NCBI RefSeq assembly: GCF_011751865.2
Contig: NZ_CP061770.1
Coordinates: 1,674,001 to 1,738,000, forward strand
Direction of reading: 5' to 3'
Source of the DNA: Salinibacterium sp. ZJ70
GTDB taxonomy: Bacteria > Actinomycetota > Actinomycetes > Actinomycetales > Microbacteriaceae
Length of the DNA: 64,000 nucleotides
Positions 1 through 64,000 of this stretch are shown in pieces. Positions within the stretch are counted from its first letter, which is position 1; every line of letters begins with the position of its first letter. The notes below the pieces were generated by a model. The model did not search any database, was not told where the DNA came from, and saw nothing but the letters and a program-made list of their open reading frames with translations. Position numbers and translations under genes: made by a program.

Positions 1-32
1 TCACGAAGGCGACACGACCCGCGAGGGGTGCG

Positions 33-578
33 TCACTCGGTGCGGTCATCGCCGGGCTTGCGGAAGTCGTACAGCACCTCGTCGAGCGGCACGCGCCCGA
101 CCGAGTTGAAGAGGTTGGTCGCAACCATGAGCCCCGCGAACGCCACGAGCATGAGACGCAGCTTCGGCTGGAACGCCTGCTCGACGCGCGCACGGAAGGC
201 ATCCGGGATGTCGTTCGGCGCCGTCGCGATGAGCTTGCCCCACTCGAGCAGCAGCTGCTCGGTCTCGGTGACCTCCGGGTTGTCGGGGTCGTCGCCGTTC
301 TCGATGAGGATGCGACGGAAGAACACCGAGCAGACGAGGCAGTCGTTCGCGTCCGAGATCGCATATGAGAACAGCGAGACGGCCCGCTCCCCGATGTACG
401 GCTCGAGCTCGTCCTTGAGGGTGTACCACTCCATGTACGCGTTGAAGCTCGGCACGTGACCGAGCAGCGTCCGCTTCATGTTGGTGATGCGACCGCCGTG
501 CGTCTCGATCTGGCGTTCGGCGGCGGTGAGAGCCTCGGACGAGAGCTCCGCATCCGAGGAGATGGGGAGGAAGGTCAT
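33..578 (-). CDS. Carboxymuconolactone decarboxylase/AhpD-like protein
   Basis: This is a 181-residue, mostly helical protein. It carries a C-L-V-C motif around residue 80 in the context DANDCLVCSVFF, the CxxC expected of alkylhydroperoxidase D-like members of the carboxymuconolactone decarboxylase superfamily, where the cysteines act in thiol-based peroxide reduction. The substrate cannot be told. The start is supported by a TAGGCT hexamer ending 6 nt upstream, so the mRNA is probably leaderless. It runs in the same direction as the next gene upstream but has its own promoter. The family call is fairly secure; the physiological role is inference. Confidence 0.7.
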   Translation of the reverse strand: MTFLPISSDAELSSEALTAAERQIETHGGRITNMKRTLLGHVPSFNAYMEWYTLKDELEPYIGERAVSLFSYAISDANDCLVCSVFFRRILIENGDDPDNPEVTETEQLLLEWGKLIATAPNDIPDAFRARVEQAFQPKLRLMLVAFAGLMVATNLFNSVGRVPLDEVLYDFRKPGDDRTE

Positions 579-584
579 GCTCTC

Positions 585-590
585 AGCCTA
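585..590 (-). promoter_or_regulatory. -10 hexamer for a leaderless transcript
   Basis: TAGGCT ends 6 nt before the ATG at 578, the spacing expected if transcription starts at the start codon itself. No convincing -35 was seen. Confidence 0.5.
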
Positions 591-613
591 GAGCGATAAG
601 GGGCGCTCTCTCC

Positions 614-1171
614 CTAGGCGGCGACACGCGACGTCGCAGGGGCCACGGGCTCCACGCTGTCGAAGACACCCCGACGGATGGCCTGGAACACCTCGACTGC
701 CCCTTCGGCCAGCCGACCGTGTCCGGCGACGACGGCGCGACGCGAGCGCAGATCGTCGCGGATCGCGAGATCGGCCTTCGTGTCGACGACGCGCGCGCCG
801 AGCGAGCGGGCCCAGGCTGCCGTCATCTCGGCGACGAGCGGGTCGGATGATTCCACGCGGACATCGTCTCCGCGTCCGAACGGGCGCGTGCGCACGAGAG
901 CCCGGGCGATGAGGCCGGGGCCGAGGTAGCTCACGACCTGCTCGTCGGTGACCCAGTGGGGAACGCCGAGCACGTCACGCTGTTCGCGCAGCACGAGCTC
1001 GCCGATCTGCTCGCCTCCGGCGCGCCAGGCGACGCGGTCCTTGGGGGCGAATCCGTTGGTGTCGGGGCCTGCCGCATCCACGACACCGACGACGAAACCG
1101 CGTCCGCGCATCGTCGGACGCAGGCGCAGGACGCCCAGAGTCGGGCGAGGAACAGTACGGGTGCTAGTCAT
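614..1171 (-). CDS. Half-length MDR (zinc-type alcohol dehydrogenase-like) protein
   Basis: The 185-residue product resembles the GroES-like N-terminal barrel of medium-chain dehydrogenases/quinone oxidoreductases (for example GFVVGVVDAAGPDTNGFAPK and DRVAW), followed by a short alpha/beta stretch. Full MDR enzymes have about 320-350 residues and a GxGxxG nucleotide-binding motif; none is visible here and the C-terminal half is short. It may be a degenerate or non-catalytic family member. It is divergent from the Ada-AlkA gene; a TATATC hexamer lies 7 nt upstream of the ATG. No frame continuation was seen on either side, so the short length looks genuine. Confidence 0.5.
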   Translation of the reverse strand: MTSTRTVPRPTLGVLRLRPTMRGRGFVVGVVDAAGPDTNGFAPKDRVAWRAGGEQIGELVLREQRDVLGVPHWVTDEQVVSYLGPGLIARALVRTRPFGRGDDVRVESSDPLVAEMTAAWARSLGARVVDTKADLAIRDDLRSRRAVVAGHGRLAEGAVEVFQAIRRGVFDSVEPVAPATSRVAA

Positions 1172-1178
1172 CGTGATG

Positions 1179-1184
1179 GATATA
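1179..1184 (-). promoter_or_regulatory. Possible -10 for the MDR-like gene
   Basis: TATATC on the minus strand ends 7 nt before the ATG at 1171, in an unusually A+T-rich patch for this window. The last base deviates from TANNNT. Confidence 0.3.
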
Positions 1185-1195
1185 ACTCAAGGGAT

Positions 1196-1211
1196 CGGGT
1201 ATTCATTCCCG
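1196..1211. promoter_or_regulatory. Imperfect palindrome between divergent genes
   Basis: CGGGTATTCATTCCCG is an imperfect 16-bp palindrome between the MDR-like gene and the Ada-AlkA gene. It could be an operator for one or both. The position is the only functional support. Confidence 0.2.
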
Positions 1212-1292
1212 CACATGGATCCCAGAGTTCGCTGTGACACTCGTGTCCGATTCCCGCTGGTCGCGTCCGGTGTCCGGTGCGAGAGTGGGTGC

Positions 1293-2759
1293 GTGACGGA
1301 CGACGACCGGCTCTTCCACGCGCGCTACGGCGCGCTCGCCTCGCGCGACACCCGCTTCGACGGGCAGTTCATCGCAGGCGTGCACTCGACGGGCATCTAC
1401 TGTCGCCCCAGCTGCCCCGCGGTCACCCCGAAACCCGGCAATGTGAGCTTCTACCTCACCGCGGCGGCCGCGCACGAGGCCGGACTGCGCGCATGCAAAC
1501 GCTGCCAGCCGGATGCCGTTCCCGGCTCCCCCGCCTGGAACCTGCGCGACGACCTCGCGGCCCGTGCCATGCGCCTCATCCAGGATGGCGTCGTGGAACG
1601 CGAGGGCGTGCCCGGCCTCGCGCAGCGCCTCGGCTACACCACACGGCACCTCACCCGCGTGCTCACCACGGAGCTCGGGGCCGGCCCGCTCGCACTCGCA
1701 CGCGCCCATCGCGCGCAGACGGCTCGCACCCTGCTCGCCACGACGGAGCTGCCCGCCTCGGACATCGCGTACGCGGCGGGTTTCGGCAGCGTGCGCCAGT
1801 TCAACGACACGATCACCGCCGTGTATCGGGCGACGCCGACCGAGCTGCGCGCACTCGCACGCAGGGGCGGCCGGCGCGAGACGGCACAGGGCACGCACCC
1901 GGGCACCCTCAGCCTGCGCCTTCCCGCCCGCCCGCCGTTCGACCGCGAAGGCGTCTTCCGCTTCCTCGCCGACCACGCCGTGCCGGGGCTCGAGGACGGC
2001 GACGATTCCTCGTTCCGTCGGTCCCTCGACCTGCCGGGCGGACGCGCCGAGGTCGAGGTCGCCGCCGACCCTGATGCTCCCGGGCTCGTGGCCCGCATCC
2101 GGCTCGCGCGGCTCTCGGATGTCGCTGCGGCCGTCGCCCGCCTGCGCCGGGCCTTCGACCTGGATGCCGACTCCCCCGCGATCGATGCCGCCCTGGGCGC
2201 AGACCCGCATCTCGGCCCCCTCGTCACGCGCGTGCCCGGCATCCGCATCGCCGGTGCATTCGATCCGGCGGAAGCGCTCATCCGCACACTCGTCGGGCAG
2301 CAGATCTCGGTCGCCTCCGCGCGGACCGTGCTCGGGCGACTCGTCGCGGAGCTCGGAGAGGGGAGCTTTCCCGACGCGGCGACGATCGCGGCTCGAGGCC
2401 GCACGGTACTGCGCGGCCCTGAGGCCCGCATCGAGACCATCGTGCGCATCGCCGAGGCGCTCGCCGACGGCTCCCTCGCGCTCGACATCGGCATGCCCAT
2501 CGACGAGTTCCGCGCGATGCTGCTCGCGCAGCGCGGCATCGGCCCCTGGACGGCGGACTATCTCGCGATGCGGGTGCTCGGAAACCCCGACGTGCTCCCC
2601 GTCGACGATCTCGTCATCCGGCAGTCGGCGGCGGCGCTTGGGCTTCCGGCAGGTCGCGGCGACCTCGCACGAGCTGGCGCAGCGTGGTCGCCCTGGCGCA
2701 GCTACGCCGCCCTGCACCTGTGGCGGGCACGCCCCCCACGAGAGCCGCGTTCGTCGTAA
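1293..2759 (+). CDS. Ada-AlkA fusion: methylation-response regulator and 3-methyladenine DNA glycosylase
   Basis: The 488-residue protein joins an Ada-type zinc domain, an AraC-type HTH and an AlkA glycosylase. Cys37 and Cys41 (CRPSC) with Cys68 and Cys71 (CKRC) are the four expected zinc ligands; Cys37 matches the methyl-accepting cysteine of Ada. An AraC HTH follows at about residues 90-190, then the AlkA N-domain, then the HhH-GPD module with GIGPWTADYLAMR and a catalytic Asp in VLPVDDL. In such fusions a methylphosphotriester-sensing domain couples alkylation damage to base excision. The GTG start at 1293 was chosen because the Ada homology begins there; the open frame extends upstream without homology. 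It is divergent from the MDR-like gene and lies near Ku and LigD. Confidence 0.9.
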   Translation: MTDDDRLFHARYGALASRDTRFDGQFIAGVHSTGIYCRPSCPAVTPKPGNVSFYLTAAAAHEAGLRACKRCQPDAVPGSPAWNLRDDLAARAMRLIQDGVVEREGVPGLAQRLGYTTRHLTRVLTTELGAGPLALARAHRAQTARTLLATTELPASDIAYAAGFGSVRQFNDTITAVYRATPTELRALARRGGRRETAQGTHPGTLSLRLPARPPFDREGVFRFLADHAVPGLEDGDDSSFRRSLDLPGGRAEVEVAADPDAPGLVARIRLARLSDVAAAVARLRRAFDLDADSPAIDAALGADPHLGPLVTRVPGIRIAGAFDPAEALIRTLVGQQISVASARTVLGRLVAELGEGSFPDAATIAARGRTVLRGPEARIETIVRIAEALADGSLALDIGMPIDEFRAMLLAQRGIGPWTADYLAMRVLGNPDVLPVDDLVIRQSAAALGLPAGRGDLARAGAAWSPWRSYAALHLWRARPPREPRSS

Positions 2760-2762
2760 CAT
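2757..2762 (+). promoter_or_regulatory. -10 hexamer for the DUF6328-like gene
   Basis: TAACAT, overlapping the TAA stop of the Ada-AlkA gene, ends 6 nt before the ATG at 2769, consistent with a leaderless transcript. Confidence 0.35.
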
Positions 2763-2768
2763 GCCCCC

Positions 2769-3275
2769 ATGCCCGTCGAGACGAGCCACGACCCCGAGCG
2801 TGACGAGACCGAGCGTGACGAGACCGAGGCCGAGCGCCTGGATCGCAACTGGACCGAGATCCTGCAGGAGCTGCGCGTGGTGCAGACGGGAACCCAGATC
2901 CTCACGGGCTTCCTGCTGACGGTCCCCTTCCAACAGCGCTTCGCCGAGATCGACAGCCGCGACGTCATCATCTACCTCATGCTCGTGGGGCTCTCCGCGC
3001 TCGCGACGATCCTCGCCCTCACCCCGGTGAGCCTCCACCGCGGCCTGTTCCGCAAGCGCGCGCGGCCGTTTCTCGTCACCGCCTCCAACCGCATCCTCCG
3101 CGTCACGCTCGTCGCGGTGCTCCTGACGCTCGCCGGCACGACGCTCCTCATCTTCGATCTCGTGGCCGGCGCCGCAGCCGGCGTCATCGCGGGTGCCGCT
3201 GTGCTGCTGCTGGGGGTCGCAGCGTGGTTCCTCTCTCCCCCGATCGTGCGCATCCGCATGCGGGACGAATCCTGA
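2769..3275 (+). CDS. DUF6328-like membrane protein
   Basis: The 168-residue protein has an acidic, repetitive N-terminus (two RDETE units) and a conserved-looking segment, NWTEILQELRVVQTGTQILT, leading into about four membrane helices (roughly 45-60, 68-88, 110-130, 135-155). This arrangement matches the actinobacterial DUF6328 family, of unknown function. Its stop overlaps the next start by one base (TGATG), so the two are probably translationally coupled. Confidence 0.65.
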   Translation: MPVETSHDPERDETERDETEAERLDRNWTEILQELRVVQTGTQILTGFLLTVPFQQRFAEIDSRDVIIYLMLVGLSALATILALTPVSLHRGLFRKRARPFLVTASNRILRVTLVAVLLTLAGTTLLIFDLVAGAAAGVIAGAAVLLLGVAAWFLSPPIVRIRMRDES

Positions 3276-4327
3276 TGGACGACGCCCTGAGCCGCGTCCT
3301 CGACCCCGAGGATCCTGGTCCGTCGGCACGCCTCCCGCGTGGATCGTGGAAGCTCGCGGTGCGCCGCGCATGGCACGGCTTCATGCGGCATCGCGGCTAC
3401 GACGCGGCCGCCGCGCTCACGTTCTTCACGACCGTCGCGACGTTCCCGGCAGCGCTCGCCTTCGTGTCGGCGTTCGCGCTCGTGGGCGATCGCGACCAGG
3501 CGGTCGCCGACATCGTCGCGATCGCGCACACACTCTTCCCGGAGCAGATCGCGGAGTCCTTCGCGGATCCCGTCGAGCAGCTCCTCAGCCTGCCCTACCC
3601 CGGCCTTGCGCTCGCGGCCGCGCTCCTCCTCCTGCTGTGGACCTCGTCCGGCTACGCGACGGGGTTCGGGCGCGCCGTCAATGCCGTCTACGAGGTGGAG
3701 GAGGGGCGCCCCTTCTGGCGGTTCCGCCTGCGGATGCTGCTCGTCGCCGCGCTGCTCATCGCCCTCATCGCCGCCATCGTCCTCACGCTTCTCACGACCC
3801 CGGAGGCAGCCTCAGACATCCTCGGTCGCCGCGACCTCGCCCCCGTGGTCGTGACCGTGTGGGCATGGATCCGCTGGCCCCTCACCCTCGTGCTCATGTG
3901 GCTGTTCGTGAGCGTGCTCTACGCCTTCACACCGAACGTGCGGCACCAGCGACTCGTGTGGGTGTCGGTCGGGTCGACCTTCGCGATCGCTGTCTGGATC
4001 CTCTGCACGATCGGCTACGCCATCTATGCGACGCTGCTCGGGGCGTACGGCGCCCTCTACGGATCGATCGGATCGCTGCTCGTCGCGCTTCTGTGGGCCT
4101 ACCTCACGAACCTCGCGCTCGTCGCCGGCGCCGAACTCGACGCGGAGTTCGTGCGACTGCGGCAGCTCGCGCGAGGGCTCGCCGCCGAAGAGGTGATCCG
4201 CGTTCCCGTGCGGGACACCGCCCGCAACCACCTGCTCGCGCGGCAGCGGGAGGCGGATGTCGCCGACGCCCTGCGACTGCGCGACGGGCAGCGTGAACGC
4301 CACCGCCACCGCCCGTCGCGCGAGTAG
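3275..4327 (+). CDS. YihY/BrkB family membrane protein
   Basis: The 350-residue protein has about six membrane helices and the YihY/BrkB signature near the first one (HGFMRHRGYDAAAALTFFT). Hydrophobic blocks follow at about residues 45-65, 105-125, 145-170, 185-215 and 225-280, then a charged Arg-rich tail. The family was once called ribonuclease BN, which is now considered a misannotation; its function is unsettled. The start at 3275 was chosen because it overlaps the preceding stop and precedes the conserved region; upstream in-frame codons are unlike the family. Confidence 0.85.
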   Translation: MDDALSRVLDPEDPGPSARLPRGSWKLAVRRAWHGFMRHRGYDAAAALTFFTTVATFPAALAFVSAFALVGDRDQAVADIVAIAHTLFPEQIAESFADPVEQLLSLPYPGLALAAALLLLLWTSSGYATGFGRAVNAVYEVEEGRPFWRFRLRMLLVAALLIALIAAIVLTLLTTPEAASDILGRRDLAPVVVTVWAWIRWPLTLVLMWLFVSVLYAFTPNVRHQRLVWVSVGSTFAIAVWILCTIGYAIYATLLGAYGALYGSIGSLLVALLWAYLTNLALVAGAELDAEFVRLRQLARGLAAEEVIRVPVRDTARNHLLARQREADVADALRLRDGQRERHRHRPSRE

Positions 4328-4389
4328 CACGGAGCCCACGAGCACGGAACCCCCTTGAGCCTCTGAAGGGTCCGGGGTCGGCTGGATGC

Positions 4390-5271
4390 ATGACCGAACC
4401 TCTCGTGAACCCTGTGACCCGCTACCGGACTGAGGGATACCCCCGCCAGGAGCAGAGCCAGCCCGGTCTCATCTCGCGCACCGACCCCACGCCCGACCAC
4501 GGCGAGGAGAGCTACGTCGGATCAGGCCGTCTGGAGGGCCTGCGCGCCCTCATCACCGGCGGCGACTCCGGCATCGGGCGTGCCGTGGCGATCGCCTACG
4601 CGCGCGAAGGCGCTGACGTCGCGATCTCCTACCTCCCGGAGGAGCAGGAGGATGCCGAGGACACTCAGCGCTGGATCGAGAAGGCTGGCCGCAAGGCCCT
4701 CCTGCTGCCCGGCGACGTGCGCAAAGAGCAGCAGTGCCGCGAACTCGTCGAACGGACCATCTCCGAGCTCGGCGGGCTCGACATCCTCGTGCTGAACGCC
4801 GCCTACCAGGAGAACCGCGAGGGCCTGGAGAACATCCCCACCGAGGAGATCGAGCGCGTGTTCGACACGAATCTGTTCGCACCCATGTGGACCGCACGGG
4901 CGGCGATCCCCCACCTCAGGCCGGGCGCGTCCATCATCACGACCTCATCCATCCAGGCCTTCAACCCCGCGCCCAAGCTCATCGACTACGCCATGACGAA
5001 GGCAGCGCAGGTGGCCTTCACGAAGGCGCTCGCGCAGGAGCTCGGCGAGCGCGGCATCCGCGTCAACGCCGTCGCTCCCGGCCCCATCTGGACGCCGCTC
5101 ATCCCCGCGACGAGCTGGCCCGACTCGCTGTCGGAGTTCGGCCAGGACACCCCCCTCGGGCGCGCAGGTCAGCCTGCCGAGCTCGCCCCCGCGTACGTGT
5201 TCCTCGCCTCGCCTGAGGCCTCATACGTGTCGGGAGCGATCGTGCCCGTCACCGGAGGCAAGGGCCTGTGA
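4390..5271 (+). CDS. SDR family oxidoreductase
   Basis: The 293-residue protein has a 45-residue N-terminal extension (PVTRYRTEGYPRQEQSQPG) typical of the SDR branch related to bacterial stress and glucose-dehydrogenase-like proteins. The classical core follows: cofactor motif TGGDSGIG at residues 56-63, NAAYQ in place of the usual NNAG, a catalytic Ser in TSSIQAF and YAMTK as the YxxxK pair. It is expected to be an NAD(P)-dependent cytoplasmic oxidoreductase; the substrate cannot be inferred. It is convergent with the CPBP gene. Confidence 0.88.
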   Translation: MTEPLVNPVTRYRTEGYPRQEQSQPGLISRTDPTPDHGEESYVGSGRLEGLRALITGGDSGIGRAVAIAYAREGADVAISYLPEEQEDAEDTQRWIEKAGRKALLLPGDVRKEQQCRELVERTISELGGLDILVLNAAYQENREGLENIPTEEIERVFDTNLFAPMWTARAAIPHLRPGASIITTSSIQAFNPAPKLIDYAMTKAAQVAFTKALAQELGERGIRVNAVAPGPIWTPLIPATSWPDSLSEFGQDTPLGRAGQPAELAPAYVFLASPEASYVSGAIVPVTGGKGL

Positions 5272-5338
5272 CCTCGGGCTGTCCGGGCAGACGTTCGTGC
5301 ATCCGCTCCGGCGCTGCGGATCGCAACCGACCCGCGCC

Positions 5339-6145
5339 TCAGTAGATGAAGATCGGGAACCACTCGGGGTTGTGGGCATGCACGATCGCAAGGAACACGA
5401 TCGCATCGAACAGCAGGTGCACGATGAGCACGTAGCCGAGCGAGCGGGTGCGAGCGAACAGGTAGCCCTGCAGCAGCGCGAACGGGATCGTCAGCAGCGG
5501 CCCCCAGGACCGGTACCCGAGCTCCCACAGGAACGACACGAAGATCGTCGCCTGGATGAGGTTCGCCTGCAGCACCGGGAAGTGCCGGCGCAGCAGCGCG
5601 AAGCACGTGCAGATGAAGAACAGCTCGTCCCACGTTCCCACGGCGTTGACCCCGACGAAGAAGCGGCCGAGCTCTGAGGCGTCGGTGATGTGGGGCCAGT
5701 TCGCATATGCGCCCGAACGGATGAAGTAGAACGGCAGGATGAGCCAGCCGAGCAGCGGAACCGCCACGACGTAGCCGATCTCGAGTCGGCTCTTCTTCTC
5801 GTGGCTGCGCCACGGGAACCGGACCTCGCGGCGTCTCAGCAGGAAGCGGTCGAGCAGGAACGGCACAGCCACAGCGAGCGCGAGCACGGTGCCGATGCGG
5901 AAGAACGAGTTCCATTCGACGTCGGCTTCGACGGATGTGGACGAGACGATAGCGATGCCGATGCCGATGAGCGTGAGGTCGGTGCCGAGTTCACGGTCCA
6001 TCCACCATGCGACGGCGATCGACGCGACCAGCAGGGCGTGGCCCCACCCGGGCAGCTGGAAGCCGAACAGCACGAGAGCCGACGCGGCGACGCCGACTGC
6101 GGGGACGAGTGCTCGACGGGACCAGGACTCGGCGACGGGATCCAT
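5339..6145 (-). CDS. CPBP family intramembrane protease-like protein
   Basis: The 268-residue protein has about eight hydrophobic segments. The C-terminal part resembles the CPBP (Abi/CAAX protease) domain: WDELFF in place of EExxxR, a central hydrophobic helix, and HLLFDAIVF as the HxxxD motif. The first motif is degenerate (D-E instead of E-E), so proteolytic activity is uncertain. CPBP proteins are membrane peptidases implicated in prenyl-protein processing or bacteriocin immunity. It stands alone between the SDR and Ku genes. Confidence 0.7.
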   Translation of the reverse strand: MDPVAESWSRRALVPAVGVAASALVLFGFQLPGWGHALLVASIAVAWWMDRELGTDLTLIGIGIAIVSSTSVEADVEWNSFFRIGTVLALAVAVPFLLDRFLLRRREVRFPWRSHEKKSRLEIGYVVAVPLLGWLILPFYFIRSGAYANWPHITDASELGRFFVGVNAVGTWDELFFICTCFALLRRHFPVLQANLIQATIFVSFLWELGYRSWGPLLTIPFALLQGYLFARTRSLGYVLIVHLLFDAIVFLAIVHAHNPEWFPIFIY

Positions 6146-6182
6146 CCGACCAGCTTGCCAGGAAGATGCCGGTCAGCGCGCG

Positions 6183-7094
6183 TCAAGCGGACTTCTTCTC
6201 CTTCGCTGAGGTCTTCTTCGCACTGCTCGCCGTCTTCTTCGCCGTCGCCTTCGCGCCCGCCGGTGCGGACTTCTTCGCGGGCGCCGTCGTCGGCTTGGCC
6301 CCTGCGTCACCGCGCCGCTTCTCGACGGAGCGCTTGAGGGCTTCCATGAGGTCGAGCACCTCGGCGCCACCCTCGGTCTCGCGACCGAACGTCGCCTCCG
6401 TGTCGAGCGCATCCCCCTGTTCGAGCTTGGCCTCGACGAGCGTACGCAGCTGCTCCTGGTAGTCGTCGGTGAACTGGTCCGGCTGGAAGTCGGAGGCGAA
6501 GCTCTCCACCAGCTGCCGCGACATCGTGAGCTCCGCCTCGCTGATCCGCGGAGTCTCGTCGAGCTCCGGGAACCGCGCCTCGCGCACCTCGTCGTCCCAG
6601 AGCAGCGTCTGCAGCGTGAGCACGCCGTCGCGCACCCGCAGCGCGGCGAGTCGCGTCTTCTGCCGAAGCGCGAACTTCACGATCGCGGTGCGCTCGGCCT
6701 CCTCGAGCGTGCGCATCAGCAGCACGTAGGCCTTCGTCGACTTCGAGTCGGGCGCGAGGTAGTAGCTCTTGTCGAACATGATCGGATCGATCTGGCTCGT
6801 CGGCACGAACTCGACGACGTCGATGTCGCGGCTGCGTTCGACGGGCAGCACCGCGAAGTCGTCGTCGGTGAGCACGACCGTCTGATCGCCCTCGACGTAC
6901 GCCTTCTGGATGTGCTCGTAGTCGACGGTCTCGCCGTCGATCTCGCACACCCGCTTGTAGCGGATGCGGCCGCCATCGGCGTCATGCACCTGGTGCAGCG
7001 GAACGTCGTGGTTCTCGGTGGCGGAGTACAGCTTCACGGGCACGTTCACGAGCCCGAAGCTCAGCGAGCCCTTCCAGATCGAGCGCATCCGCAC
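6183..7094 (-). CDS. ku: Non-homologous end-joining protein Ku
   Basis: The 303-residue protein begins MRSIWKGSLSFGLVNVPVKL, a hallmark of bacterial Ku, and keeps the beta-barrel core to about residue 255. The tail (about 258-303) is rich in Lys and Ala, as in many actinobacterial Ku proteins, and likely adds DNA contacts. Ku homodimers thread onto double-strand breaks and recruit LigD. The gene is divergent from ligD with about 70 bp between them, the usual arrangement of the two-component NHEJ system. Translation may start at codon 1 or at Met3. Confidence 0.95.
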   Translation of the reverse strand: MRMRSIWKGSLSFGLVNVPVKLYSATENHDVPLHQVHDADGGRIRYKRVCEIDGETVDYEHIQKAYVEGDQTVVLTDDDFAVLPVERSRDIDVVEFVPTSQIDPIMFDKSYYLAPDSKSTKAYVLLMRTLEEAERTAIVKFALRQKTRLAALRVRDGVLTLQTLLWDDEVREARFPELDETPRISEAELTMSRQLVESFASDFQPDQFTDDYQEQLRTLVEAKLEQGDALDTEATFGRETEGGAEVLDLMEALKRSVEKRRGDAGAKPTTAPAKKSAPAGAKATAKKTASSAKKTSAKEKKSA

Positions 7095-7151
7095 ATTTTG
7101 GCCCGGTCACACGCGATCCGGAACCCCGTGGACGCCCTCTCGCGCCCGATG

Positions 7152-7157
7152 TATGGT
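7152..7157 (+). promoter_or_regulatory. -10 hexamer for ligD
   Basis: TATGGT ends 6 nt before the ATG at 7164, supporting that start over the in-frame ATG at 7149. Confidence 0.45.
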
Positions 7158-7163
7158 GCCCCG

Positions 7164-8084
7164 ATGACACCGCAGCGCACCGCCTCGGGCGAACATCATG
7201 TCGATGTCGGCGGGCGCCGTGTGCGTCTGACCAGCCTCGACAAGGTGTTCTATCCCGAGACCGGAACGACGAAGGCCGAGGTCATCGAGTACTACACCCG
7301 CGTGGCCGATGTGCTCATCCCGCACGCGCGCGATCGTGCGGCGACACGCAAGCGCTGGGTCTCCGGTGTCGGCACTGCTGAGAAGCCCGGACAGGTGTTC
7401 TTCGAGAAGAACCTCCCGGATGCGGCGCCATCGTGGATCACCCGCCGCGAGATCCAGCACAGCGACCACACCAACGTCTACCCGCTCGTCAACGATCTGC
7501 CGACGCTCGTGTGGCTCGCGCAGCAGAACGCCCTCGAGATCCACGTGCCCCAATGGCGATTCGGTCCGCGCGGTGCCCGTAAGAACCCCGATCGACTCGT
7601 ACTCGACCTGGATCCCGGCGAGGGAGCTGGGCTCCCCGAGTGCGTCGAGGTCGCGAAGCTCGTGCGCGCGATCCTGCGTGACATCGGTCTCGAACCGCAC
7701 CCCGTGACGAGCGGCAGCAAGGGCATCCACCTGTACGCCTCGCTCGACGGCTCGCAGTCGAGCGATCAGATCTCCGCCGTCGCACATGAGCTCGCACGCT
7801 CGCTCGAAGCCGACCACCCCGACCTCGTCGTGAGCGACCAGCGCAAGGCGGATCGGGTCGGCAAGGTGCTGCTCGACTGGAGCCAGAACAACGGCAGCAA
7901 GACGACCATCGTGCCGTACTCGCTGCGGGGGCGGCTGCGTCCCACGGTCGCAGCCCCCCGCACCTGGCGCGAGCTGCTCGCCCCGGGACTGCGCCAGCTC
8001 GAGTTCGGCGAGGTGCTCGAGCGCGTCCGCACGAAGGGAGACCCGCTCGCCGAACTCTCGGCGAGCCACCCAACTGGGCGATGA
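7164..8084 (+). CDS. ligD: LigD N-terminal polymerase/primase domain (5' part of a frameshifted ligD)
   Basis: The 306 codons encode the archaeo-eukaryotic primase-like polymerase domain of LigD: VRLTSLDKVFYPETGTTKAE at the start, PQWRFG in the middle, the catalytic LDLDPGEG, and GSKGIHLY. This domain fills gaps during NHEJ. The frame ends after LAELSASHPTGR with a TGA at 8082. Homologous protein sequence continues without a gap in the +1 frame (QLGDEVDARLDAYRRMRDAS), so the gene is one full Pol-PE-Lig unit interrupted by one extra base (or a net +1 shift) at about 8056-8075. It could be a sequencing error, a natural mutation or, less likely, two working polypeptides. Confidence 0.88.
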   Translation: MTPQRTASGEHHVDVGGRRVRLTSLDKVFYPETGTTKAEVIEYYTRVADVLIPHARDRAATRKRWVSGVGTAEKPGQVFFEKNLPDAAPSWITRREIQHSDHTNVYPLVNDLPTLVWLAQQNALEIHVPQWRFGPRGARKNPDRLVLDLDPGEGAGLPECVEVAKLVRAILRDIGLEPHPVTSGSKGIHLYASLDGSQSSDQISAVAHELARSLEADHPDLVVSDQRKADRVGKVLLDWSQNNGSKTTIVPYSLRGRLRPTVAAPRTWRELLAPGLRQLEFGEVLERVRTKGDPLAELSASHPTGR

Positions 8085-8115
8085 GGTCGACGCGCGTCTC
8101 GACGCCTACCGGCGC

Positions 8116-9627
8116 ATGCGCGACGCTTCGAAGACTCCCGAGCCGATGGGGACGACGCCCGCGGGGGGTGGCAATCGCCCGATGTTCGTCATCCAGGAGC
8201 ACCACGCCACGCGACTGCACCACGACTTCCGTCTCGAACATGACGGGGTGCTCGTATCGTGGGCGCTTCCGAAGGGCCTGCCGACCGACCCGGGAACCAA
8301 CCACCTCGCCGTGCAGACCGAGGATCATCCGCTGGACTACGGCTCCTTCGAAGGCACCATCCCGAAAGGCGAGTATGGGGCAGGCGAGGTGACGATCTGG
8401 GACACGGGCGTCTACGACCTCGAGAAGTGGCGCGATGGCGAGGAGGTCATCGTCACCATCCACGGCGAGCGGCACGGCTCGCACCGCCTCGCGCTCATCC
8501 GCACGGGCGGCGATCACTCCAAGCCCCAGTGGCTCATCCATCTCATGAAGGAGCAGCAGGCGCCCCCGGAGGGCGCCGGGCACGCGCGATCCCGGAGCAC
8601 GGGGACCGGGCGCGGACTGACGCGCGGCAAGACGGTCGTGGGGACCGCGAAGGGACGCACCGCCGACACCCTCCCGATGCTCGCCACCGCCGCTGAGCCC
8701 GCCGACCTCGACGGCGCCTCGGGGTGGCGGTTCGAGATGAAATGGGACGGGATCCGGGCACTCGCTCGCGTGCAGGGAGACGAGCTCTCCCTGTGGTCGC
8801 GCAACGGTCTCGACCTGACGGGCGCGTATCCGGAGCTCGCTCGACTCGTCGAGGCGCTCGGCTCGGATGCGGTCGTCGACGGCGAGATCGTCGCCCTCGA
8901 CGAGTCCGGCGTGCCGAGCTTCTCGCTGCTGCAGGAGCGCATGGGTCTCACCAGGGACAGGGAGATCGAGCGGGCAAGGCGCCGAGTGCCGGTGCGCTAT
9001 CTGCTCTTCGACGCGCTCGAGGTGGACGGCGGATCCGTGCAGCGGCTCCCCTACGCCGAGCGCCGCGAGGTCCTTGCGCGGCTGGTGCGCACGAGCAGCC
9101 CCATCGACGTTCCCCCGGATGCGGGCGACGATCTCGATGCAGCGCTCGAGACGAGCCTCTCGCTCGGCCTCGAGGGCATCATGGCGAAGCGCATCGACTC
9201 GCCGTACCGGGCCGGCAGACGCAGTCGCGACTGGCGCAAGATCACGCACACCCTCATCCAGGAGGTCGTTGTAGGCGGGTGGCGCACCGGGAAGGGCGAT
9301 CGCGCGCGCAGCCTCGGCTCCCTGCTGGTGGGAGTCCCCGATGAGGACGGTCGACTGCGCTATGTCGGTCGCGTCGGGAGCGGATTCAGTGACCGCGACC
9401 TCACGCGGCTGCGCAGCAGGTTCGATGCCCGCGCACTCGACGAGCCGGCTCTCGACGGGGTTCCGCCTGAGGATGCGCGCGACGCGCACTGGGTCGAGCC
9501 GCTGCTCGTGGGTGAGGTCGAGCATTCAGGAATCACGCCCGACGGACGCCTTCGGCATCCCGTCTGGCGAGGAGAGCGCCCCGATAAACACCCTGCGGAC
9601 GTACGCTGGGAGCCCACATCGGCGTGA
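8116..9627 (+). CDS. ligD: LigD phosphoesterase and ATP-dependent ligase domains (3' part of a frameshifted ligD)
   Basis: The 503-residue frame contains the 3'-phosphoesterase domain, with His29, His35, Asp37, Arg39 and Glu41 matching the H-x5-H-x-D-x-R-x-E metal and phosphate ligands of LigD. The ATP-dependent ligase follows: Lys209 in MKWDG is the adenylated lysine, then DGEIVALDESG, EGIMAKR and the OB fold to the C-terminus. The ATG at 8116 has no visible ribosome binding site. Conserved codons in this frame run back to about 8062, so this is the continuation of the preceding polymerase frame rather than a separate gene. It would seal breaks held by Ku. Confidence 0.9.
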   Translation: MRDASKTPEPMGTTPAGGGNRPMFVIQEHHATRLHHDFRLEHDGVLVSWALPKGLPTDPGTNHLAVQTEDHPLDYGSFEGTIPKGEYGAGEVTIWDTGVYDLEKWRDGEEVIVTIHGERHGSHRLALIRTGGDHSKPQWLIHLMKEQQAPPEGAGHARSRSTGTGRGLTRGKTVVGTAKGRTADTLPMLATAAEPADLDGASGWRFEMKWDGIRALARVQGDELSLWSRNGLDLTGAYPELARLVEALGSDAVVDGEIVALDESGVPSFSLLQERMGLTRDREIERARRRVPVRYLLFDALEVDGGSVQRLPYAERREVLARLVRTSSPIDVPPDAGDDLDAALETSLSLGLEGIMAKRIDSPYRAGRRSRDWRKITHTLIQEVVVGGWRTGKGDRARSLGSLLVGVPDEDGRLRYVGRVGSGFSDRDLTRLRSRFDARALDEPALDGVPPEDARDAHWVEPLLVGEVEHSGITPDGRLRHPVWRGERPDKHPADVRWEPTSA

Positions 9628-9644
9628 CGGGAGAGGAGAACGCC

Positions 9645-9812
9645 ATGAACCGCGACACCGTCGACTACAACCCGAACCCTGAGGACGAGCGCGAGGAGCC
9701 GCTCATCGAGGAGGGCGACGAGACGCTGCCTCCCCCGACGATCGACCCCGACGAGCGCATCGAAGAGGAGCAGGCCGACCCCGTCGGTCTCGACGACGAG
9801 CGCCTCGTCTGA
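9645..9812 (+). CDS. Small acidic protein of unknown function
   Basis: This 55-residue protein is very acidic (many Glu/Asp, about 30%) and Pro-rich, with no predicted membrane segment. The ATG at 9645 is preferred over the in-frame GTG at 9624 because GGAGAGGAG lies about 6 nt upstream of it. The gene follows ligD by 17 nt and could be co-transcribed with it. I do not recognise the family; the composition suggests a disordered protein. Confidence 0.6.
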   Translation: MNRDTVDYNPNPEDEREEPLIEEGDETLPPPTIDPDERIEEEQADPVGLDDERLV

Positions 9813-9817
9813 GACGC

Positions 9818-9852
9818 ACGAGTGCCGGCAGGCGTTCCCTGCCGGCACTCGT
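9818..9852. terminator. Strong bidirectional terminator
   Basis: A perfect 15-bp stem (arms 9818-9832 and 9838-9852) with a 5-nt CGTTC loop sits between the convergent small acidic protein gene and aspA. There is no long U-run, as is common in high-GC actinobacteria. Confidence 0.85.
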
Positions 9853-9857
9853 CGACG

Positions 9858-11393
9858 TCACGCGACGGGCGGGATGATCGGAATCGCCTGGGTCGTCGGT
9901 TGCAAGCCCGAGAGCCGCTCCGGCGACAGCACCCGATCGACCTCCTCCTGCGACATCAGTCCGCGACCGACGACGAGATCCGCGATCGACGCGTTCGTCG
10001 TGAGCGCGACATGCGCAAGCGCCGCCGACTCCGCGTAGCCGATGAACGGCGTGAGAGCCGTGACGACGCCGACGCTCGACGCCACCTGGCCGGCGAGACG
10101 CGCCTCATTGGCGACGATGCCGTCGATGCAGTTCTGGCGCAGCGTGCGGCACGCGTTCGTCATCCAGGCGAGCGACTGCAGGATCGAGTGTGCGATGACG
10201 GGCTCGAAGGCGTTGAGCTGGAGCTGCCCGCCCTCGACCGCCGCCGTGACCGTCGCATCCGCGCCGATGACGCTGAAGGCGACCTGGTTGACCACTTCGG
10301 GGATGACGGGGTTGACCTTGCCGGGCATGATCGACGAACCCGCCTGGCGCGCGGGCAGGTAGATCTCGCCGAGTCCCGCCTGAGGGCCGCTCGAGAGCAG
10401 GCGCAGGTCGTTGCAGATCTTCGAGAGCTTCACAGCGGCGCGCTTGAGCGTGCCCGAGAGGGTCATGAAGATGCCGGTGTCGGATGTCGCCTCGATGAGG
10501 TCCGGGGAGGTCACGTGCTCGATTCCGGTGACCTCCGAGAGGTGGCGGCACACGGCCTCGGCGTAGCGCGGATCGGCGGTGATGCCCGTGCCGATCGCGG
10601 TGGCGCCGAGGTTGATCTCGTTGAGCCACGGGAGCACCTCGGAGAGCCGGTCGTAATCCTCCGCGAGAGTCGTCGCGAAGCCCGTGAACTCCTGTCCGAG
10701 AGTCATGGGCACGGCGTCCTGCATCTGCGTACGGCCGACCTTGAGCACGTGGGCGAATTCCTTGCCCTTCGCTCGGAAGCTCTCGGTGAGCTTGGCGTGC
10801 TCGACGAGCAGCCGCTTCGTGCTGAGCACCATCGCGAGCTTGATCGCCGTCGGGTAGACGTCGTTGGTCGACTGGCTGCGGTTGACGTCGTCGATCGGGT
10901 GCAGGCGCGCATAGTCGCCCTTCTCGAACCCGAGGTGCTCGAGCGCCGCGTTCGCGATCACCTCATTGGTGTTCATGTTGGTGCTCGTTCCCGCACCACC
11001 CTGGATGACGCCGACCACGAACTGGTCGTGCAGCTCGCCCGCGATGATCCGCTCGCACACCGCGTCGATCGCGTCGGCCTTGACGGCGTCGAGAACGCCG
11101 AGCTCCTTGTTCGCGCGGGCGGCCGCCTGCTTGACATGAGCGAGCGCGCGCACGAGGTCCGGATAGTTGGAGATCGCACGGCGGGTGATCGGGAAGTTCA
11201 CGAGCGCCCGCGCCGTGTGCACTCCCCAGTAGACGTCGGCCGGGATCTGGAACTCTCCGAGCGAGTCTCGCTCGATGCGGACCTCGGTGGCGCCTCGCAG
11301 CAGGTCTCGTGACCCGTCTGGCCCCGTCGTCATGCTGTGCTCATCACCGTCGATCAGCTGCTCGGGCGCGACGGAATCGGGTAGATCTGGCAT
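9858..11393 (-). CDS. aspA: Aspartate ammonia-lyase
   Basis: The 511-residue protein matches the fumarase/aspartase superfamily: GGAGTSTNMN, NRSQSTNDVYPTA, GRTQMQDAVP and the signature GSSIMPGKVNP, which carries the flexible catalytic loop serine. It deaminates L-aspartate to fumarate and ammonia in the cytoplasm. It has about 35 residues more than typical AspA at the N-terminus. The ATG at 11393 is preferred to the adjacent GTG at 11396 because GAGGAG is better spaced from it. Fumarase is the closest alternative, but aspartase is favoured by the N-terminal and C-terminal sequence. Confidence 0.85.
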   Translation of the reverse strand: MPDLPDSVAPEQLIDGDEHSMTTGPDGSRDLLRGATEVRIERDSLGEFQIPADVYWGVHTARALVNFPITRRAISNYPDLVRALAHVKQAAARANKELGVLDAVKADAIDAVCERIIAGELHDQFVVGVIQGGAGTSTNMNTNEVIANAALEHLGFEKGDYARLHPIDDVNRSQSTNDVYPTAIKLAMVLSTKRLLVEHAKLTESFRAKGKEFAHVLKVGRTQMQDAVPMTLGQEFTGFATTLAEDYDRLSEVLPWLNEINLGATAIGTGITADPRYAEAVCRHLSEVTGIEHVTSPDLIEATSDTGIFMTLSGTLKRAAVKLSKICNDLRLLSSGPQAGLGEIYLPARQAGSSIMPGKVNPVIPEVVNQVAFSVIGADATVTAAVEGGQLQLNAFEPVIAHSILQSLAWMTNACRTLRQNCIDGIVANEARLAGQVASSVGVVTALTPFIGYAESAALAHVALTTNASIADLVVGRGLMSQEEVDRVLSPERLSGLQPTTQAIPIIPPVA

Positions 11394-11423
11394 CACTCAT
11401 CTCCTCTGATGAACTGTGTACTG

Positions 11424-11429
11424 AGTCTA
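11424..11429 (-). promoter_or_regulatory. -10 hexamer for aspA
   Basis: TAGACT on the minus strand lies about 30 nt upstream of the aspA start, leaving a short leader that contains the GAGGAG ribosome binding site. Confidence 0.4.
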
Positions 11430-11475
11430 GGTGGACGACATCAGGGCACGACCATGTCAGGACGACACGAATCGA

Positions 11476-11690
11476 TCACGCTCCCAGGAGCTGTGTGAGG
11501 TGGTCGCCGACGATGATGTAGAGCCCGAAGAGGACGAGCGCCGCGACGGCGATGAAGAGCAGCACCGACACGACCCGGCCCCAGCGCTCATCGCGTCCGC
11601 CGAAGCGGAGCCCGAGCGAGAAGAGCGCCACGGCGACGCTCGCCGAGATGAGGGTCGCGACGAAGACCGTGACGAATGCACCCCAGTCGA

Positions 11691-11694
<4 letters not shown>
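11476..11694 (-). CDS. Small membrane protein coupled to the phosphate transporter
   Basis: The 72-residue protein has two membrane helices (about 5-25 and 40-62) separated by an RFGGRDERWGR loop. Its GTG start at 11694 overlaps the stop of the PiT gene by four bases (GTGA), so translation is almost certainly coupled. Because the coding sequence is contiguous with a longer antisense frame it is easily missed. A small two-helix protein directly downstream of PiT suggests an accessory subunit, but this is inference from position alone. Confidence 0.75.
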
Positions 11695-12866
<1,172 letters not shown>

Positions 12867-13058
12867 TGGGGGAAATACTCACACGTGCGAGCACGTCGGG
12901 CAACTTGAGATCGGCGTGGCGCGAACATCCCCGAGAACGACCGCGATGGGCGAGCTCCCAGGGAACCCCCGGACTGGGGACTCTCACCTCTCAGCCTCGC
13001 CCCGTAGCCTCGCGGCGAGGCCGATATGTCGATCCTCACTGGCTGAAGGAGTTCCCGC

Positions 13059-13340
13059 GTGCGCTCGACGGCTGCTCTGGGCTGGACGGCACTCGGCGCG
13101 ATCATCGTCGCGGCGCTGTGCTTCGCGGTCGTCGACGTCACGACGACCGCCGTTCAGTGGTGCGCGCAGTCGGAGAGCTCCTGTGAGGAGCCCGCGCTCA
13201 CGCCGTACACCGGGTGGTTCGCGGTGGGCGGATCGATCGCGCTCGTCGCGTGCATCGTGCCGGCCATCGCATGGCTCACTCTCGTCGTGCGGTCGGCGCG
13301 CGCGTCGTCCGACGACGAGGGCGACCTCACAGTCTCCTGA
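13059..13340 (+). CDS. Small two-helix membrane protein
   Basis: The 93-residue protein has hydrophobic helices at about 5-25 and 50-75, with a short extracytoplasmic loop holding two cysteines (QWCAQSESSCEEP) that could form a disulfide. The tail is acidic (SSDDEGDL). The GTG start is preceded by AAGGAG. It is convergent with the helicase gene and their 3' ends overlap by 14 bp. The family is not recognised. Confidence 0.65.
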   Translation: MRSTAALGWTALGAIIVAALCFAVVDVTTTAVQWCAQSESSCEEPALTPYTGWFAVGGSIALVACIVPAIAWLTLVVRSARASSDDEGDLTVS

Positions 13341-15852
13341 GTCCTGCGACGCGCACGATCGCCACACCCGCCTCGCGTGAGGCGTCGAGATCGACGATCG
13401 CGTCGATCCCCCAGTCGTGGTGGCCGGCGGGGTCATCGATGATCTGCCGCACCTGCCAGCGGTCGAGGTGCCGGGCGATGACGAGTCGCGCGGTGCTGCG
13501 CGCATCCGGTCCGGTGCCCATCTCGTCGTGCTCGTCGTAGTAGGCGTCGAGGGCCTCAGGCCACCCGGCGTCGGGGTCGAGCGCCACGAGATCGTCGTCG
13601 CGCTGCAGCGCGGCAAGCTGCACCCGACGCCACAGCTCGTTGCGCACGAGCACGAGGAACGCCCTCTCGTTGGTGGTGACGTCGCTGGGTGCGGGCGGCA
13701 CCACGGCATCCTGCTCGGCGGCCGCTGCGGGGTCGGTGAGCGCCGACCACTCGTCGAGGAGGCTCGAATCCACCTGGCGAACGAGTTCGCCGAGCCATTC
13801 GACGAGATCGCGAAGATCCTCCGTCTTGGCCTCATCGGGGATCGTCTGCCGCGCCGCGCGGTACGCGTCGCTCAGATAGCGCAGCACCAGCCCTTCGCTG
13901 CGTCCCAGGTCGTACAGCGAGACGTACTCCGTGAAGGTCATCGCGCGCTCGTACATGTCGCGCACGACCGACTTGGGGCTCAGTTCGAAATCGCGGATCC
14001 AGGGCTGGGTTGACGCGAAGGTCTCGTACGCCTGCTCGAGCAGCTCGTCGAGGGGCTTCGGCCAGGTGACATCCTCGAGCAGCTCCATGCGCTCCTCGTA
14101 CTCGAGGCCTTCGGATTTCATCGCGGCGACCGCCTCACCGCGTGCGCGGTACTGCTGCTGGGAGAGGATCGGCCGCGGATCGTCGAGGGTCGCTTCGATG
14201 ACGCTGATCGCGTCGAGCGCGTAGCTCGGGTCGTCGCGGTCGAGCAGCTCGAGGGCGGCGAGAGCGAACGGCGAGAGCGGCTGGTTGAGCGCGAAGTCGT
14301 GCTGGAGCTCGACGGTGAGGGTGACGCGCGCATCGCCCGCGAACCCGCCGCCGTGCTGCTCCACGACCCCCGCCGTTCGCAGAGTGCGGTAGACCGCGAT
14401 GGCGCGGCGAGCGAGCGCCGCGCGCTGAGCAGCCGAAGCGTGGTTGTCGGTGACGAGGGCGCGCACGGCCTGGAAGGCACTCCCCGGATCGGACGCGGGC
14501 GCGTCGGCCCCTGGTCGGCTGAGGATCTGCAGCATCATCGAGGCGGTGAAGCGCATCGAGCTCGTGAGCGGCTCGGGTTCCGCGACGATCAGCCGCTCGA
14601 AGCTCGCCGGGCCCCAGTTCACGAAGCCGGTCGGCGCCTTCTTCTTCACGACCTTCCGCTGCGCCTTCGGATCGCTTCCCGCCTTGGCCGCTGCCTTCAG
14701 GTTCTCGATCTCGTGCTCCGGAGCGAGCGCGACCACCTCCCCCGCGGTATCGAACCCCGCACGGCCGGCGCGGCCAGCTACCTGATGGAACTCGCGCGCG
14801 CTCAGGTGGCGCATCCGGGTGCCGTCGAACTTGGTGAGCCCTGTGAGGAGCACGGTGCGGATGGGCACGTTGATGCCCACCCCGAGTGTGTCGGTGCCGC
14901 AGACGACGCGCAGGAGCCCCTGTTGGGCGAGCTGTTCGACGAGTCGGCGATAGCGCGGGAGCATGCCGGCGTGGTGCACGCCGATGCCCGAGCGCACCAG
15001 TCGACTGAGCGTCGTGCCGAATCCGGTCGAGAAGCGGAAGCCGCCGATCGCGGCGGCGATCGCGTCCCGCTGCTCGCGGCTCGCGACCCTCACGCTCGAG
15101 AGCGCCTGCGCGCGTTCGGCGGCGGCCGCCTGGGAGAAGTGCACGATGTACACCGGCGCGAGGCCGTCCGCGAGCAGCTCCTCCACGAGCTCCTGCGCCG
15201 GGACGACGGCGTAGCGGTAGTGGAGGGGCACAGGTCTCGCGACGCCTGTGACCTGTGCGACCTCGCGCCCGGTGCGACGTTCGAGGTCGGATGCGATCGC
15301 CGTCACATCGCCGAGCGTCGCCGACATCAGCACGAAACGCGCGCGCGTCAGCTCGAGCAGCGGCACCTGCCACGCCCAGCCGCGGTCGGAGTCCGCGTAG
15401 AAGTGGAACTCGTCCATGACGACCGAGTCGACCTCTGCATCCGCGCCGTTGCGGAGGGCGATGTTGGCGAGGATCTCGGCCGTGCAGCACACGATCGGAG
15501 CGTCAGGATTGACGCTCGAGTCGCCCGTGACCATGCCGACGTTCTCCGCGCCGAACACCTGCACGAGGTCGAAGAACTTCTCGCTGACGAGGGCTTTGAT
15601 GGGCGCCGTGTAGTACGAGCGCCGCCCCTGAGCGAGCGCCATCGCGTGCGCCGCGATCGCGACGAGCGACTTCCCGGTGCCGGTCGGGGTGCTGAGAACG
15701 AGATGCTTCTCGAGCGCGATCTCGAGGACCGCTTCCTCCTGTGCGGGGTACAGCGGGAGCCCGCGAGACCGTGCCCAGTCGTCGAACGCGCCGACGAATT
15801 CGTCCGCGTCCCAGGGTCGAGGGAGCGAAGAGACGAGATCGAGAGACGGCAC
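13327..15852 (-). CDS. Ski2-like DEAD/DEAH helicase with DUF3516 region
   Basis: The 841-residue protein has a superfamily 2 helicase core: Walker A STPTGTGKS near residue 50, a DEFH box (VVMDEFHFYAD), SAT motif (LMSATLGD) and the motif VI-like HQVAGRAGRAGFD. A long C-terminal region of about 400 residues, including KKKAPTGFVNWGPASFERL, matches the DUF3516 extension of actinobacterial helicases. Its substrate, RNA or DNA, is unknown. The GTG at 15852 was chosen because homology begins there and a CAGACT hexamer sits 6 nt upstream; the frame remains open further upstream without family similarity. Confidence 0.88.
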   Translation of the reverse strand: MPSLDLVSSLPRPWDADEFVGAFDDWARSRGLPLYPAQEEAVLEIALEKHLVLSTPTGTGKSLVAIAAHAMALAQGRRSYYTAPIKALVSEKFFDLVQVFGAENVGMVTGDSSVNPDAPIVCCTAEILANIALRNGADAEVDSVVMDEFHFYADSDRGWAWQVPLLELTRARFVLMSATLGDVTAIASDLERRTGREVAQVTGVARPVPLHYRYAVVPAQELVEELLADGLAPVYIVHFSQAAAAERAQALSSVRVASREQRDAIAAAIGGFRFSTGFGTTLSRLVRSGIGVHHAGMLPRYRRLVEQLAQQGLLRVVCGTDTLGVGINVPIRTVLLTGLTKFDGTRMRHLSAREFHQVAGRAGRAGFDTAGEVVALAPEHEIENLKAAAKAGSDPKAQRKVVKKKAPTGFVNWGPASFERLIVAEPEPLTSSMRFTASMMLQILSRPGADAPASDPGSAFQAVRALVTDNHASAAQRAALARRAIAVYRTLRTAGVVEQHGGGFAGDARVTLTVELQHDFALNQPLSPFALAALELLDRDDPSYALDAISVIEATLDDPRPILSQQQYRARGEAVAAMKSEGLEYEERMELLEDVTWPKPLDELLEQAYETFASTQPWIRDFELSPKSVVRDMYERAMTFTEYVSLYDLGRSEGLVLRYLSDAYRAARQTIPDEAKTEDLRDLVEWLGELVRQVDSSLLDEWSALTDPAAAAEQDAVVPPAPSDVTTNERAFLVLVRNELWRRVQLAALQRDDDLVALDPDAGWPEALDAYYDEHDEMGTGPDARSTARLVIARHLDRWQVRQIIDDPAGHHDWGIDAIVDLDASREAGVAIVRVAGLRRL

Positions 15853-16010
15853 CTGTCGAGTCTGCCGCACGCGCCGTGTCCCCAGGCTTGGGGGTGCCGC
15901 GTCATCTATCGGCGGACCCGTGCGCCCCCCTATCATGCTGGACGGGACAGGTCGTTCTGCGGGTCGAGAGCCCGAAGCATAACGCGAGGACGCAGCGAGG
16001 AAGGTACTCC

Positions 16011-17270
16011 ATGGCGGACGAAGAAGGCGTTGTGCCCGCGGGCTGGTACCCAGACCCCCTCGGGTTGCCGCAGCTGCGCTGGTGGGACAACCACGCATGG
16101 ACCGAGCACACCTCCGACGCTCGCCAGCCGATGGTCGCGCACGAGACCGTCGCGTCAGCGAAGCTCGCCTACGCGGACGACGACATCGCGCCCGAGACCC
16201 GCGTCGACCAGCTGGTGGATGACGCCGTCGTCCCGCCCACGAGTGACTCCCCGCACGCAGAGGCGGACCCGATGCTCTCCCTCGAGGCTCCTGTCGCCGA
16301 GCTGCGCTCGGACGAGGAGGTCTCGCCCGGGCTGCGCTACGCGCAGGAGAACCCCATCGCCGACGCCCCCACGAGCGCCCCCTTCCTGCTCGACACGAGC
16401 TACGACGACCTCCTCGGTGTGCCGATCGCGCAGCCGGCGGCCGCAGAACCCGCCCCGACGTTCGGCTTCGAGCCGGCGATGGCCTTCGCGACACCGTCGG
16501 GTGGCGCCGAGCCGAGCGCCGGATCGCTCCCTGCCTTCGCGGCCAGCAACTTCTCGCCGTCGTCGTTCGGCAACTACACCTACACGCCTCCCGTCGACGT
16601 GGAGACGGCGCAGCCGCTCACCCGTCGCGCGGTCCTTGCCGAGAACGGCCTCTCGATCAACACGGGCCCCGTCTGGATCATCGCCGTGATGCCGGTCATC
16701 ATGCTCGTTCTCGCGATGATGTTCCTGCTCGCCGGCAATGCCGGCGATGACTCCTCGCTCTTCGCGGGCCTCATCCTCGGCGGCTCCTACCTCGCGAGCG
16801 TCATCCTTGCGGCGATCGACCAGGCGATGCTCAAGCGCATGGGCCACACGCGCACAGCGAACTGGGACTGGGCGTTCCTCGGTGCCCCCGTGTACCTCAT
16901 CGCCCGCATGTCGAACGTGGTCCGAGAGACCGGCCGCGGACTGCGTCCGTTCATGACCTGGTCGGGCTTCGCGATCGTCCTCATCGCGTCCGCGCTGATG
17001 GTGCCCGGCATCGTCCTGGCGCTGGCGCCTGGCATCTTCTCCGACGAAGCCGAGAAGTCGATCATCGACGACGCTGCCGCGCTGGGCGGAAAGGTCCAGG
17101 CGACCTGCCCCGAGGTCCCGCCGCTCCTCATCGGCGGATCGATGACGTGCGACGCCGTCTTCCCGGACCGCGTCAACGGCGACGCGCGCGTCGTCGTGAC
17201 GCTCGTGCGTCAGAACGGCTGGATCGACTGGCGCATCGATGACTGGGGAGTCCTCAGCCTCGAGCGCTGA
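16011..17270 (+). CDS. DUF2510 membrane protein 1
   Basis: The 419-residue protein begins with a DUF2510 module (AGWYPDPLGLPQLRWWDNHA, then WTEHT), a small Trp-rich domain of unknown function common in actinobacterial membrane proteins. An acidic, Pro/Ala-rich linker of about 180 residues leads to four hydrophobic segments (about 222-245, 255-275, 315-340) and an extracytoplasmic C-terminal domain with two cysteines (TCPEV and MTCDAVFPD). That end resembles DUF4333-like domains (a Cys-paired secreted fold), a weak call. It is the first of four DUF2510 genes in a row; the next starts 46 bp later. Confidence 0.8.
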   Translation: MADEEGVVPAGWYPDPLGLPQLRWWDNHAWTEHTSDARQPMVAHETVASAKLAYADDDIAPETRVDQLVDDAVVPPTSDSPHAEADPMLSLEAPVAELRSDEEVSPGLRYAQENPIADAPTSAPFLLDTSYDDLLGVPIAQPAAAEPAPTFGFEPAMAFATPSGGAEPSAGSLPAFAASNFSPSSFGNYTYTPPVDVETAQPLTRRAVLAENGLSINTGPVWIIAVMPVIMLVLAMMFLLAGNAGDDSSLFAGLILGGSYLASVILAAIDQAMLKRMGHTRTANWDWAFLGAPVYLIARMSNVVRETGRGLRPFMTWSGFAIVLIASALMVPGIVLALAPGIFSDEAEKSIIDDAAALGGKVQATCPEVPPLLIGGSMTCDAVFPDRVNGDARVVVTLVRQNGWIDWRIDDWGVLSLER

Positions 17271-17316
17271 CCCGACGAGCACCTGCACCCCCGAACGGAC
17301 AGCGAGGAGAGCACGG

Positions 17317-18081
17317 ATGAGTGAGTCTCCGCGGATCGTCGCCGCCGGATGGTACGAAGACCCGTCTGATACCGCGAGCGTGCGGTGGTGGAATGGGATC
17401 GCCTGGACCGACAATCATCGGCCGAAACCGGAGTCGGGTGCCGCGACGCTCGCCGCCCCCGTTGACGCTGTCTCCGCATCCGCTGACCACGGACCCGCAC
17501 CGTCGTCGGCCTCGATCTCCGATCCCACGACATCCTCGAGCACGCTGCTGAGCTTCAGCCCGCTCGTGTTCCTCGCGGCCGGTGTCGTTGCGGCGTGGCT
17601 CTGGGTATCGGGCCGATCCGCGATCGGAGCAACCGCCTTTCTCGTGGCCTTCGTGCTGTGCGTACTGTGGGCCGTCCTCGACTCTCGCGCCCTGCGTTCT
17701 GCAGGCCGCCGCCCGGTGAGCTGGCTGTGGTCCCTGCTCGGCCCTCTCGCCTATCTGGTCGCCCGGGGCGTCCGGATGCGGACGTGGACGCCGGCCCTCA
17801 TCTGCCTGGGGCTCTTCGCAGCCATCGGCGCGGGCGCAGGCGTGCTGTGGAGCTTGGGCGTCGGCGCCTCCGTCGAGTTCGCAGAGCGCGTGCAGCAGGA
17901 GGTGGGCGACGGGCTGGTCGGAAGCGGCGCCGCGACCTCGGTCGTCTGCCCCGCCCTCATCGAGGAGCGCGGCGTCGGGTCGACCCATGCGTGCGACGCG
18001 ACGCTTCCGGATGGAAGCGTCCGATCCGTCATCGTCAGCGTCGACAGCGACCAGGGCGCGCTCAGCTACACGCTGCGATGA
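17317..18081 (+). CDS. DUF2510 membrane protein 2
   Basis: The 254-residue protein has the same plan as its upstream neighbour: DUF2510 module (AAGWYEDPSDTASVRWWNG, IAWTDNH), a short Ser/Ala linker, about four membrane helices (residues 80-180) and a C-terminal domain with two cysteines (VVCPALIEE and HACDATLPDGS). The paired-cysteine end aligns in spacing with that of protein 1, indicating duplication. Start at 17317 follows an AGCGAGGAG ribosome binding site. Function unknown; likely cell-envelope. Confidence 0.78.
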   Translation: MSESPRIVAAGWYEDPSDTASVRWWNGIAWTDNHRPKPESGAATLAAPVDAVSASADHGPAPSSASISDPTTSSSTLLSFSPLVFLAAGVVAAWLWVSGRSAIGATAFLVAFVLCVLWAVLDSRALRSAGRRPVSWLWSLLGPLAYLVARGVRMRTWTPALICLGLFAAIGAGAGVLWSLGVGASVEFAERVQQEVGDGLVGSGAATSVVCPALIEERGVGSTHACDATLPDGSVRSVIVSVDSDQGALSYTLR

Positions 18082-18155
18082 ACGTCCCCGCCGCTGTCTA
18101 CCCCACTCTGCGGGCCTCCCGTAATGGGGCCGTGCGCAGCAACCTCGAAGATCCC

Positions 18156-18161
18156 TAGACT
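18156..18161 (+). promoter_or_regulatory. -10 hexamer before DUF2510 protein 3
   Basis: TAGACT lies about 30 nt before the GTG at 18192, with a GGGAGGGA ribosome binding site in between, so protein 3 probably has its own leadered transcript. Confidence 0.35.
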
Positions 18162-18191
18162 TCACACCACGACTCGATGGGGAGGGACTCC

Positions 18192-19043
18192 GTGACACTC
18201 AGCGCTGCTGTTCCGGTCGCCGCTTGGTACCCAGACCCGACTGACCCCGAATCTCTCCGGTGGTGGGACGGTCTGGGCTGGACGTCGCACACGCGCCCGC
18301 GTCCGACTCAGGTGCCGTCGAGCCTCCCGATGCCCGACCCGGCGACCGCGTACATCCCCGAGGCCCCGCCGACCGCGTCACCCGCGCCGGTCGATCAGGC
18401 CTCCCCCGCTCCGCTCCCGCCCGTGATCCCGCCGGTTCCCGCGGATGCCAACCCAACCGAAGCGCAGCTTCTCGCCGCGCTGGCGTCGGCACCCGCGCCT
18501 TCGGCGGGCACCGCCGGCATCGCCGCCGCGCCGCCACCCAGCGAGGCACCTCCTGCGATCGCCGACGCCGACGCTGCGGGCGAGGGGATCTCGCTCGACG
18601 CGGCCCGCGCAGCCTTCCAAGCCGCCCAGGCGCAGAAGTCCGCCGCCGCCGCCGCTCGCTCGGCGGGCCCCAGCACTCTTCCGACGCTCCCCGAGGGTGT
18701 GCCGTTCGATCTGCCGACTGCCGCCCCGTCGGCGCCCGCCGTGGAGCCTCCTGTCGCCGCGGAGCCTGCCGAGACATTCACTTCGGTCGCCCAGGCCCGC
18801 GCCGCCTTCGCTGCGAAGAAGGCCGCCGCGGCGGCGGCTGCAGGCACCGCGGGCGCTCCGGCTGCCACAGCAGGTGGGGCCCCGAGCCTGGCCCCGGTCG
18901 AGGAGAGTCGGCCCGTCTCGGTCGCAGCAGCACGGGCCGCCGCCGCGAAGGCGAAGGCCGCTGCCGAGGCAGCCGCAGCAGCAGGCCCCACGCCCGACAA
19001 GGTCGACGAGCAGGGCCGCAAGTGGCACCTGCCCAAATTCTGA
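18192..19043 (+). CDS. DUF2510 protein 3, Ala/Pro-rich, no membrane helix
   Basis: The 283-residue protein has an N-terminal DUF2510 module (AAWYPDPTDPESLRWWDG, LGWTSHT) followed by a low-complexity Ala/Pro tail with Ala/Lys-rich helices such as ARAAFAAKKAAAAAA and ARAAAAKAKAAAEAA. No hydrophobic segment is evident. The end, DEQGRKWHLPKF, looks like a conserved terminal motif. The GTG at 18192 is preferred over the ATG at 18177 because GGGAGGGA is correctly placed before it. Role unknown; the helical repeats could mediate protein contacts. Confidence 0.72.
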   Translation: MTLSAAVPVAAWYPDPTDPESLRWWDGLGWTSHTRPRPTQVPSSLPMPDPATAYIPEAPPTASPAPVDQASPAPLPPVIPPVPADANPTEAQLLAALASAPAPSAGTAGIAAAPPPSEAPPAIADADAAGEGISLDAARAAFQAAQAQKSAAAAARSAGPSTLPTLPEGVPFDLPTAAPSAPAVEPPVAAEPAETFTSVAQARAAFAAKKAAAAAAAGTAGAPAATAGGAPSLAPVEESRPVSVAAARAAAAKAKAAAEAAAAAGPTPDKVDEQGRKWHLPKF

Positions 19044-19104
19044 TCCGAGTCCGGCGTCTGGACTCACCCGAACTGGGGGGATGAGCCGCGGCGCACTCAG
19101 CGCA

Positions 19105-19110
19105 TAGGCT
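19105..19110 (+). promoter_or_regulatory. -10 hexamer before DUF2510 protein 4
   Basis: TAGGCT lies about 31 nt before the chosen GTG start at 19142; a GGGGG tract provides the ribosome binding site. Confidence 0.3.
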
Positions 19111-19141
19111 CGAGACATATCACAGACTGTGGGGGATGAAC

Positions 19142-20674
19142 GTGTCTGACACGACATCCATGGCGCCTCGTGCGGCATGGTATCCGGATCCCAGCAATGC
19201 AGGAATGCAGCGCTGGTGGGACGGTCGTGCCTGGACGCCGTACACGACCCCCATCCCGCCGCCGCCGCCGCAGTTCGCGTCGATGCAGCACCCTGTGGTC
19301 CCGTCGTCTCCCGTCGCCGAGCCCGTGCAGGCAGCCGCGCCTCAGCCGGTCGCCCAGCAGCCTGTGGCAGAGCAGCACCTCGCGCCTCAGCCGGTCACCC
19401 AGCAGCCAGTCGTGCAGCAGCAGCCCGTCGCACCTCAGCCGGTCGCGCCTCAGCCGGTCGCGCCTCAGCAGGTCGCACCGCAGCCGGTCGCGCCTCAGCA
19501 GGTCGCACCGCAGCCCGTCGCACCGCAGCCCGTCGCGCAGCAGCCGGTCGCCCAGCAGCCGGTCGCCCAGCAGCCGGTCGCCCAGCAGCCCTTTGCACCT
19601 CAGCCCGTCGCACCTCAGCCGGTCGCCCAGCAGCCGATCGCGCCGCAGCACGCTGCACCTCAGCACGCTGAACCTCAGCACGCCGCCCAGCAGCCCGCCA
19701 TGCAGCAGCCGGTCGCGCAGCAGCCGATCGCGCCGCAGGTGCCCGCCGCTCCGGCCCACTACGCACAGCACGCCGCCCAGCAGCCGATCGCGCCGCAGCC
19801 GATGACGCCTCCCGAGGTGCCGCAGCAGCATCAGCCCTCCGCACCACGCCATGAGGCGCCAAGTGCCCCGGCGACGCCCGGTTACCTCTCGGCACCTGCA
19901 CCGCAGGCTGCTGCGGTGCAGAGCCCCAGCGCCGATCAGACCATGAGCGGGGCCCCGCCGGTACCGCCGGAGCTGCTCGCGCAGCACGCAGCTCAGGCGG
20001 CGGCGCGCGAAGCCCAGGCCGCAGCTCGCGAGGCGCAGATCACTGCATCGGCGCCGATCCCGAGCACGCCCATCGCGAGCGGGCCCGCGGCGGTCACGCC
20101 CACCGTGCTGCCCCCTGTGGCGCCGCAGCCTGACGCTGGCAGCCCCGCCGCAGCCGCGTATCAGAACGCTCAGCCTCCTTCGGCGTACGCATCCGCCCCT
20201 GCGCCGATGGCACCGCGCGGAGCGCTCGAGGCGACTCCGTCCGTGATCCCGGGCTTCACCCCCGCGCCCACCGTGCTCGCCCTCCCCGCACTTCTCGGGG
20301 GAGCGCCCGCAATCGCTGCGGCACCGTCCGCGCCGACCCCCGCGTCGGCCCCCGACGCGCCTCACCCCACGACGGCGCACTCGGCGACGGCGCCCACGGT
20401 GTCGCAGCCCTCCCCCGGCAACGGGATGTCCTCAGCCGGCGACGCGAACGCGGCCTACCTCGCCTCTCTCGGCGTGAGCATGCCGAGCGCCCCGCCCCGA
20501 ACCGAGGCTCCCGCGCCGACCACAGGACCCCAGCCGATCGCGATGCCGAACGACTCGGGCCCGCTCGGGACCGCGCCTTCGACCGCCCGTGCCTTCCCGC
20601 AGGACGCGGAGCACATGCGCGAGCTCATGCCTGACAACCGCACCGAATTCGGTGCGCCGCTGCACCGCACCTGA
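19142..20674 (+). CDS. DUF2510 protein 4 with QPVA pentapeptide repeats
   Basis: The 510-residue protein starts with a DUF2510 module (AAWYPDPSNAGMQRWWDGR, AWTPYTT), then about 160 residues of tandem PQPVA/QQPVA units, then an Ala/Pro-rich region. The tail (DAEHMRELMPDNRTEFGAPL) looks non-repetitive and may be functional. No membrane segment is seen. GTG at 19142 is preferred over ATG at 19136 because the GGGGGA tract is well spaced from it. Extended PQ-type repeats often form rigid spacers or binding ligands for SH3-like or peptidoglycan-associated partners; this is inference. Confidence 0.72.
   Translation: MSDTTSMAPRAAWYPDPSNAGMQRWWDGRAWTPYTTPIPPPPPQFASMQHPVVPSSPVAEPVQAAAPQPVAQQPVAEQHLAPQPVTQQPVVQQQPVAPQPVAPQPVAPQQVAPQPVAPQQVAPQPVAPQPVAQQPVAQQPVAQQPVAQQPFAPQPVAPQPVAQQPIAPQHAAPQHAEPQHAAQQPAMQQPVAQQPIAPQVPAAPAHYAQHAAQQPIAPQPMTPPEVPQQHQPSAPRHEAPSAPATPGYLSAPAPQAAAVQSPSADQTMSGAPPVPPELLAQHAAQAAAREAQAAAREAQITASAPIPSTPIASGPAAVTPTVLPPVAPQPDAGSPAAAAYQNAQPPSAYASAPAPMAPRGALEATPSVIPGFTPAPTVLALPALLGGAPAIAAAPSAPTPASAPDAPHPTTAHSATAPTVSQPSPGNGMSSAGDANAAYLASLGVSMPSAPPRTEAPAPTTGPQPIAMPNDSGPLGTAPSTARAFPQDAEHMRELMPDNRTEFGAPLHRT
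19330..19800 (+). repeat. 15-bp tandem repeats encoding QPVA-type pentapeptides
   Basis: Units of the type CAGCCGGTCGCCCAG and CAGCCGGTCGCGCCT recur roughly 30 times in phase with the reading frame, with point variants (QPIA, QHAA). Being multiples of three, changes in copy number would preserve the frame. Confidence 0.85.
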
Positions 20675-20725
20675 GCATCGACCCAGGTGGTGCGGCCGGG
20701 CCGATGCCCGCTCGGATACAGCGCC

Positions 20726-21634
20726 TCAGATGAAGCGGACCGCGCCCTGGATCCGGGTGCGCAGCTCGAAGAGGTCCGTGCCGCCTGTTCCTACGCCCGG
20801 CACCCCCTCACGGATCACGTGCGCGAGCTGAGGTCGCGGGATCAGCAGAGCGCGGGCACCACGCACGGTGCCGAGGTCGACGACTCCCGGGGCATCCGAC
20901 TCGGGGACGACGACGGCGATCGCGGAGAACTTGACGCGTGCCGCCCGCCCGAACGCGCGCGCACGCGCCGAGAGCTCTGCGACGGGCTTCGCTCCCCCGA
21001 CGGCCGGCCCGATGAGCTCGGACCCCTTGATCTTCACCTCACCGCCCCAGTCCTCGCTCAGGACCGCCCACAGTCCGCTCTGGCCGAGCACGATGTGGTC
21101 GAGCTTGCCCGCGACCGTGCCGACGTCATGCCACACGGTGTAGCCGATGCCGAGTGTCGACAGGGCGCGCGCCGACTCCTCCTCGGCGATCGCGTTCGCG
21201 AGCAGATGCTTGATGTGCTGGGGAGCGGAGCGCACGACGGCGGGATCGTAGGGATTGGGGAGGGTGACTCCGCGCCCCGCCCATTCGCGCACTTCGTCGA
21301 GGTACCGCTCGCGATACCAGCCGCCGGGGTGGCCGCTCGATCGCGCCTGGGGACGCGTCCCGGTCGACGCACGCTCAGTGCGCGGAGCGTACGCAGCGGA
21401 CGACATGGCCTCCGCACCGCGCGCACCGTTCGCGTCATAGGCGGCGCGTGCCGTGGGGGTGCCGATGAGCTCCCACGCTCGCTGCACGGCATGGAACTCC
21501 GCCGCGACCCCGCCTGCGTCGGGGTGCGTCTCCCGCAGGCGTCGACGGTACGCGCGTCGCAGCTCGTCCTCGCTCGCGGTCGCGGGAACACCCAGGATCT
21601 CGTACGGCGATGAGGAGAGCGGACTGTCGGGCAC
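20726..21634 (-). CDS. J-domain protein with NERD-like C-terminal region
   Basis: The 302-residue protein starts with a DnaJ domain (SPYEILGVPATASEDELRRA) with the catalytic HPD in ETHPDAGG, residues about 9-70. After a disordered linker, a second domain (about 105-300) contains LDHIVLGQSGLWAV and GGEVKIKGSEL, which resemble the core of NERD (nuclease-related) domains. J-domains stimulate Hsp70 ATPase; the second domain's role is unknown. GTG at 21634 was chosen because a TACGAT hexamer sits exactly 6 nt upstream. It is divergent from the 108-residue protein. Confidence 0.65.
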   Translation of the reverse strand: MPDSPLSSSPYEILGVPATASEDELRRAYRRRLRETHPDAGGVAAEFHAVQRAWELIGTPTARAAYDANGARGAEAMSSAAYAPRTERASTGTRPQARSSGHPGGWYRERYLDEVREWAGRGVTLPNPYDPAVVRSAPQHIKHLLANAIAEEESARALSTLGIGYTVWHDVGTVAGKLDHIVLGQSGLWAVLSEDWGGEVKIKGSELIGPAVGGAKPVAELSARARAFGRAARVKFSAIAVVVPESDAPGVVDLGTVRGARALLIPRPQLAHVIREGVPGVGTGGTDLFELRTRIQGAVRFI

Positions 21635-21640
21635 GATTCG

Positions 21641-21646
21641 ATCGTA
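21641..21646 (-). promoter_or_regulatory. -10 hexamer for the J-domain gene
   Basis: TACGAT on the minus strand ends 6 nt before the GTG at 21634; leaderless spacing. Confidence 0.4.
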
Positions 21647-21677
21647 GGCGGAGTCGGCGACCGGCACGTGCGCGCCG

Positions 21678-21683
21678 TAGGCT
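21678..21683 (+). promoter_or_regulatory. -10 hexamer for the 108-residue protein gene
   Basis: TAGGCT ends 6 nt before the ATG at 21690; leaderless spacing. It is back to back with the promoter of the J-domain gene. Confidence 0.5.
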
Positions 21684-21689
21684 CGAACA

Positions 21690-22016
21690 ATGAACGCGCA
21701 CGAGGAGCATGGGGTCCGCCGCCAGGCGAGCGTCGAGGTGCTGCGCGCTGAGGCGACGGAGGAGCTCAGCACTGTCGTCTTCGAACGCCTCCATGCGGGC
21801 GAGGATCCGTGGGAGTTCATGCAGGAGCTTCCGTCGGTCGATGAGCTCGTGGTGCTGACGTTGCGCGCCGAGCTCATCCATGCCGACAACGACCGGCGCC
21901 CCTCTGCCGAGGTCGACTACCGGATGCTGCGCCAGATCGCGCTCGCCTATCCGGATCTCAGCACGACGGTGTGGGCGATGCTCGACGCCGAGCCCACGAG
22001 CCGCCGGACCGCCTGA
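21690..22016 (+). CDS. Conserved-looking cytoplasmic protein of unknown function
   Basis: The 108-residue protein is acidic, helical and has no membrane segment; I do not recognise the family. The stop overlaps the next start by one base (TGATG), so it is coupled with the class IV aminotransferase gene and may serve the same pathway. Confidence 0.6.
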   Translation: MNAHEEHGVRRQASVEVLRAEATEELSTVVFERLHAGEDPWEFMQELPSVDELVVLTLRAELIHADNDRRPSAEVDYRMLRQIALAYPDLSTTVWAMLDAEPTSRRTA

Positions 22017-22891
22017 TGCGGGCGCTCGCGCTCATCGAGTTCGACGAAGAGCACGCCGTGGCTTCCGGGCATCGGATGGCCGACCCCGACATCCCGCACC
22101 TGCGCGTCACCGACCTCGCCGCCACGCGCGGCGATGGCGTCTTCGAGACGGCCATGCTCGTCGAGGGGAGCGTGCACGCACTCGACGCTCACCTCGAGCG
22201 TCTCGCACAGTCGGCCCACGCGCTCGATCTCGCCACTGGGTCGTCCGACATCTGGCGAGCCGCTGTTCTTGCCGTCGCCGATGCGCTCACGCGCGGCGGC
22301 GTCCTGACAGGCTCGCTCAAGCTCGTGCTCAGCAGGGGCGTCGAAGGCAGCCGCGTCCCCACGGGGTGGGTCTATGGCTCCCCTGCCCCGGATGCCGCTC
22401 GCGTGCGCGCGGATGGCGTGCGGATCGCGTTGCTGGATCGCGGATACCGTCACGATGTCTCGGTGACGTCGCCGTGGCTGCTGACGGGCGCGAAGACGCT
22501 CAGCGCCGCTGTGCATCGCGCTGCGCAACGCGAGGCCGTCCGACGGGGTGCCGATGATGCGGTGTTCGTATCGAGTGACGGCTTTCTGCTCGAGGGGGCG
22601 TCATCCAGCCTTCTGCTGCTCCGGGGCACGCACTTCGTGACGCCGAGCGTCGAGCTCGGCATCCTCGCGGGCACGACGCAGGCCGACCTGTTCGCGTGGG
22701 CTGAGCAGTCCGGATTCACCACGGGCTACGAGCTGCTCACACCGGAGGATCTCGCGGCAGCTGACGCCGCCTGGCTCGTCTCCAGCGTCCGGGGCGCGGT
22801 GCCGATCCGTGCCGTCGACGGGGTCGAGCGCTCCATCGACGGCGTGCTCACCGCGAGCCTCGATGCTGCCTTGCGGGCGCGCGCGACCTGA
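22016..22891 (+). CDS. Class IV aminotransferase, aminodeoxychorismate lyase-like
   Basis: The 291-residue PLP enzyme has fold-type IV features: DGVFETAMLVEG, a lysine in LLTGAKTLS that fits the PLP Schiff base, and LLEGASSSLLLL for the phosphate site. Aminodeoxychorismate lyase (PabC) makes 4-aminobenzoate for folate synthesis; the length suits PabC, but D-amino-acid and branched-chain aminotransferases share the fold, so I leave the symbol blank. It follows the 108-residue protein with a one-base overlap and is followed at once by a terminator. Confidence 0.75.
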   Translation: MRALALIEFDEEHAVASGHRMADPDIPHLRVTDLAATRGDGVFETAMLVEGSVHALDAHLERLAQSAHALDLATGSSDIWRAAVLAVADALTRGGVLTGSLKLVLSRGVEGSRVPTGWVYGSPAPDAARVRADGVRIALLDRGYRHDVSVTSPWLLTGAKTLSAAVHRAAQREAVRRGADDAVFVSSDGFLLEGASSSLLLLRGTHFVTPSVELGILAGTTQADLFAWAEQSGFTTGYELLTPEDLAAADAAWLVSSVRGAVPIRAVDGVERSIDGVLTASLDAALRARAT

Positions 22892-22898
22892 CACGACG

Positions 22899-22933
22899 AA
22901 GGACCCCGGGCAGCTACTCCGGGGCCCTTCTGT
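22899..22933 (+). terminator. Rho-independent-type terminator
   Basis: An 11-bp stem with a single mismatch (AAGGACCCCGG with CCGGGGCCCTT) follows the aminotransferase stop by 8 nt and is trailed by TCTGTGT. Confidence 0.75.
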
Positions 22934-23224
22934 GTCGGTGAGGCCGCCCCCCGCGCGAGCTCTCGCGTCGGCGTTGGCCGCAGGGGTTCTGGTCCGTTGA
23001 TGGAGCCGTTGCTCCGTCATCCCCGGACCTGCTCGTCGACGCTGCTGACGCTCGTCGGCACCGTCCGGTGAGCCCGTCCCCCGCTGCGGCTGCGACTGGT
23101 CTGACTCGGATCTCTCCGCCTGCATCCCGGGCCGCGCCCCATCGGTTGCAGTCGAAGATACTCAGAATCGAGGCGTCCGCAAGACGTGAAGTCTCGCGTG
23201 AGAGTTGAGCGCGTCGTTAAATGC
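22934..23224. other. Intergenic region without a recognised gene
   Basis: No reading frame here has family-like sequence or the codon bias of its neighbours. It probably holds the promoter of the structured RNA that begins at about 23226; a GTTAAAT patch near 23215-23221 is the most A+T-rich candidate for a -10. Confidence 0.4.
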
Positions 23225-23225
23225 G

Positions 23226-23325
23226 GGCGGCGGTGATGCTGTCCCACGATTCCACGTACCCCCGGTATCGGAATCGCGACTCTGACAGAATCACCGCCGC
23301 CTACTAGTCCCCCAACTAGTGTGAG
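23226..23325 (+). ncRNA. Probable 6C-like structured RNA
   Basis: A perfect 12-bp outer stem (23226-23237 with 23290-23301) encloses a hairpin with a CGATTCC/GGAATCG stem (23247-23253 with 23270-23276) whose loop contains five consecutive C. It is followed directly by a second hairpin, ACTAGT/ACTAGT (23303-23308 with 23315-23320), with loop CCCCCA. Two C-rich loops on adjacent stems are the defining feature of the actinobacterial 6C RNA; here each loop has five rather than six C. The C loops place the RNA on the plus strand. A GC hairpin at 23340-23366 could end it. The call rests on structure read by eye. Confidence 0.5.
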
Positions 23326-23338
23326 CACCACGATAGGC

Positions 23339-23367
23339 GGGGCGTTCTGGGAACGCTCCCCCCACAA
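23339..23367. terminator. GC hairpin between the RNA and the helicase gene
   Basis: GGGGCGTTC pairs with GAACGCTCC around a short TGG-centred loop, followed by a C-run and CACAACGGGG. It lies about 30 nt from the 3' end of the helicase gene and could terminate transcripts from either side. Confidence 0.4.
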
Positions 23368-23397
23368 CGGGGCTCACACCAGACCACGCGTTCTCCG

Positions 23398-25533
23398 CTA
23401 CAGTCCCGCGACCGCGTCCGTGAGAATCGTGACGAGCGCTTCCAGCTGCACCGAACCCTCAGCCGCCTCGACGTTGTCGCCGTCGAGCGCACGAGCCGCC
23501 AGGCCCGCCTTGGAGTCGATGAGCTCGGCGATGCGACCGTCGATCGTCTGAGCGGCGATGATCCGCCACGCGGTGACCGGCAGCTCCTGACCGATGCGGT
23601 GCACGCGGTCGATCGCCTGCGTCTGCTCGGCGTTGGTCCAGCTGAGCTCCGCGAGCACGACGTTCGACGCCGCCTGCAGGTTCACGCCGACGCCGGCTGC
23701 GGTGAGCGAGCACACCGCGACCGCGACATCCGGATCGTTCTGGAACGCGTCGATCTCTGCCTGGCGCACCTTCGACGTCTGGTCGCCGCGGATCGAGATG
23801 GTGCGCAGACCCGCCTTCGCGAAGTGGGCTTCGGCAGCGTCCATGACGTCGATGTGCTTGGCGAAGAACACGACCTTGCCGACGTTGCGGGCGAGGTTGA
23901 CGGTGTAGTCCGCAGCCGGCACAGCCTTGGCCTGACCGATGCGCCGCACCATGGTGAAGACGTTGTCTCCCGCCGACGACGACTGCTTCGACTCCTCGAA
24001 CTCGGCAGCCGCGACGAGGCGGATGAGGTCCTCGTCGGCCGAGTCGGGGCGCGTCGAGCGCAGTCGGCGGTAGCGCTCGAGCAGGCGCGCCACAAGCGCA
24101 CGCTCCGCGTCGCGGATGGAGCGACCTGCCTCGCCGTCGAGTTCGACGGGGATGTCCGCGATGCGGCGCGCAGGGATATCGGCCGCGACGTCGACCTTCT
24201 TGCGGCGCACGATGCCCATGTCGACGACGGCACGACGCGCGGCGGCGAAGAATCCCGGGTCGACCGGGGTGAGCTCCGTGTCCTCGAGCGCCTTCATGAG
24301 ACCAGGCAGCGGCTTCTTCTCGTCGATCCAGCCGAGGAACTGCCAGATCATGCGGAAGTCCTCGATCTGGTTGATGAGAGGAGTTCCCGTGAGTGCGATG
24401 AGCAGCGGATCGGGATTGTGCTGGCGGATCGACTCGGAGAGCGCCTGCACGTGACGGGAGCGCTGCGAGTCCTTGTTCTTGATGAAGTGCGCTTCATCGA
24501 CGATCATGCCGCGGAATCCGCGCATCTTCAGCCACTCCACGTGGCGGTCGAGGATCTCGTAGTTGACGACGACGATCTCGGCGAACGCGTCGACGTCATC
24601 GCCGTCGCCGTGGACGACGGTGACGCTGCGCTTGGGAGTCCACTTCTCGACCTCGCGCGCCCAGTTGACCTTGACGACGTTCGGCACGACGACGAGCAGC
24701 GGGTAGGCATGCGCGACATCAGCCGCGAGCAGCGCCTGCGCCGTCTTTCCGAGACCGGGCTCGTCCGCGAGAAGGTAGGTGCGGTGGCCGTGCCGTGCCG
24801 ACTCGACGAACCGCGCCTGGTGGCGCATGAGCTCGATGCCGCCGGGCGTGGCGAGCGACGCCGTCTCGGGCAGCTCCATGGTCGCGGCTCCGCCGCCGGC
24901 CCCCACCTCGAACGCGCGGAACAGCGGCTCGATGAGCTCCCAGTTGTCGAGGTGACCCGAGCGCTCGACGGGCTTCTTCTGCGCATAGGCGTCGAAGTCC
25001 GGGGGCAGGAACGGATTCGACATCTGGTACTGGCGCACCGACTGCGGGATGACCTTGCGCTCTTCGGCGACAGGCTTCAGCTCCGGCTCGCTGACGACCA
25101 CGAGGTCCTCGGGCGCGAGCGGGGTTCCCGCCTCGATGAGGATCGCGCGGCGCACCTCCTGGGCAGCCGTGCTGAGCGGTGCGGTGTCGGTGAGCAGCTG
25201 GATGAGGGAGGAGTCGCGCGCGGCCGTCTTGGCCATGATCGTCGCGATGCCGTCGAGGCGCGTGAGCTCCTTCGAACGCTCCGTCTCGCTCAGCTGCGTG
25301 TCGGCCTTGATGCGCGCGCGCTCCTCGCGCGCGAGCACGGCGACGACGCGATAGCGCATGCGGTTCGCGGGATTGACCTTGCCGCGCTCTGCGGCACTCT
25401 CGATGCCGCGCACGACGCGGGCGAGAACCGGGATGATGCCCGTCTCGTCCTGGTGGGCACGACGGCGCTGCTGTGCGGATCGGCTGCCCGCCGACTTGGT
25501 GCCGGAACGGGACTTCTGGCCGGATGTGGCCAT
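23398..25533 (-). CDS. SNF2-family DEAD/DEAH-box helicase
   Basis: The 711-residue protein has a Lys/Arg/Ser-rich N-terminus, a region of about 200 residues without a known domain, then a SNF2 ATPase core: Walker A DEPGLGKTAQ near residue 260, DEAH box (MIVDEAHFIKNK), ALTGTP motif III, and C-terminal motifs SLTAAGVGVNLQAA and DRVHRIGQ. SNF2 proteins translocate on double-stranded DNA to remodel protein-DNA complexes. The family resembles short bacterial SMARCAL1-like helicases. ATG is preceded by GAGGAG. No methylase or nuclease partner lies next to it, so a defence role is not supported. Confidence 0.85.
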   Translation of the reverse strand: MATSGQKSRSGTKSAGSRSAQQRRRAHQDETGIIPVLARVVRGIESAAERGKVNPANRMRYRVVAVLAREERARIKADTQLSETERSKELTRLDGIATIMAKTAARDSSLIQLLTDTAPLSTAAQEVRRAILIEAGTPLAPEDLVVVSEPELKPVAEERKVIPQSVRQYQMSNPFLPPDFDAYAQKKPVERSGHLDNWELIEPLFRAFEVGAGGGAATMELPETASLATPGGIELMRHQARFVESARHGHRTYLLADEPGLGKTAQALLAADVAHAYPLLVVVPNVVKVNWAREVEKWTPKRSVTVVHGDGDDVDAFAEIVVVNYEILDRHVEWLKMRGFRGMIVDEAHFIKNKDSQRSRHVQALSESIRQHNPDPLLIALTGTPLINQIEDFRMIWQFLGWIDEKKPLPGLMKALEDTELTPVDPGFFAAARRAVVDMGIVRRKKVDVAADIPARRIADIPVELDGEAGRSIRDAERALVARLLERYRRLRSTRPDSADEDLIRLVAAAEFEESKQSSSAGDNVFTMVRRIGQAKAVPAADYTVNLARNVGKVVFFAKHIDVMDAAEAHFAKAGLRTISIRGDQTSKVRQAEIDAFQNDPDVAVAVCSLTAAGVGVNLQAASNVVLAELSWTNAEQTQAIDRVHRIGQELPVTAWRIIAAQTIDGRIAELIDSKAGLAARALDGDNVEAAEGSVQLEALVTILTDAVAGL

Positions 25534-25767
25534 CGTTCTCCTCGAGGGCTGTGCCCCATCACGACGCTGCGCGTCGCATGTTCGGTGGTCCGCCGCTGAC
25601 TCGCGGACCGGATTCTCGGTGCAGATCGCTCCCGGTGATCCCCTGATCCCAGCTTGGCCGGTGGGGCGGTGAGCACCATCAGTCTAGCGCACGCGCGCCC
25701 TGAGGCAATGTCACGATGCGGGGCGGAGCGTGAGCCCCGCGCAACGCCCCGACGGCCGGGTGACGAC

Positions 25768-26133
25768 TCAGCGGCGCGGCTCGTCCGCGGGGACAGGCGT
25801 CTTCACGAGGATGCCGGCGGCGATGAACACGGCGACTGCGGCGTAGTGCGCCCAGAGCCAGCCGACTCCGTCGAAGTCGAACTGGACGATCGGGTTCCAG
25901 GCGATGGCGATCGCCGCGAACAGGGGCGCCCACCACCACTGCTTGGCCTGGATCACGAACGTGAGGCAGATGAGGGCGAGCACCGCCGTCACCCACGACA
26001 CGTACATGTACAGTTCCTGGCCGATGAGGGCGATGCCGACGAGCAGCACGATCGCCGCCAGCAGGCCGGGTGCGAGCACCATGCGACGGAATCCGGTGTC
26101 GCCGTAACGTTCGGCGGGACGTGCGCTGTTCAC
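25768..26133 (-). CDS. Four-helix membrane protein of unknown function
   Basis: The 121-residue protein has hydrophobic helices at about 20-40, 44-62, 68-80 and 90-110 and a Trp-rich middle (QAKQWWWAPLFAAIAIAWNP), resembling DUF6804-type proteins of Microbacteriaceae; this family call is weak. GTG at 26133 has a TACGCT hexamer 6 nt upstream, suggesting a leaderless mRNA. It is divergent from the M20 peptidase gene. Confidence 0.6.
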   Translation of the reverse strand: MNSARPAERYGDTGFRRMVLAPGLLAAIVLLVGIALIGQELYMYVSWVTAVLALICLTFVIQAKQWWWAPLFAAIAIAWNPIVQFDFDGVGWLWAHYAAVAVFIAAGILVKTPVPADEPRR

Positions 26134-26139
26134 CTCCCC

Positions 26140-26145
26140 AGCGTA
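26140..26145 (-). promoter_or_regulatory. -10 hexamer for the four-helix membrane protein gene
   Basis: TACGCT ends 6 nt before the GTG at 26133. Confidence 0.4.
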
Positions 26146-26174
26146 TCGGCGCGTCCCTGAGCCTCCGCCCTCCC

Positions 26175-26180
26175 TAGGAT
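26175..26180 (+). promoter_or_regulatory. -10 hexamer for the M20 peptidase gene
   Basis: TAGGAT ends 6 nt before the ATG at 26187; leaderless spacing. Confidence 0.45.
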
Positions 26181-26186
26181 CGGAGC

Positions 26187-27512
26187 ATGACCGACCCGGC
26201 GATCGATCGCTTCCGCACGCTCCTGACTCACCCCACCTACTCGCATGAGGGGGCGTCCGGCCTCGAGGAGGTGTTCGCCGCGTTCCACGCCGACCTCGAA
26301 CGGCTCTTCCCGCGCGTTCACGCGACCCTCGAGCGCGAGGTGATCGCCGGCCGCAGCCTGCTCTACCGCTGGAAGGGACGCGAGGAGGGCCAGCCCGCGG
26401 TGCTCATGGCGCACCAGGATGTCGTGACTGTCGACGATCCCGACCGCTGGACGCATCCGCCGTTCGCGGCGACCGTCACGGGCGACGGCGCCGAGGAGAC
26501 CATCTGGGCGCGCGGCGCGCTGGACGACAAGGCGGCGCTCGTGGCGACGCTCGAGGCTGTCGAGGCGCACCTCGAAGCAGGCTTCGCGCCCCAGCACGAC
26601 GTGTACCTCGCCTTCGGCCACGACGAGGAGGCGGGCGGCACGGGCGCCGCGGCGATCGTCGAGGTGCTGCGCGAGCGCGGCATCGAACCGTGGCTCGTGC
26701 TCGACGAGGGGGGTGCCGTCATGGATGGCATCCTGCCGGGCCTCGGCCCGACCGCTGTCGTCGGCCTCACCGAGAAGGGCGTGATGAACCTCGAGCTGCG
26801 GGTGCAGCAGAGCGGCGGGCACGCCGCGATCCCGCTGCCCGGAGGCTCGACCGCGGTGCTCGCGCGCGCCATTCTGCGCCTCGAGAACCAGCCCCAGAAG
26901 CCGCACCTCATCGAGCCGACCATCGAGCTGCTCGAAGCCCTCGGGCGGCGATTGGGAGGCGCCCAGGGCTGGGCTCTGCGCAACGCACGACGGTTCCCCG
27001 GGCTCCTCGCCTCCGTGCTTGCGAAGAAGAGCCCTCAGCTGGCGGCGATGACGCGCACCACGCGCGCGGTCACGCAGCTGCGCGGATCCTCGAGCCGGAA
27101 CGTCGTGCCCGAGACGGCGACCGCGACGCTCAACGTGCGCATCCTGCCGGGTGAGACCGTCGAGTCGGCGCTCGCCGACATCCGCGCGGTGATCGACGAC
27201 GAGACGGTCGAGACCCGCGTGCTCGAAGGGAATGACCCCGCTCCCGTGTCGCCCGCGTCAGGGCCCGCTTGGGAGGCGATCTCGGCGAGCATCGTCGATG
27301 CGTTCCCACACGCGTCCGTCGCGCCGTACGTCATGCTGCAGGCGAGCGATTCGCGGCACTTCGCCACGATCTCCGCCAACGTGTACCGCTTCCTGCCATT
27401 CGATCTGCGTCAGGACGAGCTGCAGTCGATCCACGGGATCGACGAGCGCATCCGCACCTCCACGTATCGCTCCTCGATCGCGTTCTTCGACGCGCTCATC
27501 AGCCGGCTCTGA
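26187..27512 (+). CDS. M20 family metallopeptidase (carboxypeptidase S-like)
   Basis: The 441-residue protein has the di-zinc ligands of family M20: His in LMAHQDVV, Asp in RGALDDKAA, the catalytic EE pair in FGHDEEAGGTG, an Asp in VLDEGG and a C-terminal His in SDSRHFATI. A dimerisation domain sits between about residues 205 and 330. The sequence resembles the CPS1/yscS branch, which releases residues from dipeptides or N-acyl amino acids. No signal peptide is seen, so it is likely cytoplasmic. It is convergent with the GDPD gene, 10 bp apart. Confidence 0.88.
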   Translation: MTDPAIDRFRTLLTHPTYSHEGASGLEEVFAAFHADLERLFPRVHATLEREVIAGRSLLYRWKGREEGQPAVLMAHQDVVTVDDPDRWTHPPFAATVTGDGAEETIWARGALDDKAALVATLEAVEAHLEAGFAPQHDVYLAFGHDEEAGGTGAAAIVEVLRERGIEPWLVLDEGGAVMDGILPGLGPTAVVGLTEKGVMNLELRVQQSGGHAAIPLPGGSTAVLARAILRLENQPQKPHLIEPTIELLEALGRRLGGAQGWALRNARRFPGLLASVLAKKSPQLAAMTRTTRAVTQLRGSSSRNVVPETATATLNVRILPGETVESALADIRAVIDDETVETRVLEGNDPAPVSPASGPAWEAISASIVDAFPHASVAPYVMLQASDSRHFATISANVYRFLPFDLRQDELQSIHGIDERIRTSTYRSSIAFFDALISRL

Positions 27513-27522
27513 GCATCGGAGC

Positions 27523-28404
27523 TCACGACGCTGCGACGGCCTCGCTGATCCAGCCCCCGAGCTTCGTGGGCTTGTCGGTGATGATGCCGTCGACCCCGAA
27601 CTGCCGCGCCTCCTCCCAGCGGTGCGTGCTGTTGAGGGTGTAGACGAGCACGCCGAGCCCCGCCTCGTGCATGCGGTCGACGACGTCGGGGTCGTTCTGC
27701 AGCGAGTTGGGGGTCGTGAGGATCGCGATCGCCCCGTAGTAGGTCGTGAGGCCCACGGGGTCGCTCGGCAGGTCGCGCTTGATGATGACGCGCGGGAACG
27801 CGGGGGCCGCCTCGGCGAGGTAGGCGATCGTCGTGAGGTTGAAGCTCGCGAAGACGACGCGGTCCTGCACCCCGCGGGCGTACACGTCGATCGTGATGCG
27901 CTCGATGTCGTCGGCCACCCAGTGGCCTTTGAGTTCGAGGAGCGCCTTCTTGTCGGATGCGGAGAGCGCATCGAGGAACTCCTCGAGGGTCGGCACCGTC
28001 GTTCCCGCGAAGGCGGCGTCATACCAGGACCCGGCGTCGAGGGCACGGATCTGCTCGAGCGTGAGATCGGCGACAGCGCCCGTGCCGTTCGTCGTGCGCT
28101 CCACGGTCTCGTCGTGGAGGATGACCGCGTGCCGGTCGAGCGTGAGCTGCACATCGGCCTCCACGAACTCGAGGTTCGAGCGGAACGCGGAGTCGAAGGC
28201 GGGGAGCGTGTTCTCGGGCGCACGCGCACTGTCTCCTCGGTGCGCGGCGATGAAGGCGGGCTCGCCGGGAGCTCGGAGCGCGCCGATCATGTTGGTTGCG
28301 TAGACGCTCACCGCGTCGGGAACGAGGAGGAGCACGGTGACGAGGGAGAGCGTCGCAGTGGCGGCGGCGAATGCGCGCCGCACCGGATGCGTCACCATCT
28401 GCAC
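27523..28404 (-). CDS. Glycerophosphodiester phosphodiesterase, membrane-anchored or secreted
   Basis: The 293-residue protein has an N-terminal hydrophobic segment (about 10-35) without a clear cleavage site, so it may remain anchored. The GDPD barrel follows: IAAHRGDSARAPENTLPAF with the catalytic His-Arg, then EADVQLTLDRHAVILHD with the metal-binding E-x-D and second His. It hydrolyses glycerophosphodiesters to glycerol-3-phosphate and an alcohol, outside the membrane by topology. No transporter lies next to it. Confidence 0.88.
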   Translation of the reverse strand: MQMVTHPVRRAFAAATATLSLVTVLLLVPDAVSVYATNMIGALRAPGEPAFIAAHRGDSARAPENTLPAFDSAFRSNLEFVEADVQLTLDRHAVILHDETVERTTNGTGAVADLTLEQIRALDAGSWYDAAFAGTTVPTLEEFLDALSASDKKALLELKGHWVADDIERITIDVYARGVQDRVVFASFNLTTIAYLAEAAPAFPRVIIKRDLPSDPVGLTTYYGAIAILTTPNSLQNDPDVVDRMHEAGLGVLVYTLNSTHRWEEARQFGVDGIITDKPTKLGGWISEAVAAS

Positions 28405-28507
28405 GAATGCTCTACTTCCGTCGGGTTCTCCGCCTCATCGCGAAGTGACCCGACTGTAACACAAGCGTTACCGATCCGTTATGCGGCGGATCGGGGCGTC
28501 GGCCGGC

Positions 28508-28717
28508 TCAGTGTCGGTAGTGCCCCGTGGCCTTCGCCAGCAGCAACTGGGCCTGTCGCTCGTCAGCACGCTCCAGCTGAGCTGCGAGGCGCACCGCGGC
28601 CGGGCCGCGCACCGTGGTGACGACGCGACCGCCGCGGCGGATGAGGATCGCACCCGACGACGTCACGTGCGAGTCGAACGGATCCGATTCCAGCCGGCCA
28701 CGGCGGTCGATCGCCAT
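28508..28717 (-). CDS. Small conserved protein at the end of the deoC-aldehyde dehydrogenase operon
   Basis: The 69-residue basic protein (MAIDRRGRLESDPFDSH, RRGGRVVTTVRG) has no membrane segment. It starts one base after the stop of the second ALDH, so it belongs to that operon. Proteins of this kind occur next to ALDH genes in other actinobacteria; the role is unknown. Confidence 0.65.
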   Translation of the reverse strand: MAIDRRGRLESDPFDSHVTSSGAILIRRGGRVVTTVRGPAAVRLAAQLERADERQAQLLLAKATGHYRH

Positions 28718-28718
28718 G

Positions 28719-29576
28719 TCAGATGAGGGACTTCGTGTGCCACACCGTCTTCGTCTCGGTGAACGCGAGAATGCGGTCGAGACTGCGCGGCGGCACGCCC
28801 GGCTCAGGGCGCAGCACGCGCATGAGCGTCTCAGCGGCGGCGATCTCGAGGTCGACCCAGTCGAGCGCTCCGGCGCCCAGCAGATCGATCGCGTTGACGT
28901 CGGCGTGCGAGGCTAGCCACGGAGCGATCTCCGCGGGCGAGCCGGTGAGCACATTCACCACTCCCCCGGGCACGTCGCTCGTCGCGAGCACCTCCGCGAG
29001 GCTGATCGCGGAGAGCGGGTGCGCCTCATCGGCGACCACGACCACAGCGTTCCCGGCGACGAGCGCCGGTGCCACGGCAGCCACGAGGCCGAGGAGGCTG
29101 GCCTCGCCCTGCGGAGCGATGATCGCGACGACGCCGGTCGGCTCCGGCACCGAGAGGTTGAAGTAGGGCCCAGCGACGGGGTTGCCCGAGCCCGCGACCT
29201 GGGCGTACTTATCGGCCCATCCGGCGTACCAGACCCACATGTCGATCGCGTCGTCCACCTGGCGCCCCGCGACGGCGGCCGAGACACCCTCGGACGCCGC
29301 GATCTCCTCCGCGAACTGCGCGCGACGGCCCTCGAGAACCTCGGCGATGCGGTAGAGCACCTGGCCCCGGTTGTACGCGGTCGCGCCTGCCCATCCGGAG
29401 ACCGCTGCACGGGCCGCGACGACAGCGTCACGCGCATCCTTGCGGCTCGCGAGCGACGCGTTGGCGAGGAACGCGCCATCGGCCGAGAGCACCTCGTAGG
29501 TGCGGCCCGACTCGCTGCGCGGGAACTTGCCGCCGATGTAGAGCTTGTAGGTCTTGGGGATGCTGAGACGGCTCAC
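28719..29576 (-). CDS. Half-length aldehyde dehydrogenase family protein
   Basis: The 285-residue protein matches the N-terminal, NAD-binding half of ALDHs (KLYIGGKFPRSESG, PEPTGVVAIIAPQGEASLLG), with a shortened C-terminal part. The catalytic-cysteine segment seen in its upstream neighbour (QGHVCCAGSR) is absent, so it is not expected to oxidise aldehydes by itself. It may form mixed oligomers with the full-length enzyme. Its GTG start overlaps the upstream stop by four bases, showing tight coupling. Confidence 0.75.
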   Translation of the reverse strand: MSRLSIPKTYKLYIGGKFPRSESGRTYEVLSADGAFLANASLASRKDARDAVVAARAAVSGWAGATAYNRGQVLYRIAEVLEGRRAQFAEEIAASEGVSAAVAGRQVDDAIDMWVWYAGWADKYAQVAGSGNPVAGPYFNLSVPEPTGVVAIIAPQGEASLLGLVAAVAPALVAGNAVVVVADEAHPLSAISLAEVLATSDVPGGVVNVLTGSPAEIAPWLASHADVNAIDLLGAGALDWVDLEIAAAETLMRVLRPEPGVPPRSLDRILAFTETKTVWHTKSLI

Positions 29577-31063
29577 TTGGCTGCTCCCTTGGTGTCGACG
29601 GCCGCGGGGCGCAGGTACGCGGCGAGACCCTGGCGGCCTCCCTCGCGACCGTAGCCGGACTCCTTGTAGCCGCCGAAGGGGCTCGCGGGGTCGAAGCGGT
29701 TGAACGTGTTGGCCCAGATGACGCCCGCGCGCAGCTTGTCGGCGACGGCGAGGATCTTCGATCCCTTGTCGCTCCAGATGCCGGCAGAGAGCCCGTAGGG
29801 CGTGTTGTTGGCCTTCGCGATGGCCTCGGCGGGCGTGCGGAAGGTCAGCACCGAGAGCACCGGTCCGAAGATCTCCTCGCGGGCGATCGTCGACGAGGTC
29901 GTCACGCCGGTGAAGATCGTGGGCGCGAACCAGAACCCGTTCTCGGGGATCTCGCACGGCGCGCTCCAGCGCTCAGCACCCTCCTGCTCGCCGATGTCGG
30001 TGAGGTGACGGATGCGGTCGAGCTGCGCGCGCGAGTTGATCGCGCCGACATCGGTGTTCTTGTCGAGCGGATCGCCAAGGCGCAGCGTCGAGAGGCGGTT
30101 CTTGAGGCGCTCCACCACCTCGTCGTGGATCGACTCCTGCACGAGGAGACGGCTGCCCGCGCAGCACACGTGACCCTGATTGAAGAAGATGCCGTTGACG
30201 ATGCCCTCGACCGCCTGGTCGATGGGGGCGTCGTCGAAGACGATGTTGGCCGCTTTGCCGCCGAGCTCGAGCGTCACCTTCTTGTGGGTGCCCGCGGCCG
30301 CCTTCGCGATCTCGCGGCCCACCGCCGTGGAGCCCGTGAAGGCGAGCTTGTCGACATCCGGGTGCCGCATGAGCGCAGCACCCGTGGCACCGGCGCCCGT
30401 CACGATGTTGACGACACCGGCGGGCAGGTCGGCCTGCTGCAGGATCTCGGCGAACAGCATCGCGGTGAGCGGAGTCGTCTCGGCGGGCTTCAGCACGACC
30501 GTGTTGCCCGCTGCGAGTGCGGGGGCGATCTTCCACGCGAGCATGAGAAGCGGGAAGTTCCACGGAATGACCTGTGCGGCCACGCCGAGGGAGCGCGGGT
30601 TCGCGCCGAGACCCGCGTAGTCGAGCTTGTCGGCCCAGCCTGCGTAGTAGAAGAACCATGCGGCGACGAGCGGCACATCCACGTCGCGGCTCTCCTTGAT
30701 GGGCTTGCCGTTGTCGAGCGACTCGGCGACCGCGAGCTCGCGCGCCCGTTCCTGCACGAGGCGTGCGATGCGGAAGAGGTACTTGCCGCGGTCCGAGCCC
30801 GACATCTTCGACCAGACCTTGGTGTGCGCACGACGGGCCGCAGCGACGGCCTCATCGATGTCTGTCTCGGATGCGATCGCGAACTCGGCGATCGTCTTCT
30901 CGGTGGCGGGCGAGATGCTGTGGAACGAACTGCCGGAGCCGTCACGGAACTCGCCGTCGACGAACAGGCCGTAGCTGTCCTTGAGGTGCAGCACCGAGGT
31001 GGATTCGGGTGCCGGCGCGTACTCGAGGAAGCCGCGTCCGTTGGTGGGAGTGATGTCCTTCAT
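29573..31063 (-). CDS. Aldehyde dehydrogenase
   Basis: The 496-residue NAD(P)-dependent ALDH has PWNFPLLM for the cofactor, FTGSTAVGREI, a general-base Glu in LELGGKAANIV and the catalytic cysteine in NQGHVCCAGSR. With deoC just upstream it most likely oxidises the acetaldehyde released from deoxyribose-5-phosphate. ATG at 31063 lies 10 nt after the deoC stop. An upstream in-frame extension has no ALDH similarity and was left out. Confidence 0.92.
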   Translation of the reverse strand: MKDITPTNGRGFLEYAPAPESTSVLHLKDSYGLFVDGEFRDGSGSSFHSISPATEKTIAEFAIASETDIDEAVAAARRAHTKVWSKMSGSDRGKYLFRIARLVQERARELAVAESLDNGKPIKESRDVDVPLVAAWFFYYAGWADKLDYAGLGANPRSLGVAAQVIPWNFPLLMLAWKIAPALAAGNTVVLKPAETTPLTAMLFAEILQQADLPAGVVNIVTGAGATGAALMRHPDVDKLAFTGSTAVGREIAKAAAGTHKKVTLELGGKAANIVFDDAPIDQAVEGIVNGIFFNQGHVCCAGSRLLVQESIHDEVVERLKNRLSTLRLGDPLDKNTDVGAINSRAQLDRIRHLTDIGEQEGAERWSAPCEIPENGFWFAPTIFTGVTTSSTIAREEIFGPVLSVLTFRTPAEAIAKANNTPYGLSAGIWSDKGSKILAVADKLRAGVIWANTFNRFDPASPFGGYKESGYGREGGRQGLAAYLRPAAVDTKGAAK

Positions 31064-31073
31064 GACGTGGTCC

Positions 31074-32084
31074 TCAGTCGATCGTGACGTAGTCGGGGCC
31101 GGAGTAGTGGCCGGTGCGGAGCTTCTGACGCTGCAGCAGAACGTCGTTGAGCAGGCTGGACGCGCCGAAGCGGAAGAGGTGCGGCTGCAGCCACTGCTCC
31201 CCCACCGTCTCGGCGACCGTGACGAGGTACTTGACCGCATCTTTGGAGGTGCGGATGCCGCCCGCGGGCTTGACGCCCACATACTCGCCGGTGAGGCGGT
31301 GCCAGTCGCGCACGGCCTCGAGCATGAGCAGTGTGACGGGCAGTGTCGCAGCGGGCGACACCTTGCCGGTGGACGTCTTGATGAAGTCGCCGCCCGCGAG
31401 GATCGCGAGCCAGGAGGCGCGGCGCACGTTGTCGTAGGTGTTCAGTTCGCCCGTCTCGAGGATGACCTTGAGGCTCGCGAAGCTGCCGTCGGCACGGCGG
31501 CAGGCTTCCTTCACGGCCACGATCTCCTCGAAGACCTTGCCGTAGTTCCCTGCGAGGAACGCGCCGCGATCGATGACCATGTCGATCTCGTCGGCGCCGG
31601 CCTCGACCGCGTCGCGCGTGTCGATGAGCTTCACGGGCAGCGAAGCGCGACCCGACGGGAAGGCGGTCGAGACGGCCGCCACCGAGATGAGGCCGTCATC
31701 CGGATCGCCGTGCAGGGATCCGAGGGCGTCGACGGCGTGTCCGACCATGTCGTTGTAGACGCAGACCGCGGCCACGCGGGGCGTGGAGAGATCGGACGAG
31801 TCCGGAACCATGGCCTTCGCGACGAGCGAGCGCACCTTGCCGGGGGTGTCGGCGCCTTCGAGCGTCGTGAGGTCGATGAGCTCGATGATGCGATCGAGCG
31901 CCCACGCCTTCGAGGTGGTCTTGATGGAGCGTGTGCCGAGACCGGCTGCGCGCTGCTCGAGACCGACGGCATCGACGCCGCTCAGGCCCTCGAGATGCTG
32001 GCGGAGGCTGCGCTCCGTCAGATCGCCGCCGAGGAGGCGGACGGCGCGCTCGGCGGGAGCCAGCGCGTGCGGCTGCATGGTCAT
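31074..32084 (-). CDS. deoC: Deoxyribose-phosphate aldolase
   Basis: The 336-residue class I aldolase has the Schiff-base lysine in GGDFIKTSTGK, the proton-relay residues in VGVKPAGGIRTSKDA and DEIDMVIDRG. It cleaves 2-deoxyribose-5-phosphate to acetaldehyde and glyceraldehyde-3-phosphate in nucleoside catabolism. It is longer at the N-terminus (about 80 residues) than E. coli DeoC, as in other actinobacterial and eukaryotic-like forms. ATG at 32084 has a perfect GGAGGA and overlaps the regulator stop by four bases. Confidence 0.93.
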   Translation of the reverse strand: MTMQPHALAPAERAVRLLGGDLTERSLRQHLEGLSGVDAVGLEQRAAGLGTRSIKTTSKAWALDRIIELIDLTTLEGADTPGKVRSLVAKAMVPDSSDLSTPRVAAVCVYNDMVGHAVDALGSLHGDPDDGLISVAAVSTAFPSGRASLPVKLIDTRDAVEAGADEIDMVIDRGAFLAGNYGKVFEEIVAVKEACRRADGSFASLKVILETGELNTYDNVRRASWLAILAGGDFIKTSTGKVSPAATLPVTLLMLEAVRDWHRLTGEYVGVKPAGGIRTSKDAVKYLVTVAETVGEQWLQPHLFRFGASSLLNDVLLQRQKLRTGHYSGPDYVTID

Positions 32085-33009
32085 GAATCCTCCAGAAGTG
32101 CTCGAGCTGTCGATTCGTCGGTGATGAGAACGGTGCACAGACCGCTCATCACGACGGCTCGTGCGATGTCATGTTTCGCTGCACCGGCGACCACGAAGAT
32201 CGAGGTGCTCGCCGCACGCAGCCGTTCGAGGCTGATCCCCACCGTACGCTCATCGAGCGCGGGATCGACGATGTTGCCGTTGGCATCGATGTATCGGCCG
32301 ACGACGTCGCCGATGGCGCCCTTGCGGGCGAGTTCGCTGACATCCTCCGGCTGCAGGTAGCCGCTCTCGACGAGCGCCGACTTCTCGTCGCCGACTCCCG
32401 CGCTGAACAGGTAGGCGTTCGCGCCAGCCGCTCGTGCGAGCACCTCGGCGACGGTGCGGTCCGACTCGATCGCCTGCTTGGTAGCGAGGCGTTCGAGGAT
32501 CGCCGGGCTCGGCAGCAGCAGCACGTGGCCGCGTCCGCGCTGGGCGATCGTCGAGGCGAGCGTCGCCGCGGTGCCTGGCCGACGATTGAGACTGACCCCG
32601 CCGTTGATCTGGTGACGCCGTTCGCCCAACCGTCGGGCAGGCGGTCGGCGACCTCGGTGAGTGTGCGACCCCAGCTCACGCCGAGCACACGCGGTACCGG
32701 TCGCAGGCTCGTGAGGTAGTCGGCGGCTGCCTGCGCGACGCGGCCGTGCACAGCCGTCTCGGAGTCCGGGTTGGGGACGACGACGGCATCCGAGAGGCCG
32801 AAACGCTCGCGCAGCTCGCGCTCGGTGGTGAGCCGGCGCGCGCGGGGGTGCACGATCTCGATGCGGACGATGCCGCGCTCGCGCGCCTGCGTCAGCATGC
32901 GCCCCGCTTTCCAGCGGGAGATGCCCAGCAGCGCACCGATCTCATCCTGCGTCTTGTTCTCGTCGTAGTAGAGCTCGGCGACACGCACAGACAGCAGCTC
33001 GTGGTCCAT
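32081..33009 (-). pseudogene. SorC/DeoR-type transcriptional regulator, split by a frameshift
   Basis: Two frames together give one sugar-binding regulator. The first (from 33009) has an N-terminal HTH (YYDENKTQDEIGALLGISRW) and the start of the effector domain to about RLPDGWANGVT near 32615. The second frame (ending at 32081) continues with HQINGGVSLNRRPGTAATLA and the rest of the domain, to GLCTVLITDESTARALLEDS. Restoring one base near 32605-32615, where GTCACCAGATC would read GTCACCCAGATC, yields an uninterrupted protein of about 309 residues. The stop overlaps the deoC start, so it normally regulates this operon in response to a phosphorylated deoxysugar. Confidence 0.8.
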
Positions 33010-33070
33010 CGGTCCTCCTCCGTCGACGGTACCTCGCGCTCAGGCGCGTTGCACCGTTTGAGTAAGTCTG

Positions 33071-33107
33071 TGCTCATATGAGCAGCAGATGAGCGCTCGT
33101 ATGCTCA
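33071..33107. promoter_or_regulatory. Palindromic operator candidates upstream of the regulator-deoC operon
   Basis: A perfect 14-bp palindrome TGCTCATATGAGCA (33071-33084) is followed by a second pair of half sites, TGAGC (33090-33094) and GCTCA (33103-33107). They lie 60-100 bp upstream of the regulator start, the place expected for its autoregulatory binding sites. Confidence 0.5.
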
Positions 33108-33185
33108 AGCGGTTGCCGTGCGACGGACAGTCACATTGCGGTCGCCTGAACGCGGCACCCGCCGGACGGCGCACGCCTCAGCGAG

Positions 33186-34373
33186 TCAGAGCTCGTCGTC
33201 GACGAACCGCTCGCGCGCGAGCCACGCGGCGGCTGGCAGAAGGAGGATCGACATCGCGAGCATGACGGCGAGCGGCACATCCCAGTCCCCCGTCACGTCG
33301 TGCAGCACGCCCAGCGCGAACGGGCCGATCGCCCCGAGGATGTAGCCCACGGTCTGCACGAACCCCGAGAGTGCGACGGTCGTCGACGGGGTCCTCGATC
33401 GCAGATTGATGAGGACGAGCGCGAGTGGGAACAGCAGGCACCCGAGCCCGCTCGATGCCGCCCACACCCACGGCAGGAACGCCGGCGCCAGCAGGAGACC
33501 CAGCGCACCCGTCGTGAAGAACACGGCACCCAGCATCACCATCGCGGGTACAGCGCGGGGACGGCGCGACGCGAGGATGGGAACGAGGATCGCCGAGGGC
33601 AGGCCCATGATCGCGAAGATCGCGAGAATCTGACCCGCCGTCGCGGGGTCGACGCCCGCTCGGTCGATCACGATCGACGGAAGCCATGCGAACCCGGCAT
33701 ACGCGGTGAAGCTCGAGATTCCGAAGATCACGCCGAGCGCCCACGCGGTACGCGAGCGCGCCATGCGGGTGACCCCCGTCGCCGCCATCACACCCGTGCC
33801 CGATTCGGCCCCTGTCCGCAGTGCCGCGATCCACGGAACAGCGGCGATGAGCGCGATGATCACCCAGATGCCGAGCGACCAGCGCCATCCGAGTGCGTCC
33901 GCGACGGGCACAGCGAGGAGCGCGGGCGCCGCCGTGGAGATCGACAGGACCGCCGCGTACAGCGCTGTGAGCAGACCGATGCGATCCGGGAAGTAGCGAC
34001 GCACAAGCGACGGCAGCAGCACGTTGCCCACGCCGACACCCGCGAGCGTCACGAGCGTCGTGACGGCGAGCGCGGTCGAGTCGCCGACGAGCGCGCGGCC
34101 GAGATGCCCGACGACCATGGTCACGAGCGATGCGAACACCGTGCGTTCGAGGCCGAACCGCCGCGCGAGCCACGGCGCCAGGAACCCGCTCGCCGCGAAC
34201 GCCACAGGAGGCGCGGCGCCGATGAGACCCAGCACCACCGGATCCAGCGCGATCTCGCCGCCGATCTGGTCGAGGATCGGCGACAGCGCGGCGACAGGGG
34301 TGCGGAGACTGAGCGCGATGAGCAGGATGCCGATGAACGCTGCGAGGCGTCCGCTCCACACGCGTTCGGTCAC
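33186..34373 (-). CDS. MFS transporter, CynX/NimT-like
   Basis: The 395-residue protein has about 12 membrane helices and resembles the CynX/NimT branch of the major facilitator superfamily (ALSLRTPVAALSPIL in helix 1, LARRFGLERT for the loop between helices 2 and 3). Members export or import small organic anions or nitroimidazoles; the substrate here is unknown. Its GTG start overlaps the ribF stop by four bases. Confidence 0.85.
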   Translation of the reverse strand: MTERVWSGRLAAFIGILLIALSLRTPVAALSPILDQIGGEIALDPVVLGLIGAAPPVAFAASGFLAPWLARRFGLERTVFASLVTMVVGHLGRALVGDSTALAVTTLVTLAGVGVGNVLLPSLVRRYFPDRIGLLTALYAAVLSISTAAPALLAVPVADALGWRWSLGIWVIIALIAAVPWIAALRTGAESGTGVMAATGVTRMARSRTAWALGVIFGISSFTAYAGFAWLPSIVIDRAGVDPATAGQILAIFAIMGLPSAILVPILASRRPRAVPAMVMLGAVFFTTGALGLLLAPAFLPWVWAASSGLGCLLFPLALVLINLRSRTPSTTVALSGFVQTVGYILGAIGPFALGVLHDVTGDWDVPLAVMLAMSILLLPAAAWLARERFVDDEL

Positions 34374-35320
34374 AGCGCCTCGGAGAGGATGCGCCGCGCC
34401 GCGTCGGCGTCGGCGCGGATCGCCGCGATGAGCTCATCGAGGGAGTCGAACTTCTCCATCCCTCGCACGTAGTCGACGAATGCGAGCTCGATCTCGCGGT
34501 CGTAGAGATCCAGATCGACATCCAGCAGGTGCGCCTCGGCCTGATGCTGAGGGACCCCGTCGAATGTCGGGTTGTTGCCGATCGACACGGCCGCCGGGTG
34601 CCGCACGCCGTCGATGGTCGCCCACGCGGCGTACACGCCGTCTGCAGGCAGGAGCCCTTCCAGGCGACGCGGGTCCAGGTTCGCTGTGGGGTAGCCGAGT
34701 TCCCGCCCCCGCTTCTCGCCGTGGATCACGACCGAGCGCACCGTGTGCGGGCGGCCCAGGATGCGCGCCGCCTCAGCCACGCGTCCGTCGCCGAGCGCCT
34801 CGCGCACCCACGTCGACGACGCGCGACGCTCACCCTCGCCCACCGCGGCGGCATCCGCCCGCACATCGTCGATGAGCACGACCTCGATGTCGGGCATGCG
34901 ACGCAGCAGGGCGATATCCCCCGCGCCCTTGCGTCCGAAGCGGAAATCGGAGCCTGCGAGCACAACGCGTGCGCCGAGTCGCTCGATGAGCACCCGACGC
35001 ACGAACTCCTCCGGCTCGAGATCGGCGAGCTCGCGATCGAAGCACAGCATGAGGGTCGCATCGACACCCGACTGCTCGAGCAGCTCGCGCTGCTGTTGGA
35101 CGCTCACGACCGACGACGGCGCGATGGCGGGGTTGAGGACCGTCAGCGGGTGCCGGTCGAAGGTGACGACCGCGGAGGAGAGGCCGCGCTCACGCGCCAC
35201 CTCGACGAGTTGGGCGAGCACGGCGCGATGACCGCGATGCACACCATCGAACTTCCCGACGGTGATGACGCTCGGCCCCCATCCGTCCGGAACAGCTCCC
35301 AGCCCGTCGAAGAACTCCAT
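34370..35320 (-). CDS. ribF: Bifunctional riboflavin kinase/FAD synthetase
   Basis: The 316-residue cytoplasmic enzyme has the N-terminal adenylyltransferase (VGKFDGVHRGHRAVLAQ; FDRHPL; GSDFRFGRKGAGD) and the C-terminal kinase (GYPTANL, DGVYAAWA, SIGNNPTFDG). It converts riboflavin to FMN and FAD. The ATG at 35320 overlaps the preceding stop by one base. Linkage to truB with only small membrane proteins in between matches the common truB-ribF pairing. Confidence 0.96.
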   Translation of the reverse strand: MEFFDGLGAVPDGWGPSVITVGKFDGVHRGHRAVLAQLVEVARERGLSSAVVTFDRHPLTVLNPAIAPSSVVSVQQQRELLEQSGVDATLMLCFDRELADLEPEEFVRRVLIERLGARVVLAGSDFRFGRKGAGDIALLRRMPDIEVVLIDDVRADAAAVGEGERRASSTWVREALGDGRVAEAARILGRPHTVRSVVIHGEKRGRELGYPTANLDPRRLEGLLPADGVYAAWATIDGVRHPAAVSIGNNPTFDGVPQHQAEAHLLDVDLDLYDREIELAFVDYVRGMEKFDSLDELIAAIRADADAARRILSEAL

Positions 35321-35751
35321 CAGACCGCGGCGGCCGTCTTCTGGAGGTGGCGCAGCCACACGATGCCGAGCACAGGAAGAACGAGCGGGATGAACAGGTA
35401 CCCGGCCCCGAACACGCTCCATACGGTCGACTGCCCGCCGAACGCGCTCGCGCCTTCGAGCCCGAGGAGCGCTGGGGCGAAGACCGAGACCGAGCCGATG
35501 ACGAGAACACCGACGAGCTCGAAGGTGATCGTGGCCCACGCGACGCGCGTCCACCCGAAGGCGAGCGCGAGCGTCGCGGCGACGTACACGACGGCGGCGA
35601 CGGCCGACAGGCTGTAGGCGATCGGCGACTCGTCGAAGCGGTCGATGATCTGGAACATCGACCGGCCGAGGGCCGCGAACGCGAGGATGCCGTAGACGGC
35701 GACGAGCACGCGGCCGGCACCGCGGGCATGAGTGGTTCGGGTTGCGGACAT
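35320..35751 (-). CDS. Four-helix membrane protein in the truB-ribF operon
   Basis: The 143-residue protein has membrane segments at about 12-30, 45-65, 72-92 and 112-132. It overlaps ribF by one base. Family not recognised; the position suggests only co-expression with truB and ribF. Confidence 0.7.
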   Translation of the reverse strand: MSATRTTHARGAGRVLVAVYGILAFAALGRSMFQIIDRFDESPIAYSLSAVAAVVYVAATLALAFGWTRVAWATITFELVGVLVIGSVSVFAPALLGLEGASAFGGQSTVWSVFGAGYLFIPLVLPVLGIVWLRHLQKTAAAV

Positions 35752-35806
35752 CGCCTTCCAGACTATCGCGCGGGAACGGGACGCTCCGCCGTGACGTCGC
35801 CCCGCG

Positions 35807-36175
35807 TCAGCCGAGCTGGACGGTCCAGATCTGCTGCAGGCGCCACAGCATCACCGCGATCGCGAGAGCAGCGGTGCCGAGCACCACGTTCGACCAGCGG
35901 TTGCGCTCGACGAGCGCCCAGAAGATCGCGAGCGGCGGGATGAGCACCGCCGCGATGAGGTACATCCACGCCTCGAGCGGGTTGCCGGTGGGCGGGTTGC
36001 CGGCACCGGGAGCGGCGATCATCACGACCACCTGCGCGATGAGCAGCAGCTCGACGAGCACGAGCGACAGCACCGTGATGTCGTTCGGCGGACGCTTCGC
36101 GAGCCCCAGGATGATCGCAAGCAGGCCAGCCACGACCGCGACGACCATCTGGACGACGGTGAACTCGACGATCAC
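35807..36175 (-). CDS. Four-helix membrane protein coupled to truB
   Basis: The 122-residue protein has helices at about 5-25, 32-52, 68-85 and 95-112; its motif AAPGAGNPPTGNPLEAWMYL sits in a loop. GTG start overlaps the truB stop by four bases. Function unknown; small membrane proteins here are common in related actinobacteria. Confidence 0.7.
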   Translation of the reverse strand: MIVEFTVVQMVVAVVAGLLAIILGLAKRPPNDITVLSLVLVELLLIAQVVVMIAAPGAGNPPTGNPLEAWMYLIAAVLIPPLAIFWALVERNRWSNVVLGTAALAIAVMLWRLQQIWTVQLG

Positions 36176-37086
36176 GAGAGAACCTCCTGGGTGGGAAGAC
36201 CGAGCAGCACGCGCGCACGCCCGCGTCGCATCTCGATGAGGGCGGCGAGGCGCCCGGTCGGGGTGACGGCCGCAGCGAGGTCGACGTCGGGGTGATCGAT
36301 TTCGATCCGCTTGCCGTGCGCGATGTCCGTCGTCTGCTCGTCGGTGAGCGAGATGGTCGGGAAGAGGCGCCCGGCGACCTCGGCCGGTGCGAGCAGACGG
36401 GACTCCCCGTCGAACGCCGCAGCAGCCTCGGGCTCATTGCGCGGGTCGGGCAGCACCGCGCCGTCGGTCACCGCGAACGGTCCGACGAGGGTGCGGCGCA
36501 GCGCCGTGAGATGCCCGCCGACGCCGAGGGAGGCGCCGAGGTCGCGGGCGAGGGCGCGGATGTAGGTGCCGGAGCTGCAGGCGACGCGCACGTCCACGTC
36601 CATCGTCTCGCCTTCGCGACGGATGTCGAGGATGTCGAAGGCGCGGATGGTCACGGGGCGCGCGGTGAGCACGACCTCATCACCCGATCGCGCGAGATCG
36701 TACGCGCGCCGCCCGTCGATCTTGATGGCACTGAAGGAGCTCGGCACCTGCTCGATGGGGCCGGTGAGCGCATCGATGCCCGCACGGATCGCGTCCTCGC
36801 CGACGTGCGATGCGTCGGCGACGGCGATCGTCGCACCCTCGGCATCGTCGGTATCGGTCGCGACACCGAGGCGGATCGTGGCGGTGTACTCCTTGTCGAG
36901 GCCCACCAGATAGGTGAGCAGCCTCGTGGAGCTGTCGACCCCGAGGAGCAGGAGCCCCGTCGCCATCGGGTCGAGAGTTCCGGCGTGCCCCACTTTCCGG
37001 GTGCCGAGAAGCCGTCGGGCGCGCGCCACGACATCGTGGCTCGTGACGCCCTGGGGCTTGTCGACGAGCAGGAGTCCGCTGGTCAT
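36172..37086 (-). CDS. truB: tRNA pseudouridine(55) synthase
   Basis: The 304-residue enzyme has the TruB core LLLVDKPQGVTSHDVV and GHAGTLDPMATGLL with catalytic Asp39, then KEYTATIRLG and SFSAIKIDGRRAY. It isomerises U55 in the T-loop of tRNAs. ATG at 37086 follows TAGACT by 7 nt, indicating a leaderless transcript that probably runs through ribF. truB is separated from rbfA by four unrelated genes, unlike the usual rbfA-truB adjacency. Confidence 0.96.
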   Translation of the reverse strand: MTSGLLLVDKPQGVTSHDVVARARRLLGTRKVGHAGTLDPMATGLLLLGVDSSTRLLTYLVGLDKEYTATIRLGVATDTDDAEGATIAVADASHVGEDAIRAGIDALTGPIEQVPSSFSAIKIDGRRAYDLARSGDEVVLTARPVTIRAFDILDIRREGETMDVDVRVACSSGTYIRALARDLGASLGVGGHLTALRRTLVGPFAVTDGAVLPDPRNEPEAAAAFDGESRLLAPAEVAGRLFPTISLTDEQTTDIAHGKRIEIDHPDVDLAAAVTPTGRLAALIEMRRGRARVLLGLPTQEVLS

Positions 37087-37093
37087 CCCTGGA

Positions 37094-37099
37094 AGTCTA
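37094..37099 (-). promoter_or_regulatory. -10 hexamer for the truB-ribF operon
   Basis: TAGACT ends 7 nt before the truB ATG at 37086; leaderless spacing. Confidence 0.5.
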
Positions 37100-37128
37100 T
37101 CGAGACGATCCGGGCCGTCCCGCCGACG

Positions 37129-37134
37129 TAGGCT
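37129..37134 (+). promoter_or_regulatory. -10 hexamer for the PanE-like gene
   Basis: TAGGCT ends 6 nt before the ATG at 37141; leaderless spacing. It is divergent from the truB promoter. Confidence 0.5.
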
Positions 37135-37140
37135 CGTCGC

Positions 37141-38136
37141 ATGCGAATCGGCGTCATCGGGGCGGGAGCGGTCGGCGGCACCCTGGCGGCGCTGCTCGCG
37201 CTCAAGGGGCACGATGTGGAGATCACCGCTCGCGGGGCCCACCTCGACCAGATCCGTGCGAACGGCCTGCGCTTCGACGGTGCCTGGGGCGACCACATCG
37301 TCCGACTGCGGGCGAACCCGCTGCTCACCGCGCGTCCCGACCTCGCGATCATCGCGACGAAGGTGCACGATGCGGCCACCGCTCTCGCGGCGAACGCCGT
37401 GCGCCTCGACGGCGTGCCCGTGCTCACCGTGCAGAACGGCCTCGGCGGCCTGCGGGTGGCTCACGAGGAGCTGCCAGCGTCGCCGCTTCTGGGTGGGCTC
37501 GCGCTCTTCGCGGCCTCGCACCTCGAACCCGGGCGCGTGACCGTCACAGCGGCGCTCCCCACCCTCCTCGGCGCGGGCCCCGGATGCGATCGCGAGCTGT
37601 TCGAGCGCATCGCGGGGGTGCTCGGCGACGCGTTCCCCATCGAGCGCACCGACGACATCACGGGCGCCCAGTGGACGAAGCTCCTCATCAACCACGTCAA
37701 TGCGCTGCCCGCGATCACAGGGATGTCGGTGCAGGAGGTCATCGCACATCGCGGACTCCGGCGGATCATGACCGCGAGCATGCGCGAGACGGTGCGGATC
37801 GCCGAGGGCATCGGCGTGCGCTTCGTGCGTGTCAACGGAGTCTCGGGCGCCGTGCTCGGCCTCGTCGGGCGTCTGCCGCTCTCAGTCGGCCAGCTCTTCC
37901 CGCGGGTTCTCGCGAAGCGGCTCGGGGCCGTGCCCAATCCGGGGTCGACGCTGCAGAGCATGCGCCGCGGTCAGCTCACCGAGATCGACTTCCTGAACGG
38001 CGCGGTCGTCGCGGCAGCGGCCGAGGCCGGAATCGAGGCGCCCATCAACGCCGCGATCGTCGCGCTCGTGCACGAGGTGGAGGGCACGCGCGAGTATCTC
38101 TCCCCCGCCGAGGTCATGCTGCGCATCCCCGCCTGA
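37141..38136 (+). CDS. Ketopantoate reductase-like protein
   Basis: The 331-residue protein has a Rossmann start (MRIGVIGAGAVGGTLAALLA), TVQNGLGG, a lysine in AQWTKLLINHVNALPAI that fits the catalytic Lys, and a C-terminal helical domain with the N-terminal part of the substrate site (NPGSTLQSMRRGQLTEIDFL). These define the ApbA/PanE family, which reduces 2-dehydropantoate to pantoate for CoA. Several paralogues in actinobacteria have other 2-oxoacid substrates, so I leave the symbol blank. It has its own promoter. Confidence 0.85.
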   Translation: MRIGVIGAGAVGGTLAALLALKGHDVEITARGAHLDQIRANGLRFDGAWGDHIVRLRANPLLTARPDLAIIATKVHDAATALAANAVRLDGVPVLTVQNGLGGLRVAHEELPASPLLGGLALFAASHLEPGRVTVTAALPTLLGAGPGCDRELFERIAGVLGDAFPIERTDDITGAQWTKLLINHVNALPAITGMSVQEVIAHRGLRRIMTASMRETVRIAEGIGVRFVRVNGVSGAVLGLVGRLPLSVGQLFPRVLAKRLGAVPNPGSTLQSMRRGQLTEIDFLNGAVVAAAAEAGIEAPINAAIVALVHEVEGTREYLSPAEVMLRIPA

Positions 38137-38157
38137 GCGTGCGCGGCTGGGAGTCGT

Positions 38158-38649
38158 TCAGCGGCGCCGCGGCACGGCGCACCAATCGGCGAAGCGCCGC
38201 ACCGGATGCAGCGGGTCGGATACATCGATGATCACGTCGGATCGACGCGGCGGGTCGACCTCGCGCAGGTAGCGACGCAGCTGAGGGTCGTCGGGGTCGG
38301 GATCGGTCGTCGAGGTCGCCCACACCGAGATGCTCCACACGTCGACGATCCCCGGCGCATGCAGTCCCGTGCCGTGTGCCACGAGAACCGCATCCGCAGG
38401 CATGTCGGCATCGGTGCGGAACGCGGGCAGGATGAGTGCGAGGAACGCGTCTGCGGACCGGTCGTCCGGGATCCCGATGCGCGAGACCGCGAGACCTCTC
38501 GCCTCGAACTCTTCGGCGACGGCTTCGACGAGCGGCATGACGTCGTCGCCCGGCAGCGCGTCGACCGCGAAGGTCGTGCGGCCGTGCGGGTAGTTGTGTC
38601 GGAACTCGTCGACGAGGTCCGAGGCGAGGCGCACGAGGTCATCCGTCAT
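38158..38649 (-). CDS. Uridine-kinase-like protein lacking a P-loop
   Basis: The 163-residue protein shows the order of a P-loop nucleoside kinase: GRTTFAVDALPGDDVMPLVE where Walker A would be, a strand with the Asp-like DVWSI, and a C-terminal LHPVRRFADWCAVPRRR tail. However GxxGxGKS is replaced by LPGDDVM, so ATP binding in the usual way is not expected. It may be a pseudoenzyme, or a different family altogether. TACCCT lies 6 nt upstream of the ATG. It is divergent from mutY. Confidence 0.45.
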   Translation of the reverse strand: MTDDLVRLASDLVDEFRHNYPHGRTTFAVDALPGDDVMPLVEAVAEEFEARGLAVSRIGIPDDRSADAFLALILPAFRTDADMPADAVLVAHGTGLHAPGIVDVWSISVWATSTTDPDPDDPQLRRYLREVDPPRRSDVIIDVSDPLHPVRRFADWCAVPRRR

Positions 38650-38655
38650 GACCCC

Positions 38656-38661
38656 AGGGTA
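38656..38661 (-). promoter_or_regulatory. -10 hexamer for the kinase-like gene
   Basis: TACCCT ends 6 nt before the ATG at 38649. Confidence 0.4.
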
Positions 38662-38674
38662 GGCCTGAACGCCG

Positions 38675-38680
38675 TAGCGT
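38675..38680 (+). promoter_or_regulatory. -10 hexamer for mutY
   Basis: TAGCGT ends 6 nt before the GTG at 38687; leaderless spacing. Confidence 0.4.
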
Positions 38681-38686
38681 GGTGGG

Positions 38687-39559
38687 GTGACGGATCTCGG
38701 AAGGCGCATCGCCGAATGGTTCGCCGCCGGACATCGCCCGCTCCCCTGGCGCGCGCCGGGTTTCCCCGCGTGGGGTGTGCTCGTCTCGGAGTTCATGCTG
38801 CAGCAGACGCCCGTCGCGCGCGTGATCCCGCGGCTGGAGGAATGGCTCGCGCGGTGGCCGACGCCCGCCGATCTCGCGGCGGTGCCGCCGGGCGAGGCGG
38901 TGCGCGCATGGGATCGACTCGGCTATCCGCGCCGTGCCCTCAACCTGCACGCCGCCGCCACCGCGATCACAGAGCAGCACGGCGGCGAGGTGCCTGCGGA
39001 TGTCGACGCGCTGCTCGCGCTCCCGGGCGTCGGGCCGTACACAGCGCGCGCCGTGGCCGCTTTCGCCTACGGCGTGCGCACCCCCGTGGTCGACATCAAC
39101 GTGCGCCGGGTACTCGCCCGCGCGGTTCGGGGTGTGGGCGAACCGGGGCCCGCACGCGTGCGCGAGGAGCTCGCGCTCATGGAGTCGCTGCTGCCCGAAG
39201 ATCCGCCGGACGCACGACTCGCGAATGCGGGAGCGATGGAGCTCGGGCAGGTCGTGTGCACGGCGCGCAGCCCCCGCTGCGATGAGTGCCCCATCGCCGA
39301 CCTCTGTGCCTGGCGCGCCGCCGGATATCCGGCCTACACGGGCCCCGCAGCTCCCAAGCAGAAGCCGTACGCGGGATCCGATCGCGAGGTGCGCGGGCGC
39401 ATCATGGGCGAGCTGCGCGCGAGCGAGCTGCCTGTCACGGCAACACGCATCGACGAGCTCTGGCCCGACGATGCGCAGCGCTCGCGCGCCCTTGCGGGGC
39501 TCCTCGCCGACCGCCTCGTGGTCGCCATCGGCGACGGCTACGCGCTTCCCGTCGACTGA
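38687..39559 (+). CDS. mutY: A/G-specific adenine glycosylase
   Basis: The 290-residue enzyme has MutY features: EFMLQQTPVARVI with the catalytic Glu, HhH motif LPGVGPYTARAVAAFAYG, catalytic Asp in VDINVRRVLAR, and four Fe-S cysteines (VCTARSPRCDECPIADLC: C-x6-C-x2-C-x5-C). It removes adenine opposite 8-oxoguanine. It is short for MutY (about 350 in E. coli) because the C-terminal MutT-like domain is replaced by a small winged-helix-like region, as in other actinobacteria. GTG start at 38687. Confidence 0.93.
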   Translation: MTDLGRRIAEWFAAGHRPLPWRAPGFPAWGVLVSEFMLQQTPVARVIPRLEEWLARWPTPADLAAVPPGEAVRAWDRLGYPRRALNLHAAATAITEQHGGEVPADVDALLALPGVGPYTARAVAAFAYGVRTPVVDINVRRVLARAVRGVGEPGPARVREELALMESLLPEDPPDARLANAGAMELGQVVCTARSPRCDECPIADLCAWRAAGYPAYTGPAAPKQKPYAGSDREVRGRIMGELRASELPVTATRIDELWPDDAQRSRALAGLLADRLVVAIGDGYALPVD

Positions 39560-39571
39560 CGCATCACGCGC

Positions 39572-40633
39572 TCAGTCGAGAAGGCGCTCGGCCAGCAGCT
39601 CCAGGGTGCGCTCGCGGGCGGGCATCCGATCCACGGGGTCTGATTCGCGCATCCCCGCACTCGGCGACACCATGACCTCGTCCACCCCGAAGCGGGCCGC
39701 GAGTTCGCGGATGCGGGAGGCTGCGGCGTCCGGTGCGTCGACGATCCAGCGCTCGAGCATCATGTCGATCGCGTGGCGCGAGGCGACGTCGAGCTCGGGC
39801 AGTGCGGCCGCCGCCGCCTCCACCGTGTCGAGGGCATGCAGCGGCTTACCCGTGCGCAGGCGCGCCATGTTCTGCAGCGACGGCTGCGCGAGCGCGAGCG
39901 CCTCGTCAGTGGTCGGCGCCGCGACCGCGTTGACGGTCAGGAACGTGCGAGGCGAGTCGAGCACCTCCGACGCCCGGAACTCGCGGCGGTAGATCTCGAG
40001 CGCACGCTCGGTGCCCTCCCCCGAGAAGTGGTGGGCGAAGACATACGGGAGCCCCTGCGCCGCGGCGAGGTGCGCCGAGTAGTCGGACGAGCCGAGCACC
40101 CACATCTCAGGCGCCCCGACGGCCGCCGGTGTCGCCCGCACCTCGTACTCCTGCGGGCCGCTGGGACCGCGCAGCGACAGTCGGGCCACCCCGCCGACGA
40201 GTGCACGGATGTCGTCGAGGTGATCGGGGAAGCGGTCCACATCGCTCGTGGCGCCGCTCGAACGAAGGAGCGCCGTGATCACACCGTCGGAGCCGGGCGC
40301 ACGACCCACGCCGAGATCGATGCGTCCCGGCGCGATCGCCTCGAGCGCCGCGAACTGCTCCGCGACGACGAAGGGCGCGTGGTTGGGCAGCATGACACCG
40401 CCGGAGCCGATGCGCATGCGCGACGTGCGCGATGCGGCGGCTGCGATGAGCACAGGCGGGGTGGTCGAGGCGACCGAGGGCATGTTGTGGTGCTCGGCGA
40501 ACCAGTATCGGGTCACTCCGAGCTGCTCGGCACGCGCCACGAGCGCCAGCGAGGCTGCGACCGCATCCGCGGAGGTCTGTCGAGCGGAGACGGGGATGAG
40601 GTCGAGGACAGACAGCTGCACGAGATACGACAA
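39572..40633 (-). CDS. LLM-class flavin-dependent oxidoreductase
   Basis: The 353-residue protein is a luciferase-like monooxygenase of the MsnO8-like group: LSVLDLIPVSARQ at the start, YWFAEHHNMPS, IGSGGVMLPNHAPFVVAEQF and LGVGRAPGSD. It would use reduced flavin to oxidise an unidentified substrate. The farthest start is a TTG at 40633; the GTG at 40621 (giving VQLSVLDL) is an alternative of equal merit. It is convergent with mutY, 12 bp apart. The rbfA terminator hairpin abuts its 5' end. Confidence 0.82.
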   Translation of the reverse strand: MSYLVQLSVLDLIPVSARQTSADAVAASLALVARAEQLGVTRYWFAEHHNMPSVASTTPPVLIAAAASRTSRMRIGSGGVMLPNHAPFVVAEQFAALEAIAPGRIDLGVGRAPGSDGVITALLRSSGATSDVDRFPDHLDDIRALVGGVARLSLRGPSGPQEYEVRATPAAVGAPEMWVLGSSDYSAHLAAAQGLPYVFAHHFSGEGTERALEIYRREFRASEVLDSPRTFLTVNAVAAPTTDEALALAQPSLQNMARLRTGKPLHALDTVEAAAAALPELDVASRHAIDMMLERWIVDAPDAAASRIRELAARFGVDEVMVSPSAGMRESDPVDRMPARERTLELLAERLLD

Positions 40634-40672
40634 CGCGCCCGCACCCCCGGAGATTCCCAGGGTGCGGGCGCG
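40634..40672. terminator. Terminator-like 13-bp hairpin after rbfA
   Basis: Perfect 13-bp stem (40634-40646 with 40660-40672) and a 13-nt loop, 13 nt after the rbfA stop. No U-run follows. Confidence 0.65.
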
Positions 40673-40685
40673 AACGTCGAGGAGA

Positions 40686-41132
40686 TCAGTCCTCGTCGTC
40701 GTCTTCGTCGAACTCGCGCGGCTTCACGTACGGGTCGGCGTCGCCGGCGTACTGCGCGGTCTGCGCGAGACGCTGCGCCTCCTCGTCGCGCTCTGCGGCT
40801 TCCCGCAGGAGCGCCGAGATCTGCATCGCGTTCTCGGGCACGGCGTCCGCGATGAACTCGAGCGACGGCGTCAGACGCGTGTTGAGGTTGCGACCGAGCT
40901 CCGTGCGGAGCATGCCGGTCGCTGCCTTGAGCGCCTTCGCCGAATCCGCGCGCTCCTCGTCGGAGCCGTAGACCGTGTAGAAGACGCTCGCGTGCTGCAG
41001 GTCGCCCGTGACACGAACATCCGTGATCGTCACGAAGCCGAGCCGCGGGTCGCGCAGACCCCGCTCGAGGCGCTTCGCGATGATCTCGCGGATGCGGTCG
41101 GCCAGCTTCGCGGCGCGGGGGTTCTCACCCAT
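40686..41132 (-). CDS. rbfA: 30S ribosome-binding factor A
   Basis: The 148-residue protein matches RbfA: RAAKLADRIREIIAKRLERG, DPRLGFVTITDVRVTGDLQHA and TRLTPSLEFIAD. It is a KH-like factor that binds free 30S subunits during maturation and cold adaptation. The acidic tail (EFDEDDDED) is disordered. ATG at 41132 is preferred to ATG at 41135 because AAAGGAGG is better spaced. Last gene of the nusA-infB block. Confidence 0.95.
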   Translation of the reverse strand: MGENPRAAKLADRIREIIAKRLERGLRDPRLGFVTITDVRVTGDLQHASVFYTVYGSDEERADSAKALKAATGMLRTELGRNLNTRLTPSLEFIADAVPENAMQISALLREAAERDEEAQRLAQTAQYAGDADPYVKPREFDEDDDED

Positions 41133-41168
41133 CATCGCCTCCTTTCACCGGCGTGAGCCGGATATCGG

Positions 41169-41205
41169 ACCGGGCCCGGAGCGCATCACGCGATCCGGGC
41201 CCGGT
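41169..41205. terminator. Intercistronic GC hairpin between infB and rbfA
   Basis: Perfect 12-bp stem (41169-41180 with 41194-41205), 13-nt loop, 11 nt after the infB stop. It may attenuate transcription into rbfA or protect the infB 3' end. Confidence 0.55.
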
Positions 41206-41215
41206 GCACGCGGAC

Positions 41216-43951
41216 TCAGCCGCGCGGCTTCTCGACCATCTCGATCGTCTCGATCTCGTCGCCGATCTGGATGTCGTTGAACTTGCCGAGGCCGATACCG
41301 GCTTCGAAGTCCGTCTTGACCTCGGTGACGTCGTCCTTGAAGCGACGCAGCGACTCGATGGCGAGGTTGTCTCCCACCACGACGCCGTCACGGATGACGC
41401 GCGCCTTCGAGTTGCGGGTGATCGTTCCGCTGCGGACGATGACACCGGCGATGTTGCCGAACTTGGAGGAGCGGAACACCTCGCGGATCTCGGCGACACC
41501 CGACTGCTTCTCCTCGTACTCGGGCTTGAGCATGCCCTTGAGCGAGGCCTCGATGTCATCGAGGGCGTTGTAGATGACGCTGTAGAAGCGCACGTCGATG
41601 CCTTCGCGTGCCGCACGCTCGCGGGCCTTGACGTCCGGGCGGACGTTGAAGCCGATGACGATCGCGTTGTCGATCGTCGCGAGGTCGATGTCCGACTCCG
41701 TGACGGCACCGACACCACGGTGCAGGATGCGCAGCTGGACGCTGTCGTCGACCTCGATCTTGAGGAGCGATTCCTCGAGGGCCTCGACGGCACCCGAGAC
41801 ATCACCCTTGATGATGAGGTTGAGCGACTCGACCTTGCCCTCTTCGAGTGCACGGGTGAAGTCCTCGAGCGAGATGCGCTTGCGGGCCTTGGCCAGCTGA
41901 GCGTTGCGCTCGACGGCTTCGCGCTTCTCAGCGATCTGACGAGCCATGCGGTCGTCCTCGGTGACGAGGAACGTGTCGCCCGCGCGGGGCACCGACGACA
42001 GACCCTGAACCTGGACCGGACGCGAGGGCCATGCCTCTTCGACCGATTCGCCGTTCTCGTCGTGCATCGCACGCACACGGCCATAGGCCGTGCCCGCGAC
42101 GATCGAGTCTCCGACGCGGAGCGTTCCCGACTGGATGAGCACGGTCGCAACCGCACCGCGTCCCTTGTCGAGCTTCGCTTCGATCGCGACACCGCGGGCG
42201 TCCTTGTTGGGGTTCGCACGCAGGTCGAGACCGGCGTCGGCTGTGAGCAGCACGGCGTCGAGCAGTTCGGTGATGCCGATGTTGTTCAGCGCCGAGACGT
42301 CGATGAACATCGTCTCGCCGCCGTACTCCTCGGCGACGAGGCCGAATTCGGTGAGCTGCTGGCGGACCTTGGCGGGGTTCGCGCCGTCCTTGTCGATCTT
42401 GTTGACCGCGACGACGATCGGCACACCGGCGGCCTGGGCGTGGTTGAGCGCCTCCACCGTCTGGGGCATGATGCCGTCGTCCGCGGCGACCACGAGGATC
42501 GCGAGGTCGGTGACCTGCGCACCACGAGCACGCATGGCGGTGAACGCCTCGTGACCCGGGGTGTCGATGAACGTGATGGCGCGCTCGATGCCCTCGTGCT
42601 CGGTCCAGACCTGGTAGGCACCGATGTGCTGGGTGATGCCACCGGCTTCGCCCGCACCGACGTTCGCCTTGCGGATCGCGTCGAGGAGCTTCGTCTTTCC
42701 GTGGTCGACGTGACCCATGACGGTGACGACCGGCGGACGGATCTCGAGTTCCTCGTCCGACTCGTCCTCGAGCTCCTGCTCGAGGTCGAGGCCGAAGCCC
42801 TCGAGGAGCTCCTTGTCCTCATCCTCAGGGCTCACGACCTGGATGTTGTAGCCGAGCTCCTCACCGAGGATCCTGAAGGTCGCCTCGTCGAGCGACTCGG
42901 TCGCCGTCGCCATCTCACCGAGGTGGAAGAGCGCGGTGACGAGGGCTCCGGGCTGCACCGAGAAGCCGGTCAGCGTCTCGAGCTTGTCGGCGAGATCCGA
43001 GATCGATGCACCACGACGCATGCGGATGACACGCGAGCCATCGCCACGGGGGATGCTGACGCCGCCGAGCTGCGGGGCATCCCGCATCTCGAATTCGGCG
43101 CGCTTCGTCCGCTTCGACTTACGTGCACGCGACTTGCCGCCGCCCTTGCCGAAGGCACCAGCGGTGCCACCACCGGGTCCACGGCCACGGCCACCGCCGC
43201 CACCGGGACGACCGGCGAAGCCGCCGCCACCAGCGGGACGCTGGAAGCCGCCGCCACCACCGGCACCGCCGGGACGGCCGGGGCCGCCGGGGCGCTGCTG
43301 GAACGGAGCGCCGGGACGCGGAGCACCCGGACGCGGAGCACCCGGACGCGGAGCACCCGGACGCGGAGCACCCGGACGCGGAGCACCGGGACGCGGTGCC
43401 GCGGGACGCGGGATGGCGCCGCCGCCGGGACGCGGCATGCCCTGAGTCGACGAGAAGGGGTTGTTCCCCGGACGCGGAGCGCCGGGACGCGCCATGCCCT
43501 GGCTGGGCGCGTAGGGGTTGTTGCCGGGGCGCGGGGCACCGGGCGCCGGGCCAGCGGGACGCGGAGCCGCGGGGGCTCCGGGCGTCGGACGCTCGGCGGC
43601 AGGCTCCTCAGCGGCGGCTGCGGGCGCAGGCTGCTGCTCCGCGGGTGCGGGTGCGGGAGCGGGCGCCGGAGCCTCGGCCTCAGGGGCGGGTGCCGGTGCG
43701 GGCGCGGGTGCGGGCTTCGCCGCGGCGGGCTTGGGGCCCGGCTTCGGCTTGGCGGCTGCGGGCGCTTCGGCGGCGGGCGCTGAGGCCACACCGTCGGCCT
43801 GCAGGGCCGCCTTCAGGCGTCGCGCCACAGGGGGCGCGATGCTGCTGGATGCGCTCTTCACAAACTCGCCCATGTCTTTGAGCTTGTCGAGAGCGATCTT
43901 CGAGTCGATGCCGAGTTCGGCAGCGACTTCGTGAACTCGTGGGTTGGCCAC
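41216..43951 (-). CDS. infB: Translation initiation factor IF-2
   Basis: The 911-residue GTPase has the IF-2 N-terminal module ([20 protein letters not shown]), a long Pro/Ala/Gly-rich linker (about residues 55-290), then G1 GHVDHGKT near residue 413, DTPGHEAF (G3), NKID (G4), and domains II-IV to the C-terminus. It places initiator tRNA on the 30S subunit. The linker contains tandem GAPRP units and an Arg/Lys patch ([17 protein letters not shown]). GTG at 43951 has AGGAGA upstream, which is also part of a hairpin. Confidence 0.97.
43310..43400 (-). repeat. 15-bp tandem repeats in the infB linker
   Basis: About six near-identical units (GGACGCGGAGCACCC type on the plus strand) encode consecutive RPGAP/GAPRP pentapeptides. 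In-phase, so copy-number change keeps the frame. Confidence 0.85.
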
Positions 43952-43954
43952 AAT

Positions 43955-43987
43955 TCTCCTGATTCCGGATCCCCTCCGGACAGGAGA
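43955..43987 (-). promoter_or_regulatory. SD-masking hairpin in the infB leader
   Basis: TCTCCTG (43955-43961) pairs with CAGGAGA (43981-43987) and TCCGGA (43964-43969) with TCCGGA (43975-43980), giving a 13-bp stem with a 2-nt bulge and a 5-nt loop. On the mRNA, one arm is the AGGAGA ribosome binding site of infB, ending 3 nt from the GTG start, so folding would hide it. Confidence 0.55.
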
Positions 43988-44026
43988 GGACGCTAAAGGG
44001 TGAGGGAACTCATTTCGAGTTGCTCA

Positions 44027-44281
44027 TTAGTTGTCCATGTGCCGTTCAGTCCATTCACTGAGGTCTGACGTATCGGTGATGGCGGTGCGCAGAGCACGCC
44101 CGAAGGCGCCTCGCCGCACTGCCGTGGAGATGCATCCGCTGTGCGGATGAACCCATGATCCCCTGCCGGGAAGTCGCGCCGCAGTATCGACTACGACCCG
44201 TCCGTCGCGCGCGACGATCCTCATGAGTGAGGATCGGGGGACGCGCTGCCGGCAACCCAGGCAGGTTCTGACAGGACCCAT
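44027..44281 (-). CDS. ylxR: YlxR family RNA-binding protein (DUF448)
   Basis: The 84-residue protein has the YlxR signature RTCLGCRQR near the N-terminus, MRIV, and [13 protein letters not shown]. YlxR proteins bind nucleic acids and sit between nusA and infB in most bacteria, as here. Located 42 nt after nusA. Confidence 0.93.
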
Positions 44282-44322
44282 CCTACTCCCTCTTTGAGGA
44301 AAGCCTCTGACCGCGTGTCGCG

Positions 44323-45303
44323 TCAGGACTCCATCACCGAGTCGGGCTGGATATCGATGCGCGCGCCGGTGAGCTTTGCGGCCAGGCGGGCGTTCTGGCC
44401 CTCCTTGCCGATCGCGAGCGACAGCTGGTAGTCGGGGACGAGCGCGCGCACGGCCCTCGTCGCCTCGTCGACGACGAATGCGCTCGACACCTTCGCCGGG
44501 CTCAGCGCGCTCGCGACGAACGTCGCGAGGTCGGGCGACCAGTCGACGATGTCGATCTTCTCGTCGTTCAGCTCGTTCGTGACGGCGCGCACGCGCGCAC
44601 CGAGCTCGCCGATGCAGGCGCCCTTCGCGTTGATGCCGGGCTCGGTCGCGCGCACGGCGATCTTGGTGCGGTGGCCGGCCTCGCGGGCAAGCGACGCGAT
44701 CTCGACCGTGCCGGCCGCGATCTCCGGCACCTCGAGCGCGAAGAGCTTGCGCACGAGACCCGGGTGGGTGCGGCTGACGGTGATCGACGGGCCCTTGAGG
44801 CCCTTGGCGACACTCGTGACGTAGACGCGGATGCGGGAACCGTGGCGGTACTCCTCGCCGGGAACCTGCTCCTCGGGCGGGAGGATCGCCTCGACGGTGC
44901 CGAGGTCGACGTGCACCATGCGCGGGTTCGGCCCCTGCTGGATGACGCCCGCGACGATGTCGCCCTCACGGCTGCGGAACTCGCCGAGCACCTTGTCGTC
45001 GCCGATGTCGCGCAGCCGCTGGTTGATGACCTGCTTCGCAGCGAACGCGGCGATGCGGCCGAAGTCCTCGGGGCTGTCGACAGCCTCGCCGATGACATTG
45101 CCCTCGTCGTCGAGCTCGGGCACGAAGATGTCCACATGACCGTTCTTGCGGTCCAGCTCGGCGCGAGCGCCCTCCTCGGGGCTCTGCCCCGTGTGCTTCA
45201 GATAGGCGGTGAGAATCGCCTGCTCGATGATGCGCACGAGCTCATCGAAGGGGATCTCTCGCTCGCGTTCCATGAGCCGCAGTACGGCGAGGTCGATGTC
45301 CAC
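44323..45303 (-). CDS. nusA: Transcription termination/antitermination factor NusA
   Basis: The 326-residue protein has the NusA N-domain ([20 protein letters not shown]), S1 domain (about 130-200, [21 protein letters not shown]) and two KH domains ([38 protein letters not shown]). It lacks the C-terminal acidic repeats of E. coli NusA, normal for actinobacteria. GTG start at 45303 with GGAGG upstream. rimP, normally just upstream, is not here; the next gene is divergent. Confidence 0.95.
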
Positions 45304-45393
45304 GTCAGCCTCCGATATTCAGATCTCGTGCGACGCCACACTCTGCGCCGCAACCGCCAACTCTACCCGAGCCCCGAGGGTTGTGTGCGCCGC

Positions 45394-45399
45394 TAGCCT
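45394..45399 (+). promoter_or_regulatory. -10 hexamer for the HExxH peptidase gene
   Basis: TAGCCT ends 7 nt before the GTG at 45407. Confidence 0.4.
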
Positions 45400-45406
45400 G
45401 AGCGCC

Positions 45407-46246
45407 GTGCGTCGTCTGCTCTGGATTCTGATTCCGTCCGTCCTCGTGCTCGCCGTCGCGGGAGTCGTCACCGCGATCGTCCTGTCGACGTTCCCCGGGG
45501 GATCCGCCGACGAGGGATCGGGTGCGGGCTCGAACCCCGGCGCCGCGCGCGAGATGGACGACGACGACTTCGGCACCGTCCTCGTGTACGACGTGCTCGA
45601 CGACGGCAGCCTCTCCCCCGAGCCCGACGGGCTCGCGCTCGAGATCTGGGAGATGTTCTCGCGCATCGCGAGCACCGAGTTCCTCGCCGAAGGCATGCTC
45701 GAGTACCACGTCGGCGATTCGACCGAGAGCGACACGATGGCGTTCGTCTCCCAGGCCGACGACCCGAGCCTCTGGATCCTCGGCGCCAACCTTGCCACGA
45801 GCGACGACCGCGACGAGCTTCTCGCCACCCTCATCCACGAGTACGCGCACATCCTGTTCCTCTCGACCGATCAGATCGACCTCGAAGGCGAATGCGACGC
45901 CGACGTCGTGCTGTGGGAGGGCTGCCCAGTCGACGGCGCCGTCGTCGCCGACTTCCGCGAGCAGTTCTGGAGCGCCTACGACGACGCACCGCCCGCCGAC
46001 AACACGGACAGCGATATCGCGTACGACTTCTACCTCGCGCACGAGGACGACTTCGTGAGCGACTACGCCGCCACCAACCCCATCGAGGACGCAGCCGAGA
46101 CCTTCACCACATTCGTGCTCGAAGAGCGGCCCGCCGCCGACAGCACGATCGCGCAGAAGATCGGCTTCTTCTGGGATCACGCGTGGCTCGTGGAGATCCG
46201 CGAGCACATCCGCGCCGAGTTCTCGGGCGAGCACGGCCTGCCGTGA
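45407..46246 (+). CDS. Secreted or membrane-anchored putative zinc metallopeptidase
   Basis: The 279-residue protein starts with an uncleaved-type hydrophobic signal (RRLLWILIPSVLVLAVAGVV, then VTAIVLSTF), followed by an acidic extracytoplasmic part. A zinc-binding HExxH motif is present at LIHEYAHILF, near residues 143-152. A YDFYLAHEDDFVSDYAATN segment follows that may supply the third ligand. The family is not recognised and activity is inferred from the motif only. The start at 45407 was chosen because TAGCCT lies 7 nt upstream and the signal sequence begins there. Confidence 0.65.
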   Translation: MRRLLWILIPSVLVLAVAGVVTAIVLSTFPGGSADEGSGAGSNPGAAREMDDDDFGTVLVYDVLDDGSLSPEPDGLALEIWEMFSRIASTEFLAEGMLEYHVGDSTESDTMAFVSQADDPSLWILGANLATSDDRDELLATLIHEYAHILFLSTDQIDLEGECDADVVLWEGCPVDGAVVADFREQFWSAYDDAPPADNTDSDIAYDFYLAHEDDFVSDYAATNPIEDAAETFTTFVLEERPAADSTIAQKIGFFWDHAWLVEIREHIRAEFSGEHGLP

Positions 46247-46314
46247 CCCGCGACGCACGACTCGGCGGAAACGTTGGGTCGCATGCGCAGACCCCCGGAA
46301 GCCAGACTGTCGTC

Positions 46315-46848
46315 ATGTCCGACGACCACGCCGCCTTCGAGGCCGTCTACCTGCGGCACCTGCCCGCCGTCAGCGCCTACCTCGCCCGCCGTGTCGCGCG
46401 CGACGACGTGGAGGACCTCGCCGCCGACGCGTTCGCGATCGCGTGGCGCCGACGCGACACGGTGACACCGGGTGAGGAGCTGCCCTGGCTGTACCGCATC
46501 GCGTCGTACCAGGTGGCGAACCACCGCCGCCGCCTCGCATCGCGCACCAGCGTGCTCGGCTTCCTGAGCGCGCCCGACTCCGCCCCCGCCGCCGACGCCG
46601 CATTCGACGGCGACCCGCACCTCGCCGCCGCGTGGGCATCGCTCCCTGCGGGCCAGCGCGAGATCCTCGCACTCGTCGTCCTCGACGACCTCGCCGTCGG
46701 CGACGCCGCGATCGCGCTCGGCATCACCGCGAACGCCGCGAGCATCCGCCTGCACCGCGCCAAGAAGGCGCTCGTCTCCGCGCTGGGCGAGAACCGCACG
46801 GATATCGCCGCCGGACCGGATGAAAGATCCGCCACACCCGCGACATAG
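46315..46848 (+). CDS. ECF-type RNA polymerase sigma factor
   Basis: The 177-residue protein has sigma region 2 (FEAVYLRHLPAVSAYLARRV, then DLAADAFAIAWRRR) and region 4 (LPAGQREILALVVLDDLAVG, AIALGITANAASIRLHRAKK). Region 1.1 and 3 are missing, as in ECF sigma factors. ATG at 46315 is preceded by a CAGACT hexamer 6 nt upstream. The downstream membrane protein, 7 nt away, is the likely regulator. Confidence 0.85.
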   Translation: MSDDHAAFEAVYLRHLPAVSAYLARRVARDDVEDLAADAFAIAWRRRDTVTPGEELPWLYRIASYQVANHRRRLASRTSVLGFLSAPDSAPAADAAFDGDPHLAAAWASLPAGQREILALVVLDDLAVGDAAIALGITANAASIRLHRAKKALVSALGENRTDIAAGPDERSATPAT

Positions 46849-46855
46849 ACAGGGT

Positions 46856-48172
46856 ATGAACAGCTTCCAGGACGACGCAGAGTCCCGACTCCGTCGCGCG
46901 GCCTCACCGGTCGACGCGCCCGCTCTCGACCCGGCCATCGTGTCCGGCGCTGCAGAGCGCCCCGCCCCGCGGCTCGTGCGCCACGGTCGCGCCACCCGCG
47001 TGGCGGCCGTATCCGCGACCGCTCTCGCCGCGGTCACCGCCGGCGCACTCGTGCTCGCCAATCCCTTCGCCCCGCAGGCGCCGCTGTTCCTCGCGGCCAG
47101 CTCCGCCGGTGGTGCAGCCGAGGCATCGAGCCTCGCCGCCGACGCGCGCATGATGGTGTGGGTCGACTACCGCTACGAAGCGGGGGCCGGCCTCAGCACC
47201 GATGGCGGACGCGGTTCCGTGTACGAGCTGCGCCGCGCGGGCACCCCGCAGTCGGTCCTCGGTTCGGTCGCCGAACGCCTCGGCGTGGACGGCGACGTCG
47301 TCGAATCCGAGTGGTCGAGTGCGGAATACCCCGTCTACCTCGTCGGATCGGATGACGGCACCGCGCCGTCGGTCACGCTCAGCTGGTCGGGCGTCGGCGA
47401 GTGGTGGTACAGCGACCCGGCGGCCTACCCCGAGCCCGTGTGCACCACGGTGCCCGTCGAGGGAGGTGTCGACGGCGAGAGCTACGAAGCGTGCGCGACG
47501 CCTGAGGTTCCCGCATCGGAGTCGCTCGCGCCGAGCGCCGACGAGGCGAAGCGCCTGGCGGCGGAGCTCTTCGACGTCGGCCCCGGAGCTGTGACCGTCA
47601 CCGAAGACCCGTGGCAGACCACCGCATCCGTGCACCTCGCCGTCGACGGGCAGGCCACCGCGCTCGTCGAGACCGTGGCCTGGACGACCACGGGACGGAT
47701 CGCCTGGGCGTCCGGCCACTCGTTCGAGGTCGTCGAGCGCGGCGCGTTCGACACCGTCTCTCCCGCCGCCGGCGTCGAACGGCTCGCCGACGGACGCTGG
47801 TACGGTGCGGCGGGGCCCGACTTCCAGGGCGGCATGGTGGCGTTCGCCGCCGAGTCGATGATGCGCGGCGCCGAGAGCGGCGCTGGCGAGGACGGCTCCG
47901 CTGATGAGCCGATCATCGACGAGCCGATCGTCGAGCCCGGCCTCGTCCCCGACGAGGCACCCGAGCCCGAGGTCGTGCACGTGACGCTCGAGAGCGCGAC
48001 GGCCACTCTCCTGCTCATGTGGGACGCCGACGGCAACGCCTGGCTCGTCCCCGGCTACGCCTACGAGAACCCGGATGGCAGCTTCTGGCACACCGCGGTG
48101 TCGCTCGTCGAGGGCGTCATCGCCCTCCCCGAGCCCCTCGAGGTCGAGCCGCTCCCGGCGGACATCGACTAG
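46856..48172 (+). CDS. Membrane protein, putative partner or anti-sigma of the ECF sigma factor
   Basis: The 438-residue protein has a cytoplasmic N-terminus of about 55 residues, a membrane helix (about 58-80, VAAVSATALAAVTAGALVLA) and a long acidic extracytoplasmic domain of about 350 residues rich in Glu and Val, with two cysteines. The layout, cytoplasmic head, one helix, sensor outside, is that of anti-sigma factors, but no HxxxCxxC zinc motif is present. The gene follows the sigma factor by 7 nt. ATG at 46856 is preceded by AGGGT. Confidence 0.6.
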   Translation: MNSFQDDAESRLRRAASPVDAPALDPAIVSGAAERPAPRLVRHGRATRVAAVSATALAAVTAGALVLANPFAPQAPLFLAASSAGGAAEASSLAADARMMVWVDYRYEAGAGLSTDGGRGSVYELRRAGTPQSVLGSVAERLGVDGDVVESEWSSAEYPVYLVGSDDGTAPSVTLSWSGVGEWWYSDPAAYPEPVCTTVPVEGGVDGESYEACATPEVPASESLAPSADEAKRLAAELFDVGPGAVTVTEDPWQTTASVHLAVDGQATALVETVAWTTTGRIAWASGHSFEVVERGAFDTVSPAAGVERLADGRWYGAAGPDFQGGMVAFAAESMMRGAESGAGEDGSADEPIIDEPIVEPGLVPDEAPEPEVVHVTLESATATLLLMWDADGNAWLVPGYAYENPDGSFWHTAVSLVEGVIALPEPLEVEPLPADID

Positions 48173-48219
48173 CAGTCCCTGCAGGGGGCGGGGGCCGTGC
48201 GAACCGAGATCATGTCCGG

Positions 48220-48431
48220 ATGGCCCCCGTCGCACGTGGGAACGCCAACATCCACCACCACCACCACCACCACCACCACATCATCGATGCTCTCCCCCAC
48301 TCCGCACGATCCGCGCTCGACGTGGGAACCGGCGACGGGCTGCTCGCCGCCGAGCTGCGCGAGCGAATCCCCCACGTCGTCGCACGCTGCTGCGCCGCTC
48401 CGTGGCCCTTTGGCGCAAGCCGTTGCTCTGA
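48220..48431 (+). pseudogene. Remnant of a class I SAM-dependent methyltransferase
   Basis: Starting at the ATG at 48220, the frame reads ARGNANIH, nine histidines, then IIDALPHSARSALDVGTGDG and LLAAELRERIPHVV, the motif I region of a class I methyltransferase. After about 55 residues the frame departs from the family. Another frame then gives RTLLRRSVALWRKPLL followed by a stop at 48429, resembling the C-terminus of such enzymes. The middle, some 130 residues, is missing. I therefore read this as an internally deleted and frameshifted gene. It lies against the first palindrome copy. Confidence 0.55.
48253..48279 (+). repeat. (CAC)9 trinucleotide tract
   Basis: Nine perfect CAC units encode nine histidines in the methyltransferase remnant, where homologues have a single His-rich turn (NIH-x-H). 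It looks like a replication-slippage expansion. Confidence 0.95.
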
Positions 48432-48454
48432 CCGTGAGCCCCCGCCCCCTCGAA

Positions 48455-48524
48455 CCCCCGAGAATCGTGCCTGTCCGTTGATTCAGAGCCCCTGAATCGA
48501 CCATCTCGCACGAATCTCAGGGGG
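48455..48524. repeat. Palindromic element, copy 1
   Basis: A 70-bp imperfect palindrome: CCCCGAGAATCGTGCCTG on the left, a central GATTCAG-AGCC-CTGAATC hairpin, and a diverged right arm ending CTCAGGGGG. It overlaps the last codon and stop of the neighbouring nuclease gene. It is about 83% identical to the reverse complement of copy 2. Confidence 0.85.
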
Positions 48525-49431
48525 TGCGCGCCGCGAGGAGGCGTCGCAAGCGCGATGTGAGGACCGTGGGCCGCTGGAAGAGGTCGGATGCTGTCACACG
48601 GACGACGCGCCAGCCCGCATCCTCGAAGAGCTCCCGTCGCTCCAGGTCGCGCATCCACGTCGTCCGGTCGACGCGGTGAACGTCACCCTCGTACTCGAGT
48701 GCGACGCGTGCGGCCGGCCACGCGAGGTCCGCATGCAGGATGAGACGGCGCCCGAGCGGGACGGCATGATCCACGCGTGGCTCGGGGAGGCGACTTCGCA
48801 CGCACACCAGCCGCAGGAGCGATTCCGGTCGGGAATCGACGCCTGTGCGCAGGCGTGGCACGGCCCACGCCACACGCGCTGAGCCCGGGGACCCTCGCAG
48901 CCGCTCCGCCGCCCTTTCCAGCTCATCGATCGCCACGACCCCCGGCCCGCGCACTCCGCCGATCCGAGGTCCGGTGAGAAGGGCGTCGCCCGCCGCGACG
49001 AGATCCTCACGACGCAGAGACGCCGCGGCCTGACACCACGCGAACGCCGGGCTCGCCACGGGGAGCCCGCCGAGCATCCGCGTCTCGATGTGCCGCAGCG
49101 AGTGCCCGCGCACTCCGATGCCGCGCGGCGGTGTGCGCGGGAAGAGCACAGAGAGGTGCAGATCGTCGTCGCCCTCCGGCAACGGCGCGCCCCAGAGCGC
49201 GAGCGCCGTCCCGTGGCTGAACGCCTGCCCGTCGAGCAGCAGCGGCGCATAGGCGGCGCACCGGTCGCCGACACTGGACAGGTTGAGCCCGAACCCCACG
49301 ACGCCCGTGTAGGGACGATCCACGTCTTCGCGCCGCATCCGGGAGGTGCCGATGCCGAGCTCCCGCGCGTGCCCTGAGCGCAGAGGGACGCCGCTCAGCT
49401 CATCCGGGACGTGCTGTCGGGGTCGGGGCAT
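48517..49431 (-). CDS. AbiEi-like/DUF559 Vsr-fold endonuclease-like protein
   Basis: The 304-residue protein has a C-terminal domain (about 205-300) with VALEYEGDVHRVD and the order ...MRDLERRELFEDAGWRVVR, the Vsr/PD-(D/E)XK arrangement of DUF559 proteins with a Glu in EYEGD and conserved Asp/Arg. The N-terminal part resembles the winged-helix antitoxin domain of AbiEi-like proteins (GIGTSRMRREDVDRPYTGVV). Function is unknown; nuclease activity is inferred. No toxin partner lies next to it. Two inverted palindromes flank it. Confidence 0.65.
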   Translation of the reverse strand: MPRPRQHVPDELSGVPLRSGHARELGIGTSRMRREDVDRPYTGVVGFGLNLSSVGDRCAAYAPLLLDGQAFSHGTALALWGAPLPEGDDDLHLSVLFPRTPPRGIGVRGHSLRHIETRMLGGLPVASPAFAWCQAAASLRREDLVAAGDALLTGPRIGGVRGPGVVAIDELERAAERLRGSPGSARVAWAVPRLRTGVDSRPESLLRLVCVRSRLPEPRVDHAVPLGRRLILHADLAWPAARVALEYEGDVHRVDRTTWMRDLERRELFEDAGWRVVRVTASDLFQRPTVLTSRLRRLLAARTP

Positions 49432-49480
49432 CTCCCGATGGTGCCCGTGCGGGGCCGTGGTGCTGGCCCACCATCCACAA

Positions 49481-49549
49481 CCCCCGGAGAATCGTGCCTG
49501 TTGGTCGTTTCAGGGGTTCTGAATCAGCAATCAGGCACGATTCTCGGGG
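49481..49549. repeat. Palindromic element, copy 2
   Basis: A 69-bp near-perfect palindrome: GAGAATCGTGCCTG pairs exactly with CAGGCACGATTCTC, extended by CCCC/GGGG across a 1-nt bulge, with an inner TTCAG-GGGTT-CTGAA hairpin. It is inverted with respect to copy 1 and lies 50 bp upstream of the nuclease gene and 18 bp after the end of proS. Confidence 0.9.
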
Positions 49550-49566
49550 TGTGTGGGCCGGGGTGG

Positions 49567-51339
49567 TCAGGCGAGGGACGCCTGGAAGCGGGCGACGACC
49601 TCGGAGGCGGGCACCTCGGTGCGCTCGTTGGTGCGGCGGTCCCACAGCTCGACGAGCCCGTCGGCGGCGCCACGGCCCACGATCACGACCGTGGGCACAC
49701 CGAGCAGCTCGGCGTCGCCGAACTTCATGCCGGGAGAGACCTTCGGACGGTCGTCATAGAGCACCTCGAAGCGCTGCGCCTCGAAGTCGGCGGCTACCTG
49801 AGCGGCCAGTTCGAACGCCACCTGGTCGCGGCCGGTGGCGACGACGTGCACATCGAACGGCGCGATGCCGCGCGGCCACAGAAGGCCGCGATCGTCAGCG
49901 GTCGTCTCGGCGATCGCCGCGAGGATGCGGGTCACGCCGATGCCGTAGGAGCCCATCGTGACGGTCACGAGCTTGCCGTTCTCGTCGAGCACCTTGAGCC
50001 CGAGCGCGTCCGCGTACTTGCGACCCAGCTGGAAGACGTGGCCGATCTCCATGCCGCGGGCGAGCTCCACGGGGCCCGAGCCGTCGGGAGCGGGGTCGCC
50101 GGCGCGCACCTCGGCGACCTCGGCGATGCCGTCGGAGGTGAAGTCGCGACCCGCGACGAGGTGGAACACGTGCTTGCCCTCGACGTTCGCACCCGTGACC
50201 CACGAGGTGCCGTCGACGACGCGGGGGTCGAGCAGGTAGCGGATGTCGGTCGCCGACTCCTCGCCGAGGATCGCTCCCGTGGGCGACCACGGTCCGATGT
50301 AGCCCTTGACGAGTCCCGGGTTCTTGTCGAAGTCCGCCTCGGTCGCCGCTTCGACCGCGGCGGGGGCGAACGCGACCTCGGCGCGCTTCATGTCGACGTC
50401 GCGGTCGCCGGGGATGCCGACGATCACGAGCTCGCGCGTGCCGTCGAGGTGGGTGAGCGCGAGCACGACGTTCTTGAGGGTGTCGGCGGCCTCCCACGGA
50501 CGGTCCTCGCGCGGCACCAGGGCGTTGGCGACGTCGACGAGGGTGGCGATCGTGGGGGTGTCGGGGGTGTCGTGGATGACCGCCTCGGGCTGTCCCTCGA
50601 TGGGGAGGGCGTCCGGGATGGGGGTCGTGTACGCCTCGACGTTGGCCGCGTAGCCGCCCGCCGAGCGCACGAAGGTGTCCTCGCCGATGGGAGTCGGGTG
50701 CAGGAACTCCTCGGAGCGCGACCCGCCCATGGCGCCCGCATCGGCCTGAACGATCACGTACTCGAGCCCGAGGCGCGTGAAGATGCGCTCGTAGGCGTCG
50801 CGCTGAGCCTGGTACGAGGCGTCGAGCCCGGCGTCGGTGTAGTCGAACGAGTAGGCGTCCTTCATCGAGAACTCGCGGCCGCGCAGCAGACCGGCGCGCG
50901 GACGTGCCTCGTCGCGGTACTTGTCCTGGATCTGGAAGATCGTGAGCGGCAGGTCCTTGTAGGACGAGTAGAGATCCTTCACGAGGAGCGTGAACACCTC
51001 TTCGTGCGTGGGCGCGAGGAGGTAGTCGGCGCCCTTGCGGTCCTGCAGGCGGAACAGGTTGTCGCCGTACTCGGTCCAGCGACCCGTGACCTCGTAGGGC
51101 TCGCGGGGCAGCAGCGCGGGGAACAGCACCTCCTGCGCACCGGCTGCGGCCATCTCCTCGCGGATGACCTTCTCGATCTTGGCGCGCACGCGCAGGCCCA
51201 TCGGGAGCCACGCGAAGACACCCGGCGCCTGGCGGCGGATGTACCCGGCGCGGACGAGCAGCTTGTGGCTCGTCGCCTCGGCGTCGGCGGGTTCTTCCTT
51301 CAGGGTGCGGACGAAGAGCTGGGAGAGAAGGGTAGGCAC
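49567..51339 (-). CDS. proS: Proline--tRNA ligase
   Basis: The 590-residue class II synthetase is of the bacterial type: motif 1 region ([20 protein letters not shown]), motif 2 ([20 protein letters not shown]), an inserted editing domain (about 225-390) with [10 protein letters not shown], then motif 3 ([16 protein letters not shown]) and the anticodon-binding domain. The GTG start at 51339 has TACAGT 6 nt upstream, indicating leaderless mRNA. It stands as a single gene. Confidence 0.97.
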
Positions 51340-51345
51340 CTGAAT

Positions 51346-51351
51346 ACTGTA
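51346..51351 (-). promoter_or_regulatory. -10 hexamer for proS
   Basis: TACAGT ends 6 nt before the GTG at 51339; leaderless spacing. Confidence 0.5.
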
Positions 51352-51374
51352 ATCCTCGGGCGGGTCGTGCCGAC

Positions 51375-53213
51375 TCAGCGCGCTCGCGCCGGCCCGACGG
51401 ACGCATTGGCCAGGTAGAGGTCGAGAACCGCTGCTTCCGCAGCGCCGATCACCTTCACGTTGAGCGCGCTCACGAAGTATTCGCCGGAGCGCGGCGCGCT
51501 CACCGGAGCACCCACGGAGCCTGGCTGATCGGGTTGCGCGTTGAGAGTCAGCTTCACCACCGACTCCAGCAGGTCGAATACCGGGCGCAGCGCCTCGACC
51601 AGCGGAGGCAGCGCCGTGCCGACGAGGTCGGCGACGACGCCCGAGACGAGCGACGTGACGACGCCCAGCAACGGCACAAGCACGGCATCCGCGAGACCCG
51701 GGATGAGCGTGGAGACGATCGGGTCGAGCAGACCCGTCAGAAGCGAGGAGATGAGGAGGTTGAGCGGGGTGAGCAGGAAGCTCAGAATCGAGCCATCGAG
51801 GAGCGCGATATCGATGTCGACACCGTTATCCGGGTATCCGGGGCGGCCCAGCAGGTGCCCGACGGAGAGATCGAGATCGACTGTCAGGCGCGCAACGTTC
51901 AGAAGCTCATACCCGAGCACGCTCAGCGTGACGTCGGCCGCAATGAGCACGTCGAGGTTGACCCCGTAGAGAAGCTCGAGGATCTTCGGCTCGATCTGCT
52001 TGACGACGAACCGGTCGAGCATCGTCGAGACCCGGGCGAGCAGAGCGTTGATGACCTCCGGGGTCAGAATCGAGGTATTGGGGTCGCGCCCGTTGAGACC
52101 CGAGCTGTCCTTGTACGCGAGCCCGACGAGCGCGGCGAGGTCGGCGCGGATGCTGCCGTCGGACAGGTTGATGGTGACGACGCCGTCGCTGATGTCGTCG
52201 TCGAGCAGATCGCGCACCGGCTGCAGGTCAATGGACCCGCCGATCTGCACCGTGAGCGGGTTCTGTCCGAGCCCGATTCCCGCCAGCCCGCCGAGCACGG
52301 TGTCGAGCAGGCCCGTGACCGTTGCGAGGGCGTCACCCTCGAGCGGCGAGTTGAGGAGTGCATTTATACTCGCTTCGAGCTCGTCGAGAGTGCCGGAGAT
52401 CGTGGTGCCGATCGTCTGGACGAGAGGGCTGTGGACGAGGAGGTCGACGTCGGCGACGAGGTAGTCGCGGTCGAGGTGCGCCTCCGCGGCACCATCCCAC
52501 AGGGCTTCGCAGCCGTCGAACTCTGCGACAGCACCGACGGCGCCGATGTCGAGCGAGACGTCGGTGATGAGGCCGCCCACGGCGGAACCCAGCCCCGGAA
52601 GCACAGAGTCGACGAGGTCGGAGAGTTGCAGCTCTCCGACTCGCGGGGTGTCGGCGCTGGGCTGGTCGAGCGACACAAGGCCGCCCGCCTGCGAGGTGAC
52701 CGCGCCGGCTGCGCCGATCATCGTGCCGTTGCTCGAAGCCCGTCCGTATTGGGTGTACACGCCTGTGCCGGTGTCGAGAGGGAGCGTGAGACCCACACCC
52801 AGGGGAATGAGCGACAGCAGGCCCAAGTCGAGGGCCGCCTCCCATGCGTCGTCGCCCAGGTAGTCGGCGGTGCCCGCGTTGCTCCGGCCAGCGCTGGTCG
52901 TGGCGGGCGCGACATTTTCGACGGTGATCCCATCGGTGAAGGCGAGGGGGTCGAGATCGAATTCCAGCAGCTCCGCCGTGAGGATTCGCCCCCACGCGTG
53001 CGCATCCACGACGCCAGAGGGGGCGGCGCAGTTGAGCGCACCGGCTTCTCCACGCACCATCTCGGTGTCGGTGAAGCTCGCCGCGCTGGATGTCACCCCG
53101 GCGCTGACCAGCAGGCTCCCCGCTGCGATCGAGGCGACGGCTGACACTGCTCGGGTGCGCGGCGCGCGAGGGTTATCGGCGCGGTGGCGCGGCCGAACGC
53201 CGAAGAACTTCAC
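51375..53213 (-). CDS. Choice-of-anchor G family surface protein
   Basis: The 612-residue secreted protein has an N-terminal signal (about 20-45, [20 protein letters not shown]) followed by [11 protein letters not shown], resembling the cleavage region of SipW-type substrates. The large body ([32 protein letters not shown], hydrophobic repeats such as [15 protein letters not shown]) matches the choice-of-anchor G family found in actinobacteria. There is no LPXTG; its surface attachment is unknown. GTG at 53213 overlaps the stop of the upstream gene by four bases, so it is the last gene of the SipW operon. Confidence 0.72.
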
Positions 53214-53899
53214 GATGAGGTCTCCTCTCGAAAGCAGGCCCGCACAAGGACGATCAGCATCATCCCGGCGAGGAGGAGCGCGCCCCCCACGATGACCGGA
53301 TGGGTCGCATCCGTACCGGTGAGTGCGATCGTGCCCTCGGGCGAGACTGTTCCGACGGTGGCTGAGTTTCCGAGGCCGCGGAACGTGAGCGCGAACTCGG
53401 CTTCCGCGCCGTCGAGAGTTGTGGGCGCCGCGGCCGGCACCCCGACGCGGATGCGCAGGTGACGCTGTTCGCCCGGCTGGAGGGTGCCCAGGTCGCGGAC
53501 AGCTTCGCTGATGTTGGCGAACGGAGCGGCGGGGATGATCGCTGCCGCGTCCGGGCACGAGGTCACGCCCTGAGCACCCGCCCACGGCCGGGGGCATTCC
53601 TCAAGCGACAGCCATGCGCCGCCCGGAGTCTCGGCAAGCGCTCCCGCCGAGACGAGGTCGAACGTGACAGCTCCGGAGGTCGGGGCCTCCGACCGCACAG
53701 TGACAAGCCACTCATCGGATTGCCCCGGGTCGAGCTCGACGTCGAAGACAGCGGGGTCGACCTCGACGATGAGATGACCGGGCGTTCCCGAATCGACGTC
53801 GACGACAGCACGGGGTGAGGCCAAGGCTCCATCCGCAAACCCGATCACCATCGCTGCCGCGAGCGCGGCGACGACAGCGTAGCGCGCGACGTGTGTCAT
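53210..53899 (-). CDS. Secreted and membrane-anchored hypothetical protein
   Basis: The 229-residue protein has a Sec-type signal peptide (residues 1-27, ending GALASP), an Ig-like beta-rich region with EVDPAVFDVELDPGQSDEW, and a C-terminal membrane helix (about 203-222) followed by an Arg/Lys tail. This is a type I membrane topology. ATG at 53899 overlaps the peptidase stop by four bases. Its role is likely to bind or anchor the surface protein encoded next; this is inference. Confidence 0.65.
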   Translation of the reverse strand: MTHVARYAVVAALAAAMVIGFADGALASPRAVVDVDSGTPGHLIVEVDPAVFDVELDPGQSDEWLVTVRSEAPTSGAVTFDLVSAGALAETPGGAWLSLEECPRPWAGAQGVTSCPDAAAIIPAAPFANISEAVRDLGTLQPGEQRHLRIRVGVPAAAPTTLDGAEAEFALTFRGLGNSATVGTVSPEGTIALTGTDATHPVIVGGALLLAGMMLIVLVRACFREETSS

Positions 53900-54495
53900 G
53901 CGATTCTCCGTTCGGATGGTTCTGGGTTCTTGCGGTGGCGTGGGCTGCGGCGCTCGGGCCACCAGGCCCAGAGCACGAGAAGCGCGACGATCGTCGCGGC
54001 GAGAGGAACGAACAGGGGGTGCTCTGCGAGCGCGAAGAAGTATCCGATGGCTGGCACTCCCCCGAGCACGAGCCCGACTCGCGCAGCGATATAGGGTGCC
54101 GGGTCGTCGTGGGCATTTGCGTCGCCGCGCATGCGGATGGTCGCTCCGCCCGGCATCGGCTCGTGCTCGACGATGCGGTGGGTGACGGGTGTGCCGTCGC
54201 TTCGCACGATGGTGACCACGTCGCCGACGGCGACTGTGTCGGCGGGGACGTCACGCACCACAACCACACTTCCCGCCGGATAGGTGGGGCTCATCGACCC
54301 GGTAGCGAGCCGAACTGCCTGGAGCCCGACAAGCGGGGCGACCGCAGCGAGGATGACCATGATTCCGACGAGCGCGGCGATACCCAGCAGAAGGTGCGAG
54401 GAGAACTGCAGCACCCGGCGCCGCGCGCGGGGCGCGGGAGCGGACTCCTCAGCTGCGGGGGCAGCCGAAGCAACCGGGTGCTGCAGTTCAGTCAT
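53896..54495 (-). CDS. SipW-type signal peptidase I
   Basis: The 199-residue S26-family peptidase has a catalytic serine in ATGSMSPTYPAG, and VTHRIVEH where the ER/SipW type places a His instead of Lys, so it is of the Ser-His class. MRGDANAHDDP follows as the conserved box D/E. Two membrane helices flank the core (about 35-60, 160-180). It would cleave the alternate signal peptides of the neighbouring proteins. It overlaps the downstream gene by four bases. Confidence 0.85.
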   Translation of the reverse strand: MTELQHPVASAAPAAEESAPAPRARRRVLQFSSHLLLGIAALVGIMVILAAVAPLVGLQAVRLATGSMSPTYPAGSVVVVRDVPADTVAVGDVVTIVRSDGTPVTHRIVEHEPMPGGATIRMRGDANAHDDPAPYIAARVGLVLGGVPAIGYFFALAEHPLFVPLAATIVALLVLWAWWPERRSPRHRKNPEPSERRIA

Positions 54496-54506
54496 TGGCG
54501 CCTGCC

Positions 54507-55202
54507 TTACGGGGCGACCGAGGTGGCCGTGAACTTCCAGTAGGGCACGAAGCTCTGGCCCTGGAGGTCCTGGTCCGCCGATGCAGGAAGCGCGAGCTCG
54601 ATGCAGACGGTCTTGGTGTCTGCGCCGTCTGCCGCCAGGCTGAAGTCTGCACTGGTGGCCGGGCCGAGGATCGAGGTGCCCGAGGCCTGAAGCAGCTCGG
54701 AGCCGGCCGCATTGTAGCCAGTGGCAGTGCAGTCGGCGATCGCCGGGACGATGCGCGCACCGTACTGCAGGGCTTCCTCGATCTCAGTCGCCGCCGCATC
54801 CGCGTTGTCCGGCTCGAGGGCGAGGGTGCCACCGAGCGAGTTGTCGACGGTCTTCAGCTGCACCCAGGCGTAGACGGTGTCACCGGGCGTGAGCGCGCGA
54901 GCTGCGTCGCCGAAGCTGATGACGTCGGCACCGTTACGCGTTTCGTAGTCTCCGAACGCGTGGGTTTCGACGGCGCGCTGCACGACCTCGAACGTGGCGG
55001 TTGAGACGCCGTCGCCGGGGTCTCCGGGGTTCTCCGGACCAGTTCCGTTGTTGGTGACGCCACCGGCGATCCACTCGATGTCGGTCCACGCCGCAAGCGA
55101 CGGAATGGTGACGCCAGCTGCGAGGACGGTGCCAGCGGCGGCGATCGCGGCGAGGCGCTTTCGGCTGCGCGATCGAGCCGTGGTGACGGGTGATGTGGGC
55201 AT
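54507..55202 (-). CDS. Alternate-type (SipW-dependent) signal peptide protein
   Basis: The 231-residue secreted protein has a basic N-terminus (RSRSRKR), a hydrophobic core (LAAIAAAGTVLAAGVTIPSL) and the AAWTDIEW region typical of SipW-type substrates. The mature part is acidic, beta-rich, with two cysteines. ATG at 55202 is preceded by AAGGAG. It is the first gene of a four-gene operon and probably the main substrate of the peptidase 11 nt downstream. Confidence 0.8.
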   Translation of the reverse strand: MPTSPVTTARSRSRKRLAAIAAAGTVLAAGVTIPSLAAWTDIEWIAGGVTNNGTGPENPGDPGDGVSTATFEVVQRAVETHAFGDYETRNGADVISFGDAARALTPGDTVYAWVQLKTVDNSLGGTLALEPDNADAAATEIEEALQYGARIVPAIADCTATGYNAAGSELLQASGTSILGPATSADFSLAADGADTKTVCIELALPASADQDLQGQSFVPYWKFTATSVAP

Positions 55203-55751
55203 TGAGGTGCTCCTTCGGACGAAATGCCCGCGCGTCGACGGGCCTCCTTGATGCTCACACCCGGGCGGTCTACTAGAACCGCGATTCTGCCACCCAGAAG
55301 GGGGGAGTTGACGCGTCATCAAAATTCCCCATACCTGATTGCTTCGATGGGTTCTCATGCGCCTTGTCGAACATCGACAAGCGAGTGGCGCGCCCGCTAT
55401 CCGAACCCCACGCAGGCAACCGCCCCGCCCACGATCGACTCACTCACTCGAGCGCGCTCAGCGGCTGGCCGTAACCAAACCGTTATGGAGCCAACGCGCG
55501 CAGGACCCCCATTTCGGGGGTGACCAGTTGCGCCTCGGCTGGGTTGCGCGTGGGGGTGAGGCCCGACAGACGCGCGCCCGAGGCGCAGTTCGAGTGCGCC
55601 GAGGAGACGAGCGACCCCGATCGACAACGCTGCACCGCGAGCGGCGGGAAAGCCGGCGCCGCGGGCCGCGCGCATGTCACCTGCCGACGGGGCCCACTGG
55701 GGCAGTGCATGGCGGCCGGGGACAGGGCACGCCTCGCACTGTGCGCCGCTC
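55203..55751. other. 549-bp intergenic region with operator-like palindromes
   Basis: No frame here has family-like sequence. Close to the SipW operon lie an inverted repeat GCGGT/ACCGC (55265-55282) and a perfect TGACGCGTCA palindrome (55309-55318), next to the A+T-rich patch 55317-55345. A 6-bp ACCCCC/GGGGGT hairpin is at 55505-55521. The first part probably holds the operon's promoter and operator, the rest shows nothing recognisable. Confidence 0.5.
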
Positions 55752-56906
55752 TCAGCGCGTGACGACGACGGGGGCGCCGAGGGCCGCGTCCGGGCCCATC
55801 TCATCGGCCAGGCGACGCGCCTCCTCGATGAGCGTCTGCACGATCTCGGCCTCGGGCACGGTCTTGATGACTTCGCCCTTGACGAAGATCTGCCCCTTGC
55901 CGTTGCCGGAGGCGACACCGAGGTCGGCTTCGCGCGCCTCTCCCGGTCCGTTGACGACGCACCCCATGACGGCGACGCGCAACGGCACCGTCACATCCTT
56001 GAGGCCCTCCGTCACCGAATCGGCGAGCGTGTACACGTCGACCTGGGCGCGACCGCACGACGGGCACGAGACGATCTCGAGCTTGCGCTCGCGGAGGTTG
56101 AGGGACTGCAGGATCTGCAGACCCACCTTGACCTCCTCGGCGGGGGGCGCCGACAGCGAGACGCGGATGGTGTCGCCGATGCCCTCCGAGAGGAGGATTC
56201 CGAACGCCGTGGCCGACTTGATCGTGCCTTGGAAGGCAGGACCGGCCTCCGTGACGCCGAGGTGAAGCGGCCAGTCGCCGCGCTCGGCGAGCATCCGGTA
56301 GGCCTTCACCATGACGATGGGGTCGTTGTGCTTGACCGAGATCTTGAAGTCGTGGAAGTCGTGCTCCTCGAACAGGCTCGCTTCCCAGACGGCGCTCTCG
56401 ACGAGAGCCTCCGGCGTCGCGCGACCGTACTTGGCGAGCAGGCGCTTGTCGAGCGATCCGGCGTTCACACCGATGCGCAGCGACACTCCGGCGTCCTTCG
56501 CGGCCTTCGCGATCTCCCCCACCTTGTCGTCGAACTGGCGGATGTTGCCGGGGTTCACGCGCACCGCGGCACAGCCCGCGTCGATGGCCTGGAAGACGTA
56601 CTTCGGCTGGAAGTGGATGTCGGCGATGACCGGGATCTGGCTCTTCTTGGCGATGATGTGGAGCACATCCGCGTCGTCCTGGCTGGGCACGGCGACGCGC
56701 ACGATGTCACAGCCGGATGCGGTGAGCTCGGCGATCTGCTGGAGGGTCGCGTTGATGTTGGTGGTGGGGGTCGTGGTCATCGACTGAACGCTCACGGGCG
56801 CATCCCCACCGACGAGGACCTTGCCCACCTTGATCTGTCGCGACTTGCGTCGTGGGGCGAGGATCTCAGGGGCGGGCTTGGGCATCCCGATGTTCAGAGC
56901 AGGCAC
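55752..56906 (-). CDS. ispG: (E)-4-hydroxy-3-methylbut-2-enyl-diphosphate synthase (flavodoxin)
   Basis: The 384-residue enzyme has the IspG core [26 protein letters not shown] and the Fe-S ligands in SCPSCGR and [10 protein letters not shown]. It converts MEcPP to HMBPP in the MEP isoprenoid pathway. GTG start at 56906 has TAGAGT exactly 6 nt upstream (leaderless). The neighbouring protease and dxr form the usual dxr-rseP-ispG cluster, here with a GNAT gene inserted. Confidence 0.96.
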
Positions 56907-56912
56907 CCGACC

Positions 56913-56918
56913 ACTCTA
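56913..56918 (-). promoter_or_regulatory. -10 hexamer for ispG
   Basis: TAGAGT ends 6 nt before the GTG at 56906. Confidence 0.45.
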
Positions 56919-56968
56919 GGCGGCGGTGCCTACCGCCGCCTGGACGCGCACCGATCACGCGCTGGGCG

Positions 56969-57568
56969 TCACCCGAAATCGACGCGCATGACGGATCGGC
57001 GAGGGTTCGGGCGCGACACCTCTCGCATCCCGGCCTCTGCGAACATCCCGGGCGAGCCGACGTAGAAGTCGGCTGCGGATTGCGCGCGCCCCTCTGCGCG
57101 ATGCCGCGGGTAGCCTTCCACGGCTCGCGCGCCGTGCTTCCGGGCATAGGCGACTGCCGCGCGCGCGAGCTCAGCGCCGATCCCCGTCCCGCGGTGGCCG
57201 TCTCGCACCACGAAGCACACGATCGCCCACACGGACGCGTCCTCGGGGTCCTCCTCGCGGCCTGCCCAGGGCAGCCGCCCACGCACGAGGCGCACGTACG
57301 CGGACCGTGGTTCGACGGCGACCCACCCCACAGCCTCGTCGCCGTCGAACGCCACCAGACCCGTCGTCGGACGGCCGGGCCTTTCGCATGACGTCTGCTC
57401 GCGGAACCTGGCCTCGCGCTCGGCGTGGGGCATCGCCGCGAACTCCTTGTCACGCACACGGAACCACTGGCACTGGCAACCTCGGGCGTCGCCGCGGCCG
57501 CGGAAGACCTCCTGCAGGTCATCCCATCGGGCATCCGATGCGGGGACGGTGCGGATGCGTCGCGTCAT
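56969..57568 (-). CDS. GNAT family N-acetyltransferase
   Basis: The 199-residue protein has GNAT features: a central ICFVVRDGHRGTGIGAEL loop for acetyl-CoA (R-x-G-x-G/A) and a preceding beta-alpha region with GWVAVEPRSAY. The start carries GCQCQWFRV with two Cys. The acceptor is unknown. It interrupts the dxr-rseP-ispG cluster, 62 nt before ispG. Confidence 0.8.
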   Translation of the reverse strand: MTRRIRTVPASDARWDDLQEVFRGRGDARGCQCQWFRVRDKEFAAMPHAEREARFREQTSCERPGRPTTGLVAFDGDEAVGWVAVEPRSAYVRLVRGRLPWAGREEDPEDASVWAIVCFVVRDGHRGTGIGAELARAAVAYARKHGARAVEGYPRHRAEGRAQSAADFYVGSPGMFAEAGMREVSRPNPRRSVMRVDFG

Positions 57569-57600
57569 TCCGTAATCGTCACACCGACCTGCCGCGCGCG

Positions 57601-58926
57601 CTAGCCGAGGGTGATGGGATTGACGATGTCCGCGTAGATGAGCAGCGCACTCATGAGACCGAGCACGGCGACGATCACGAGCGTCACGGGCACGAGCCGC
57701 GCGATGTCGACGGGACCGGGATCGGGCTTGCGGAAGAGCTTCGCGAAGCCGCGACGGATCGCCTCCCACAGGGCGCCCGCGACGTGGCCGCCATCGAGCG
57801 GCAGCAGCGGGATGAGGTTGAACACGAAGAGCGCGACGTTGAGCGACGCGAGCATCTGCAGCAGCCCTGAGGCGCGATCCGCGACGGGCGCGGCGTCGAG
57901 CGCCGTCATCTCGCCCGCGAGGCGTCCGACGCCGACCACGCTGATGGGCCCGTTCGGGTCGCGATCGTCGCCGCCGAAAGCGGCCTGGGCGACCTGCACG
58001 AGCCGCTGCGGGAGGGTCAGGATGATCTCCCCCACGCGCACGACGTTGTCGCCTACCGCGGGCAGAACGGCCGTCACCGGCTGGCGCACCTTCTCGGTCG
58101 CGGGGCCGATGCCGACGAATCCGAGCGGCTCGGTGAGGATCTCGCCGTCGTCGCCGCGCAGATACTCGCCGTTCTCGTCGACCAGCGGACGCTCGCTCAG
58201 CAGGGGCGTCACGTTCAGCGTCAGCTGCGTGCCGTCGCGCTCGACCACGAACGGGATGGCGCGATCGGCGTTGGGGCGGATCGCGGCACTGACATCCGCC
58301 CACTCCTCGATCGGCTGGCCGGCGATCGAGATGAGGCGGTCTCCGGGCAGCAGGCCCGCCTCTGCCGCGGGCGCGATGGGATCGGTCGACGTGCACTCGG
58401 TCTGCTCGACGTTCGTCGCGACGCACTCGTTGACGCTGCCGAGCGTCGTCGAGTACTGCGGGAGGCCGAAGCCGCACAGCACGATCGCGTACAGGACGAT
58501 CGCGATGAGGAGGTTCATGAGCGGGCCGCCCAGCATCACGACGATGCGCTTCGCGACGGGGAGCCGATAGAACGTGCGCTCCTCATCGCCGGGAGTGATG
58601 GTGTCGGCGGACTGGTCCCGGGCGTCCTGCACGAGGGTGTCGAAGAATCCGGTGCTCGCGGTGCGGGCGCGCGCACCGACGCGCTCGGGTGGATACATGC
58701 CCGCCATCGAGATGTAGCCGCCGAGGGGGATGGCTTTGATGCCGTACTCGGTCTCACCCCGGCGCCGGGACCACAGCGTGGGACCGAAGCCGATCATGAA
58801 CTGCCCGACCTTCACCCCGAAGAGCTTCGCGGGCAGCAGATGGCCGATCTCGTGGAGGCCGATCGAGACGGCGATGCCGACGGCGACGATGATCACGCCG
58901 AGGGCGTACAGCAGCACGGTTTCCAC
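57601..58926 (-). CDS. Site-2 (M50) intramembrane metalloprotease
   Basis: The 441-residue RseP/Rip1-like protein has the zinc motif HEIGH at residues 25-29, a PDZ domain (about 190-260, GLLPGDRLISIAGQPIEEWA) and the third ligand in LLPLDGGH in a later helix. It cleaves anti-sigma factors or signal-peptide remnants within the membrane. GTG start at 58926 has TAACCT 6 nt upstream. It lies between dxr and ispG, as usual in actinobacteria. Confidence 0.92.
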   Translation of the reverse strand: METVLLYALGVIIVAVGIAVSIGLHEIGHLLPAKLFGVKVGQFMIGFGPTLWSRRRGETEYGIKAIPLGGYISMAGMYPPERVGARARTASTGFFDTLVQDARDQSADTITPGDEERTFYRLPVAKRIVVMLGGPLMNLLIAIVLYAIVLCGFGLPQYSTTLGSVNECVATNVEQTECTSTDPIAPAAEAGLLPGDRLISIAGQPIEEWADVSAAIRPNADRAIPFVVERDGTQLTLNVTPLLSERPLVDENGEYLRGDDGEILTEPLGFVGIGPATEKVRQPVTAVLPAVGDNVVRVGEIILTLPQRLVQVAQAAFGGDDRDPNGPISVVGVGRLAGEMTALDAAPVADRASGLLQMLASLNVALFVFNLIPLLPLDGGHVAGALWEAIRRGFAKLFRKPDPGPVDIARLVPVTLVIVAVLGLMSALLIYADIVNPITLG

Positions 58927-58932
58927 AGCGTC

Positions 58933-58938
58933 AGGTTA
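58933..58938 (-). promoter_or_regulatory. -10 hexamer for the site-2 protease gene
   Basis: TAACCT ends 6 nt before the GTG at 58926. Confidence 0.45.
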
Positions 58939-59004
58939 GCGATCCGGCGCTGAGAGCGCGCTCAGGTCGGCCCGGGTGCTGGCTGTGCGCGCCCCGTGCG
59001 TCAC

Positions 59005-60099
59005 TCAGCGCGAGGGATGCTCGGCGAGGATCCGGTCCGCCTCGGCGCGCGCCCACGTCTCCGCGGCGAGCACACCCTCGAGGGTGGATTCCCCCGGCGT
59101 GTGCGCGTCGACCACGCGTCGGATGGTGTCGACGATGCCGAGGAACGGCACGCGGCCCTCGTGGAAGGCGTCGACCGCCTGCTCGTTGGCGGCGTTGTAG
59201 ACCGCAGGGTAGGTGCCCCCGAGCTCGCCCACTCGCCGCGCGAGCGCGACAGCTGGGAATGTCTCGTCGTCGAGCGGTTCGAACGTCCACTCCTGCGCGC
59301 GCGTCCAGTCGATCGGCACGCCTGCGCCCGGCACGCGGTGCGGCCAATCGAGCGCGAGCGAGATCGGAAGGCGCATGTCGGGCGGCGAGGCCTGCGCGAT
59401 CGTCGAACCGTCGACGAACTCCACCATCGAGTGCACGATCGACTGCGGATGCACGACGACGTCGATCCGCTCGTAGGGGATGCCGAAGAGCAGGTGCGCC
59501 TCGATCACCTCGAGCCCCTTGTTGACGAGCGTCGCCGAGTTGGTCGTGATGACGCGCCCCATGTCCCAGGTGGGATGCGCGAGAGCATCGGCGGGGCGCA
59601 CATCCGCGAGTCGCTCCCGCGTGAACCCGCGGAACGGGCCCCCGGATGCGGTGACCACGAGTCGGCGAACCTCGTCGTGCGCCCCCGCCATGATCGCCTG
59701 CGCGAGCGCAGAATGCTCCGAGTCGACAGGGACGATCTGCCCGGGTGCTGCGGCGGCGAGCACGAGGTCGCCGCCCACGATGAGGCTCTCCTTGTTGGCG
59801 AGCGCGAGCGTCGCCCCCGTCTCGAGCACGGCGAGCGTCGCTGCCAGTCCCACGGATCCCGTGATGCCGTTGACGACGACGTCGGCTTCGACATCACCCA
59901 CGAGTGCGACGGCGTCGTCGATGCCGAGCGCCGTGCGGGCGACGCCGGTGTCCGCAGCCTGGCGCTCGAGAGCCTCGGCGTTGCGACCCGCGGCGATCCC
60001 GACGAGCTCGAAGCGGTCGGGATTCGCGGCGATCACCTCGAGCGCCTGGACTCCGATCGAGCCCGTGGAACCGAGGACGAGCACACGACGACGCGACAT
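59005..60099 (-). CDS. dxr: 1-deoxy-D-xylulose-5-phosphate reductoisomerase
   Basis: The 364-residue enzyme has NADPH motif GSTGSIG (10-16), NKES, SEHSAL (metal-binding), TASGGPFR and [10 protein letters not shown]. It makes MEP from DXP, the first committed step of the MEP pathway. ATG at 60099 has TAGGCT exactly 6 nt upstream. The protease and ispG downstream complete the cluster. Confidence 0.96.
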
Positions 60100-60105
60100 G
60101 CCTCG

Positions 60106-60111
60106 AGCCTA
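60106..60111 (-). promoter_or_regulatory. -10 hexamer for dxr
   Basis: TAGGCT ends 6 nt before the dxr ATG; leaderless spacing. Confidence 0.5.
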
Positions 60112-60128
60112 TCCGCGCCGCTCGACCG

Positions 60129-61040
60129 TCAGTTCTTGGTGTCGGCGATCTCGACCAGGAAGACGAGCGTCTTGCCGCCGAGGCCGTTCGAGGTCTCCTC
60201 CACGCCGTAGCCGAGCGCCGGCGGAATCGACACGAGAAGTGTCGTGCCGACCTTCTGCCCGACGAGCGCTGCCCCGAAGCCGCGGACGACGTCGCCCGTG
60301 CCGAAGGTCGTGGGCTCGCGGGAGAACGACTCGTCGAAGACCTCGTTCGTGTCCCAGCGCAGGCCCATGTAGTCGACGGTGACGTCGTCGCCGTCCTCCA
60401 CGACCGGCCCGTCGCCTTCGGTCAGCACCGCGACCTGCAGCTGCGTGGGTGCCTCCGTCTGCGGGATGGTCACGACGGGCGTGCCGTCCTCGCCGAACAC
60501 GACCTCCGGAACGTTCTCAGTCCATGCGGCGGGCGTCGGAAGCGGCAGCACGTCGAGCACGACGACGGCCGTCGAGTCGGAGTCGCCGCCCTCCGCTGCG
60601 GGAACCACCGCGACGACGCGCGAGCCGACGGTGCTGCACGTGATGATGTCGATGAACTCCTGAGCGGTGTAGCCCTCGACGAGCGGGAGGCCGAGGCCCA
60701 CCCCGTCGAAGTCGGACACGTCGACGAGCTCACCCGACTGTCCGTCGTACAGCGCGAGGTCGACGAACACCTGGTCGCCAGCCTCCACCGCGCGACCGTC
60801 GCCCTTCTTCACGACCGTTCGCTCGAGCGTCGATGCCGCGAGCGGTGCCGAGAACTCGACGGTCGGCGTCTCGCCGAACTCACCCGTCACGATCACGGAG
60901 TCGGACGCCTTGCCGGGAGCGGCGCACTCGGCCTGGCCATCGGGCGCACTCGTCGAGGGAGCCTCGGGCTCGTCGGAGGCGCAGCCGGTGAGAGCGACGC
61001 CGAGCGCGACGACAGCGAGAACGGGGAGGAAACGGGGCAC
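60129..61040 (-). CDS. FKBP-type peptidyl-prolyl isomerase lipoprotein
   Basis: The 303-residue lipoprotein has a signal with lipobox LTGC (Cys at about residue 20) and two FKBP-like modules: a degenerate one (about 75-180) and a second (about 205-303) with DDVTVDYMGLRWDTNEVFDES, GFGAALVGQKVGT and IPPALGYG. It should assist folding of secreted proteins at the outer face of the membrane. GTG at 61040 has AAGGAG upstream. Divergent from gabT. Confidence 0.85.
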   Translation of the reverse strand: MPRFLPVLAVVALGVALTGCASDEPEAPSTSAPDGQAECAAPGKASDSVIVTGEFGETPTVEFSAPLAASTLERTVVKKGDGRAVEAGDQVFVDLALYDGQSGELVDVSDFDGVGLGLPLVEGYTAQEFIDIITCSTVGSRVVAVVPAAEGGDSDSTAVVVLDVLPLPTPAAWTENVPEVVFGEDGTPVVTIPQTEAPTQLQVAVLTEGDGPVVEDGDDVTVDYMGLRWDTNEVFDESFSREPTTFGTGDVVRGFGAALVGQKVGTTLLVSIPPALGYGVEETSNGLGGKTLVFLVEIADTKN

Positions 61041-61130
61041 GAGAGGACTCCTTGAGGTGAGACCCCCATCCTTCCCCATGATCCTTGGAACGAGGTGCAC
61101 CCCCTCCGCCACCTGCCAGCATCCCGCGCC

Positions 61131-61136
61131 TAGACT
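61131..61136 (+). promoter_or_regulatory. -10 hexamer for gabT
   Basis: TAGACT ends 7 nt before the ATG at 61144; leaderless spacing. Confidence 0.5.
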
Positions 61137-61143
61137 CGAAGGC

Positions 61144-62466
61144 ATGGCATTCTCCGTCCCCCAGGAGCGCAAGCTCGTCACCGAACTCCCTGGTCCGAAG
61201 TCTCGTGCGCTTCAGGAACGCCGTGTCGCGAGCGTCTCGCGAGGAGCGGGGACGCTCGCCAACATCTACATGGACCACGGCGCCGGAGCGATCCTCGTGG
61301 ACGTCGACGGCAACCAGCTCATCGACCTCGGCTGTGGAATCGGCGTCACGACCATCGGCCACGCGCACCCCGAAGTCGCCGAGGCCGTCGCCGAGCAGGC
61401 GCGCAAGCTCACCCACACTCTCTTCACCGTGACCCCGTACGAGAACTACGTGCGCGTCGCCGAGAAGCTCGCTGAGATCACCCCCGGCGACTTCGAGAAG
61501 CACTCGATCCTCGTCAACAGCGGTGCGGAGGCGGTGGAGAACGCGGTCAAGATCGCCCGCAAGTTCACGGGCCGGCGCGCGATCGTGAGCCTCGACCACG
61601 CCTTCCACGGCCGAACCAACCTCACGATGGCGATGACCTACCGCCCCTGGCCGGAGCGCGCGGGCATGGGCCCGTTCCCCGGCGAGCTGTACTCCGTGCC
61701 GATCTCCTACCCGTTCAAGGACGGCCTGACCGGCGAGGAAGCCGCCGCCAAGACGATCGACTACATCGAGACGCACATCGGCGGCACCGAGGTCGCGGCG
61801 TTCTTCGCCGAGCCCATCCAGGGCGACGGCGGCATCGTGATCCCGGCCCCCGGCTACTTCGCCGCGATCAAGAAGTACTGCGAGGACAACGGCATCGTCT
61901 TCGTCGCGGACGAGATCCAGGCGGGAATCGCCCGCACGGGCGCGTGGTACTCGATCGAGCACCACGGCGTCGTCCCTGACCTCGTGACGAGCGCGAAGGG
62001 CATCGCCGGCGGCATGCCGCTTGCCGCGGTCACCGGCCGCGCCGACATCATGGATGCCGTGCAGCCGGGCGGCATCGGCGGAACGTTCGGCGGCAACCCC
62101 GTCTCGGCCGCAGCCGCGCTCAAGGTCTTCGAGATCATCGAGCGCGACAACCTCATCGGGGAGGCGCAGCGCGTCGAGCGCTCGCTCCTGGCGCGCATCG
62201 GCGACTGGACCGAGAAGTTCGACGTCGTCGGTGAGGTGCGCGGCAAGGGCGCGATGTTCGGCATCGAGCTCGTGAAGCCCGGAACGAAGACCCCCAACCC
62301 GGAGGCCCTCACGAAGGTTCTCGCGCACGCGACAGCGAACGGCGTCATCCCGCTCGACGCCGGATCGTGGGACTCGGTCCTGCGGCTGCTCCCGAGCGTC
62401 GTCATCAGCGATGAGCTGATCGACGACGCCATGGGCGTGCTCGAAGAGGCCCTTTCGACGCTCTAG
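61144..62466 (+). CDS. gabT: 4-aminobutyrate--2-oxoglutarate transaminase
   Basis: The 440-residue class III aminotransferase has NSGAEAVENAVKIARKF, SLDHAFHGRTNLTMAMT, FVADEIQAGIARTG and the PLP lysine in TSAKGIAGGMPL. It converts GABA and 2-oxoglutarate to succinic semialdehyde and glutamate. No dehydrogenase lies downstream, so the pathway partner is elsewhere. Other omega-aminotransferases are the alternative. Confidence 0.85.
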   Translation: MAFSVPQERKLVTELPGPKSRALQERRVASVSRGAGTLANIYMDHGAGAILVDVDGNQLIDLGCGIGVTTIGHAHPEVAEAVAEQARKLTHTLFTVTPYENYVRVAEKLAEITPGDFEKHSILVNSGAEAVENAVKIARKFTGRRAIVSLDHAFHGRTNLTMAMTYRPWPERAGMGPFPGELYSVPISYPFKDGLTGEEAAAKTIDYIETHIGGTEVAAFFAEPIQGDGGIVIPAPGYFAAIKKYCEDNGIVFVADEIQAGIARTGAWYSIEHHGVVPDLVTSAKGIAGGMPLAAVTGRADIMDAVQPGGIGGTFGGNPVSAAAALKVFEIIERDNLIGEAQRVERSLLARIGDWTEKFDVVGEVRGKGAMFGIELVKPGTKTPNPEALTKVLAHATANGVIPLDAGSWDSVLRLLPSVVISDELIDDAMGVLEEALSTL

Positions 62467-62483
62467 GAAGCAGACGCCGAACC

Positions 62484-63599
62484 GTGACAGACCACCACAA
62501 CCTGGGCACGCCGATTCGTCAGCCCGTCTCTGCTGAGACCGGCGTCTCTGACCCGTTCCCTCCCGGCGCGGGCGTCACGGACGGCTACCCGCGTTCCGCT
62601 CCCTCAGGTCCTCTGCGCCCGCGCCGCCGTCGTCGTCGCGGCGGACGCTGGGTGGGGATGGTCCTCGCCGTGCTCGCGCTGATCGGGCTCGTGGTCGCGG
62701 CGCCGTGGGACGCGGACCGTCGACAGGTGTATGCCGACCAGTGGATCGTCTGGACGGAGCCCCCACCCGCCGATGTCGAACGCCTCGCCGACGATCTCGC
62801 GCTCACCGAGGAGGGCAGGCGGATCTTCTTCGCCTCGCGTCCGCAGATCGAGTCCGCGCAGTCGTTCCAGGAGCACTGCCCCGCCGAGTCGGCGCTCGTC
62901 CTCGGCTGCTACCACCGCGAGCGGATCTTCGTGTACGCCGTCACCGACGAGCGCCTCGCCGGCACGGTCGAGGCGACGGCGGCCCACGAGCTGCTGCACG
63001 CGTTCCACGACCGTCTGGGCCCCGAGGAGGCGCGACGCATCAACGCGCTCATCGAAGCCTTCGTGGCGCAGCTGCCCACCGACGACGCCAACATGCTCAT
63101 CGTCGCGGGCTACCCGGAGCATCAGCGCATCGACGAATGGCACTCACGCCTCGGCATCTCCTACGCGGAGCTGCCCGCGGAGCTCGAGTCGCACTATGCC
63201 CGCGTCTTCGCCGACCGTTCTCGCGTGATCGCGTTCGACTCGGGCTCGACCGCCGAGCTCGACGGCTACGCGACGCGCATCAGCGAGCTCGCCGCGTCGC
63301 TCGACGCCGCGTACCTCGATCTGGAGACGCGCTCGGCGGCCTACGACAGCGACCTCGCCGCCCTCAACACCGACATCGAGACATTCAATCGTCGCGCCGA
63401 TGACGGCGACTTCGCGAGCCAAGCGCAGTTCGAGCGCGAACGCAGCGCCCTCCTCGGCAGGCAGAGCACGCTCGAGCAGAATCGCCTCACCCTCAACGAC
63501 GATGTCGCGGCATACAACACGATGCTCGAGGAGATGCGCACCCTCGACGCCGAACGCGCGCAGCTCTACGCGGCGCTCGACAGCCGATCAGCTCCCTGA
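62484..63599 (+). CDS. Membrane-anchored HExxH protein with a coiled-coil tail
   Basis: The 371-residue protein has a disordered, Pro/Arg-rich cytoplasmic N-terminus, a membrane helix (about 56-73, GMVLAVLALIGLVVAAP), then an extracytoplasmic domain with ATAAHELLHAFHDRLG, a zinc-type HExxH, and a C-terminal helical region (about 265-365) with long Ala/Leu/Glu runs suggesting a coiled coil. A peptidase role is inferred from the motif only. It follows gabT by 17 nt and may be co-transcribed. It overlaps the OsmC gene end by 12 bp, convergent. Confidence 0.65.
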   Translation: MTDHHNLGTPIRQPVSAETGVSDPFPPGAGVTDGYPRSAPSGPLRPRRRRRRGGRWVGMVLAVLALIGLVVAAPWDADRRQVYADQWIVWTEPPPADVERLADDLALTEEGRRIFFASRPQIESAQSFQEHCPAESALVLGCYHRERIFVYAVTDERLAGTVEATAAHELLHAFHDRLGPEEARRINALIEAFVAQLPTDDANMLIVAGYPEHQRIDEWHSRLGISYAELPAELESHYARVFADRSRVIAFDSGSTAELDGYATRISELAASLDAAYLDLETRSAAYDSDLAALNTDIETFNRRADDGDFASQAQFERERSALLGRQSTLEQNRLTLNDDVAAYNTMLEEMRTLDAERAQLYAALDSRSAP

Positions 63600-64000
63600 C
63601 GCCACCTCGACGCGGGGCTCGTGGCGCACCGGGAAGTTCACGCTCGCCGCGATGAAGCACAGCTCTGCCGCCTCGGCGTGCGCCGCGAGGGCGACATCCG
63701 GATCGTCCCCCGCTGCGATCGTGACGACCGGACGCAGCACTGCCTCCGCCATCCGTCCACGCCCTGCGGGAAGGCGCTCGAGCGTTGCCTCGGCCTCATC
63801 GGAGTAGGCGAGCAGGGTGAGACCGAGGCGAGTGGCGACGTGCAGATAGCTGAGCAGGTGGCATTGCGACAGCGATGCCAGGATGAGCTCCTCCGGATTC
63901 CAACGCGTGCGATCGCCGAAGAAAGCGGGATCGGCCGAGCCGGCGATCTCCTGGAGCTTTCCGGCCGCGCTCACGGTGAGGTCGCGCGCGAACGCACGGC
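63588..64000 (-). CDS. OsmC family peroxiredoxin-like protein (partial, 5' end beyond the window)
   Basis: At least 137 residues are visible. Frame continues upstream of the GTG at 63974 as RAFARDLT, matching OsmC proteins, so the true start lies beyond position 64000. The conserved motifs are present: RWNPEELILASLSQCHLLSY with the peroxidatic Cys, and AELCFIAASVNFPV with the second Cys. It would reduce organic hydroperoxides. Convergent with the HExxH membrane protein. Confidence 0.85.
   Translation of the reverse strand, partial: RAFARDLTVSAAGKLQEIAGSADPAFFGDRTRWNPEELILASLSQCHLLSYLHVATRLGLTLLAYSDEAEATLERLPAGRGRMAEAVLRPVVTIAAGDDPDVALAAHAEAAELCFIAASVNFPVRHEPRVEVASGS

Follow-up and report, generated by a model that had tools for sequence, protein, structure and literature searches.

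The window, the whole stretch of DNA analysed here, comprises 64 kb (positions 1674001-1738000) of the single-contig, 2.84-Mb genome of Salinibacterium sp. ZJ70 (G000). Between proS and a convergent gene, it carries one nuclease gene with a palindrome at each end. The features of the locus are as follows.

46820..48172, plus strand: convergent neighbour gene without a Pfam match, forming the far border of the orthologous site
48456..48525, no strand: palindrome copy 1, overlapping the nuclease stop codon at the 3' end of that gene
48517..49431, minus strand: AbiEi-like/Vsr-like (MTES_1575, DUF559-type) nuclease gene, 304 aa
48520..48846, minus strand: Vsr/I-Bth0305I-like endonuclease domain, codons 196-304
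48847..49431, minus strand: AbiEi-antitoxin-like region, codons 1-195, predicted to bind DNA, whose divergence follows palindrome sequence
49480..49552, no strand: palindrome copy 2, in the gap that separates the nuclease gene start from the proS stop (49567)
49567..51339, minus strand: proS, the neighbour gene, with a palindrome of the copy 1/2 family directly 3' of it in six of nine genus species (in G005, half of one)

The inverted arms (48456-48525 and 49480-49549) are 70 nt long, 84% complementary, and 954 nt apart. Both palindromes outfold their dinucleotide shuffles on either strand, with z-scores of -4.4 to -8.1 and none of 200 shuffles equal. These results bear out the initial annotation, which had described two inverted palindromes of about 83% identity around one gene, the first overlapping its stop codon. 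The sequence GAGAATCGTGCCTG occurs exactly at three sites in the 64-kb window, all inside copies 1 and 2, and neither copy is followed by a T-run. In the palindrome family to which the window copies belong, the boxes GAATCGTGC and TGGTCG are fixed and the spacer is variable. Changes in the hairpin are paired, with 52 cells changed on both sides as compared to 30.4 in shuffles, in a test that took the structure from one copy and used 32 of 36 copies. Rfam matches to miRNA families were under the gathering score and were rejected. Elsewhere in the window, a covariance model of the family gave weak matches at 11769-11841 (17.7 bits) and 15753-15824 (14.2 bits), which are probably chance matches or very decayed palindromes.

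The predicted fold of the protein joins an AbiEi-antitoxin-like region to a Vsr/I-Bth0305I-like endonuclease and agrees with the AbiEi-like and Vsr-type labels given initially. The former has the AbiEi fold of the AbiE type IV toxin-antitoxin system, and the latter has a Vsr-type restriction fold with conserved active-site residues; S200, E203, R207, D235, E246, Y247, G249, H252, D262, and R265 are nearly invariant. Pfam matches were weak and below cut-off (MTES_1575, 30.6 bits vs 38.2; DUF559, 15.6 vs 20.6), the Y1_Tnp domain had no match in the protein, and a PDB sequence profile search returned nothing relevant. PADLOC gave no match. Unlike AbiE, this locus has no AbiEii-type nucleotidyltransferase Pfam domain in either neighbour of the nuclease gene. 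Close homologues were named in Leifsonia, Agromyces, and Pseudolysinimonas, which points to Microbacteriaceae, and homologues appear in the source records as 'hypothetical protein', 'very-short-patch-repair endonuclease', or 'endonuclease domain-containing'. The interval from the convergent gene to the nuclease unit includes, at 48220-48495, a 91-residue open stretch with a run of nine His, which from its translation looks like a gene remnant; the methyltransferase-like stretch after the His run looks similar to a SAM-binding motif.

Palindromes around homologous genes

Homologues of the window nuclease were found in at least 201 of 299 sampled genomes of the family, a lower bound with up to seven candidates scored per genome, and in 94 of 296 sampled genomes of the class. 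De novo hairpin searches in the genus and the family revealed alike palindromes on both sides of many of these genes, with sequences that differ by lineage. For quantification, 117 homologue loci were used (24 from the genus, 89 from other genomes of the family, and four from named contigs), leaving out the fragments L143, L154, and L155 of the 27 genus places and, separately, L160; 60 of the family loci were taken with omissions from the homologue list and are biased to close homologues. Hairpins were present within 350 bp upstream of 77 and downstream of 76 homologues (both sides, 57; one side, 39; none, 21) and in 0 and 2 of 115 control zones 700-1120 bp away, and among 61 ordinary genes none had such hairpins on both sides (four upstream, two downstream), although the 117-locus and ordinary-gene comparisons are not blind, since the hairpin thresholds were fixed after the first matches were known. 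The window locus itself was scored as one-sided, with copy 1 below the threshold.

The two palindromes of a locus match each other. Same-locus palindromes had a median match score of 38 as compared to 7 for mismatched loci, with 54 of 57 above the 99% null level, and in 23 further loci of the 117 one hairpin matches the opposite flank. A flank-to-flank similarity of at least 23 was found for 103 of the 117 homologues vs 6 of the 61 ordinary genes. The class-wide survey, with a slightly looser hairpin setting (score 14, 450 bp), gave hairpins on both sides at 15, on one side at 6, and on neither side at 6 of 27 loci, of which one repeats a locus of the 117 and L270 repeats L249. For the 17 loci outside the family, the numbers were 12, 4, and 1. 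At L288 the gene end is misplaced and the locus cut, and its hairpin result covers the upstream side. Many actinobacteria appear to carry a nuclease gene between two enzyme-specific palindromes of about 55-75 bases that are also scattered through the genome.

It should be noted that palindrome pairs also occur around other sequence. Two further same-palindrome pairs in G000 lie about 280 bp apart (L061:3377-3802 and L122:3319-3752); a search for a nuclease remnant inside them gave, at best, a chance-level match of 17 residues (E 0.003) in one and none in the other. Two pairs in genome G007 (L250 and L263) bracket other open frames, with best matches at E 3e-4 and 0.006 for 143 queries; we take one of these frames to be esterase-like. 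Bracketing is therefore not exclusive to the nuclease. Two intact-looking paralogues in G000, L055 (116086) and L056 (2512493), have no palindromes by score, and palindromes are present at L148, the orthologue of L056.

The relation between protein and palindrome was analyzed with 96 loci that have a scored hairpin (4558 pairs), counting palindromes as alike at a score of 15 or more. At a protein identity of at least 60%, 23 of 27 between-genome pairs had palindromes that were alike, as did the single same-genome pair. The proportion fell to 14 of 72 pairs at 50-60% identity, 6 of 187 at 45-50%, and 41 of 4249 below 45%, and none of 22 pairs of same-genome paralogues below 60% identity shared a palindrome. 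Protein and palindrome distances correlate with a Mantel r of 0.443 (permutation maximum 0.077). For residues 1-195, the partial r given the nuclease part was 0.357 (permutation maximum 0.061), and for the nuclease part given residues 1-195 it was 0.095 (permutation maximum 0.082); in pairs below 70% identity, the values were 0.181 and 0.055, respectively. As judged from these correlations, palindrome sequence tracks the protein instead of the genome; within the protein, the association is stronger for the N-terminal domain than for the nuclease domain. Otherwise unrelated palindromes have a half-site grammar in common, GAGnnGnC..WWW..G, i.e., GA(G)..G.C..(A/T)3..G, which scored 8.36 bits over 52 arms vs a maximum of 5.09 in 20 shuffled sets (two of 54 palindromes fell short of the length needed, and eight starts were run on the real set vs three on the shuffles).

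Dispersed copies and orthologous sites

A BLAST search with copy 2 led to 11 elements in the G000 genome, and a covariance model built from 12 copies recovered those 12 and one weak match, for a total of 12-13. The same family is present in six of nine genus genomes, with seven places in G001, six in G002, three in G003, three in G004, and four in G005 besides those in G000, and the model found none in G006, G007, or G008 at E <= 0.001. In three genomes, window-family palindromes occur without a detected cognate nuclease. The second nuclease of G000 (2320670) has at least 11 places for its palindrome and the G007 family at least 21, the two gene flanks included in each case. An alignment of 19 G007 copies spans about 68-80 bp; by eye, both halves of many of these copies form small hairpins of their own. 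With nine genus palindromes joined as one query, 22 to 86 matches per genome were obtained, counting both strands. Based on a crude gene caller, 37 of 44 copies from two families in six genomes are intergenic and 7 intragenic, and the intergenic copies lie between co-directional (19), convergent (13), or divergent (5) genes. Many copies are within tens of bases of gene 3' ends.

Dispersal extends to distant relatives. In family f26, most of eight nuclease loci have GATCATGGAG-type palindromes, and the half-site TTGATCATGGAGAAATCGG occurs 3 to 20 times in five of six f26 genomes and not in the sixth, with the reversed control unmatched. Exact palindrome pattern scans of viral contigs and genome contigs gave no match; the pattern probably allowed too little variation, and those contigs may lack near relatives. 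A loose pattern, CGTGC...GCACGA, was unspecific in G000 (452 matches vs 335 for its reversed control) and was not used.

Copies within a genome resemble each other. Arm identity, determined with 32 of 36 copies, was 0.832 within genomes (96 pairs), 0.736 at orthologous sites (20 pairs), and 0.758 for other between-genome copies (380 pairs), and none of 5000 label shuffles reached the within-minus-between difference. By this measure, the palindrome copies evolve in concert within a genome. Two species thus do not have more similar copies at a shared place than elsewhere, a pattern that would be expected from conversion among copies or from their dependence on one trans-acting factor.

The site after proS is occupied differently among the nine species. 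G000 has palindrome, gene, and palindrome; G002 has the same arrangement with the gene lacking its middle; and in G005 half a palindrome and a complete one flank what is left of the gene, its last two thirds. In G001, G003, and G004, the gene is absent and one palindrome is present where the unit has two, and in G006, G007, and G008 there is neither palindrome nor gene. These states would fit either loss by recombination between the two palindromes or gain at a single palindrome. The proS gene of G001 (G001:C1:2432238-2434002, L101) was matched in three overlapping pieces, possibly owing to assembly errors in this 89% complete genome.

At a second site, with a right flank common to seven species, the left flank is of one type in G004, G006, and G008 and of another in G000, G002, G003, and G007. 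One nuclease clade with its palindrome type occupies the site in G000, G004, and G006, and another does so in G002, G003, G007, and G008. Across the two clades, protein identity is 36-42% and palindrome scores are 6-13. The right-flank tree places G006 with G008 (100/99), and the nuclease tree places it with G000 and G004 (100/100); the proS tree left the species unresolved, and only well-supported forks of the other two trees were used. The simplest reading of the trees is that the gene and both palindromes were replaced, or separately gained, as one unit. At one intergenic site, G006 has a palindrome of one family and G008 that of another family, and at a further one a palindrome is present in G008 and absent from G006. 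The pair G006 and G008 at L144 was ruled out as an empty site, since the G006 contig ends within the gene. No transposition event or target duplication was seen; the latter was sought by eye beside the displayed copies, and the species are too distant for exact joints.

Relation to known systems

Passages of three reports (PMC3116915, PMC3733652, PMC6006769) describe the palindromes of the REP/REPIN and RAYT (TnpA_REP) systems as dispersed, mostly extragenic families, with more than one family in a genome, a single gene for each family that lies between copies of its palindrome, and a REPIN element that consists of two inverted half-sites. The families described here are alike in each of these respects, and the halves of many G007 palindromes resemble REPINs in forming small hairpins by eye. 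In contrast to REP/RAYT, the window protein is not an HUH/Y1 transposase, and the element is about 55-75 bp long with half-sites of about 22 bp. GTAG or CGTC at the hairpin foot, a REP feature, is absent by eye from the consensus feet, and the half-site motif starts with GAG. The copy number is low for REPs. A search for the Y1 transposase (PF01797) found it in none of nine genus genomes but in 5 of 14 control genomes. Since it lacks a Y1 transposase, the nuclease-palindrome system is not a member of REP/RAYT, and we rate it as new in kind on this ground and functionally as an analogue of a known kind.

Other systems share single traits with these loci. TIRtrons, as portrayed in PMC3733652, have a RAYT-like gene between long terminal inverted repeats and form moderately abundant families; the likeness is that of one gene between inverted repeats that form families, and the difference is a tyrosine transposase there and a restriction-fold nuclease here. 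AbiEi of S. agalactiae and Rv2827c are reported to recognize, within their own promoters, paired inverted repeats of 23 bp. The palindrome half-sites are similar in size to these repeats, but unlike these antitoxins the window protein is fused to an endonuclease and its sites are scattered genome-wide. Unlike the Vsr, I-Bth0305I, and DUF559/MTES_1575 families, it has an AbiEi-like region in front and its gene lies between two palindromes. A Vsr-like protein of Caulobacter is reportedly the subject of PMC12907096. No paper found in the open-access PMC literature, including PMC3710099 and PMC7319586, links DUF559 or MTES_1575 proteins with dispersed palindromes.

The initial annotation had likened the layout to REP/RAYT with a Vsr-type nuclease and no Y1 transposase. 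This likeness is supported by the absence of PF01797 from the nine genus genomes, the dispersal of 12-13 copies in G000, matching palindromes around homologues that are far commoner than at control positions, and three orthologous sites that keep a single palindrome. The alternative it had offered, generic terminators, fared less well, as hairpins are as common upstream as downstream and their sequence tracks the protein. The phenomenon is larger than was initially supposed.

A candidate nuclease-palindrome unit

Our preferred reading, which we consider reasonably probable, is that the gene and its two palindromes are one unit of a class-wide family that works through N-terminal binding, C-terminal cutting, and repair-driven copying. 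The AbiEi-like N-terminal region would bind the palindrome, probably as a pair of protomers that occupy the two inverted half-sites, each about 22-25 bp long. That the palindrome is its recognition site is suggested by the pairing statistics together with the fold and the half-site size. The Vsr/homing-endonuclease-like C-terminal domain would nick or cut DNA at or near the palindrome, an action to which its conserved residues point. Repair of the break from another copy could put palindromes into new places, and the same repair could homogenize the copies of one genome and add, remove, or exchange entire palindrome-gene-palindrome units where a palindrome is already present. Each paralogue would keep its own palindrome family, as each RAYT keeps its REPIN family. 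The best reading of the sequences is a REP/RAYT-like system on an unrelated nuclease, which would bind, and probably cut, its own palindromes and may move them. The orphan palindromes of three genomes, the two palindrome-free paralogues, the pairs around other sequence, and the frequent 3'-end position are unexplained by this reading or neutral to it.

We regard it as unlikely that the protein is instead an autoregulated regulator, with the gene-side palindromes as AbiEi-like operators, the scattered copies as its regulon, and the nuclease domain in another job. The promoter binding of AbiEi and Rv2827c, the predicted fold that matches AbiEi, and a palindrome sequence that follows the AbiEi-like region are all consistent with a regulator. 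However, the palindromes are as frequent downstream as upstream (76 and 77 of 117) and the endonuclease residues are nearly invariant; moreover, by the crude gene caller, 13 of 44 copies are flanked by convergent genes, a position in which a neighbour promoter is not expected, and only 5 by divergent genes.

It is improbable that the palindromes are bidirectional transcription terminators that are alike by accident. Although the hairpins are strong and often close to gene 3' ends, a T-run follows neither window copy, 5 of 44 copies are between divergent genes, and hairpins were on both sides of 0 of 61 ordinary genes (four upstream, two downstream). The sequence families are also scattered, specific to the protein, and homogeneous within a genome. 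Given the many solitary copies near gene 3' ends, the palindromes may serve as terminators in a side role. Least probable is that the palindromes are MITEs or REPs of an unrelated transposase, with the nuclease gene among them as a passenger or by coincidence. In favour of this, the palindromes are MITE-like in being dispersed, intergenic, and near-perfect, and three genomes still have copies although no cognate nuclease was detected in them. Against it, a survey of the Y1 family was negative in all nine genus genomes (5 of 14 control genomes were positive), and across genera the palindrome is particular to the nuclease lineage.

Extending the unit that we prefer, we tentatively propose, as a serious possibility still short of probable, that fusion of an AbiEi-type and a Vsr-type part gave actinomycetes their own REP-like mobile palindromes, in which cognate half-sites would be cut and repair would copy palindromes or units with no need for an HUH transposase. 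If so, there would be a nuclease-driven route to dispersed palindromes, and AbiEi-type DNA recognition would be linked to selfish or homing-like DNA. REP/RAYT would gain an unrelated counterpart with dozens of natural variants in which to compare the enzyme, its binding region, and its sites. If each homologue is paired with its own dispersed palindrome family, all these genes would gain a testable substrate at once, and many palindromic repeats of actinobacteria might be traced to their source.
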